A program made the position numbers and the translations under genes. From positions 1 to 40,327 of the forward strand of contig JAENZX010000034.1 of the NCBI GenBank assembly GCA_016841045.1: 40,327 nucleotides of DNA. Reading direction: 5' to 3'. Shown here one piece after another: positions 1 to 40,327 of this stretch. The notes below the pieces were generated by a model that worked only from the letters and a program-made list of their open reading frames with translations, was not told the DNA's origin and made no database searches. This DNA is from Thermincola carboxydiphila (GTDB lineage: Bacteria; Bacillota; Thermincolia; Thermincolales; UBA2595). Each line of letters begins with the position of its first letter. Position 1 is the first letter of the stretch.

Positions 1-191
1 GTTGATGGCGGGAGTTTATCGCCTGGTTTTCCAGGACGGCGGTAAAAACGGCGATCTCCGGTATTACCAACATTGGCTCAAAAGGGTATCAAGCAATAGC
101 GAAATGATTGTTTTAGTTACAAAGTATGTTTATCCAATCAACTCACCTCCCCCCGCCTCCTCTCTCCTCTCCTCTCAAAGAAAAAAAGGCA

Positions 192-299
192 ATGGATATA
201 TTTCCGAGAACGACGGAAGCATTTTTTTCAAAAGACATCAATCTAATCGTCTCACGTCATGTGGAGACAGTTGTCTTGATGTCAAGGGTGGAGACGTAA
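192..299 (+). pseudogene. Remnant resembling the 3' end of a RumA/RlmD-type 23S rRNA (uracil-5-)-methyltransferase
   Basis: A 36-codon open stretch ends in HVETVVLMSRVET. Known RlmD/RumA proteins end in a closely similar motif (DMFPHT followed by HxExxVLxSR). An upstream DIFPRT matches the first half of that motif, but about 14 extra residues separate the halves, so this is a rearranged scrap and not a working enzyme. The rest of the methyltransferase is not present upstream, where there is only about 190 bp including a pyrimidine-rich tract near 145-178. A second HVE-containing scrap occurs at 4133-4234. The 3' end of rumA is a known integration target of some serine-recombinase elements, so this may mark an old attachment site. 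The identification rests on motif recall alone. Confidence 0.45.
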
Positions 300-888
300 G
301 GACGACTCAAAACACTGATAAATAAAGGGTTCCCGAGATTGGAGATTTTTTGCCTGATGTCCGGCAGCACCTTTTAATCTCTGAAATCCTTATTTAATTT
401 ATTAAGAAAACAAATCGACAGTAAAAATGTTTGTAGGGTTGTGGAGATAGATTAGATAACTTCATAGGGGTGTGTAGATAGAATAGATGTAGCTGAGTCT
501 GGAAAAAACAAGAATACAGATGTATTATATGAAATATTCCTCAGAACTCTAAAAACAAAAATGAGGATGTTAGGTTCAGTAGACATTGATATGTTCTCGT
601 TGGGCCTATGACCTTACCTTAACTGAATCTCGGGAAAAAATGCTTAATTATGCTATTTCTGCAATCCCAAATTTGGAGGATGTGTGGTTAGCTTCATTGT
701 AACAAAATGCACGCCTATTTTTGGTACCTTAAAGATTATTAAAAACGCAGGAGCATTAGTAGACAATTTGGATCAAGCAGTAGAAAAGTTGGCTGTGTCG
801 TGATATTCGTGTTAAAACCGTGGAAAAGAAGATCCATAACGACCTGATATTTTCGTAAAAATGTACTTCTGCCACAATAAACCTCTCT
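300..888. other. Gene-poor decayed region
   Basis: No intact gene is visible. A short open frame at 583-702 on the plus strand reads like protein (it includes SREKMLNYAISAIPNLEDVW) but has no ribosome-binding site and no family I recognise, so I take it as a coding remnant. Two imperfect copies of an AGGG-rich segment of about 25 bp lie near 435-460 and 466-491. Nothing else is supported. Confidence 0.4.
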
Positions 889-932
889 CCAAATAAAAAA
901 CTTCTCCCAGACGGAGAAGGTTTTTTATTTGG
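889..932. terminator. Bidirectional Rho-independent terminator
   Basis: An inverted repeat of about 19 bp with one unpaired base has left arm 889-907, loop CAGAC, and right arm 913-932. The GC-rich core CTTCTCC/GGAGAAG is flanked by an A-tract on the left and a T-tract on the right, so it can terminate in both directions. It isolates the decayed region from the downstream hydrolase. Confidence 0.75.
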
Positions 933-1026
933 GGCTAATTATCGAGTTAGACAGCATTAATTCGAAATTACTATCTTCCACTTTAATTATAGCACAAGGA
1001 TAGTGGCAAACACAGTCTTATAATAC

Positions 1027-2031
1027 TTGATATATACCATTATACTGGATATAAGCAATGCAACCCTGGTTATAATTTACTTATTAAGACTTATTAATAA
1101 AAAGGGGAGATATATTATAGATACAACACAAAAGCATGACGAGCAAGAAGTTTTTAATGTTGGGCCATCAAAAATCAAAATGGTTTATCAGCGTTTTGGC
1201 GACTCTGCTTTTCCGCCAGTATTCCTGATTATGGGTGGTGGAGCACAGATGATTAACTGGCCTGAAGGTTTCTGTATGGAATTAGCGAGCCGCGGCCTCC
1301 ATGTAATACGGTTTGACAACAGGGACACAGGACTTTCTACACACTTTACGGATGCGCCCGTTCCAGACTTTTCGGCGGTGCAATCCGGAGATTTTTCTAC
1401 AGTGACTTATACACTTTCTGATATGGCAGCAGATACAGTCGGACTGATGGATGCTCTCGGATATGATAGTATACACCTTGTTGGTGCATCGATGGGCGGA
1501 ATGATTGCTCAAACAGTTGCTATAGAGTATCCGGAAAGGGTTCGTTCCCTGACCTCTATGATGTCCACTACTGGAAATAGCTCAGTAGGGCAGCCAGACT
1601 GGGCAGCGTTGGCCAATTTGGGCGCACCACCAAGTGATGACCGGCAAGGCTATATAGAGTGGCAAGTTCGATCACTCAAAGCGATCGGGTCTCCAAAGTA
1701 TCCGTTAGACGAGGTTTATGCTGCCGAAAATGCAGGACGTGCATGGGATCGTGACCATGATCCGTTAGGTATGTTACGGCAAGCTGTGGCAGTTCTGAAA
1801 TCCGGTGATCGTACAGAAAAGCTTCGCTCTTTACAGGTACCTACACTTATAATTCATGGTGAAAGCGATAAGATGGTTGATGTCAGTGGGGGACGAGCCA
1901 CAGCCGCAGCCATTCCAAATGCCGAGTTGGTAGTCTTTGAAGGAATGGGACATGGCCTGCCACAGCAATTATGGCCAGAGTTCGCTAATCGAATTGCTGG
2001 TCTTATACATCGAGTGGAATCCTCCCGATGA
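1027..2031 (+). CDS. Alpha/beta hydrolase (methylesterase/haloperoxidase-like)
   Basis: This is a soluble alpha/beta-hydrolase-fold enzyme. The oxyanion-side motif FLIMGGGAQMINW, the RFDNRDTGLS strand-turn, the nucleophile elbow VGASMGG (Ser in GxSxG), an acid in GESDKMVD and the late catalytic His in GMGHGLP are all present in the usual order. The pattern recalls aclacinomycin-methylesterase/RdmC-like hydrolases, but the substrate cannot be told. The start is doubtful: the TTG at 1027 has no ribosome-binding site and the first ~40 residues do not look like the family. A GGGGAG at 1104-1109 sits just before an in-frame ATT (1114), from which the protein would begin at about the usual place. 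The original start codon may therefore have been lost or altered. It lies 60 bp upstream of arr on the same strand. Confidence 0.8.
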   Translation: MIYTIILDISNATLVIIYLLRLINKKGRYIIDTTQKHDEQEVFNVGPSKIKMVYQRFGDSAFPPVFLIMGGGAQMINWPEGFCMELASRGLHVIRFDNRDTGLSTHFTDAPVPDFSAVQSGDFSTVTYTLSDMAADTVGLMDALGYDSIHLVGASMGGMIAQTVAIEYPERVRSLTSMMSTTGNSSVGQPDWAALANLGAPPSDDRQGYIEWQVRSLKAIGSPKYPLDEVYAAENAGRAWDRDHDPLGMLRQAVAVLKSGDRTEKLRSLQVPTLIIHGESDKMVDVSGGRATAAAIPNAELVVFEGMGHGLPQQLWPEFANRIAGLIHRVESSR

Positions 2032-2091
2032 ATGCGGCAATATAAAAGAGCCGATATGCAGGAAATTTCATTAATTTGGAGGTAAGATTAG

Positions 2092-2841
2092 ATGAATATA
2101 AAATTTGACCCAAACAACATTGTTATTAAACTCTGTATGATGGGGATCAGTTTAGAAGATAGTGGGAACGTAGAAGAAGCAAGCACGATGTTTCATAAAG
2201 CATGGAATGAAGCAATAGATGACTATGAAAAATTTATTACAGCTTATCATTTAGCTCGTCAACAAAAGAATATTACAGACAAATTGAAATGGATGGAAAT
2301 ATCTTTACAGTGTGCTTTAAATATTAATAATGATAATGTAAAGAGTGCATACTCAACGTTATATGTAAACATTGCCAAATGCTATGAGGAGTTGCGTGAC
2401 TCTGATAATGCAAAAAGAAATTATGAATTATTTGAATTATATAAAGGTGTGCCTTCTGATAAAGGACCGTTTTATCATGGGACTAAGGCAGATTTAAAGG
2501 TTGGTGATTTACTGACAGCGGGTGGAATTTCAAACTACAAGCCTGAGCTTAAAATGAACCACATTTATTTCACAGCTAATATCAATGGTGCAGGACTTGC
2601 AGCAGCATTAGCAAAAGGAGAAGGAAGAGAACGCGTTTATATAATAGAACCAACAGGTGAATTTGAAAACGACCCTAATGTTACTGACAAAAAATTCCCA
2701 GGTAACTTAACACGTTCTTATCGCTCAAAAGAACCTTTAAGAATTATTGATGAAGAAACAGAGTGGACGAAACTGACGACTACGGAACTAGGCAAATGGC
2801 GCGAAAATTTAGCCAAAAGCAAGGGTGAAATTATAAACTGA
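2092..2841 (+). CDS. arr: TPR-like domain fused to rifamycin ADP-ribosyltransferase (Arr)
   Basis: Arr enzymes transfer ADP-ribose from NAD+ to the ansa-chain hydroxyl of rifamycins and inactivate them. Residues ~125-249 match the small Arr fold: GPFYHGTKADLKVGDLL, then IYFTAN, then IIEPTGEFENDPNVT. The presumed catalytic His129, Tyr159 and Asp194 are spaced 30 and 65 residues apart, the same spacing as His19/Tyr49/Asp84 of mycobacterial Arr. Ordinary Arr is about 140 residues. Here an additional helical N-terminal region (residues ~10-115) with tetratricopeptide-like helix pairs precedes it. The start has a good ribosome-binding site (TTGGAGGT, 2077-2084). The promoter may be shared with the hydrolase upstream. 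Rifamycin inactivation is likely from the family; the role of the TPR part is unknown. Confidence 0.88.
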   Translation: MNIKFDPNNIVIKLCMMGISLEDSGNVEEASTMFHKAWNEAIDDYEKFITAYHLARQQKNITDKLKWMEISLQCALNINNDNVKSAYSTLYVNIAKCYEELRDSDNAKRNYELFELYKGVPSDKGPFYHGTKADLKVGDLLTAGGISNYKPELKMNHIYFTANINGAGLAAALAKGEGRERVYIIEPTGEFENDPNVTDKKFPGNLTRSYRSKEPLRIIDEETEWTKLTTTELGKWRENLAKSKGEIIN

Positions 2842-2911
2842 ACATATTCCAAATAAAATAGTTACTTTTCAAGTTTGTCTGTGGGTGTTGCTGCAATTAG
2901 TCAATTCTAGC

Positions 2912-2960
2912 TTGACAATAGTTAACACCTGTAATATATTTATTACAGGTGTTAACTATT
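2912..2960 (+). promoter_or_regulatory. Promoter embedded in a perfect 20-bp palindromic operator
   Basis: AATAGTTAACACCTGTAATA (2917-2936) is repeated exactly inverted at 2941-2960 with a 4-base loop. A consensus-like promoter overlaps it: TTGACA at 2912-2917, 17-bp spacer, TATATT at 2935-2940. A dimeric repressor bound here would cover both boxes. The next gene is an ArsR-type repressor, so autorepression is the simplest reading. The hairpin followed by TTTTT could also stop transcription from arr. Confidence 0.75.
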
Positions 2961-3004
2961 TTTGCTAAAAGGGGGCGTAAACAATAAATGATGATAAAAA
3001 CAGC

Positions 3005-3367
3005 TTGAAACACACGGCACCTTCCGGAGACGAAATGCTTACAATTCTGGAAGCATTAGCAAATCCGCTACGTTTAAGAATCATTGCTTTACTGGCTGAC
3101 AGGCGTATCCATGTGAGTCAGCTGGCACGTGAGGTATCGATCAGCCGGCCATTGCTTTATATGCACCTTAAGCGTTTGGAAAACGCCGGATTGGTCACCA
3201 GTCAAATAGAACTATCGGAAGATGGAAAAGCAATGAATTATTATGAAGTAATACCGTTTGCCCTTGATTTGAGTTCCGAGATCATTGCGGAAGCGGTCAA
3301 AACACTCACGATTGCAAAAACAGCCAGCGCCTCACCGGAGGATGGCAATGAAAAGGGGGATATTTAA
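3005..3367 (+). CDS. ArsR-family winged-helix transcriptional regulator
   Basis: A 120-residue DNA-binding protein of the ArsR/SmtB type. Residues ~10-95 carry the winged helix: ILEALANPLRLRIIALL (dimer helix), then HVSQLAREVSISRPLLYMHL (helix-turn-helix), then RLENAGLVTSQIELSEDG (wing). No obvious metal-binding cysteines are present, so it probably senses something other than a thiol-bound metal. The TTG start has no close ribosome-binding site. A better one (AAAAGGGGG, 2967-2975) precedes ATG 2988, whose frame stops after six codons at TGA 3006-3008, overlapping the TTG. One extra A in the A5 run at 2996-3000 would join the two frames into a normal N-terminus. It overlaps the next gene by one base. 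Confidence 0.82.
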   Translation: MKHTAPSGDEMLTILEALANPLRLRIIALLADRRIHVSQLAREVSISRPLLYMHLKRLENAGLVTSQIELSEDGKAMNYYEVIPFALDLSSEIIAEAVKTLTIAKTASASPEDGNEKGDI

Positions 3368-3657
3368 TGAATCAGAAAATGATCTTTGACCTGGTCGGAA
3401 TGGGATCTGCACTTCTTGTTTTATGTTTGGTTACTGTGGTGTTTGTCGTTATCATATCTCAGGTATTTAAAAACAGGCGTGCTAAAATTGCGACTGCGGC
3501 TGAAATAGCTCAGAATGAGGCTTATCGCAATCTTGCTGAGGAAGCCATTACTGTACAACGGAAAACAGCAGAGGATCAGCAGAAAATAACAAGAGATATA
3601 TCCGAAATGAAGGAGCGTATTAACTCGATCGAAAAAATGCTCCGTGAAGTTCAATGA
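3367..3657 (+). CDS. Small single-pass membrane protein with cytoplasmic coiled coil
   Basis: A 96-residue protein with one hydrophobic segment (residues ~8-34, including VLCLVTVVFVVIISQVF), a basic stop-transfer stretch KNRRAK, then a charged helical tail with heptad-like spacing (residues ~45-95, ending EMKERINSIEKMLREV). The ATG shares its first base with the regulator's TAA stop, and GGGGG at 3355-3359 is its ribosome-binding site, so the pair is translationally coupled. The arrangement suggests the membrane protein is the partner or target of the ArsR-type regulator. I do not recognise a function. Confidence 0.75.
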   Translation: MNQKMIFDLVGMGSALLVLCLVTVVFVVIISQVFKNRRAKIATAAEIAQNEAYRNLAEEAITVQRKTAEDQQKITRDISEMKERINSIEKMLREVQ

Positions 3658-4132
3658 AGTTTATTTTGAAAAACCTGTAAGAAAGAATCAAAAAAAGACG
3701 AGAAAATCAGGGCTAGTTATATACATTTAAATATGTTGAATAATAAAAGAGTATTGCTTGTATTTGGGGCTGACGTTCTGTCAGCCTCTGTGTATATCGA
3801 AATAATAGACATATACATTGCCCGATATCATTGCGTGTGAAAAGGAGAGATACCGTATAATCTGTTCATTTAATCTTTATCCGTACGCAAAAACTCCTGC
3901 ATTTGCCAAGATCGAATGGCAAATTTATCTTCATTTGCATTTTCTCATTCTCCTTTTATTTCAATCTCATGAGTTAGTATATCCAGTCTAATAGCTGTTA
4001 TCCGAAAGTGTTTAGTAAATTAGTGGCAGAATCATTATTCTGTTATTGCTCTATAAACTATATTTCTTTGAAGCAAATCATTAAATTTTTCAATAATAAG
4101 TCGCTTTAAAGACAAGGGGACGGCTCTTCCGT
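3658..4132. other. Intergenic region without a gene
   Basis: No supported coding sequence is present. A hairpin GGCTGAC-GTTCT-GTCAGCC spans about 3768-3786 without a good T-tract. A small hairpin GACGG-CTCTT-CCGTC at 4119-4133 resembles repetitive hairpins I associate with mobile-element borders in Clostridia, but this is only an impression. Confidence 0.4.
3776..3789 (+). repeat. 14-bp direct repeat, second copy at 4562-4575
   Basis: TTCTGTCAGCCTCT occurs here and again at 4562-4575, so the two copies flank the rumA-like scrap and the recombinase tail. It could be a relic of element ends or a chance or terminator-derived similarity. The length is modest. Confidence 0.4.
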
Positions 4133-4234
4133 CATGATGCTAACTTTCCCGCCAAGGAACCAGTGGGTCTTCACGGCATCATTTTTGTATCCTCAAGGCA
4201 TGTGGAGTGTGTTTCGTTGATAGAGCGGAAATAG
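4133..4234 (+). pseudogene. Second rumA/rlmD-like 3'-end remnant
   Basis: An open stretch ends in SSRHVECVSLIERK followed by TAG. CATGTGGAG at 4199-4207 is identical to 258-266 in the first scrap, and both are preceded by TCA(3 nt) and followed by similar codons. The upstream residues do not match a methyltransferase, so only the last dozen codons look related. It ends about 70 bp before a serine-recombinase tail, which fits a junction of an integrated element at the rumA 3' end. It is short, so it remains tentative. Confidence 0.35.
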
Positions 4235-4301
4235 GTTTATGTATAACGTTTAATGAGTTTTAGGCTTAGTTTGATAGTGTGTTCTATGTTCCCTCAGACT
4301 G

Positions 4302-4517
4302 ATGTTTTGGGGGAACTTTTTTATAAGGGGTTGCACCTTTACAGTGTTGGGAAGGGTTTTTGCTAAGCGGTTTATAAGGACATACCAAACAGCAAGGCCC
4401 ATTGACCAGTTTGATGTGGATTTGTACTTCAAATTAGTAGAAAAGATAACGGTCTACGATGCCAGGTTGGTTTTTAGCCTGTTAGATGGGTCCGAAGTAG
4501 AATGTGAAATTGAATAG
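4302..4517 (+). pseudogene. C-terminal fragment of a large serine recombinase
   Basis: The last ~45 residues (from RPIDQFDVDLYFKLVEKITV to LLDGSEVECEIE) match the typical C-terminal end of large serine recombinases/resolvase-like integrases: an FDxxLFxxLVEKI helix, then a two-strand hairpin ending in DGxEVxxEI. The catalytic resolvase domain, the recombinase domain and the zinc ribbon are all missing, and the preceding ~25 residues do not look like the family. There is no ribosome-binding site. I read it as what remains of an integrated element. Confidence 0.6.
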
Positions 4518-4602
4518 GATAATTAGCTTTTTGAACAGTTTGCGCCTTCTGTTGCTGGATTTTCTGTCAGCCTCTCTTGATATTGGTTATTTTTTTGCGG
4601 TT

Positions 4603-4632
4603 TTGATTTTTTTACCCTTACGAGCATATAGT
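4603..4632 (+). promoter_or_regulatory. Candidate promoter of the hydrogenase operon
   Basis: TTGATT at 4603-4608 and TATAGT at 4627-4632 are separated by 18 bp and lie 38 bp before the maturation protease start. No other good box pair was found between the recombinase tail and the operon. Confidence 0.45.
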
Positions 4633-4670
4633 TTTTAATAATTTAATAATTTGATGGGTTGTGTTTTATC

Positions 4671-5135
4671 ATGATAAAAGTTTTAGCCATTGGAAATAGA
4701 CTAATGAAGGACGATGGGATAGCTATATCAGTGGTGAAAAATATAAGAGACAAACTGGAATCAATTGGTATAGAAGTTATTATAGGAGAAACTGATTTTC
4801 AGCATTGCTTTCACCTGTTAAAGGAAGATGATTTTGTTATTGTACTGGATGCTGCCTATTCGGGGGCAGCCGCTGGAAGTGTTCATTTATATAAATTACA
4901 GGAATCTGTTTCTGCATATAGAGAAACAGATTCTCAGCATGATATAAGCTTTTTTGACCTAATGAGACTATACATGAAGCCACTAAAAGGCTATTTGATT
5001 GGGATTGAAATAGCTGAAACCGGATTCGGATGTGAGCTAAGTGAAGCCCTGAAGAAAAATTTCAATGGTATATGCCTTGAGGTTGAAAGAATTATTTATG
5101 AAAAGGTTAGATGTTTTCCCGAATATGTTGAGTGA
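4671..5135 (+). CDS. [NiFe] hydrogenase maturation protease (HycI/HyaD-type)
   Basis: This endopeptidase family removes the C-terminal peptide of the hydrogenase large subunit once nickel is inserted. The N-terminus VLAIGNRLMKDDGIAISVV matches the family signature GxGNxLxxDDGxG, with an Asp that helps bind nickel. The second acidic site is in VIVLDAAYSG and the conserved His is in DSQHDISFFDLM. The ~155-residue length is normal. ATG 4671 is preferred because the homologous region starts at MIKVLAIGN; a TTG four codons upstream is the alternative, and the ribosome-binding site is weak for both. It leads the operon, and the large subunit at 6530-7942 ends in a peptide it would be expected to cleave. 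Confidence 0.88.
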   Translation: MIKVLAIGNRLMKDDGIAISVVKNIRDKLESIGIEVIIGETDFQHCFHLLKEDDFVIVLDAAYSGAAAGSVHLYKLQESVSAYRETDSQHDISFFDLMRLYMKPLKGYLIGIEIAETGFGCELSEALKKNFNGICLEVERIIYEKVRCFPEYVE

Positions 5136-5218
5136 ATAATTATGTAAATCACCAACAAGGCTCCTGCGGAATATCATGAATATAATGAATATATTTGAGT
5201 AATGCCGGAGGGGAAAAT

Positions 5219-5629
5219 ATGAGAGTACGAGATTCTTCAGGCGAAAATCTTGAACGTATTATGGCTGAAATTAACCATGATATAAACTTACTATATGTAA
5301 TTCCGTGTGTCTATACGAGGAATCTGATATTGAACCATTTAAGAGACAGATTATTTACGCTTCATTTTGTTATGGATAATATGAAAACGGCTCCGGGGAA
5401 TCAGGCAACATTTACATTGCAAGAGCTAGCCAAATTTAATGGAAAGGATGGTAATCCTGCATATGTTGCGGTAAACGGCACTGTTTATGATGTTACAAAC
5501 AATTCTGCTTGGGCAGCTGCAACACACTTTGGCCTGACGGCGGGCAGGGAACTAACAAATGCATTTGCTTCCTGTCATGCGGGCCAGCCAATATTGAATA
5601 GATTAATAGCAGTTGGAAGGCTGGTGTGA
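5219..5629 (+). CDS. Small cytochrome b5-like heme/steroid-binding protein
   Basis: A 136-residue protein. Residues ~1-60 are predicted helical with no known match. Residues ~65-136 match the short bacterial cytochrome b5-like family (COG4892): [31 protein letters not shown], then [15 protein letters not shown] and ASCHAG. Two histidines, in THFG and SCHAG, are placed where heme ligands are expected. No signal peptide or membrane helix is seen, so it should be cytoplasmic. The start has a strong GGAGGGG (5207-5213). It ends one base before the hydrogenase small subunit, which suggests a redox or assembly partner of the enzyme. Heme binding is inferred, not shown. Confidence 0.8.
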
Positions 5630-5630
5630 A

Positions 5631-6533
5631 ATGAGCAAGGGAAGTTTTACCTGCCCTGAATATACAACAAGACTCAATACAGCCGCAAGTCTTGTGGATA
5701 CTGTTAAGACACAAATCAGACAGGGCGTTTTGAGGAAAAAGAACCTTGTGTGGCTTGAATTGACAGGATGTTCAGGAAATATCATATCACTTCTGGATGG
5801 GTCGAATCCTAATTTTAAGTACTTAATTTCTCAGATGACCCATTTTATTTATAATAACAGTCTTCTGGTTGCCGAAGGCCAGAATGCTATGGAACAGTTG
5901 TTTAGTGTCCCTGGAAATGACTATATCCTTGCTGTGGAAGGAGCTGTTGCGACTAAGAACAACGGCCTCTATAACATCATTGGTCTACTGAATGGTAAAG
6001 CAGTAACTGCACTTGAAGCAGTGAAAAAGCTTGGTGAGAAGGCTGCATTTGTTATTGCTATAGGTGCCTGTGCAACCCATGGAGGCGTTTCTGCAGCAAG
6101 ACCGAATCCTGCTGAGTGCGTCAGTGTGCAGAGTGTATTAAATCGAAAGGTCATCAAGCTACCAGGATGCCCATGTCATCCGGACTGGTTTATGGGCACA
6201 TTGGCTCACATCCTGCTTTATGGAGAACCTGAGCTTGACAGCATGAATAGACCCCTTTTGTTTTACAGCACTACTATTCATGACAGGTGTCCTCGGAGAT
6301 CCTACTTTGATAAAGGGATTTTTGCCCAAAAGCTAGGAGACAAAACCTGTATGTTCAAGCTGGGATGCCGTGGACCGGTGACACGTACAGACTGCCCTGT
6401 AAGGCAATGGAATCAATACGTAAACTGGCCCATTGAGGATGATACTCCCTGCATCGGCTGTGCGCAATTTGGATTCCCTGATGCAATGGAGCCATTTATT
6501 AGCTACAATATCACAAGAGAGGTGAAAAAGTGA
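5631..6533 (+). CDS. [NiFe] hydrogenase small subunit
   Basis: The electron-transfer subunit of a [NiFe] hydrogenase. Proximal-cluster cysteines are in LTGCSGN, GACATHGG and LPGCPCHPDW. The distal-cluster His/Cys are in IHDRCPRR and the following CMFKLGC. The medial-cluster cysteines are in TDCPVRQWN and DTPCIGCAQFGFPD. There is no twin-arginine signal peptide and no C-terminal membrane anchor, so the enzyme is predicted to be cytoplasmic, unlike typical periplasmic uptake hydrogenases. ATG 5631 follows the previous gene after one base and has GGAAGG upstream. Its TGA overlaps the large-subunit GTG (GTGA), indicating translational coupling. The exact hydrogenase group needs phylogeny. Confidence 0.93.
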   Translation: MSKGSFTCPEYTTRLNTAASLVDTVKTQIRQGVLRKKNLVWLELTGCSGNIISLLDGSNPNFKYLISQMTHFIYNNSLLVAEGQNAMEQLFSVPGNDYILAVEGAVATKNNGLYNIIGLLNGKAVTALEAVKKLGEKAAFVIAIGACATHGGVSAARPNPAECVSVQSVLNRKVIKLPGCPCHPDWFMGTLAHILLYGEPELDSMNRPLLFYSTTIHDRCPRRSYFDKGIFAQKLGDKTCMFKLGCRGPVTRTDCPVRQWNQYVNWPIEDDTPCIGCAQFGFPDAMEPFISYNITREVKK

Positions 6534-7942
6534 GTAAGAAGATAGTCATAAACCCTGTGACCCGGATTAGCGGTTTTATGGAAATACAAGCAGATATTGA
6601 AAATAACCAGGTAATAGATGCTAAAACAAAAGGGTTGTTGTTTCGTGGGTTTGAAAAAATGCTTAGTGGTAGAAGCCCCTTTGATGCTGTGTATTTCACC
6701 CAACGTATTTGTGGGATTTGCTCAACTGCCCATTCCATGGCCTCCAGCCTTGCCTTGGAGGATGCTATCGGCATTGTCCCGTCTGAACAAGGTAGATATT
6801 TGAGAGACATCATCCATGGATGTGAATTTCTTCAAAACCATATCCGCCATTTTTATCAGTATACCATCCCTGACTTTGTAAAACTGCCCGAAGATTATCC
6901 TCTGTTTAAGTGCAAGCATACTGATTTTAGGCTACCAAAAGAAAAGAATGACAGACTGGTCAAGGATTACTTTGATTCTCTTGACATAAGCCGGAGAGCA
7001 CATGAAATGCTTGCTGTACTTGGTGGCAAAGTTCCACATAACCATGGAGTTTTTATTGGAGGCATTTCCACACAAGCTACTACCGACAAAATCATTAAAT
7101 TAAAATCCATCCTACATTCCATTTATCAATTTATTAATAATAGAATGCTTCCTGATGTTTATACAATTTCTGAATATTACAAGGACTATTTTGCTGTCGG
7201 CAGGGGTTATGGGAACCTTTTAAGCTTTGGCTGTTTCAACGGTTACAAGAATTTGGGAACCTTATACGTGAATCCTCTTGTATATACCGATGGTAGAACA
7301 AGTGTATTCAATCCGGATAATATCACGGAAGAAATAGACTATGCCTGGTATAAGGAAAGAGAAAACGCAGATAAACCTTTTGAAACTGACCCGGAAGCAG
7401 ATATGAGCAAACATCAAGCATATTCATGGATAAAGGCTCCAAGATACAATAACCTGCCCTTTGAGACAGGCCCGCTGGCAAGGCAATGGCTTTCAGGTGA
7501 ATACAGAAATGGAATTTCAACAATGGACAGAACCATTGCCAGGGTTCTGGAAGCTAGGAAAATTGCAATAGTTATGAATACACTACTAGAAAATCTTATC
7601 CCCGGTTTATCTGTGCAAAAGGAGTATTCCATTCCTGAAACAGCTACCGGAAAAGGCTTAATTGATACTACGAGAGGTTCTCTAGGACATTGGTTGAAAA
7701 TAAGCGGTAAGGTCATTTCATTTTATCAAATTATTACGCCGTCTGCCTGGAACCTTTCAACCAGAGATAGTTACAAATTGAGAGGAACTGCAGAACAAGC
7801 TCTGGTTGGCACTACTATACAAACTCTTGAAGAACCTGTGGAGCTGGGTAGAATTATCCGTTCTTTTGACCCATGTGTATCATGCGCTACTCATGTCTAT
7901 ATAGCGGGGAAGTATGTAAAAACCATACAAGTAATATCATAA
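6530..7942 (+). CDS. [NiFe] hydrogenase large subunit
   Basis: The catalytic subunit carrying the NiFe(CN)2CO site. The N-terminal L1 motif RICGICSTAH supplies Cys61 and Cys64. The C-terminal L2 motif DPCVSCATH supplies Cys449 and Cys452. A 15-residue tail after His455 is the expected substrate of the maturation protease encoded at 4671. The length of 470 residues is slightly short for the family but complete. Other conserved parts include the opening NPVTRISGFMEI. No accessory hyp genes and no membrane cytochrome b are nearby, so active-site assembly must rely on genes elsewhere. The direction (H2 uptake or evolution) and the partner are unknown; the b5-like protein in the operon is a candidate partner. 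Confidence 0.94.
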   Translation: MSKKIVINPVTRISGFMEIQADIENNQVIDAKTKGLLFRGFEKMLSGRSPFDAVYFTQRICGICSTAHSMASSLALEDAIGIVPSEQGRYLRDIIHGCEFLQNHIRHFYQYTIPDFVKLPEDYPLFKCKHTDFRLPKEKNDRLVKDYFDSLDISRRAHEMLAVLGGKVPHNHGVFIGGISTQATTDKIIKLKSILHSIYQFINNRMLPDVYTISEYYKDYFAVGRGYGNLLSFGCFNGYKNLGTLYVNPLVYTDGRTSVFNPDNITEEIDYAWYKERENADKPFETDPEADMSKHQAYSWIKAPRYNNLPFETGPLARQWLSGEYRNGISTMDRTIARVLEARKIAIVMNTLLENLIPGLSVQKEYSIPETATGKGLIDTTRGSLGHWLKISGKVISFYQIITPSAWNLSTRDSYKLRGTAEQALVGTTIQTLEEPVELGRIIRSFDPCVSCATHVYIAGKYVKTIQVIS

Positions 7943-8276
7943 AAATGGTATTTATATTGAAGTATCCATAACCAAATCAAGTAGAAAACCGACTAAGGGC
8001 ATTTCTGGCTCAAAGTCCGCAAGGCTTCTGCAACTGTGGCGGCATCCACGGGATTCATAAGCCTTGAAAGATGTTAGCCGTTCAAATATTTTCCAATGAT
8101 GAAGATAAAACCGCTCGGCTTTCAATATGTATTTCATAGTGACTTCCATGATACTCTTTCTATTATTGATGAAGTGCAGTTTGAATGCACTGTCGAAAAA
8201 AACGGAGTATTTTTAACAATAGGTTTTATTCTGCTTTGAATTTTGACAGAGCAGGGCTATTCGTTCTTATAACCTC
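7943..8276. other. Intergenic region downstream of the hydrogenase genes
   Basis: No convincing gene is present. A 65-codon open frame on the minus strand (7952-8149) has a weak purine stretch upstream but no recognisable protein features. No clear terminator follows the large subunit. Confidence 0.4.
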
Positions 8277-8468
8277 TTGAAAATCTATGAAAGTGAGAAG
8301 AAGATTACGCTTAATTCAACCGTATCGGGACAGTATTTTTTGGCTCTTTTAGGCGGAATGAAGGATAAAGAGAGGTTCATGGTTGCTTTTCTGGATAATG
8401 GCAATAACCTAATTGAAACAAAGACCATGTCTGAAGGGAGGCTCCACAAATTTCTCTCCGGAAGATAA
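8277..8468 (+). pseudogene. RadC/JAB-like stub
   Basis: A 63-codon frame whose middle (DKERFMVAFLDNGNNLIETKTMSEG) resembles the first strands of the RadC/JAMM domain (ExFxVxxLDxxNxxIxxxxxxxG). The zinc-binding HxH...D part that should follow is missing and the frame ends soon after. It has a TTG start and no ribosome-binding site. It is probably a truncated relic; a chance similarity is possible. Confidence 0.4.
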
Positions 8469-8578
8469 AGCATTGACACAGAGATTTGACGATATTTTTC
8501 ATCCTCTGTACTCCGAATAAATACGACCCGATGGAATAGTCCAGCTTGTTTTTTATAACTCAAATTGTATGAAAATTA

Positions 8579-8587
8579 TGGTATAAT
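8579..8587 (+). promoter_or_regulatory. Extended -10 promoter before the nuclease operon
   Basis: TGGTATAAT at 8579-8587 is a consensus extended -10 element without a clear -35. It lies 62 bp before the preferred start of the nuclease gene. A short palindrome AGGTGTACCT follows at about 8590-8599 and could be an operator. Confidence 0.5.
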
Positions 8588-8649
8588 TTAGGTGTACCTG
8601 ATAAATAAAGGTGCACTTTATTTTGTTTTCAGGGGGTATTAAAGCGATA

Positions 8650-9525
8650 ATGTACCTTATCGATAAGAAAAATAACCGGCTTGCAAAGATAGAAGAGAAA
8701 ACCTTTTCAGAACTCGGGTTTAAGGAAAGGGAACATCTGCAGGAGTGGCTGGCAAATGAACCTGCAGTATTTGGAGAAGATTTGCTTATTATCCAAAAAG
8801 AATTTGACGGCTTTGCCGATACCAGGGAACGGCTGGACCTATTAGCTCTGGATAAAGACGGCAACCTAGTGATTATTGAAAACAAGCTGGACGATTCCGG
8901 TCGGGATGTAACCTGGCAGGCCTTGAAATATGCATCTTACTGTTCCGGATTATCCAAGGAAGAAATCAGAGTTATATTGCAGGACTATCTTACCAGGTGT
9001 GGAAGCGATGCCGAGGATTATGTGATTAAAATGGCAGGAAAAGCCCAGGATGATATCATGATTGAGAACAGATTAAAAAGTTCTGATGAGCTACGATTGG
9101 AATTCTGGACAGCTTTGCTCAAAGAGATGGCGAAGAAAAGTGAGTTGTTTAGGAATATCAGTCCCAAAAAAGATAACTGGATCAGTGCAGGTTCGGGCAT
9201 AGCGGGAGTGCCTTTTACATTCGTTATTTTGAAGGCATATGCAAGAGTGGAAACGTACATAGATACAGGGGACAAAGACGAGAACAAAAAGCTATTTGAC
9301 TATTTGCACCAAAACAAACAAGCTATTGAGACAGTATTTGGAGAAGCATTAACCTGGGAACGTTTGGATGACAAAAGGGCAAGCAGAATATGTTCCGGCA
9401 TTGACTGCAACCCTTACGACAAGGGAAATTGGGATTTTATCATTACTGAACTAACTGAACGGATGGTGCGCTTTGAAAAGGCTCTGAGGGATCATCTTAA
9501 GAAATATAGAAGTAAATGGATTTAA
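8650..9525 (+). CDS. RecB-like PD-(D/E)xK nuclease, DUF4268-type
   Basis: A 291-residue predicted DNA nuclease. The active-site pattern of the RecB-like family is complete: Asp63 in RERLDLLALD, Glu77-x-Lys79 in LVIIENK, and the Gln90-x3-Tyr94 motif in WQALKYAS. The C-terminal half (~150-290, with EFWTALLKEM, ISPKKDNWISAGSG and NPYDKGNWDF) matches the DUF4268 region usually found with this nuclease. ATG 8650 is preferred since the family begins at about MYLIDKKNN; a GTG at 8611 would add 13 residues. Its end overlaps the next gene by 10 bases. The pair may act on foreign DNA, but no such role is known to me for this exact combination. Confidence 0.8.
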   Translation: MYLIDKKNNRLAKIEEKTFSELGFKEREHLQEWLANEPAVFGEDLLIIQKEFDGFADTRERLDLLALDKDGNLVIIENKLDDSGRDVTWQALKYASYCSGLSKEEIRVILQDYLTRCGSDAEDYVIKMAGKAQDDIMIENRLKSSDELRLEFWTALLKEMAKKSELFRNISPKKDNWISAGSGIAGVPFTFVILKAYARVETYIDTGDKDENKKLFDYLHQNKQAIETVFGEALTWERLDDKRASRICSGIDCNPYDKGNWDFIITELTERMVRFEKALRDHLKKYRSKWI

Positions 9526-10961
9526 GTGATATCGGGAGTGAAGAAAAATTGAGAATTGCTTTGGTTTCATGCACCAGCAGAAAAAGAGCATATAAATGCC
9601 CAGCAAGAGACTTGTATTCAGAAAGCCCGCGGTTTCGGCTGGGCTATGCTTTGGCAAAGCTTGTTGCAGATAAAATATTTATTCTTTCTGCTAAATATGG
9701 CTTAGTACCGGAGGATATGGTTATAGAACCTTATAACGAAACCTTAAAAGATAAAAGTACCCAGGAACGGCGAGCATGGGGAGACATGGTGCTAAACGAA
9801 TTACGAAAAGTTTCCGACTTAAAACGCGATGAGTTTAGTTTTTTGGCCGGTGAAGTTTATCAAGAAAATCTGCTGCCCCATTTGGCTCATTTTTGGCTTC
9901 CTCTCAAAGGCAAGCGTCAAGGAGAATGGATTCCGGAGTTAGAGAGACTGATTAAGCTTGAAAACGAATCAGATAAAGCGATAGTTCTTCATATGCTTTT
10001 CAATGGTATGCCTCGATTGGATTGGACGATGATAAATCGGATTCCTTATCAAAATGGTATATACATCATGTTTGAAAAGGGCGAAAGCTACTATGGCATG
10101 GATAGAATAGTTCGTATAGGTACCCACCGGGGTCAAGACCGTTTGTTGAAAAGGTTAAGAGACCATTTTGTGAAAGAGGATGCTGATGGCAGTATTTTCC
10201 GTAAAAACATCGGCCGTGCTTTTTTGAAAATGACTTCGGAGCCATATTTACAAGTGTGGGAAATTGATATGCATAATTCTGAAAATGAGAGAAACTATGG
10301 ATACTTAATAAATGAAGAGCTTGAAACTGAACTTGAGGCAAAAATTAGCCGATATTTAAGGGACAACATCACCTTTGTCTGTTTTCCGGTTGATGAAAAC
10401 GCTGAGCGGTTGAGGTTAGAAGAAGGTATTATTGCATCACTTAACAGGCATTTATCATTTGGCCCGAGCAGCAATTGGCTTGGTTTGAATAGCCCTATGT
10501 CGGAGATTGCAAGCAGCGGTCTTTGGAATAGACAGGGTTTGCAGGGACAACCTTTATCTAACGAAGAATTAGAGCGGGTTAAGTGGCTTGCCAGATTTGG
10601 AAACGATAGTTTCAGAAACAATACGGGGCGTAGAACACGTGTACAAAGAGCAAACGATAGTGTCAGGGTGGCTATTGAAGCTACGGGTTCACAAGGGAAA
10701 ACAGCTGATGATGTAAGGCGGTACATACAAAAATTGTTGCAGGAGGCAAAGATGATAGGTGAAGACTATATTGATTTGGTTTCAGGGGATATTCATAAGC
10801 AGATGGGCATGAAAAACAGGATGCCGCAGATATGCAGAATTATGTATGAGAAAATGATGCCTGGCGATGAAGTTTTGCATACTACTCCCAGCGGTAAAAG
10901 TTCGACTATAAAAATCAGGTATGACCTCAGAAATAGGCAAGGCGAAGAAATAGTGGAATAA
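9516..10961 (+). CDS. Three-part protein: DUF6884/YaaA-like + GIY-YIG nuclease + C-terminal winged-helix-like domain
   Basis: Residues ~12-125 (LVSCTSRKRAYKCPARDLY, then ILSAKYGLVPED and PYNETL) match the DUF6884 family, whose function is unknown to me and which resembles YaaA. Residues ~178-312 match a GIY-YIG endonuclease: GIY at 181-183, RIG at 200-202 in place of YIG, Arg209/Arg213, GSIFRKNIG, and LEEGIIASLN with the likely catalytic Glu302/303 and Asn310. Residues ~385-470 (SGDIHKQMGMKNRMPQICRI) look like a small DNA-binding domain resembling DUF7669. It overlaps the RecB-like nuclease gene by 10 bases. The domain set suggests recognition and cutting of modified or foreign DNA; this is inference. 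Confidence 0.78.
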   Translation: MDLSDIGSEEKLRIALVSCTSRKRAYKCPARDLYSESPRFRLGYALAKLVADKIFILSAKYGLVPEDMVIEPYNETLKDKSTQERRAWGDMVLNELRKVSDLKRDEFSFLAGEVYQENLLPHLAHFWLPLKGKRQGEWIPELERLIKLENESDKAIVLHMLFNGMPRLDWTMINRIPYQNGIYIMFEKGESYYGMDRIVRIGTHRGQDRLLKRLRDHFVKEDADGSIFRKNIGRAFLKMTSEPYLQVWEIDMHNSENERNYGYLINEELETELEAKISRYLRDNITFVCFPVDENAERLRLEEGIIASLNRHLSFGPSSNWLGLNSPMSEIASSGLWNRQGLQGQPLSNEELERVKWLARFGNDSFRNNTGRRTRVQRANDSVRVAIEATGSQGKTADDVRRYIQKLLQEAKMIGEDYIDLVSGDIHKQMGMKNRMPQICRIMYEKMMPGDEVLHTTPSGKSSTIKIRYDLRNRQGEEIVE

Positions 10962-11104
10962 TAATGCCTGCACTAAAACAGCAGTAGAATTTATTAAGTG
11001 TTTAAAGATTGATTTATTAAACTGGAAAGCAAAATACATAGAGCGCGGAGTCTGTGACGGGATTCAATGGAGAGTTGAAATAATTACTGACAGGAGGAAG
11101 TATA

Positions 11105-11851
11105 ATGGCTTATTTTGAATATAAATCCAAAAAAATATTCTATAGAGAAGAAGGAACAGGGGAACTATTGATAGTTATACCTGGAAATACTGCATCATCA
11201 GCAGCACATGAAAGTGAATTAAAAAATTATGGGAAGAAGTATCATGCTGTATCATTAGATATCTTAGGAACAGGCCAATCTGATAGATTAGAAAAGTGGA
11301 CAGTTGATTGGTGGAAAGAGGGGGCTCATCAAGTAAAAGCCCTTATAGAACATTTAAAATACGAGGATGCTATTCTTATCGGTACAAGCGGTGGAGCTGT
11401 TATTGCATTATTAGGAGCTATTCTGCATCCGGATAATGTAAAGGCGGTTATTGCAGATAGTTTTGTAGAGAAATTTTCAAAGGAGATGTTGAAAAAGAAT
11501 ATAATTGATGAAAGAAATAAAAATGAAGAAGGACAGATTCTATTTTGGAAGTTTGCACATGGCGAAGATTGGGAAAAAGTGATAAAAGAAGATACAGAAA
11601 TGATGATAGAGTTTGTAAAACAAGGAGGAGAATGGTTTGAGCAAAGACTAGGAGAAATAATATGTCCCGTTCTATTAACAGCAAGTAAAAAGGACCACAT
11701 GTTGCCAGATGTTGCGGATCAAATCTGTGATATATCAAAAAAAATTGAAAAAAGTAAAGTTTTTATTAATGATAAGGGCTTTCATCCATTTATATGGTCA
11801 CAACCAGAAGACTTTAGAATAATAACAGAGTATTTCTTAAAAACCTTATAA
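11105..11851 (+). CDS. Alpha/beta hydrolase
   Basis: A 248-residue single-domain alpha/beta-hydrolase. Key parts are LIVIPGNTASS (oxyanion loop), SLDILGTGQSDR, the nucleophile motif IGTSGGA (Ser95), an acid in ASKKDHMLPD and a C-terminal His in GFHPFIW. It has a strong ribosome-binding site CAGGAGGAAG (11091-11100) before ATG. No signal peptide is present, so it is cytoplasmic. It seems monocistronic: 143 bp separate it from the nuclease operon and a decayed gene follows. Codon use is AT-rich compared with the S-layer locus. The substrate is unknown. Confidence 0.85.
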   Translation: MAYFEYKSKKIFYREEGTGELLIVIPGNTASSAAHESELKNYGKKYHAVSLDILGTGQSDRLEKWTVDWWKEGAHQVKALIEHLKYEDAILIGTSGGAVIALLGAILHPDNVKAVIADSFVEKFSKEMLKKNIIDERNKNEEGQILFWKFAHGEDWEKVIKEDTEMMIEFVKQGGEWFEQRLGEIICPVLLTASKKDHMLPDVADQICDISKKIEKSKVFINDKGFHPFIWSQPEDFRIITEYFLKTL

Positions 11852-11931
11852 GGCGTGCAATAAATTTATGAATAAGTCAAAATAATACTCCTTTCTGTTA
11901 AAAACTTCGAGAAAAAGTTTCAAGTACTTGA

Positions 11932-13352
<1,421 letters not shown>

Positions 13353-13363
13353 TGTAGTTTAGA

Positions 13364-13392
13364 AGCCTTGAAAAATCAGGGCTATTTTTTTT
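13364..13392 (+). terminator. Rho-independent terminator after rph
   Basis: The AGCCTTGA/TCAGGGCT stem (13364-13371 with 13376-13383, one G-U pair, AAAA loop) is followed by A and eight T. It lies 12 bp after the stop of the broken rph. Confidence 0.8.
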
Positions 13393-13812
13393 AAGGAATC
13401 CTCTGACTATGGATTTGGGTATGTGAGGGAACATTACATGCTATAGTAATGTTTTTATGCCCTTGGATTCATATATCTTGTGTTTGTACGACGATAAAGT
13501 ATATTAAAAAAAACTGCGATCATGGTCTGAAGCTTTATTCATTATGCTAGTTCTTATCGTTTGCTTGACAATATCAATGAGGTGAATGCAATAACATTTC
13601 CTCATAAAAGACCGGTATTGAAACTCATATCCTCACAAACGGAGAAAAAAACGGGAGCAGAATATTAAACCAATCACTTAAACAGACTGGGAGCAAAAGC
13701 TGAATCAAAAATTATTGATTCCTCTCAATGGTTATCTCAAGTTTTGGCTTATTAATTTCGATATATAAAAATAAGTAATTGTTGTTGAAAAAGGTTGGAG
13801 TTGTTAAGCTGA
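13393..13812. other. Intergenic region before the sensor kinase
   Basis: A second hairpin AACATTAC/GTAATGTT with TTT follows at 13430-13456 and could be a weak terminator. No gene is supported here. A 28-codon frame from GTG near 13583 lacks a ribosome-binding site. No clear promoter for the kinase was identified. Confidence 0.4.
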
Positions 13813-15681
13813 ATGAAGCTGTTAAAACCTGTAGGACTTATTCTGTTTTTCGTAATTGTGTATTTCTCTCTGGGCTGCTCTGCTACGCAGGCGCAGTCTT
13901 TTTATGCTGAAAAGGGGGTGCTGGATTTAACGCAATGGGACTTTAACCGGGACGGGAATGTGCAGCTGAATGGAGAGTGGGAGTTCTATTGGAGTCAGCT
14001 CTTAACCTCCCGGGGTTTGCAGCTAAAGAAACCTGATTTGTATGTTAAGGTGCCGGAGTATTGGAACTCCTATAAACTCAATGGCAAAAATCTTCCCGGA
14101 AAGGGATATGCCACATATAGATTAAGGGTTAAAACAAACCTCCCGCCAGGGACTTTGTTAGGTTTAGAGCTGCATACGTTTTCCAGTGCTTATAAATTGT
14201 TTGTTAACGAAAAGCCGATTGCCTCCAATGGCAGGGTAGCTCAAAGGGCTGCAGATGAAATTGGTGAATACAGGCCCCAGGGTATTGTCTTTGTCACTCC
14301 TGCCAGAGATTTTGATATTCTTTTACAGGTCTCTAATTTTCAATACGCCAGGGGTGGTTTTTGGTATACGGTGTCAATGGGGAGCGCCGCTAATATTATG
14401 ACACTGCATAGCATGAAAATCGGTAAGGAATTGTTTCTTTTAGGCGCTTTGCTGATTATTTCCATATTTTTCTTTGCCATTTACTTTTTACGTAAGGAGT
14501 TAAAATACACTCTATATTTCGCCCTGCTTTGCCTGGCTATAGCTATAGGTGTTGATGGGGCAGGTCAGTTTATACTGTATAAGGCTATTGACTTTTTAAG
14601 TTTTAGTTCTATACTTCGGATATGGTATTCTTCGCCGGAATGGATTTTATTATTGCTGATTCTCTATGTGCATGAGTTGTATAAGTCGAAATTATCGGCA
14701 TTCATTACCCGGGTTTATTTTGTAATCTGCGTGGTGCTGCAATGCATATACTTTTTTACCCCGCCGGCATTTTTTAGCAGGCTGGGCCTGATCAATAATT
14801 ACATAGAGATAATTGGACTGGCCGGTACGATAGTGATTGTGGGCTTAGGAATAAAAAACGGAGCAAAAGGTGCCTGGTTAAATATTGCCAGTATGGCTGT
14901 GGTGGGTATATCATACGGGCATGACGTATTATACTGGACCAATGTTTTACACCACAGCTTCGGGGAGACCGTTTACATCGGGATATTATTGTTTGTTTTA
15001 CTGCAAATGATAGTTCAGGCACAGCGAATAAAGATATTTCATGAACAGAAGACGGCTGCTGAACTGGCCTTCCTGCAGGCCCAGATTAAGCCCCATTTTC
15101 TGTACAATGCCTTAAATACCTTCATTTCAATATCCCATTTTGACATGGATAAAGCGAGAGAGCTTTTGACAGACCTCGGCAACTACCTGCGTAAAAGTTT
15201 TGATTTCAGAGATCTAAGTCAGTTTGTACCACTGAAGAGTGAAATAGAATTGGCTAAAGCCTATACAGCTATTGAAAAAGCCCGTTTTGAAGAGCGTATT
15301 GAAGTTAACTTTGAGGTGCCGGAAGATTTGGAGGTAAGGGTGCCCAGACTGGTGCTGCAGCCGCTGATTGAGAACGCGCTGATACATGGCATTCTCCCCA
15401 GGCCCGAAGGGGGTAAGGTTACCGTATCTGTTAAACGGGCAGGGAACCGGATTCATTTCAGTGTAAAAGACAATGGAGTCGGGATGCCCGGAGAAACGTT
15501 GGGGTCAGGACTTAGACATAAATCCGGCAGGGGAATCGGGCTGGCCAATATTGATTCCAGGATACGCAAACTGTTCGGAAAAGGGTTGGAAATTGTAAGT
15601 CCGGACACCGGAACTGAGATAAGATGGTCTATGCCAATCAACACCAGGGAGGATCGACATAATAATGATAAAAATGATTAA
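13813..15681 (+). CDS. Sensor histidine kinase, 7TM-DISM with LytS/YehU-type kinase domain
   Basis: A 622-residue membrane sensor. The N-terminus is a signal peptide with a lipobox-like SLGCSA. Residues ~30-190 form an extracytoplasmic beta-rich domain (DFNRDGNVQLNGEWEFYW) of the 7TMR-DISM extracellular type. About seven hydrophobic helices follow (residues ~200-405). The kinase part has the LytS-family phospho-acceptor box AQIKPHFLYNALNTFISIS (His near 428) and the ATPase motifs LVLQPLIENALIHGI, VKDNGVGMP and GRGIGLANI. GGAG at 13797-13800 precedes the ATG. It overlaps the next gene, a response regulator, so they form a two-component pair. The signal is unknown; the locus suggests control of surface proteins. 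Confidence 0.9.
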   Translation: MKLLKPVGLILFFVIVYFSLGCSATQAQSFYAEKGVLDLTQWDFNRDGNVQLNGEWEFYWSQLLTSRGLQLKKPDLYVKVPEYWNSYKLNGKNLPGKGYATYRLRVKTNLPPGTLLGLELHTFSSAYKLFVNEKPIASNGRVAQRAADEIGEYRPQGIVFVTPARDFDILLQVSNFQYARGGFWYTVSMGSAANIMTLHSMKIGKELFLLGALLIISIFFFAIYFLRKELKYTLYFALLCLAIAIGVDGAGQFILYKAIDFLSFSSILRIWYSSPEWILLLLILYVHELYKSKLSAFITRVYFVICVVLQCIYFFTPPAFFSRLGLINNYIEIIGLAGTIVIVGLGIKNGAKGAWLNIASMAVVGISYGHDVLYWTNVLHHSFGETVYIGILLFVLLQMIVQAQRIKIFHEQKTAAELAFLQAQIKPHFLYNALNTFISISHFDMDKARELLTDLGNYLRKSFDFRDLSQFVPLKSEIELAKAYTAIEKARFEERIEVNFEVPEDLEVRVPRLVLQPLIENALIHGILPRPEGGKVTVSVKRAGNRIHFSVKDNGVGMPGETLGSGLRHKSGRGIGLANIDSRIRKLFGKGLEIVSPDTGTEIRWSMPINTREDRHNNDKND

Positions 15682-16774
15682 AGCAGTCTTGATTGATGAT
15701 GAAAGACCGGCATTGAGATGCCTGGAACACTTACTGCAAGATTATCCGGCAGTAGAAATTGCAGGTGCATTTATCAATCCGCTGGAGGCACTTGAGCAAA
15801 TAGCAGATATCAAGCCACGTATCGTATTTCTGGACATCCATATGCCGCAGCTGCAGGGGATAGATGCAGCCTCCGGGATACTGGATCAGTGTCCGGACAC
15901 AGACATCATTTTTGTCACTGCCTTCGACCAGTATGCTATAGAGGCTTTTGAGCTTCATGCCCTGGATTACATACTAAAACCCATTGCCAAAGAGCGCTTT
16001 GCCAAAACGCTGCAGCGGTTGATAAACAAGAACAGCCATTTACAGGTTGATACCAAAATGAGGCTTGAAATAAAATGTTTTGGCCGGTTTCAAATGGGAT
16101 GGACCGGGGAAGAACCGATAAAATGGCGCACAGAGAAAACCAGAGAACTTTTTGCCTTTTTGCTTCATCACCAGGGGCGGGAAGTTTCGAAAGATGAAAT
16201 CATTGACAATCTCTGGCCTGAAGTGGAACTGGACAAGGCGGTTCACCAGCTCCACAATGGAATTTACTATATCCGTAAAACCCTGGCCCAGTCCGGCATA
16301 GACCGCTCACTGGTCAGCATTTCCGGGAGTTACTCCATGAAGCTGGGTGAAGTGGCATTTGATGTCAGGCTTTTTCGGGAGGGCCTGAAGAAAGTCAGCG
16401 ACAGTATTGCCTTAGAAGACCTGGCGGCACTTGAAGCAATATACACGGGAGAATACATGGCAGGGACTGACTGGGTCTGGGCAGACCTTGAGCGTGAGGT
16501 CCTTTCGCGAAAATATGCTGAAATTATGGAGCGGCTGGCACAGGACTACATTGAGCAAGAAGAATTCGGCAGGGCAGAAGAGCTTCTGATAAAGGCCTTT
16601 GACAGAAATCCATATGACGAAGGTGTTTCCAGGCTTTTATTAAAGCTCTACCGCCTGACCGGTGACAAGGTCAAAGCAGTTAAGCATTATGCCAAATATG
16701 AACAGATATTGCAGGAAGAGCTTGGTATCAAGCCACAGGAGAGAATTCGTCAGGAGTATACAGCCATAACTTAG
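15665..16774 (+). CDS. Response regulator with SARP-like output (receiver + winged helix + BTAD)
   Basis: A 369-residue cytoplasmic transcription factor. The receiver (residues ~5-125) keeps the acidic pair in LIDDE, phospho-acceptor Asp57 in VFLDIHMPQ, Thr85 in FVTAFDQY and Lys105 in YILKPI. Residues ~135-225 form an OmpR-type winged helix as in SARP regulators (CFGRFQMGW, KTRELFAFLLHHQGREVSKD). Residues ~230-365 are a bacterial transcriptional activator domain of TPR-like helices (LLLKLYRLTGDKVKAVKHY). The start overlaps the kinase by 17 bases and has GGGAGG upstream. It probably receives phosphate from the adjacent kinase and may bind the 11-bp repeats at 16890-16922. Confidence 0.9.
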   Translation: MIKMIKAVLIDDERPALRCLEHLLQDYPAVEIAGAFINPLEALEQIADIKPRIVFLDIHMPQLQGIDAASGILDQCPDTDIIFVTAFDQYAIEAFELHALDYILKPIAKERFAKTLQRLINKNSHLQVDTKMRLEIKCFGRFQMGWTGEEPIKWRTEKTRELFAFLLHHQGREVSKDEIIDNLWPEVELDKAVHQLHNGIYYIRKTLAQSGIDRSLVSISGSYSMKLGEVAFDVRLFREGLKKVSDSIALEDLAALEAIYTGEYMAGTDWVWADLEREVLSRKYAEIMERLAQDYIEQEEFGRAEELLIKAFDRNPYDEGVSRLLLKLYRLTGDKVKAVKHYAKYEQILQEELGIKPQERIRQEYTAIT

Positions 16775-16831
16775 GGTGGTTAAAGCGAGGTTAGCCATCG
16801 GATAAAATAGAGACATACAGAGAGGTTCAGG

Positions 16832-16872
16832 AACCGTACATCTGTCATTTGACCGGTGTGCGGTTATTTTTT
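16832..16872 (+). terminator. Terminator after the response regulator
   Basis: An 11-bp stem with two G-U pairs (16832-16842 with 16855-16865) is followed by ATTTTTT. It separates the two-component operon from the next promoter. Confidence 0.75.
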
Positions 16873-16889
16873 GCTTCGTGTCGAATATA

Positions 16890-16931
16890 GGAGAATTTTG
16901 GGAGAATTCTGGGAGAATCGGGTTGTATAAT
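16890..16931 (+). promoter_or_regulatory. Promoter with three tandem 11-bp repeats (SARP-type activator site)
   Basis: GGAGAATTTTG, GGAGAATTCTG and GGAGAATCGGG run without gaps from 16890 to 16922. TATAAT follows at 16926-16931, leaving 7 bp between the last GGAGAAT heptamer and the -10 box. There is no consensus -35; the repeats occupy that place. Known SARP activators bind heptamers repeated every 11 bp that end about 8 bp before the -10. It drives the degenerate receiver gene and probably the first SLH protein. Confidence 0.75.
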
Positions 16932-16982
16932 GAAATACAGTAAAGATTATGTCTTGGCCGCTTTTACAGGGGAGGTGAATAT

Positions 16983-17354
16983 GTGCGGGTTTGTATTCTT
17001 GATAAGGGCGGTGCGGGGATGGACAAGATTATTGCCTGGCTGGCAGAAAACCCCGGTATCAGGGAAGTATCGGTTATCAAAGACCCTGATGAGTTTGTGA
17101 CCCGGGTTGAGCGGGAACCACCGGAAATGGTTTTTATCCGCTTGGGCAGTTATGATATTCCGGGACTAACCGTAGGCCAGATGGTGAAGGAGATAATTCC
17201 GGATATCAAAGTAGTTTTTGTGGCTGAAGAAAGGGATTATGCTTTAGATGCTTTTGAGGTGGGGGCTTATGGGTATCTGCTGTGTCCGGTAGAGAGAAAT
17301 AAGCTGGAGAAGATACTTTTCACAATAGGTCAAAAATCTATTGCAGGTAAGTAG
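16983..17354 (+). CDS. Degenerate receiver-like protein
   Basis: A 123-residue stand-alone protein with the shape of a response-regulator receiver but without its chemistry. Compared with the functional receiver encoded at 15665, the phospho-acceptor Asp is replaced (VFIRLGSYDIPG in place of VFLDIHMP), the Thr is lost (FVAEERDYALDAFE), the Lys of the KP motif is Cys (YLLCPV), and the first acidic pair is reduced to one Asp (CILDKGG). The GTG start lies behind GGGGAGGTG; the ATG two bases earlier leads out of frame. It probably acts by protein binding and not by phosphorylation. It lies 25 bp before the SLH protein and likely shares its transcript. Confidence 0.8.
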   Translation: MRVCILDKGGAGMDKIIAWLAENPGIREVSVIKDPDEFVTRVEREPPEMVFIRLGSYDIPGLTVGQMVKEIIPDIKVVFVAEERDYALDAFEVGAYGYLLCPVERNKLEKILFTIGQKSIAGK

Positions 17355-17379
17355 CAAAATGAAAGGGGATGGAAAGTGT

Positions 17380-20300
17380 ATGGTGAAGAAAAGGCAATGG
17401 AAAAAAGCAGGGGTTATATTAACTGTGGTGGTCTTATTGATGCAGTTGATTATACCGGCTGGCGGCGCTTATGCTGAAGCAGTTGCAGCAACTCAACCCC
17501 CTGGAAGTGGAGTGGAAGGAGACCCGTATCTGATTTCAACACCTGGCCACCTGTTATGGATGTCTGAAAATAATACCACCAATTGGAGTTTTGACGGGAA
17601 GTATTTTAAACAGACAGCAGATATTGATATGACTGGGATAGACTTTTTGCCAATAGGGGATATAGGGAATTATTTCGCGGGCAAATATAATGGGAACGGT
17701 CATAAGATTTCTAATCTGTCCATAAATACCGGCATTCGTACAGGTGTAGGATTATTTGGTTCTGTTCATGGGAACCAAGCACTGGTAAGAAGCCTGACAC
17801 TTGAAAATGTTGCCATAATCAATAGTAAGACAATAGGTACATATAATTACGTTGGCGGTATTGCCGGTGAAAATGAAGCTACTATTGAATACTGCAATAT
17901 AACGGGCACAAGTACCATTTCTGCAACCGGTAATGCTATGGCCGGAGGTATTACCGGTTACAGTGTTGGTGGAATTGTAAGGAATTGTTCCAACTCAGCC
18001 GATGTTTCCACTAACTATGCCGGCGATGGGGGATCTCGCTCTGCCGGTGGGATAGTTGGAGAAAATGCTTCCTTCAGTGTTATAGAAAATTGTTTGAATA
18101 TCGGAAATATTACTCTGGGTCCTACCACTTCAGCAGAGGCCGGCAGTGGTGGAATTACCGGTAAAAACTATAACAGCTATGGAGATCAGGGTATTGTACG
18201 ATACACCCTGAATTTGGGTACTGTTACCAAAACCGATAATGGTCAGGCAGGTGGGATTATTGGTTATGATGAAGGTGGGGTAACAACTTCAACTTATTTC
18301 CTGAGCAGTGCGGCCCCTAATGGGATTGGTTATGATGTCACATTAACGGGAGCAACAGATACTAATGCTGAGCCCCAGACTGCCGAAAATCTAAAGGATG
18401 TCAATACCTATACCGGTTGGAATTTTGACACGGTTTGGAAGCTGGACCCGCTGGTTAATAACGGATTCCCTCATTTGATTCCGCTGCTGCCGGAATTTGA
18501 TGGTATTTCTGCGGAAATTGGCAATGACATGGGGGAAACGTTAATCAACGTTGCGGATAGTTTAGGGATTGACAACCGTCTGGTCATTAAGTTTGCCGAA
18601 GCGCCGATAGCAACACCTCTGTATGGGTCGGCGGCGCCGCAGGGCGAAACTGTAACAGACCCATATATCTCTGGCGAAAACTTCAGTATCGATGCTGATG
18701 TCTATAAATATATCGGTGTATATGAAGTGAATCAAACTGATGAAGTAGTCAAATTCAGTGAGGTTACGCCAAACGTCAGGTATATGGAGGGACTTGGCAC
18801 TGCAGAAGCCCCGTTTCAGGTTACCAATGCCTATCAGCTTTCGAAGGTATATTGTAACCCCGATGACTATTACAGGCTCATGGCCGATATTGATATGACC
18901 GGTGTTTCTGACTATATTCCAATAGGCACCGACAATTTAAACAGGTTCAATGGGACCTTTGACGGAGACAACCATATCATAAGCAATTTAACATTAACCA
19001 GCGGTGATTACTCTTATTTGGGGCTCTTTGGACAGATTGGCAGCGGGACTGTTAGAGACCTGGAATTGAAAGACATCACAATAAACAATACAAAGGCATG
19101 GGCGGACGGAGCAGGAGGTTTAACCGGCTTAAATCTGGAAGGGACAATTTCGAATTGCCGGGTCACCGGAAACAGTACCATTACCGGTGGTGCATCAGTA
19201 GGCGGTATAGCCGGTGAACATGATGGCGGCAGCATTGAACAGTGCTCGAATAATGCAAGTATTGCAGCAAATGTGGATTATTCCTATTATGTGGGTGGGA
19301 TTGCCGGTGGATACTGGGGAGGCAGTATTACTGACTGTTATAATACCGGCTCTGTCACAGGGAACGATGGCGCTGAAACAGGGGGAATAGTCGGTGAAGC
19401 ATGGCCATGGCCAGACGATTTTACCAGAAATTGTTACAATACAGGAACGGTTAGCACCGGCTCTAGTGTAGGAGGTATTGCGGGATATTGGGGTGACGGC
19501 ATTCTGGAGAATACTTATTTTCTTGATACGTCAGCAGAATTACCTTATGGAGCCGATGATACGGGAAGTGCACAGGCAGTGGCCAGGACTTCTGCGGAGA
19601 TGCAGGACCGGAATACTTACACCGGCTGGGACTTCACAGAAACATGGGCTATCGATAGTGATATTAATTCAGGGTTTCCCTATTTGCAGGGGGCGCAGGA
19701 GGAACTCACCCCAGTGGGGATAACCGGCAACTGGGCAGACAATGCAGCTGCAGCTGAGGGCACTGACTATTCCGTAATTGGAGCTGTCTATACCATTAAA
19801 ACAGCTGTAGGGCTTGCCTGGCTGGCCCGGCAGGTAAATGGCGGGGATTCGTTCAGCGGCAAAACAGTTGAACTGGATAGTGATCTGGATATCTCAGACC
19901 ATTATTGGATACCTATTGGAACTGCTCATCCCAACTATTATTCATTTGCCGGTGTTTTTGACGGTAAAGGCCATAAAATCACCGGACTCAGCATTGGTAC
20001 CAGCGTTGAGTCACCTGGTACAAATGGCTTTGAGGGACTTTTTAGCGTTATTGGCAGTGATGGTGAAATAAAGCACCTGGGTGTTGAAGGGGCAGTATAT
20101 GCCGGTGCCGGTGAGTATGGCGGAATACTTGCAGCAGTCAATTACGGTGAAATAACAGATTGTTATACAAGGGGAGAAATAGCCGGTGCCAACGGCGCTG
20201 TCTTTATTGGCGGATTAGTTGCCTCCAATGAAGAGGGGCTGATAGCAAACAGCTACTCTACAGCCGATGCGGCAAGCAGTGATTATGATACCTTCCCTCC

Positions 20301-22155
20301 CGCAGCCGGGGGATTGGTCGGCAGAAATACGGGCAGCGGTAACTATGGAATTATCGTCAACAGTTTTGCCACGGGTAATGTCAGTGTAGGTTCAGGCTCA
20401 TTCGGAAATACCGCTTATGCCGGCGGACTGGTTGGAGTAAATGAAAACAAAGGCAGGATTGAAAACTGTTTTGCCACCGGAAACATCACCGGTGGAGCAA
20501 ATGCCGGAATTGGCGGGATGGTTGGCTTTTTGCATAACGGCTTTGATGAATTGGTGCCCAATGCGAAGAATGTCTACTGGAACAGTGATGCAGTCCATAC
20601 GCTAAATGGCAGTGCCTTGGATTTGGCAGATAAAAAAGGCGCCGGTGAGATGCTCGTTGGTTCGGATACTACAACATCTAAGACAGCAGACGATATAAAG
20701 GCATCAGCTTTTGTCACTGAGCTCAATAACAATATAACCGGCAGTACATCTGTGCCGAATACTGGCTATTTGGCCTGGGGTCCGGATGAGGCTAATGAAA
20801 ATAACGGTTATCCTGTAATAACTGATGAACCTGTCAACACAGGTACTCAGCCAGGTGACGATGATGGAGACGGCGGCGGTGGCGGCGGAGGCTCCACCGG
20901 CAACACCATCTCTGTAGAACAGGATGGCAGGAGCACTCAGGTGCCCGGAACAATTTCCTCCGGTACCGATGGAGAAAGGACTACTGCAACCATCAAGGCT
21001 GATGATGCAGCTATCCAGAAACTTGTGAACGATGGCGCCAAGGGAACCGTGATTACCCTGCCGGTAAATAGCGCTGCTGATGTCGTCACCGGTCAGTTAA
21101 ACGGGCAGACCGTGAAAACCATGGAACAGAGGGAAGCTGTCCTGGAAGTCAAAACAAACAATGTGACCTATAAATTGCCAGCATCACAAATAAATATTGA
21201 TGACATAAGCAAACAATTGGGCCAACAGGTTGAGCTAAAAGACGTCAGGGTAGATGTCACCATAGCCGCACCTTCCGCAGATACAGTCAAAATAGTTGAG
21301 GATGCTGCCAATAAGGATAACTATCAAATAGTTGTAAACCCGGTAGAATTTAATATTACCTGCACCAGCGGCGGCAACACGGTTGAAGTCACCAAATTCA
21401 ATGCCTATGTTGAAAGGACCGTGGCCATACCGGATGGGGTTGATTCGGCAAAAATCACTACAGGGATTATCGTGGAGTCTGACGGAACCGCAAGACACGT
21501 GCCAACAAAGATAACTGTGGTCAACGGCAGACACTATGCTGTCATCAACAGCCTGACCAACAGTACCTATTCGGTCATATGGCATCCCCTGGAGTTCAGT
21601 GATGTAATCGGCCACTGGGCCAGGGAAGCCGTCAACGATATGGGCTCAAGAATGGTTATCAGCGGAATTGGCAACGGTATGTTTGAGCCTGACCGTGATA
21701 TCACCAGGGCTGAATTTGCGGCTATTCTGGTAAGGGGACTGGGCCTGCAGCCAGGAGAAGGGAGCAAGAGCTTTAAAGACGTGGATTCTTCTAAATGGTA
21801 CTCTGACTACATCAAAACGGCTTATGAATACAAGATTATCTCAGGCTATGATGCAGATACCTTCGGACCATCGGATAAAATAACCCGTGAACAGGCAATG
21901 GCCATGACAGCCAGGGCAATGGCAATCACCGAGCTGCCGACGGATATTTCATCTGGTGAAACAGACAAACTTCTGGCCGGTTTTACCGATGCAGCCCAGG
22001 CGGCAGATTACGCCAAAGACAGCATAGCGGTATGTGTAAAGACCGGAGTTGTGTCGGGCAGAAGCAGCACCATAGTTGCCCCCAAGGATAACATAACAAG
22101 AGCGGAAATTGCGGTTATCATAAAGAGATTATTACAGAAGTCGGACCTGATATAA
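17380..22155 (+). CDS. Large secreted SLH protein with GLUG repeats
   Basis: About 1591 residues. A signal peptide (KKRQWKKAGVILTVVVLL, cleavage after AYA near residue 32) is followed by three blocks that each open with a PYxIxT-like strand (near residues 48, 485 and 800) and continue into repeats of the GLUG type (SVGGIAGEHDGGSIEQCSN and similar), probably a beta-helix. A Gly/Asp linker near residues 1160-1175 leads to a ~230-residue module shared with the SLH protein at 22409. Three SLH domains follow (FSDVIGHWAREAV, FKDVDSSKWYSDYI, FTDAAQAADYAKDSI) that should bind the pyruvylated cell-wall polymer. ATG 17380 follows GGAAAG; ATG 17359 is the alternative. It is likely a surface-layer or adhesion protein. 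Confidence 0.9.
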   Translation: MVKKRQWKKAGVILTVVVLLMQLIIPAGGAYAEAVAATQPPGSGVEGDPYLISTPGHLLWMSENNTTNWSFDGKYFKQTADIDMTGIDFLPIGDIGNYFAGKYNGNGHKISNLSINTGIRTGVGLFGSVHGNQALVRSLTLENVAIINSKTIGTYNYVGGIAGENEATIEYCNITGTSTISATGNAMAGGITGYSVGGIVRNCSNSADVSTNYAGDGGSRSAGGIVGENASFSVIENCLNIGNITLGPTTSAEAGSGGITGKNYNSYGDQGIVRYTLNLGTVTKTDNGQAGGIIGYDEGGVTTSTYFLSSAAPNGIGYDVTLTGATDTNAEPQTAENLKDVNTYTGWNFDTVWKLDPLVNNGFPHLIPLLPEFDGISAEIGNDMGETLINVADSLGIDNRLVIKFAEAPIATPLYGSAAPQGETVTDPYISGENFSIDADVYKYIGVYEVNQTDEVVKFSEVTPNVRYMEGLGTAEAPFQVTNAYQLSKVYCNPDDYYRLMADIDMTGVSDYIPIGTDNLNRFNGTFDGDNHIISNLTLTSGDYSYLGLFGQIGSGTVRDLELKDITINNTKAWADGAGGLTGLNLEGTISNCRVTGNSTITGGASVGGIAGEHDGGSIEQCSNNASIAANVDYSYYVGGIAGGYWGGSITDCYNTGSVTGNDGAETGGIVGEAWPWPDDFTRNCYNTGTVSTGSSVGGIAGYWGDGILENTYFLDTSAELPYGADDTGSAQAVARTSAEMQDRNTYTGWDFTETWAIDSDINSGFPYLQGAQEELTPVGITGNWADNAAAAEGTDYSVIGAVYTIKTAVGLAWLARQVNGGDSFSGKTVELDSDLDISDHYWIPIGTAHPNYYSFAGVFDGKGHKITGLSIGTSVESPGTNGFEGLFSVIGSDGEIKHLGVEGAVYAGAGEYGGILAAVNYGEITDCYTRGEIAGANGAVFIGGLVASNEEGLIANSYSTADAASSDYDTFPPAAGGLVGRNTGSGNYGIIVNSFATGNVSVGSGSFGNTAYAGGLVGVNENKGRIENCFATGNITGGANAGIGGMVGFLHNGFDELVPNAKNVYWNSDAVHTLNGSALDLADKKGAGEMLVGSDTTTSKTADDIKASAFVTELNNNITGSTSVPNTGYLAWGPDEANENNGYPVITDEPVNTGTQPGDDDGDGGGGGGGSTGNTISVEQDGRSTQVPGTISSGTDGERTTATIKADDAAIQKLVNDGAKGTVITLPVNSAADVVTGQLNGQTVKTMEQREAVLEVKTNNVTYKLPASQINIDDISKQLGQQVELKDVRVDVTIAAPSADTVKIVEDAANKDNYQIVVNPVEFNITCTSGGNTVEVTKFNAYVERTVAIPDGVDSAKITTGIIVESDGTARHVPTKITVVNGRHYAVINSLTNSTYSVIWHPLEFSDVIGHWAREAVNDMGSRMVISGIGNGMFEPDRDITRAEFAAILVRGLGLQPGEGSKSFKDVDSSKWYSDYIKTAYEYKIISGYDADTFGPSDKITREQAMAMTARAMAITELPTDISSGETDKLLAGFTDAAQAADYAKDSIAVCVKTGVVSGRSSTIVAPKDNITRAEIAVIIKRLLQKSDLI

Positions 22156-22243
22156 CTGTAATCAAGCGGCTTTTGTGTAAAAAGCTTAATCAAATCACCA
22201 AAATATTCTGATACAGCACCGGAATCTTAGATTTTTACCTGCA

Positions 22244-22275
22244 AAATGCCCTGTAGTTCACTACAGGGCATTTTT
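22244..22275 (+). terminator. Strong terminator after the first SLH protein
   Basis: A perfect 13-bp stem AAATGCCCTGTAG with loop TTCA (22244-22256 with 22261-22273) runs into a T-tract. Confidence 0.9.
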
Positions 22276-22292
22276 GCCGTCAACTCTGTAGA

Positions 22293-22325
22293 TTACCTTT
22301 CGTCACCGCATATTTACCTTTCGTC
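22293..22325 (+). repeat. Direct repeat upstream of the giant SLH gene
   Basis: TTACCTTTCGTC occurs at 22293-22304 and 22314-22325, a 21-bp period or about two helical turns, some 85 bp before the start of the next gene. It could be a regulator-binding site. No consensus -35/-10 pair was identified nearby; TACAAT at 22357-22362 is the best -10 candidate. Confidence 0.45.
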
Positions 22326-22408
22326 CCAAAATTCGCCTTTTTATGTCGAATTTTGTTACAATTCCTAAGTAGGGACAGGTATAAGGCACAAATGAAAGGG
22401 GTTTTTTT

Positions 22409-25400
22409 ATGATTAGCAAAATGCGAACCAAATTGAGAGCAAATTTAATCAGGAAATTGCGAAGCAGTGGGAAAAGAAATATCAGTATCCTTCTTATCTT
22501 GGCTTTTCTATTTACCAATATCTTTTCTGTTTTCACATTGCCATTTTTATTCCCGGCTCAACCTGCATATGCAGCAGCAGGTGTACCCCTTTCTCTGAAA
22601 CTGGATAATTTCGATGATATATCACTATTGCAGTTGAACGGAACCTCAGCAATAAAGTTATATAATGGGGTAAACATGCTAAGGCTGAATGAAGCCACGG
22701 TAGGCCCCAAAGCCAGTACATTTACAGCCGGCAGAATTTCTCTGGCCAGTGACAGGTCTTTCAGCACTTATTTTAAGTTTAGGATTTCCGAGGCCAATAA
22801 TTACAATAACGGCGGTGGAGACGGCTTTACCTTTACGGTTCAGACAGCAGGAAGTACTGCCCGCGGCACATTAAATGCTGCGATGGCTTCTGACGGAATA
22901 ATTCCGGCAGTCAATATAGAATTCGATACTTATGAAGATGGGTTTCATACTGATCATATCGGAATAAATACCAACGGAAATCCTGCTTCATTGGCAACAG
23001 TCAATGCATCAAATATAGCTGATGGTAATGAACACCACGTTTGGGTGGATTACAATGGCGCCGCCAATCAGTTAGAAGTCCGGATGAGTGATACAGAAAA
23101 CAGACCCGCAACAGCCACACTAACCAAGACCGGCCTTGAACTTTCTTCTGTTTTGGATAGCAGCGAGGTTTATGTTGGTTTTACTGCTGCCTGCGGCAGT
23201 GCCTATGAAGCTCACGACATTTTAAAGTGGTATTTTAACAACGATTATTCCCCTATTGATTTAATCAACAATACCTACGTGGATGCTTCCCGATTAACTC
23301 TTACTGCAAATCCGGCGGTTGACACAAATTCAAGTACCATTACTGCCGAAGTTACCGATATGGCGGGAACGCCGGTACCAAACATTCCCGTGACCTTTAC
23401 CACTGATTTGGGTACATTAAGCCAGTCTATGGTTAGCACTGATGCCCTTGGACAAGCAGTGGTTACTCTTGATGCAGGTTTGGATAACGGCACAGCTTCG
23501 GTTAAAGCTGTTGCACAGGGAGGCGCTTACGGGACAGTTACTGTTGGTCTTGTTGGCGACCCTGACCAAATTGATGTAGCGGCTGATAAAGCTGCCCTGG
23601 ATATCACCTTTGGCGGCACAGATACCGCAACCAGTGTGACCCAGGCATTGGGAGAGCTTCCCACATCAGGGGCCAATGGGACCACCATCACATGGGCTTC
23701 AGACAATACAGCTGTAGTGTCAGATAACGGCCAGACTGTCAACCGTCCCTCATACTCCACCGGTGATGTAACCGTTACCCTTACAGCAACTATTGCCAAA
23801 GGTTCTGCCAGTGATACAAAGAATTTTTCCTTAACAGTAAAGGCACTGCCCATGAACGATGCGGAGGCTGTTGCCGAAGATAAGGCAGCAGTAACCATTG
23901 GCTTCAATGGTACAGATACAGCCTCGGGAGTAACCCGGGACATAGTCCTCCCGACAGCAGGAGCCAGGGGTTCAGCAATTTACTGGAGCTCCAGCCACCC
24001 TCTCATTATTAACAGCGCGGGGCGGGTCGTACAGCCTCCCAGGTCTGACGTCAATAAACAGGTTGCTCTTACAGCTTATATCCGTAAGGGTATGGCTATG
24101 GAAAAAAGAGGGTTCACAGTTACCGTAATGGCAGACCAGAGCGCGCCACAGATTGTTTCGACGGTGCCGGCAAGTAATGCAACTAATATTGCCAGAGGTG
24201 AACCGATTAAGGTTAAATTCAGTGAACCGATTGTCGGCAGCAACAACTGGTGGGGCATCAAATTAAATATGATAAAAGTCACCACCGGTTTTTTGGGTTG
24301 GACAACAGAAGAAAAAGTACCTGTGAAGGCAAATCTGAGTATATCAGGTGATACTTTGGTTATTACTCCGTTGGCGCCGTTAAACAGCTATACCAAATAT
24401 GAAATTATCATTCCATCAGACTGTGTACAGGACAGAGCAAAGAATTCCTTCACGGCTCCCGGAACCTATTACGGCTGGAAGCTTCGATATATCAGGGTTT
24501 TTGTGTTTCAGACGGGGCAGCATACTGAACCGCCTGTTATAGTAAGCCATTATCCTGCCAATAATGGAGCAGGCATTGTTTTAAATCCCGAAATATCAAT
24601 TACTTTTGATGAGCCGATGAAGGCCGGGCCGGTTCCCGGTGGATTAGCCTTAAAAGATGCTGCGGGCAGGGTTATTCCTGCTAATACGGAAATAAGCGGT
24701 AAGAATGTAATCTTAACACCTAAGGCCTTTCTGACAGGTAATACCAATTATCGGGTTGAGCTGCCTATTGGCTCTGTAAGGACAACTTCCAACAAGGATT
24801 TGGCTGAGCCGTATACCTTCGGTTTTACGACCGGAGTATTTGAGGTGGTTTCCCAGCCGGAAGCCGGAGAAACAAATGTAGGTATTAACACACCCATTAT
24901 CGTAAAATATACCGGCAATATGCAGACCGGACCAAACCTGGGAGCTGTTACGGTCAAAGGCGAAGATAACAATCCGGTAAATGTAACCACAATGGTTAAT
25001 AATGGTGTGTTACTGATAAACCCTGTCAACAATCTGGAGTTTGCCACCAGGTATACCGTTAAGGTACCGGCCGGGGCGTTAACGGCAGCCGATGGCGGCT
25101 CAAACGGAGAATATGTTTTTGGCTTTACCACCATAGAGGAGATTAAAGATTCTTTGCCCCAGTTTAATTGCAGCCCTGTGGCTCAAATTGAAGGTGACCC
25201 CGTTAGTTTTGACGCCTCAGAGGTCTTCAACCAGGTGGGCAAAGATTTTGAGCGAACCATAACAGACTACTCCTGGGATTTTGGTGATGGCAGCAGCGGC
25301 GGTGGAACCAAAGTAAGCCATTCCTATGCTGACCCGGGAACCTATGATGTGGTTCTCCGTTTGGCTGACAATAAAGGGCAAGTCCATACCGTGACCAACA

Positions 25401-28400
25401 ATGTATTAATTAAATCATTAGCCGATATTACCCTGGATGTAACTCCTGAGGGCAGCCAAAAGTATTTCCATCAGGAAAAAACAATAGGAGATTTTTTGAA
25501 TGAGGCAGGCTTTGGTACTCAATTTTCCTTTGGCGCTATCGGCGGCCCCAGTTATAATAATACTTCTGACTCCACCCTTGGCCCGGAGTTTACTGTCACC
25601 CTTAACACTGACGGAGTTCCATTGTCTAACAGGAAGGTGGCAATTTACAAGGGTAGCACTAAGATTAAAGAGGTAACCACCTTCTGGAATGGTCAGGTAA
25701 CCTTCAGGCTTGACCAGCACTTGCTCAACTGGGGGGACAATGTTTTGTCCTTTGAAGCATATGGTCAGGTGGTTCAAAGAGTGATTCATTATGTAGAAGC
25801 CAACAGTTCTACCTATAAGATCTCCATTTGGGGGTATAACTCTGTTGACGGGCTCAGGGTTTTTATAGATGGTGAGGAGAAACCCGGTGTACAGGTGGGT
25901 GGCGAATACGTCATACATAACATAAAAACCGGGCCCCACACCTTGAAACTTACGGCACCATACTTTTACGCCTACGAGGATATCGTAGAGAGTTATAAAA
26001 AAGAGTATTGTTATATGGCCATGATGGAACCTGATATACCCAGCGACATACCCGTTATCCGATGGGTTGCTTCCGGCTATTCAGATTCGCGGCGTGACCA
26101 AAAGGACATTATTAAGGGAACCTATCTGCCAACTACACTAAAGGCAGTAGTGGATTGGAAAGGTCACAAACCGGGATATGTCCGGTTCGTGACTCCGGAT
26201 AAGATATATAAGGAAGCCGATGGTGCCCTGGATATTAACCTGGGCAGGGATTTAAGGCCGGGCAGCAGGATAAGTGCAACGGCTGTTTCCGGCTTCGGTA
26301 TTGAATCTGCTGCTGTGGATGCCGGGATTAGGATAATCAGCCGTCCCCCTGTGGGAGGTGTTGCTTTTAATACTGATACCGGGGAGTATGTGTTCAGTAA
26401 CGTTGGTGGTATACCGGAAGCCTTAAGTCCGGGAGCCCCGGACTCGCTGCCCTTCTTTGCCGGTAACTCCCTGGGCATTGACCATGATAATTTCCAGCTG
26501 TCCGGTGGTATGGACAATGACGGTAATTTGGTATTCACCATCGCTGCCGGGGGAGGTAAGGAAAAAACCAGGAAGCGGACCCTCAGGGCTCCAAAAAAGG
26601 ATTATAAAGTAGATGTAGGCGGAGTAAGCATTGAAGGCTTTCTAGGAGCCGAATTGACTTATGCCTATAGAGAAAATATAGATCAATGGGCTTTTAAGGG
26701 TGGCACAATCACAGTTCAGGTGAATGGCAGTGCTACCAAAAAGCAGTATTTCCTCATTCCTGTTGTTTTTGTACCTGGTTATGTCAGGGGAACCATAGGC
26801 GTTAATACCGAAACCGGGCTGGAGATTACCAAGGATTTAGCTAAGGGCACCACGGATTATCAGGGAATAATTATGATTGGTCCAAATGCGGAAATCGCCC
26901 TTGGCGCCGGCGGTGATGACTTATATATTGAAGGATATCTAAATGGTGAAGTAGATTTTCAATACAGCTTCCCGGTGAATGAGGTAAGTGTTGCCGCTGA
27001 GCTCAATGGAGGGGTAAGGGCACAGGCCTGGGTGTTTTCCTGGGAAAACAATATGCTTCACTATGAGTGGACATATCCTGAAGAAGAAGCATCTGCAGCA
27101 GGAATCAGTAGCATGGCTGCATTGGTACCTAAACCCGTCGAGTTCAAACCCTCTTCAAGAGACTACTTAAACAATGGCACGGTACGGTTGGAACCGGGCG
27201 TAAATCTGAGGGCATTAGGCGCCGAATCAGAAAATATCAGTTCAACATTGCTCCAAAGCAGCATTTTCCCTGTTCCGGACCCCGTCATAGTTAATAACGG
27301 CAGTGATACAGTATTGGCCTGGGTTGCCGATAACCCTGCCAGGTCAGATATGAACAGAACGGAATTAAGGTTTGCCAGGCATGACGGGACCAATTGGTCT
27401 GCCCCACAATTTATGAACCTTGATGATACCGGAGATTTTAGCCCGCGGCTGGCCGGCACAGCCGATGGTATTATTGCCGTGTGGGAAAACGTATACCGGC
27501 CACTGCCGGAGAGTGCTGTCTTGGCAGATATGTCTGCCGGTATGGAAATAGCGGCGGCTCAGTCTGCTGACGGCCTTATGGCCTGGGGCGATTTTACAAA
27601 TCTCACCGATAATAATTACCTTGACCATTCTCCGCAGCTGGCTGCTTCCGGGGATAGTGCCATTCTCCTGTGGACTGCCAACCGGTCCAATGACCTGACC
27701 GGCTCGGCTGCCAGTCCAAACGAAATAATGTTTGCCCGGTGGAATGGCACATCATGGACTGAACCTGCTGCCGTAATCAGTGACCTGGGCGCATTGACTT
27801 ACACCACGGTGGCATACAATGGCAATGAAGGAGTGTTTGCCTATACAGTAGACGGAGACGATAATACCGCCACTGCCAATGACCAGGAATTGTATGTGAT
27901 AACATATGACGGCAGCCAGTGGAGCAGTCCAATACAGATAACTGATAATGATGTACAGGATGCAAATCCCCAGTCAGCCTATATTAACAATCAACTGTAT
28001 ATGGTTTGGTACCAGGATGGGCAGATAGTATATACCAGGGGAATTCAAAATAATCCTGCAGCAGTTGCAGGTATTACCGGGGCCAGCGCTGATTTTGCAG
28101 TTACCAGTGATAATGACCGAATGGCTTTGGTGTTCAATCAACCTGCCGCCCGGGGACAGAATATTTATACGGCCCTCTATGATTCAGCATTTGACACCTG
28201 GAGCTATCCCATACTGCTGACTGAGGGAGAAGGATATCTTTACACTTCCATGGGGCCGGCCATTGGTCAGGCAGGTAACCTGATGATTACCCACAGCAAA
28301 GCAGAACTGATTACCAGCGAAGCAGCGGGTATTCAGTATACCAATCCCGGGCAGGTGGATTTGGGTATGATAACCTTTACACCCCGGCATGATTTATCCG

Positions 28401-30691
28401 TTTCCGCCGAAGGGATACGGTTTTCCCAGGACAACCCCTTACCTGGCAGCAGTGTTTCTATAACAGCAGATATAAGCAATGACGGTGATTTTGCTGAACC
28501 GAATGTGGAAGTGTCATTCTATAACGGTGACCCTGCAGCCGGCGGAACCGAGATTGGCTCCACACAGATGATTCAGGAGGTTATCCCGGCCAGGGGCAAG
28601 GCCTCTGTCACCGTGGATTGGACAGTACCAACGGGCAGTGGTCCCTATTCGGTCTATGTTGTGGTTGATCCGGAGGAGAAAACCGGGGACGGCACCCGGG
28701 AGAACAATATTGCCTTTACTGACGCTGCCGCTCCGGATATTGAAATATCAGATTTACAGTATACATCCCTGGGAGGAACGAAATACCTGATTGCTGCTGA
28801 TATAACCAACATTGGCAGTGTTGATGCGGGCAGCACCCAAATTGCTCTATATGAGGGTGAAAATGAGGATACTTTGGCTGCCACCAAAGAGGTTGCTGCT
28901 CTTCAAAGCGGGGAGCGGACCCAGGCGTCCTTTGTCTGGGATGCTGCAGGCAAGGAGTTTATTAACGGCCAGTTTCGGCTGAGCACCAGGCTTAGTTCCC
29001 CGGCCGGCGTCAGTGAATACACTGAGGAAAACAATGTTTATCAGTTGGCTCTGGCTCAGGAGCCCCTTTACGCAAAATCTTTCCTGCCGGCTCAAAACTC
29101 TTTGACAGCACCCATAAATCAGGCGATAACTATCACCTTTAACACCGAAATTCAGGCAGGGCCGACCTTTAACGAACTGGCACTGCTTGATGAGGCAGGA
29201 AATGAAGTGGCGGTAACAAAAGCAGTTGAAGGCAGTACCTTAACCATTGCGCCTGCTGTACCATTAGCCTATGAAACAACTTATACTTTAATGGTGAAAA
29301 CCGGGGATGTAACAGGACTGAACGGCAGCAGCCCGGAATCAGATTTCGTCCTGAATTTCACCACTGACAGAGAACATGTAAACCCGGCAGTAAGCTTCAC
29401 CTATCCGGCCGCAGAGATGGCAGATACACCGTTGGATGCCGATATTAACATCATGTTCAATGAGAATGTTGCCCAGGGAGCTGATTTTAACAGCATAAGG
29501 CTTACTGACACCTATGGCTGGAACGTGGCTGTTCAGAGCCAGCTGAATGGTGGTACATTGGTACTTTATCCGACAGCCAATCTGCGCTATGGCAGGGAGT
29601 ATACCGTTACTGTTCCGGCAGAGGCGGTCCTGAGTAATACAGGGAAACCGCTGGAAGCAGACTACAGCTTCACCTTTACGACTTTACCCGACCCCAATCC
29701 CAGTTCTCATTCAGGCAGTTCAGCAAGTCCGGTGCAAAGCCAGGTAATTACCACTGACCTGGTAACTGAGGATGGGCTTAAAGTGGTTATAGTCAGCACT
29801 GGACTTCCGGACAGGGCCGATTCTGTTCGGCAAGCCGCAGCAGCCCTTGGCGCGGAGATGCTGGTGAATCCCGTTGAGCTTAAGATTGAAGCAGTCCAGG
29901 CCAATGGTAAGAGAAAGAGTTTGTCGAATTTCAACCAATATGTGGAACGGAAAATTACCCTGCCGGGCCATCCAGACCCTGCAAGGGCTGCAGGAGTTCT
30001 ATTTAACCCATATACCGGTCAGCTTATTCCTGTGCCGACGGTCTTTGAAACCATTGACGGCAAAACAACGGCTGCCATTAAGCACCAGGGCAGCGGGATA
30101 TACACTGTTATAAGTGTAGATAAAACCTTTGCGGACATTCAAAACCATTGGGCGAAAAATGACATAGAAATTCTAGCTTCCAAACTTGTTATTAGTGGTA
30201 AGGGCAAAAACCTTTATGAACCTCAGAGCAAAGTAACCAGAGCAGAATTTGCCACATTGCTGGTGCGTGCCCTGGGTCTTACGGAAATCGGAACAAATAG
30301 ACAGAGGTTTGCAGACGTTTCCAGCCAATGGTTTGCCGGTGCTGTAAATAGTGCCGCCGCCGCGGGCCTGATTAGCGGATATAATGATGGTACCTTTAGA
30401 CCTAATGCCAACATAACCCGTGAAGAGATGGCGTCTATGGTGACACGGGCTTTGGCCCTTGCCGGATACGATTTTGAAATTGACCAACCGGATGATTTGC
30501 TTAACAGGTTTGGAGACAGCAGAGAAATCCGGGATTGGTCAAAAACTGCGGTGGCAAAAGCAGTTAAGGCCGGCATTGTGAACGGAAATGAACAGGCGGA
30601 GTTTTTGCCTGGCGCAAAAGCTTCACGGGCAGAAGCCGCGGTAATGGTTCTGCGGACATTAAGATATGTGGGATTTATTAATGAAGTATAA
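22409..30691 (+). CDS. Giant multidomain SLH surface protein (lectin, Ig-like, PKD, CARDB, SLH)
   Basis: A 2760-residue exported protein. Domains in order: signal peptide to AYA near residue 54; legume-type lectin fold (~58-285, with GDGFTFTVQ and VNIEFDTYED); invasin-type Big_1 Ig (~290-385); two bacterial Ig-like repeats (~390-570); three SbsA-type Ig domains (~575-910, each with a VxFSEPI-like strand); PKD (~925-1005, YSWDFGDGSSGG); a long unassigned middle; a beta-propeller-like stretch (~1610-1980); two CARDB domains (~1990-2215); two more SbsA Ig domains (~2220-2430); a pre-SLH module; three SLH domains (~2575-2760). The start has AAAGGGG at 22395-22401. It is probably a cell-surface adhesin or S-layer component that may bind glycans. 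Confidence 0.9.
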   Translation: MISKMRTKLRANLIRKLRSSGKRNISILLILAFLFTNIFSVFTLPFLFPAQPAYAAAGVPLSLKLDNFDDISLLQLNGTSAIKLYNGVNMLRLNEATVGPKASTFTAGRISLASDRSFSTYFKFRISEANNYNNGGGDGFTFTVQTAGSTARGTLNAAMASDGIIPAVNIEFDTYEDGFHTDHIGINTNGNPASLATVNASNIADGNEHHVWVDYNGAANQLEVRMSDTENRPATATLTKTGLELSSVLDSSEVYVGFTAACGSAYEAHDILKWYFNNDYSPIDLINNTYVDASRLTLTANPAVDTNSSTITAEVTDMAGTPVPNIPVTFTTDLGTLSQSMVSTDALGQAVVTLDAGLDNGTASVKAVAQGGAYGTVTVGLVGDPDQIDVAADKAALDITFGGTDTATSVTQALGELPTSGANGTTITWASDNTAVVSDNGQTVNRPSYSTGDVTVTLTATIAKGSASDTKNFSLTVKALPMNDAEAVAEDKAAVTIGFNGTDTASGVTRDIVLPTAGARGSAIYWSSSHPLIINSAGRVVQPPRSDVNKQVALTAYIRKGMAMEKRGFTVTVMADQSAPQIVSTVPASNATNIARGEPIKVKFSEPIVGSNNWWGIKLNMIKVTTGFLGWTTEEKVPVKANLSISGDTLVITPLAPLNSYTKYEIIIPSDCVQDRAKNSFTAPGTYYGWKLRYIRVFVFQTGQHTEPPVIVSHYPANNGAGIVLNPEISITFDEPMKAGPVPGGLALKDAAGRVIPANTEISGKNVILTPKAFLTGNTNYRVELPIGSVRTTSNKDLAEPYTFGFTTGVFEVVSQPEAGETNVGINTPIIVKYTGNMQTGPNLGAVTVKGEDNNPVNVTTMVNNGVLLINPVNNLEFATRYTVKVPAGALTAADGGSNGEYVFGFTTIEEIKDSLPQFNCSPVAQIEGDPVSFDASEVFNQVGKDFERTITDYSWDFGDGSSGGGTKVSHSYADPGTYDVVLRLADNKGQVHTVTNNVLIKSLADITLDVTPEGSQKYFHQEKTIGDFLNEAGFGTQFSFGAIGGPSYNNTSDSTLGPEFTVTLNTDGVPLSNRKVAIYKGSTKIKEVTTFWNGQVTFRLDQHLLNWGDNVLSFEAYGQVVQRVIHYVEANSSTYKISIWGYNSVDGLRVFIDGEEKPGVQVGGEYVIHNIKTGPHTLKLTAPYFYAYEDIVESYKKEYCYMAMMEPDIPSDIPVIRWVASGYSDSRRDQKDIIKGTYLPTTLKAVVDWKGHKPGYVRFVTPDKIYKEADGALDINLGRDLRPGSRISATAVSGFGIESAAVDAGIRIISRPPVGGVAFNTDTGEYVFSNVGGIPEALSPGAPDSLPFFAGNSLGIDHDNFQLSGGMDNDGNLVFTIAAGGGKEKTRKRTLRAPKKDYKVDVGGVSIEGFLGAELTYAYRENIDQWAFKGGTITVQVNGSATKKQYFLIPVVFVPGYVRGTIGVNTETGLEITKDLAKGTTDYQGIIMIGPNAEIALGAGGDDLYIEGYLNGEVDFQYSFPVNEVSVAAELNGGVRAQAWVFSWENNMLHYEWTYPEEEASAAGISSMAALVPKPVEFKPSSRDYLNNGTVRLEPGVNLRALGAESENISSTLLQSSIFPVPDPVIVNNGSDTVLAWVADNPARSDMNRTELRFARHDGTNWSAPQFMNLDDTGDFSPRLAGTADGIIAVWENVYRPLPESAVLADMSAGMEIAAAQSADGLMAWGDFTNLTDNNYLDHSPQLAASGDSAILLWTANRSNDLTGSAASPNEIMFARWNGTSWTEPAAVISDLGALTYTTVAYNGNEGVFAYTVDGDDNTATANDQELYVITYDGSQWSSPIQITDNDVQDANPQSAYINNQLYMVWYQDGQIVYTRGIQNNPAAVAGITGASADFAVTSDNDRMALVFNQPAARGQNIYTALYDSAFDTWSYPILLTEGEGYLYTSMGPAIGQAGNLMITHSKAELITSEAAGIQYTNPGQVDLGMITFTPRHDLSVSAEGIRFSQDNPLPGSSVSITADISNDGDFAEPNVEVSFYNGDPAAGGTEIGSTQMIQEVIPARGKASVTVDWTVPTGSGPYSVYVVVDPEEKTGDGTRENNIAFTDAAAPDIEISDLQYTSLGGTKYLIAADITNIGSVDAGSTQIALYEGENEDTLAATKEVAALQSGERTQASFVWDAAGKEFINGQFRLSTRLSSPAGVSEYTEENNVYQLALAQEPLYAKSFLPAQNSLTAPINQAITITFNTEIQAGPTFNELALLDEAGNEVAVTKAVEGSTLTIAPAVPLAYETTYTLMVKTGDVTGLNGSSPESDFVLNFTTDREHVNPAVSFTYPAAEMADTPLDADINIMFNENVAQGADFNSIRLTDTYGWNVAVQSQLNGGTLVLYPTANLRYGREYTVTVPAEAVLSNTGKPLEADYSFTFTTLPDPNPSSHSGSSASPVQSQVITTDLVTEDGLKVVIVSTGLPDRADSVRQAAAALGAEMLVNPVELKIEAVQANGKRKSLSNFNQYVERKITLPGHPDPARAAGVLFNPYTGQLIPVPTVFETIDGKTTAAIKHQGSGIYTVISVDKTFADIQNHWAKNDIEILASKLVISGKGKNLYEPQSKVTRAEFATLLVRALGLTEIGTNRQRFADVSSQWFAGAVNSAAAAGLISGYNDGTFRPNANITREEMASMVTRALALAGYDFEIDQPDDLLNRFGDSREIRDWSKTAVAKAVKAGIVNGNEQAEFLPGAKASRAEAAVMVLRTLRYVGFINEV

Positions 30692-30704
30692 AAGACTTTA
30701 AAGA

Positions 30705-30740
30705 TGCACCGGCTATTTTTATGCGAAAATAGCCGGTGCA
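30705..30740. terminator. Hairpin between convergent genes
   Basis: A perfect 15-bp stem (30705-30719 with 30726-30740, 6-base loop) lies between the plus-strand SLH gene and the minus-strand lipoprotein. It has no long T-tract after it, but its position suggests a two-way terminator. Confidence 0.7.
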
Positions 30741-30786
30741 ATTGGTATACTGAGAGTTGGAAAGCGGGAGGGTGGCTACTCTTTGA

Positions 30787-31872
30787 TCACTTGCCTTCGC
30801 CTCTGATATATCCGTCAAAATACATGGTCCATGGTGACGATTTCATTACCATACGCACTCTGGGACCGAAAAAATACATTTCAAAGGGAACAGATGAGCT
30901 GTCACTGATATCCTTGCTGGCACTGGCTCCCCCGATGCTGACGGTACCGGTACCCTGTGAGGTGGTAGTAATTTTGCCGGAAGCGTAAAAATCCGGGTCT
31001 TGGTTTTCCGTAGTCAGGGGTGCTAAATCCCCGTCATCATCGGGCGGAACCAGCGAAGCTAAAGGATAGTCAACAGTAAAACTAAGGTTAGGGTCACTGG
31101 ACTTTATAGGTGCCGTTATAGTCCCTCCTAAGGCTTCCATGTCATTAGTTGCGAGGGCACTCAGGGTGCCTTTGTATTGACCGGTGATATTTCCTGAAGT
31201 ATTAACTGCCTTTAAATCAATGGTGATGCTGCGTTTCATGCCACCGTAGGTATAGGAGTTTTTGTCCTTTACATATATAACCCAGTTAAAATCTTCAGGT
31301 TGCTTGCCTGACCGGTCTTTCTCCTGATCTTTAAGAAGTTTTAAACCGTATTTGGAAAAACTTGATACACTGGCAGTGACCATGCTTTTACCGTTATTAG
31401 TGATAACCTTGCTGGGGATAACATCGTATCCGGAACCGTCCTCACGATACTTAATTATCGAGGCTTCTGGCGCAACAGCCGACCTGAGTGAAAAAATCAG
31501 AATGGCCGGTGATTTCATGGGCGGACCTTTACCTGTTGCCTTTTCTTCCAAAGAAAAGCCCTTTACCAACAGACCATTGCCGTCAAAGGGTGTGCTGGAA
31601 ACAGGTGCCATGACAAGGGAAGAATCCTGGCCCAGAGCTTCCTCAGGGAAAATAACTTTCATCTTTCCTCCCTCGGAAGTATCTAGGCTCAGTTGGCCGC
31701 CCTCTGCAGCCGGTATCGTTTTCTCCACCGCTTTGGCTGAATCAATTTCAACTTTTGCTCCTGCTGCGGTTGAGCCTGAAGAGATGCTGTTGCCGGAAGA
31801 CTTACATGAACTCACCATCATAGCCATGAACAGAATTACGGCTGCCAAACCAAAATATTTTATTTTTTTCAT
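30787..31872 (-). CDS. Secreted lipoprotein of unknown function
   Basis: A 361-residue protein. The N-terminus MKKIKYFGLAAVILFMAMMV ends in the lipobox VSSC, so it should be lipid-anchored outside the membrane. The mature part begins with a Ser/Gly-rich linker, then a segment reading like a secreted ZU5/Ig-like beta domain (EGGKMKVIFPEEALGQDSS, then KYGLKLLKD), then a C-terminal beta-rich region with no family I recognise. The ATG at 31872 follows GGGGAG closely; an upstream TTG-type extension is unlikely. It lies 26 bp after another lipoprotein gene on the same strand, probably in one transcript. It is placed next to the SLH genes but in the opposite direction. Confidence 0.8.
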   Translation of the reverse strand: MKKIKYFGLAAVILFMAMMVSSCKSSGNSISSGSTAAGAKVEIDSAKAVEKTIPAAEGGQLSLDTSEGGKMKVIFPEEALGQDSSLVMAPVSSTPFDGNGLLVKGFSLEEKATGKGPPMKSPAILIFSLRSAVAPEASIIKYREDGSGYDVIPSKVITNNGKSMVTASVSSFSKYGLKLLKDQEKDRSGKQPEDFNWVIYVKDKNSYTYGGMKRSITIDLKAVNTSGNITGQYKGTLSALATNDMEALGGTITAPIKSSDPNLSFTVDYPLASLVPPDDDGDLAPLTTENQDPDFYASGKITTTSQGTGTVSIGGASASKDISDSSSVPFEMYFFGPRVRMVMKSSPWTMYFDGYIRGEGK

Positions 31873-31898
31873 TTTTCTCCCCGCTTCGTAATATAACA

Positions 31899-32483
31899 TT
31901 ATTTCTTTTTATTTATATTTTCTATTACCTTTTGAGCTATCTTGAGATTTAAGGATTCGTTCTTGGAAGAATCATAATCCTCAAAAGCTACAATAAAATA
32001 AATACCGGAATGAAGGACATGCATTTGGCTGTTACTTGGCTGATAAAAGGCTTTTTCTCCGAGTCCGCTGACCGGCTTTTGGTCATCCTTTACAAAACCA
32101 AGATCGCTCTCGTACTGGGGTTCTGCTGTATTTTCTTTGGCGGCGCTGTCCTGCCACAGGAAAAGTCCTGCATTAAGGGTTCCTGAAGGAATGTCATATT
32201 CATAATATGTCATTGATCTGCCGGTTTCGGGATCTACTCTTAAGGAATCAGTCTTCAGGGTTACCGGATGACCGGTAAGCTCAGCTGCTTCGGCCTGTGA
32301 CAACAGTTCATCAGGCTGAAACACCCGCAGAGACTTTGCTGAAGATGAATTCTTCTGTACTTCACCGTCCCCGGTGTTCTGGGTACCCGTGTTTTCGTTT
32401 TTGGGGGCGCCGCACCCGGCAAATACAGCAAAAGCCAACACCAAAACGAGCAGGACTGCTGACACTGTTTTTAATCTCAACAT
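31899..32483 (-). CDS. Lipoprotein of unknown function
   Basis: A 194-residue protein. MLRLKTVSAVLLVLVLAF followed by AVFAGCGAP is a clear type II signal peptide, so the start at 32483 is chosen over an in-frame codon 46 residues upstream that would bury the signal. After a short Asn/Thr-rich linker the mature domain (LLSQAEAAELTGHPVTLKTD, YYEYDIPSG, VSGLGEKAFYQ, GIYFIVAFED) resembles small ligand- or stress-related lipoproteins in which a helix is followed by an antiparallel sheet. I do not recognise a named family. The ribosome-binding site AAAGG is moderate. It appears co-transcribed with the following lipoprotein. Confidence 0.8.
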   Translation of the reverse strand: MLRLKTVSAVLLVLVLAFAVFAGCGAPKNENTGTQNTGDGEVQKNSSSAKSLRVFQPDELLSQAEAAELTGHPVTLKTDSLRVDPETGRSMTYYEYDIPSGTLNAGLFLWQDSAAKENTAEPQYESDLGFVKDDQKPVSGLGEKAFYQPSNSQMHVLHSGIYFIVAFEDYDSSKNESLNLKIAQKVIENINKKK

Positions 32484-32516
32484 TAAACCATACCTTTCAT
32501 ACAGGAAAAGTGAATC

Positions 32517-32550
32517 AAATGCGGCAAGGAGACTGTCCCTTGCCGCATTT
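32517..32550 (-). terminator. Hairpin between the LamG protein and lipoprotein genes
   Basis: A perfect 13-bp stem AAATGCGGCAAGG (32517-32529 with 32538-32550). The T-tract is good on the plus strand and short on the minus strand, so on the coding strand it may only reduce read-through into the lipoprotein genes. Confidence 0.65.
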
Positions 32551-32556
32551 TTCGTC

Positions 32557-33696
32557 TTAATACTGAATGGTAACTGTCTTAGTTTTACCGTCCCACTGCA
32601 CTTTACAGCCAAAACTTTCACCTACAAAACGCAGGGGGACCATGGTCCTGCCATTTATTATTTTAGGGGGCACATCCAATGTGAGCTGCTGGCCGTCAAG
32701 GTCTGCAGTTGTCCTGTTCACCCAGAGCTGCAGATTTTTTGATTTAAGTTTAATATCTATGCGCTGTTCACCTGCGTTCCATCCCACAGTTCCACCCATG
32801 GACTCAACGATAGCCCTGATGGGGACCAGGGTCCGGTTTTCCACAATAACAGGGGTAGTGCGCCTGCCGGGGTCAATTTCTTTCACTACATTGTTTACAG
32901 TCATGGTTGTTTTCTCCAAAACCAGTTCAATCTTGTTCTGGTAGGTACCGGAGGCAGCGTACAAAGCCTTAATTTCATCACTGCTCAAAGCCCGGTTATA
33001 AAGCCTTAGGTCATCCATTTTCCCTTTAAACAGTACATCATAGGAGCCTATGCCAATCCTCATGTTATTATTGGACGGTCTCAGTGAGCCCCCGGGCTTG
33101 CCTGGCCTTGTTGCTTTCAGATTCCCGTTTTGATACAGATAAAGGGTTTGCCCGTCAAAGGAAAACACAAGAAAACACCAGTCTTCAGCCAAACCCCAAT
33201 TTTCAAAGCCACCGGGCTGAATAGCTCTTTCACCATCCGTGAAAAAGCCATGAAAATGGACACCGTGTGTACCTACGGTGATAACATTATAATTATTATT
33301 TCCTCCACCGTCATCGAGTTTTGAGACAATACCCCCGTCTTTATTTCCGTTTTGGGACATAACCGGATCCACCTTGACCCATGCTGCGATTGTAAAGCTG
33401 TCTTCCAGGTTAAGCTCAGGAGAACTGTTTACATTAATGAAGCCGCCATTAAATACGGCACTTTTCCCAAGCACCCCGTCATCAGCAAAAGTGATATCTC
33501 CCACAGTGGTCCCATCATGGCCATTGCCGGAGGAATCGGTGAAATCACCATCAAATTTGTAATGTGCCACCAGCCCGCCGCCTTCACCGGCGCTTATAGC
33601 GGTGTTCTCTTCAGCAAAGGCTGCTAAGGGGAAAACGAATAGCATAACAAAAATAACCATTATGGCAGTTGCAGTCTTTTTGGATTTCTGTCTCAC
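32557..33696 (-). CDS. Secreted LamG-type lectin fold + copper-amine-oxidase-like stalk protein
   Basis: A 379-residue exported protein. Signal peptide residues ~1-28 (cleavage after AFA). Residues ~40-245 form a LamG/concanavalin-like domain (LVAHYKFDGDFTDSSGNGHD, SFTIAAWVKVD, KMDDLRLYNRALS). Residues ~265-379 form the copper-amine-oxidase N-terminal-like domain common in Clostridia (RTLVPIRAIVESMGGTVGW, NGRTMVPLRFVGESFGCKVQW), which is thought to attach proteins to the wall and has no oxidase activity by itself. The ribosome-binding site GGGAGGT lies just upstream. Like the SLH proteins, it is a candidate glycan-binding surface protein, and it lies downstream of the second BTAD regulator. 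Confidence 0.87.
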   Translation of the reverse strand: MRQKSKKTATAIMVIFVMLFVFPLAAFAEENTAISAGEGGGLVAHYKFDGDFTDSSGNGHDGTTVGDITFADDGVLGKSAVFNGGFINVNSSPELNLEDSFTIAAWVKVDPVMSQNGNKDGGIVSKLDDGGGNNNYNVITVGTHGVHFHGFFTDGERAIQPGGFENWGLAEDWCFLVFSFDGQTLYLYQNGNLKATRPGKPGGSLRPSNNNMRIGIGSYDVLFKGKMDDLRLYNRALSSDEIKALYAASGTYQNKIELVLEKTTMTVNNVVKEIDPGRRTTPVIVENRTLVPIRAIVESMGGTVGWNAGEQRIDIKLKSKNLQLWVNRTTADLDGQQLTLDVPPKIINGRTMVPLRFVGESFGCKVQWDGKTKTVTIQY

Positions 33697-33782
33697 ATTT
33701 ATACCTCCCTAATAATTTTGTTTCAGCACACTTTTAAAAAAAAGAGACTAAGCCACTCCTTTCTTTGATTTCCAAGGTACTA

Positions 33783-33810
33783 ACGATATGTTAACTGTCC
33801 TGCGTCTCAA
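33783..33810 (-). promoter_or_regulatory. Possible promoter of the LamG gene
   Basis: On the minus strand TTGAGA (33810-33805) and TATCGT (33788-33783) are spaced by 16 bp. The -10 is a poor match, so this is tentative. Confidence 0.3.
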
Positions 33811-33855
33811 AAATGTCTTAAAATCACATTGGCCAATTCCGGCCCCAAGAAGCAC

Positions 33856-33888
33856 AAAAAAAGCCCGGTCGATTCACCATCTACCGGG
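33856..33888 (-). terminator. Terminator after the BTAD/TPR regulator
   Basis: On the minus strand CCCGGT (33888-33883) pairs with ACCGGG (33869-33864), followed by C and seven T. It lies directly after the regulator's stop. Confidence 0.75.
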
Positions 33889-33894
33889 GAAAAG

Positions 33895-35964
33895 TTAGAT
33901 ATTTAGGTTTAGGTCAGCCTGAACCTGCTTTAGGATATACCTGAAGCCGATTTTTTTAAACAGACTGATGCTTTTCGTTATTAGATGCGTGGCCTCGGAA
34001 GTCTTGCCTTTTGCTCTGGCAATCAATCCATCTGCCCAGAATAGATGAGCCGGGGTCCATATTTCACCTTCATCCATTGTTCTTCGTGCCCTTTTGCAGC
34101 AGACTTCGGCAGCTCCCACCTTCCCGGCCTTGGCTAAGGCTGCAGCCCGCAGGCTGTAAAAGAGTGCCTCATGCTCATACAGTCCTCTGGCTCGTGTAAT
34201 ACGTACTCCAACAGAAGCCCAGCATGCGGCCCCTGCGAAGTTTTCTAATGCACACATTTCGGCTGTCAAATGACGTACCCCTCCACAGGCATAATGGAAA
34301 GGAGATTTGACTAAGTTTTTCCTAAGCCAGGACTCAAAATTTTTTACGGCTGTCCTATGGTCAATACCCTCTGAACACCGCGTCAAAAGATACATAAACT
34401 TCTTTTCTAATTCAAAGCCGACTAACTGGTCCGGAGGGTCAAAGAATTCAATCTCATCGTGCCTGTCCTGCAGGTAAAGCAGGAAGATCAGCTGGCCCCG
34501 GGCCAGGTACTCTGTCAACTTAATCCTCGGTATCTGTGTTACTGCCTGAGTGAGGTCAATTGCTTCCCTCATAAATCTCTCGGCAGAACGCAGGTCACCC
34601 GACATTTGGGCAAAAATACTTCGATAGAACACAATTTTCAGCACATCATGGATATCGTTGAAATACGCCAGGGCCTGAACAGCTTTATCCAGGGCAGCAT
34701 GGGCTTCTTTCATCCGGTTCCCTGCCATACGGGCGATTCCTAAAATCAGCAGGAAAGAGGATTCGGAGCATTTGTCGTTTGGTTCAGTTACAATCTTAAG
34801 GCCCTCTTCACAAAAGGCGGCGGCTTCATCAATACGCCCGCTCTGCCAGGAGGCATCTGCAGCAAGCAGCAGGGCTCTGCGTAAACTGGGGTTTTTACCT
34901 TCCAACCGGTAATGGGAGAGTGCCGCTTTGATATAGTTAAGTGCTTTGTCCGGCTGTGGAGTTGTAGGGGTATAAAGAAGCGAGGTTCCCGTGGCGAGGT
35001 AAACAACTGCTTTCGCTTCAGCATCGCCCAGCTTCTCATATACATTCAGGGCTTTTTTAAGGGCTTTCATGCCTCCTTCGATGTTACCCTGAAGCGCCAT
35101 ATCTTCTCCGGATACAACAAGAAAGCTTGCATTGCGCAGAGCATCTTTGGACAGACGTTTGGTTTGCCGTGCTCTTATTTTTTGTGTGGTGTTGCTGTTT
35201 TTCAAACCAGGCAGCCGGTTTTCGGTAATCTTAAGGTCAGATAATCCTAATTCCCTGTAAAGGTTCATGGTCTCATTGCCTGGAAGGATTCCAAGTTCCG
35301 CTGCAAGAGTTTGTTTGCAGATCTCATATTGCTGTACGGCTCTAGCCAGCTGGCCTGTTTTCACGTAAATACTCATCAAAGCCCGGTAAGCCGCTTCATT
35401 CAGAGGGTCTTTTAACAGCCACTGATGCGCATAAGTTAGGGCTTTCTCGTAAAGACCGGATACACAAAGATTTTGCACAAGTGTCTCCAGAATCCCTAAG
35501 TAGATATCTAAAATGCGGTTTCTCTCCACCAGGCACCAGTCTGTATCAACACCGTCAAGGAAATCACCTTGGTAAATTGATACGGCATTAGCAAGGTGCC
35601 TGACATTTTCCCTGTTTTCACCCAGGCCCAGCTCCGCTTCCTTTTCAAAGGCATATAAATCAACACAGATGTCGGGTCCGGTTAGCACCCGTATGGCACC
35701 GGGTTTCCATTCAAGAATAGAATCATTATAGCCATGGGTTTTAAGTGCTTTTTTTAGATAATAAATGGCTTGTCTAAGGTATGCTGAAGCTCTTCTTTCG
35801 TCACAATCACCCCAAAAAATATCCTGCAAAAAGTCACGTCTAACCCACCTGCCCTGCTGCCAAAAGAGATAGGCTGCCAGTTGTTTTGCCTTGGCAGTCG
35901 GTAAAGTAATTTCTTCATTTATGTTATAGATTCCAAATAAACCAAGCAACTGTACTTTTATCAT
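33895..35964 (-). CDS. SARP-like transcriptional regulator with BTAD and TPR repeats
   Basis: A 689-residue cytoplasmic regulator. Residues ~1-95 form the OmpR-type winged helix typical of SARP proteins (VQLLGLFGIYNINEEITLPT, KAKQLAAYLFWQQGRWV). Residues ~100-245 are the BTAD helical domain (YQGDFLDGVDTDWCLVERNR, ALTYAHQWLLKDPLNEAAYR). Residues ~285-685 contain a run of TPR-like helix pairs (GGMKALKKALNVYEKLGD and others). There is no receiver and no NB-ARC ATPase, so it is likely controlled by ligand or protein binding to the TPR part. GAGGGA precedes the ATG. It is oriented with the LamG/lipoprotein genes, which may be its targets. Confidence 0.87.
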   Translation of the reverse strand: MIKVQLLGLFGIYNINEEITLPTAKAKQLAAYLFWQQGRWVRRDFLQDIFWGDCDERRASAYLRQAIYYLKKALKTHGYNDSILEWKPGAIRVLTGPDICVDLYAFEKEAELGLGENRENVRHLANAVSIYQGDFLDGVDTDWCLVERNRILDIYLGILETLVQNLCVSGLYEKALTYAHQWLLKDPLNEAAYRALMSIYVKTGQLARAVQQYEICKQTLAAELGILPGNETMNLYRELGLSDLKITENRLPGLKNSNTTQKIRARQTKRLSKDALRNASFLVVSGEDMALQGNIEGGMKALKKALNVYEKLGDAEAKAVVYLATGTSLLYTPTTPQPDKALNYIKAALSHYRLEGKNPSLRRALLLAADASWQSGRIDEAAAFCEEGLKIVTEPNDKCSESSFLLILGIARMAGNRMKEAHAALDKAVQALAYFNDIHDVLKIVFYRSIFAQMSGDLRSAERFMREAIDLTQAVTQIPRIKLTEYLARGQLIFLLYLQDRHDEIEFFDPPDQLVGFELEKKFMYLLTRCSEGIDHRTAVKNFESWLRKNLVKSPFHYACGGVRHLTAEMCALENFAGAACWASVGVRITRARGLYEHEALFYSLRAAALAKAGKVGAAEVCCKRARRTMDEGEIWTPAHLFWADGLIARAKGKTSEATHLITKSISLFKKIGFRYILKQVQADLNLNI

Positions 35965-36050
35965 AAGCTTCCCTCAAGTACAACCATCTATTTTCTTAAT
36001 TATCTTTAACTTAAAATTAATAAGTCCTTCTTTTAATATAAAAAAATAAC

Positions 36051-36081
36051 AACATTTCATATAATTGGGGTGTGAAATGTT
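36051..36081. repeat. 9-bp inverted repeat between divergent genes
   Basis: AACATTTCA (36051-36059) and TGAAATGTT (36073-36081) form an exact inverted repeat in the region between the BTAD regulator and the DUF2975 operon, which point away from each other. It is a candidate operator for either. Confidence 0.4.
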
Positions 36082-36175
36082 AAATACCAGCTTTTTCAAC
36101 ATGTTTATCTACGCTGTGGCCAAAGCATTAATAATATGGGACAATAAAAATACCATAAAATAAAATAAAAATTTA

Positions 36176-36204
36176 TTGCAAAACAATAAAATGTGTACTA
36201 AAAT
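36176..36204 (+). promoter_or_regulatory. Promoter of the DUF2975 operon
   Basis: TTGCAA (36176-36181), 17-bp spacer, TAAAAT (36199-36204), 31 bp before the start. The surroundings are very AT-rich, so chance matches are possible. Confidence 0.55.
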
Positions 36205-36234
36205 AAAATTAACAATAAATAAATGAGGTGCATT

Positions 36235-36708
36235 ATGAAACGAGAAACACTCTTTTTAAAGCTTTCTGTTATTCTTATTGGAACTCCCGTTCTGGCCTTG
36301 TGTTTATTTGGGTTACCCTGGATAGCTAAGGATGCAGCAGGTTGGGAGTTGGCTTATTTTCTATATGGCATTATATCAGTTATGTATGTATCGGCGATAC
36401 CATTTTTTGTTGCATTGTATCAAGCGTTCCGACTGCTAAACTATATTGACAGGAACAAGGCCTTCTCGGAATTGTCTGTAAGAGCCTTGAGAAATATCAA
36501 ATTCTGTGCAATCACAATCAGTGCCTTATATCTGGTCAGCATGCCTTTATTCTATATCATTGGAGAGGTAGACGATGCCCCGGGCGCCATCGTGATCGGA
36601 ATGGTTTTTACATTTGCGCCGATGGCGGTTGCAGTCTTTGCTGCTGTTCTTCAAAAACTTTTAAAACAAGCCATAGACATAAAATCAGAAAATGATTTAA
36701 CGGTTTGA
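36235..36708 (+). CDS. DUF2975 membrane protein
   Basis: A 157-residue protein with four hydrophobic segments (about residues 9-30, 41-66, 90-112 and 120-146), matching the DUF2975 family: LFGLPWIAKD, LLNYIDRNKAFSELSVRAL and a late FAPMAVAVFAAVLQKLLKQA. ATG 36235 is chosen because GAGGTG sits at 36225-36230; the earlier in-frame codon at 36223 has none. DUF2975 genes are regularly followed by a small Xre regulator, as here, with a gap of 10 bp. The function of the pair is not known to me. Confidence 0.85.
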   Translation: MKRETLFLKLSVILIGTPVLALCLFGLPWIAKDAAGWELAYFLYGIISVMYVSAIPFFVALYQAFRLLNYIDRNKAFSELSVRALRNIKFCAITISALYLVSMPLFYIIGEVDDAPGAIVIGMVFTFAPMAVAVFAAVLQKLLKQAIDIKSENDLTV

Positions 36709-36718
36709 GGTGAATAAT

Positions 36719-36931
36719 ATGGCGATTATAATCAATATTGATGTGATGTTGGCTAAAAGGAAAATGAGTGTCACAGAACTCTCGGAGAGGGTTGGAATAA
36801 CAATGGCTAACCTTTCTATATTGAAAAATGGAAAGGCAAAAGCGATTCGATTATCAACTCTGGAGGCGATTTGTAAGGCTTTGGAATGTCAGCCTGGAGA
36901 TATTTTGGAATACAAAAATGAAACCCAATAA
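36719..36931 (+). CDS. Small Xre-family (YozG-like) helix-turn-helix regulator
   Basis: A 70-residue DNA-binding protein consisting of a single helix-turn-helix domain (MSVTELSERVGITMANLSIL, ending LEAICKALECQPGDILEY). The ATG lies behind GAGGTG (36707-36712), which overlaps the stop of the DUF2975 gene, so the two are coupled. Known small Xre proteins of this type accompany DUF2975 membrane proteins and probably repress the operon. The inverted repeat at 36051-36081 is a candidate site. Confidence 0.88.
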   Translation: MAIIINIDVMLAKRKMSVTELSERVGITMANLSILKNGKAKAIRLSTLEAICKALECQPGDILEYKNETQ

Positions 36932-36953
36932 CATTAAAGCATGAGGGCAAAAT

Positions 36954-38300
36954 ATGAAAATAAAACTGATCTCCCCCAAAATGACATTAAGGCCGATGGA
37001 CTCTGAGTTTAAAAGGACTATGTCACCTTCCATTGCCTTATTAATCTTGGCTGCGTTAACTCCTAATGAACATGAAGTGTATATGGAAGATGAAAACATC
37101 GGAAGGTTGAAATTAGAGAATAAGCCTGATTTGGTTGGAATTAGCGTAAACGTGGACACCTCACAACGAGCCTACGAAATCTCGAAACATTACCGCAAGC
37201 AAGGAATTAAGGTTATTTTAGGCGGGATTCACGTTAGCGCCAATCCGGATGAGGCCTTGGCTTATGCTGACTCAGTCTGTATTGGGGAAGCGGAGGAGTT
37301 ATGGGAACAGGTTTTACAAGATGTCCAAACAGGTGATTTAAAAAATAAATATTATAATGATAAACCCACTAATCTGGCCAATACTCCTATTCCCAAATGG
37401 AGTTTAATCGACAAATCCAAGTATTTGTACACCAACATTGTAGTAACCGGCAGGGGATGTCCCTTTCGATGCGAGTTCTGCTATAACAGTTGTGAATACG
37501 TGCATAACAAGTTCAGAAATCGCCCCATTGAAAATGTTATTGAAGAAGTCAAAGCTTTGGGTACTAAGCAGGTCATGTTTATTGACGATAATTTTATTGG
37601 AAATATTAGCTGGACAAAGGAATTTCTAAGGCAAATTAAGCCACTTTGTCTGAAATGGCATGCAGCAGTTTCAGCTAACCTGGTTCAGTATCCCGACCTT
37701 TTAGATGAAATGAAGGACTCAGGATGCCAAAGTTTATTTATTGGCTTTGAGACGATTAATAAGGCTTCCATTGAAAGTGTAAGTAAATATCAAAACAATA
37801 TCGAAAGTTACGAAAAGCTAATCCAGGAGATACATTCCAGGGGCATAATGGTCAATGCCAGTTTAGTATTTGGTTTTGACGATGATGAATATACCGTATT
37901 TGAGGAGACGTTGAATTGGCTTGTTAAAAATAAAATAGAGACAATGACAGCCCATATTTTGACTCCGTACCCGGGAACAAAGATTTATCAAAGATTGAAA
38001 TCCGAAGGCCGCATTATTGACTACGAACCAACTCACTATAACACATCTTACGCAGTTTTCTCACCAAATAAAATGACCCGGCAACAACTTTATCAAGGTT
38101 ATCTGAAGATATATGAAGACTTCTATTCAATTAAAAATATCATCAAAAGACTCCCTGATGACCGGAATCAAAGAGTTCCTTATTTGTTATTCAATTTTGT
38201 CTATCGCAAATTTGGGAAGATAGCATCAAAAATTGCAGGTTTTGGCTTGATGAATTATTTAGGTAAATTAGCGCGAAGGTTGTCTTATGGCATTGATTAA
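36954..38300 (+). CDS. B12-binding-domain radical SAM protein
   Basis: A 448-residue enzyme. Residues ~1-135 form a cobalamin-binding-type Rossmann domain (DLVGISVNVDTSQRAYEIS, VILGGIHVSANPDEAL, VCIGEAEE) without the DxHxxG lower-ligand motif. Residues ~155-390 form the radical SAM barrel with the [4Fe-4S]-binding CPFRCEFCYN, the FIDDNF strand and the GFETINKAS and FGFDDDE motifs. The C-terminal ~70 residues are basic and of unknown role. It lies 22 bp after the Xre gene with GAGGG before its ATG, so it is probably the last gene of the operon. The reaction (methylation, ring chemistry or other) cannot be told from sequence. Confidence 0.9.
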   Translation: MKIKLISPKMTLRPMDSEFKRTMSPSIALLILAALTPNEHEVYMEDENIGRLKLENKPDLVGISVNVDTSQRAYEISKHYRKQGIKVILGGIHVSANPDEALAYADSVCIGEAEELWEQVLQDVQTGDLKNKYYNDKPTNLANTPIPKWSLIDKSKYLYTNIVVTGRGCPFRCEFCYNSCEYVHNKFRNRPIENVIEEVKALGTKQVMFIDDNFIGNISWTKEFLRQIKPLCLKWHAAVSANLVQYPDLLDEMKDSGCQSLFIGFETINKASIESVSKYQNNIESYEKLIQEIHSRGIMVNASLVFGFDDDEYTVFEETLNWLVKNKIETMTAHILTPYPGTKIYQRLKSEGRIIDYEPTHYNTSYAVFSPNKMTRQQLYQGYLKIYEDFYSIKNIIKRLPDDRNQRVPYLLFNFVYRKFGKIASKIAGFGLMNYLGKLARRLSYGID

Positions 38301-38336
38301 GCAGAGGGGATATTAAACCCTTATCCTGTTGTTTAT

Positions 38337-38369
38337 ATTCCTCCGGACCAATATTCCGGAGGAATTTTT
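38337..38369 (+). terminator. Terminator after the radical SAM gene
   Basis: A perfect 11-bp stem ATTCCTCCGGA (38337-38347 with 38355-38365), 7-base loop, followed by T residues. Confidence 0.88.
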
Positions 38370-38372
38370 ATA

Positions 38373-38401
38373 TTGACAGAAACAATAACGGTTACTAAAA
38401 T
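38373..38401 (+). promoter_or_regulatory. Promoter of the diguanylate cyclase gene
   Basis: TTGACA (38373-38378), 17-bp spacer, TAAAAT (38396-38401), directly after the preceding terminator and about 50 bp before the gene. Confidence 0.75.
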
Positions 38402-38453
38402 AAAGGATTTTGGAAAAAATTGTTGAAAATTATAGCTATAGGTGGTGGGACAT

Positions 38454-39989
38454 TTGGATTTTGTAAAAAATGTCAGGTACATTTTTGCGGTAGTCATAAT
38501 AATTATTTTCTACTTTATTTTAATTTTAGTGTCCTACAATAATTATCGGAATAAGGTAGAAATTATTAAATCTGAGTATGATGCAAAACATAAGCTTGTG
38601 GAGGGAAGTATATACAATACCATTAAGTATGCTGATTCAATGTTCGGGTTAATAGACCAGCAGCTGACTGATGAAATGGAAAATAAGTCACTGCTCCTTG
38701 TCGACAAATATACTAAAGAACCTGATGTGATGGCGTGGAATATTGAGGAGTTAAAAAGACAAATTGGTGATTATGATATTTATATCATTAATGAAGATCT
38801 CAGGGTAATCAGGACAACCTTTAAAGAGGACCTGGGCCTGGACTTCAGTAAATTACCCAGCTTTTCGAAACTTCTCAGGAGCCGGCTCGAAGACAATTCT
38901 TTTGTAACAGACAGAGTAGATGTTTCCACAACAACAGGTCAGTTAATGAAGTACAGTTATTTTCCCACACCTGATCATAAATACATTTTGGAATTAAGCA
39001 TCAATCTGGAAGAAAGATTTCCGGTTATAAACGAACTGGACAGTTTTTCACTTGCACAGAATTTGACATCACAGTACCGGTCTGTGGAAAATATCGTAAT
39101 CTATAAATCTCACTTTGATGGCAAGGGAATCTTAAAAATTTCAAAGACTAAACCATATTACCAAGTAGTTATGGATACAAAAAAGACTGAACTAATTAAA
39201 AAAGCCCTGAAATCCAATGAGGTTCAGATAGTAGAGCTTACCAATGATTCATCGGGAAACTCATTTACTCACAAATATATACCTTACGTAGTGAATACTA
39301 AGGAAGGGGAATATAGTTGGTGGAACTCTTATGTGATTGAAGTGGTTTATAACAACCTGATTTTTGAAGAACTAGGTCAACAAAAAAATGCCTTTTGGAA
39401 ATATGTAGCACTGATTACACTGGTCTACCTGACCTTTGCTTTTATTATTCTTTACCTGCTTCTAAAATCTGAACATATGGCTTACCATGATGCTCTTACA
39501 AACCTGCCCAACAGAAAGTTGTTAGAGAAGTATATCAACCAGGCTATTTTAGGTACCAAAAAGAGTGATTTTCAATTAGCCATCTTGTTTCTTGACCTGA
39601 ATAATTTTAAGGATATTAATGATACATATGGCCACGATGTAGGAGATCAGGTATTAAAAGAAGTATCCGCAAGGTTAACGGCAAATTTAAGGAAAAATGA
39701 TATAATATCAAGGCTGGGTGGAGATGAATTTACCATCCTGCTTCTTAATATAAGGTCCGGGGATGAGATAACCAAAGTGGTTTACAAGATAAATAATCTG
39801 TTTAAATCCCCCCTAATAGTGGATACCCATGAAGTTTTCATAAAGTGCAGCATAGGAATCAGCAGGTATCCTGATGACGGGGACGAATCGGATACACTTA
39901 TGAAAAAAGCAGATATAGCCATGTATCATGCTAAAAATAAGCAACTCGGATATGTGATTTATAATGAAAGCTTGCAAGGCCCCCTTTAA
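38454..39989 (+). CDS. Membrane-bound diguanylate cyclase (GGDEF)
   Basis: Makes cyclic di-GMP from two GTP. A first membrane helix (residues ~5-25) is followed by an extracytoplasmic sensor region of about 280 residues, probably Cache-like, and a second helix (~320-340). The GGDEF domain (~350-505) is intact: YHDALTNLPNRKLLEKYI, LFLDLNNFKDINDTYGHDVG, then SRLGGDEF. An RxxD inhibitory site (RKND) lies five residues before GGDEF, so product inhibition is likely. The start is uncertain: TTG 38454 has GGTGG about 9 bases upstream, while GTG 38442 would add four residues without one. The ligand is unknown. It is monocistronic between its own promoter and a hairpin. Confidence 0.9.
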   Translation: MDFVKNVRYIFAVVIIIIFYFILILVSYNNYRNKVEIIKSEYDAKHKLVEGSIYNTIKYADSMFGLIDQQLTDEMENKSLLLVDKYTKEPDVMAWNIEELKRQIGDYDIYIINEDLRVIRTTFKEDLGLDFSKLPSFSKLLRSRLEDNSFVTDRVDVSTTTGQLMKYSYFPTPDHKYILELSINLEERFPVINELDSFSLAQNLTSQYRSVENIVIYKSHFDGKGILKISKTKPYYQVVMDTKKTELIKKALKSNEVQIVELTNDSSGNSFTHKYIPYVVNTKEGEYSWWNSYVIEVVYNNLIFEELGQQKNAFWKYVALITLVYLTFAFIILYLLLKSEHMAYHDALTNLPNRKLLEKYINQAILGTKKSDFQLAILFLDLNNFKDINDTYGHDVGDQVLKEVSARLTANLRKNDIISRLGGDEFTILLLNIRSGDEITKVVYKINNLFKSPLIVDTHEVFIKCSIGISRYPDDGDESDTLMKKADIAMYHAKNKQLGYVIYNESLQGPL

Positions 39990-40002
39990 TTTTAGGGGGC
40001 CT
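39977..40002 (+). terminator. Hairpin at the end of the diguanylate cyclase gene
   Basis: AGGCCCCCT (39977-39985) pairs with AGGGGGCCT (39994-40002), overlapping the stop codon; a short TTTT follows at some distance. It is probably a terminator. Confidence 0.65.
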
Positions 40003-40039
40003 AACCTTTTCATTCTGTCTTACCTTTCAGGGTGAGTTA

Positions 40040-40090
40040 TTGACATATGCCAAAAATATTACTATAGTATAAATGTAAATGGCATATGCC
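40040..40090 (+). promoter_or_regulatory. Promoter with repeated CATATGCC operator motif
   Basis: TTGACA (40040-40045), 17-bp spacer, TATAGT (40063-40068). CATATGCC overlaps the -35 (40044-40051 region), and a full palindrome GGCATATGCC lies downstream of the -10 at 40081-40090. Both copies are followed by an A-run. A repressor that binds both would block transcription. I recall similar CATATG-centred sites near genes of the NifB/NifX-like iron-molybdenum protein families in anaerobes, which should be checked. Confidence 0.65.
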
Positions 40091-40114
40091 CAAAAACATC
40101 AGCAAGTGATAGAA

Positions 40115-40168
40115 ATGCCGGGAAGAGACAGAACAGGTCCGATGGGACAGGTTAATTTGGATTTTTAA
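40115..40168 (+). CDS. 17-residue DUF5320-like mini-protein
   Basis: The encoded peptide is MPGRDRTGPMGQVNLDF. Its first eleven residues match the characteristic start of DUF5320 proteins (MPxGDRTGPMGxGPMTGRG), small proteins usually found beside NifB/NifX-like iron-molybdenum cofactor genes. Normally it continues into a glycine- and methionine-rich body; here a stop comes after six unrelated codons, so it is either a truncated relic or a very short leader. The ribosome-binding site is weak. It lies between the operator-rich promoter and the DUF89 gene, on the same strand. Confidence 0.5.
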   Translation: MPGRDRTGPMGQVNLDF

Positions 40169-40185
40169 TATTGGGGGATAGACAA

Positions 40186-40327
40186 ATGAAATTATGTATA
40201 GACTGTCTGCCGTGTATGCTAAGACAAGTGCTGGAGGCGGCGCGTATGACAACAACTGATGAGTTTATGCAGGTACTAATAATGAATGAAGCAGTGCAGG
40301 TACTTTCCGTGCACAAAATCTATAACT
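40186..40327 (+). CDS. DUF89/ARMT1-like metal-dependent phosphatase, N-terminal part
   Basis: The first 47 residues (MKLCIDCLPCMLRQVLEAAR and on) match the start of bacterial and archaeal DUF89 proteins, which open with a CxxC-like cysteine pair and PCxLRQxLEAAR. DUF89 members are metal-dependent phosphatases proposed to remove damaged phospho-metabolites. The gene runs off the end of the window, so the catalytic part is not seen. GGGGGA (40173-40178) precedes the ATG by a normal distance. It is probably transcribed from the promoter at 40040. Confidence 0.7.
   Translation, partial: MKLCIDCLPCMLRQVLEAARMTTTDEFMQVLIMNEAVQVLSVHKIYN

Follow-up and report, generated by a model that had tools for sequence, protein, structure and literature searches.

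An 11-bp triple repeat as the likely operator of an adjoining receiver-wHTH-BTAD response regulator

SARP activators bind direct repeats that lie 11 or 22 bp apart, the 3' repeat being placed 8 bp from the -10 element (PMC10936776). For AfsR, the site consists of two 11-bp repeats spanning -40 to -19; every protomer touches the initial 8 bp of one repeat, and the protein stands in for a -35 element by providing a docking site for sigma region 4 (PMC10936776). The operator of PimR consists of three heptamers with 4-bp spacers (PMC5930380). In Mycobacterium, the activity of EmbR is set by phosphorylation, and its FHA domain is read by Ser/Thr kinases. Response regulators of the COG3947 type are listed in databases as a class; no operator, target or mechanism for them was found in the literature searched. 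Both the receiver-BTAD regulator class and the SARP promoter rule are already known, and no paper joining BTAD response regulators outside actinomycetes to that rule was found in the open-access literature searched (subscription papers and preprints lay outside its scope).

The window analysed here is a stretch of 40,327 nucleotides. On its forward strand, read directly, the heptamer GGAGAAT occurs at 16890-16896, 16901-16907 and 16912-16918, its starts following one another with a period of exactly 11 and 11 bp. The third, promoter-proximal copy is separated by CGGGTTG (16919-16925) from a -10 hexamer, TATAAT, at 16926-16931; a sigma-70 -35 partner was sought 16-18 bp away on the + strand and none was found. 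A preliminary description of the window had claimed three gapless 11-bp GGAGAAT copies, 7 bp to TATAAT and no consensus -35, all of which held exactly. The unit itself has been corrected, being better written GGGAGAAT than with a GGAGAAT start: copies 2 and 3 are longer than the heptamer and, as supported by the covariation comparison described below, lie inside GGGAGAAT at 16900-16907 and 16911-16918. The spacing to the -10 is 7 bp when counted from GGAGAAT and 8 bp when counted from GGGAGAA. When -12 to -7 is assigned to the -10, the span of the two proximal repeats is -40 to -19, as for the AfsR sites, and a third unit lies upstream. A terminator-like hairpin with a T-run (16850-16866, + strand) separates the regulator operon from this promoter.

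The triple repeat is not the product of chance. In 300 shuffled windows an exact heptamer triple with a lag of 11 never appeared, and the present one is the sole instance among 890,818 bases of related loci. A whole-genome search for the three heptamers, with no more than 3 mismatches allowed in total, returned the 16890-16931 site alone, while a search with two heptamers and the -10 returned one perfect site, the runners-up carrying 2 mismatches. Other GGAGAAT repeats 11 bp apart before a TATAAT, the search for which had been proposed at the outset, gave no other perfect site in the genome. A second target in the genome was also sought, and only partial matches were obtained (28 vs 16 with a reversed-pattern control, and so not far above it).

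The gene at 13813-15681 (+ strand) encodes a sensor histidine kinase of 622 aa with 7TMR-DISM, His_kinase and HATPase_c domains (Pfam and ORF table). It overlaps by 17 bp the gene at 15665-16774 (+ strand), which encodes a response regulator of 369 aa composed of a receiver, an OmpR-type wHTH and a BTAD, as judged by Pfam, alignment and a match to AfsR. The receiver, whose best NCBIfam profile is BtsR, retains D12/E13 (the acidic pocket), D57, T85 and K105 in the alignment; a conserved receiver adjoining a histidine kinase gene meets the criterion for a two-component system. In the C-terminal half, Trans_reg_C (residues 156-214) is followed directly by BTAD (250-368), as is required of a SARP, and the presence of the BTAD means that the regulator does not qualify as an OmpR/PhoB-type protein without this domain. 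Its recognition helix is AVHQLHNGIYYIRKTL. This half matches the SARP domain of AfsR in sequence (E 1.5e-10), and the same domain is the top match for the predicted fold of residues 132-369 (Z 20.6, 233 residues, rmsd 3.1; pLDDT of the model 86.9). A scan of the genome contigs with the regulator as query yielded unrelated receivers only.

A second BTAD regulator is encoded in the window by a wHTH-BTAD-TPR gene at 33895-35964. After this gene, at 33788-33821 on the - strand, TTAAGACATTT TTGAGACGCAG GACAGT TAACAT is found in the same register as at 16890-16931. Its repeat scores 6/9, a score equalled in 11% of random 400-bp windows; the gene downstream encodes a secreted lectin-like protein. In addition, the gene for a shorter paralogous regulator in the same genome (L059) has GTAAAGATTTT GTAAAGATGTA TGTCGT TATAAT on its 3' side, with a Mutator-type transposase gene further downstream.

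From the match to AfsR in sequence and fold, the -40 to -19 span and the three-unit parallel with PimR, the most likely explanation is therefore a SARP-type activator under the control of phosphorylation, together with its operator. It is very likely, in our view, that the adjoining receiver-wHTH-BTAD regulator uses the repeats as its operator, although no binding or expression data are available. In this model the 7TMR-DISM kinase would phosphorylate the regulator, whose SARP-like half (wHTH and BTAD) would bind the repeats side by side, each 11-bp unit taking up a single protomer; two of the protomers, those nearest the promoter, would lie at about -40 to -19 and the third upstream. The bound regulator would provide the contact for RNA polymerase sigma region 4 that a missing -35 cannot, and the promoter, with its good -10 (TATAAT), would be switched on to express an operon for a pseudo-receiver and an SLH surface protein. 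Alternatively, the repeats might be a repressor operator, at which the regulator, phosphorylated or not, blocks the promoter. From their position the sites are inferred to overlap the -35 region, where bound protein could exclude the polymerase. However, the promoter has no -35, the position is that of the AfsR activator sites (-40 to -19) and the fold is of an activator type, all of which make repression very unlikely.

The arrangement was looked for at homologous regulator loci, within 400 bp 3' of each regulator: with positions counted from a -10-like hexamer, the 9-mer spanning -17 to -9 was scored for its repetition at a given lag. The first set comprised 57 loci, the window included, drawn from searches of its own genome, of relatives and of 398 genomes of the phylum. 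At lag 11, 13/57 loci reached at least 8/9, vs 0-2 at each of the 17 remaining lags between 7 and 24; Markov shuffles of the same test gave a mean of 0.11 and a maximum of 1. A second set of 65 loci (L186-L250), all from one large family (f23), shared no locus with the first. Here, 10/65 loci reached at least 7/9 at lag 11 vs 0-4 at other lags, and 3/65 reached at least 8/9 vs 0 or 1; the effect is weaker in this family. The lag-11 excess in this second set (at least 7/9) corresponds to a Poisson probability of ~2e-6 if the loci are assumed to be independent. The loci are not phylogenetically independent, and the second set is not fully independent of the first because some of its regulators are up to 99% identical to earlier ones (three of the L102 type). 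Sites of this kind adjoin BTAD regulators in many families, and the 11-bp arrangement is recurrent across genomes of the phylum and not a one-off. The SARP rule, which the preliminary description had fixed beforehand, was thereby put to the test on other genomes, where it reappears, at lag 11 but not elsewhere, on the 3' side of homologous regulators.

The repeat unit varies by regulator subgroup, taking the forms GGGAGAA, TGRTGAAA, TGGTAAGA, GTTTAGTG, ATTTAGGG, TTTAAGAT, TGTTTAT and TGTTCAG. In a Mantel test on 32 loci, confined to pairs less than 60% identical overall, site similarity covaried with recognition-helix identity (r 0.41), a value not matched in any of 2000 permutations. The partial correlation was 0.33 for the helix given receiver identity and 0.02 for the receiver given helix identity. 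Some of the sites used fell below the 7/9 cut or were picked by eye (L061, L062, L064, L065, L108, L122 and L131); because not every site was called blind to the helix, and because the loci are related by descent, the permutation count is no clean probability. In our judgement the most informative case of a helix-heptamer match is L109, from another family, where the regulator is 50% identical and has the helix AVHQLHNCIYYIRKTL; the repeats GGGGGAG, GGGAGAA and GGGAGAA there follow one another every 11 bp on the upstream side of the genes preceding the regulator. L170, a later find, has a TGGTGAAA pair as its helix suggested, followed by a pseudo-receiver with the FIRLG motif. L066 and L119 share TGTTTAT and a helix type, with the sites at different positions. 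An Arg at the position of AfsR R92 accompanies GTRAG in 8/8 loci vs 1/24 (5/5 vs 1/14 when collapsed by hand), a link that was noticed post hoc and is merely suggestive.

It might be argued that the repeats serve a different response regulator of the OmpR/PhoB type encoded in the genome, tandem 11-bp half-sites that replace the -35 being a general habit of the wHTH class, as in pho boxes. PhoB-class regulators are indeed known to bind 11-bp tandem repeats near the -35, and the genome encodes several OmpR-type regulators. Against this, the heptamer follows the recognition helix of the adjoining BTAD regulator and not merely its receiver, and such sites stand beside BTAD regulators in many families, with a single one in this genome; the explanation is considered unlikely. 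A chance tandem repeat, or a functionless leftover of replication slippage, is all but excluded. Slippage does make short tandem repeats, and the two nearest orthologues lack this one, but the specificity for lag 11 in both locus sets (57 and 65), the GGGAGAA repeats in another family and the covariation of helix and heptamer all speak against such an origin. The proposal that the BTAD regulator activates this promoter, made originally from sequence alone, is supported by recurrence, covariation and the AfsR match. Binding, phosphorylation dependence, the direction of the effect (activation) and the sigma region 4 contact are inferred and unproven.

Not all loci conform. The nearest orthologues, L054 and L055 (53-55% identity, and nearly one locus twice), have no clear site, only a weak candidate scoring 5/9. 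They share their recognition helix with L105, and the exact repeat pair expected from this helix is absent from both genomes, so that the operator prediction failed here. The gene downstream has also changed. The operator may have drifted, or its position or form may have escaped recognition. Loss of the repeats in relatives that keep the regulator had been named as grounds for refutation; these are partly met by L054/L055. No site is seen near the regulator at many loci, those of the large-genome family f23 in particular, and none was found in the DNA examined for L171, L172, L177, L178 and L183. A search of the class to which G306 belongs gave no further close regulator.

The first gene of the target operon (16983-17354, + strand) encodes a mini pseudo-receiver of 123 aa (Pfam Response_reg and alignment), in which Arg takes the place of the phospho-acceptor Asp (FIRLG). 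It is followed at 17341-22155 (+ strand) by the gene for a large surface protein with three SLH domains, Glug and an SbsC-C-like region (Pfam and sequence); the ORF opens with TTG at 17341, and ATG at 17380 may be the true start. A hairpin ending in TTTTT (22243-22276, + strand), read by eye and not called by a simple scanner, is the probable end of the operon. Across the loci, a small receiver is often the first product of the putatively regulated operon. Arg or Lys stands in place of its phospho-acceptor Asp (FI[RK]LG-like) in the window, L056, L057, L068, L105, L136 and L170, whereas L064, L065, L116 and L117 keep the Asp. Among 23 proteins encoded near sites or regulators, SLH is found in 8/23, Glug in 7/23, CWB2 in 4 and fn3 in 4, and signalling proteins or a transposase account for a few. 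Giant SLH/Glug/CWB2 surface proteins make up most of the inferred targets, a small pseudo-receiver frequently standing ahead of them, in agreement with the earlier suggestion that the degenerate receiver and the large SLH protein are controlled from this promoter.

Beyond the target operon, two copies of ACCTTTCGTC (22295-22304 and 22316-22325) lie 21 bp apart and 31 bp before TACAAT at 22357-22362, preceding the gene for a 2760-aa lectin/SLH protein. In its format this pair resembles a double site of the LytTR type.

It is attractive to suppose that kinase-controlled SARP-type activators are found throughout the phylum, each with a private, helix-matched operator through which surface proteins are switched singly, and that the pseudo-receiver (Asp to Arg or Lys) gives feedback by pairing with the receiver of the activator. 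This bolder reading remains conjectural, and the balance tilts slightly against it. For response regulators of this class, which have no targets in the literature searched, the repeats supply a cis-code that can be put to the test, and they predict which giant surface protein answers to which sensor. The natural pairs of helix and heptamer could serve as a readout of DNA specificity in BTAD regulators. If the inferred binding and activation are correct, the SARP mode of activation would extend from antibiotic genes of actinomycetes to kinase-paired genes for surface proteins. The preliminary description knew of no SARP-style switch for S-layer proteins in a Firmicute, and no such paper was found in the open-access literature searched.

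Among known systems, BtsS/BtsR, a LytTR system with a 7TMR-type kinase, resembles the present pair in its LytS-like kinase with PF06580 and its similar receiver; it differs in having a LytTR output where the window regulator has wHTH-BTAD, and in its operator format. COG3947-type response regulators show an identical order of receiver, wHTH and BTAD. EmbR shares the wHTH-BTAD core (Z 18.9), but carries a C-terminal FHA domain in contrast to the N-terminal receiver and histidine kinase seen here. In promoter and DNA-binding architecture there is a likeness to the SARPs of Streptomyces (AfsR, ActII-4, DnrI and PimR), with an OmpR-type wHTH followed by a BTAD, direct repeats 11 bp apart, a 3' copy about 8 bp from the -10 and no good -35; the three-heptamer operator of PimR is paralleled at 16890-16918. 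Unlike the SARPs, which have either no additional domain or a C-terminal NOD/TPR region, the window regulator has an N-terminal phospho-receiver and a paired kinase, its genome is inferred to lie outside the actinomycetes, in a Firmicute-like phylum, its targets are surface proteins rather than antibiotic genes, and its -10 is strong. A target in a secondary-metabolite (antibiotic) cluster of an actinomycete, as expected of a SARP, is thus lacking. Such a target is the usual setting of the SARPs and not their mechanism, and the regulator is therefore best described as a variant with a SARP-like mode of action, rather than as a classical SARP.
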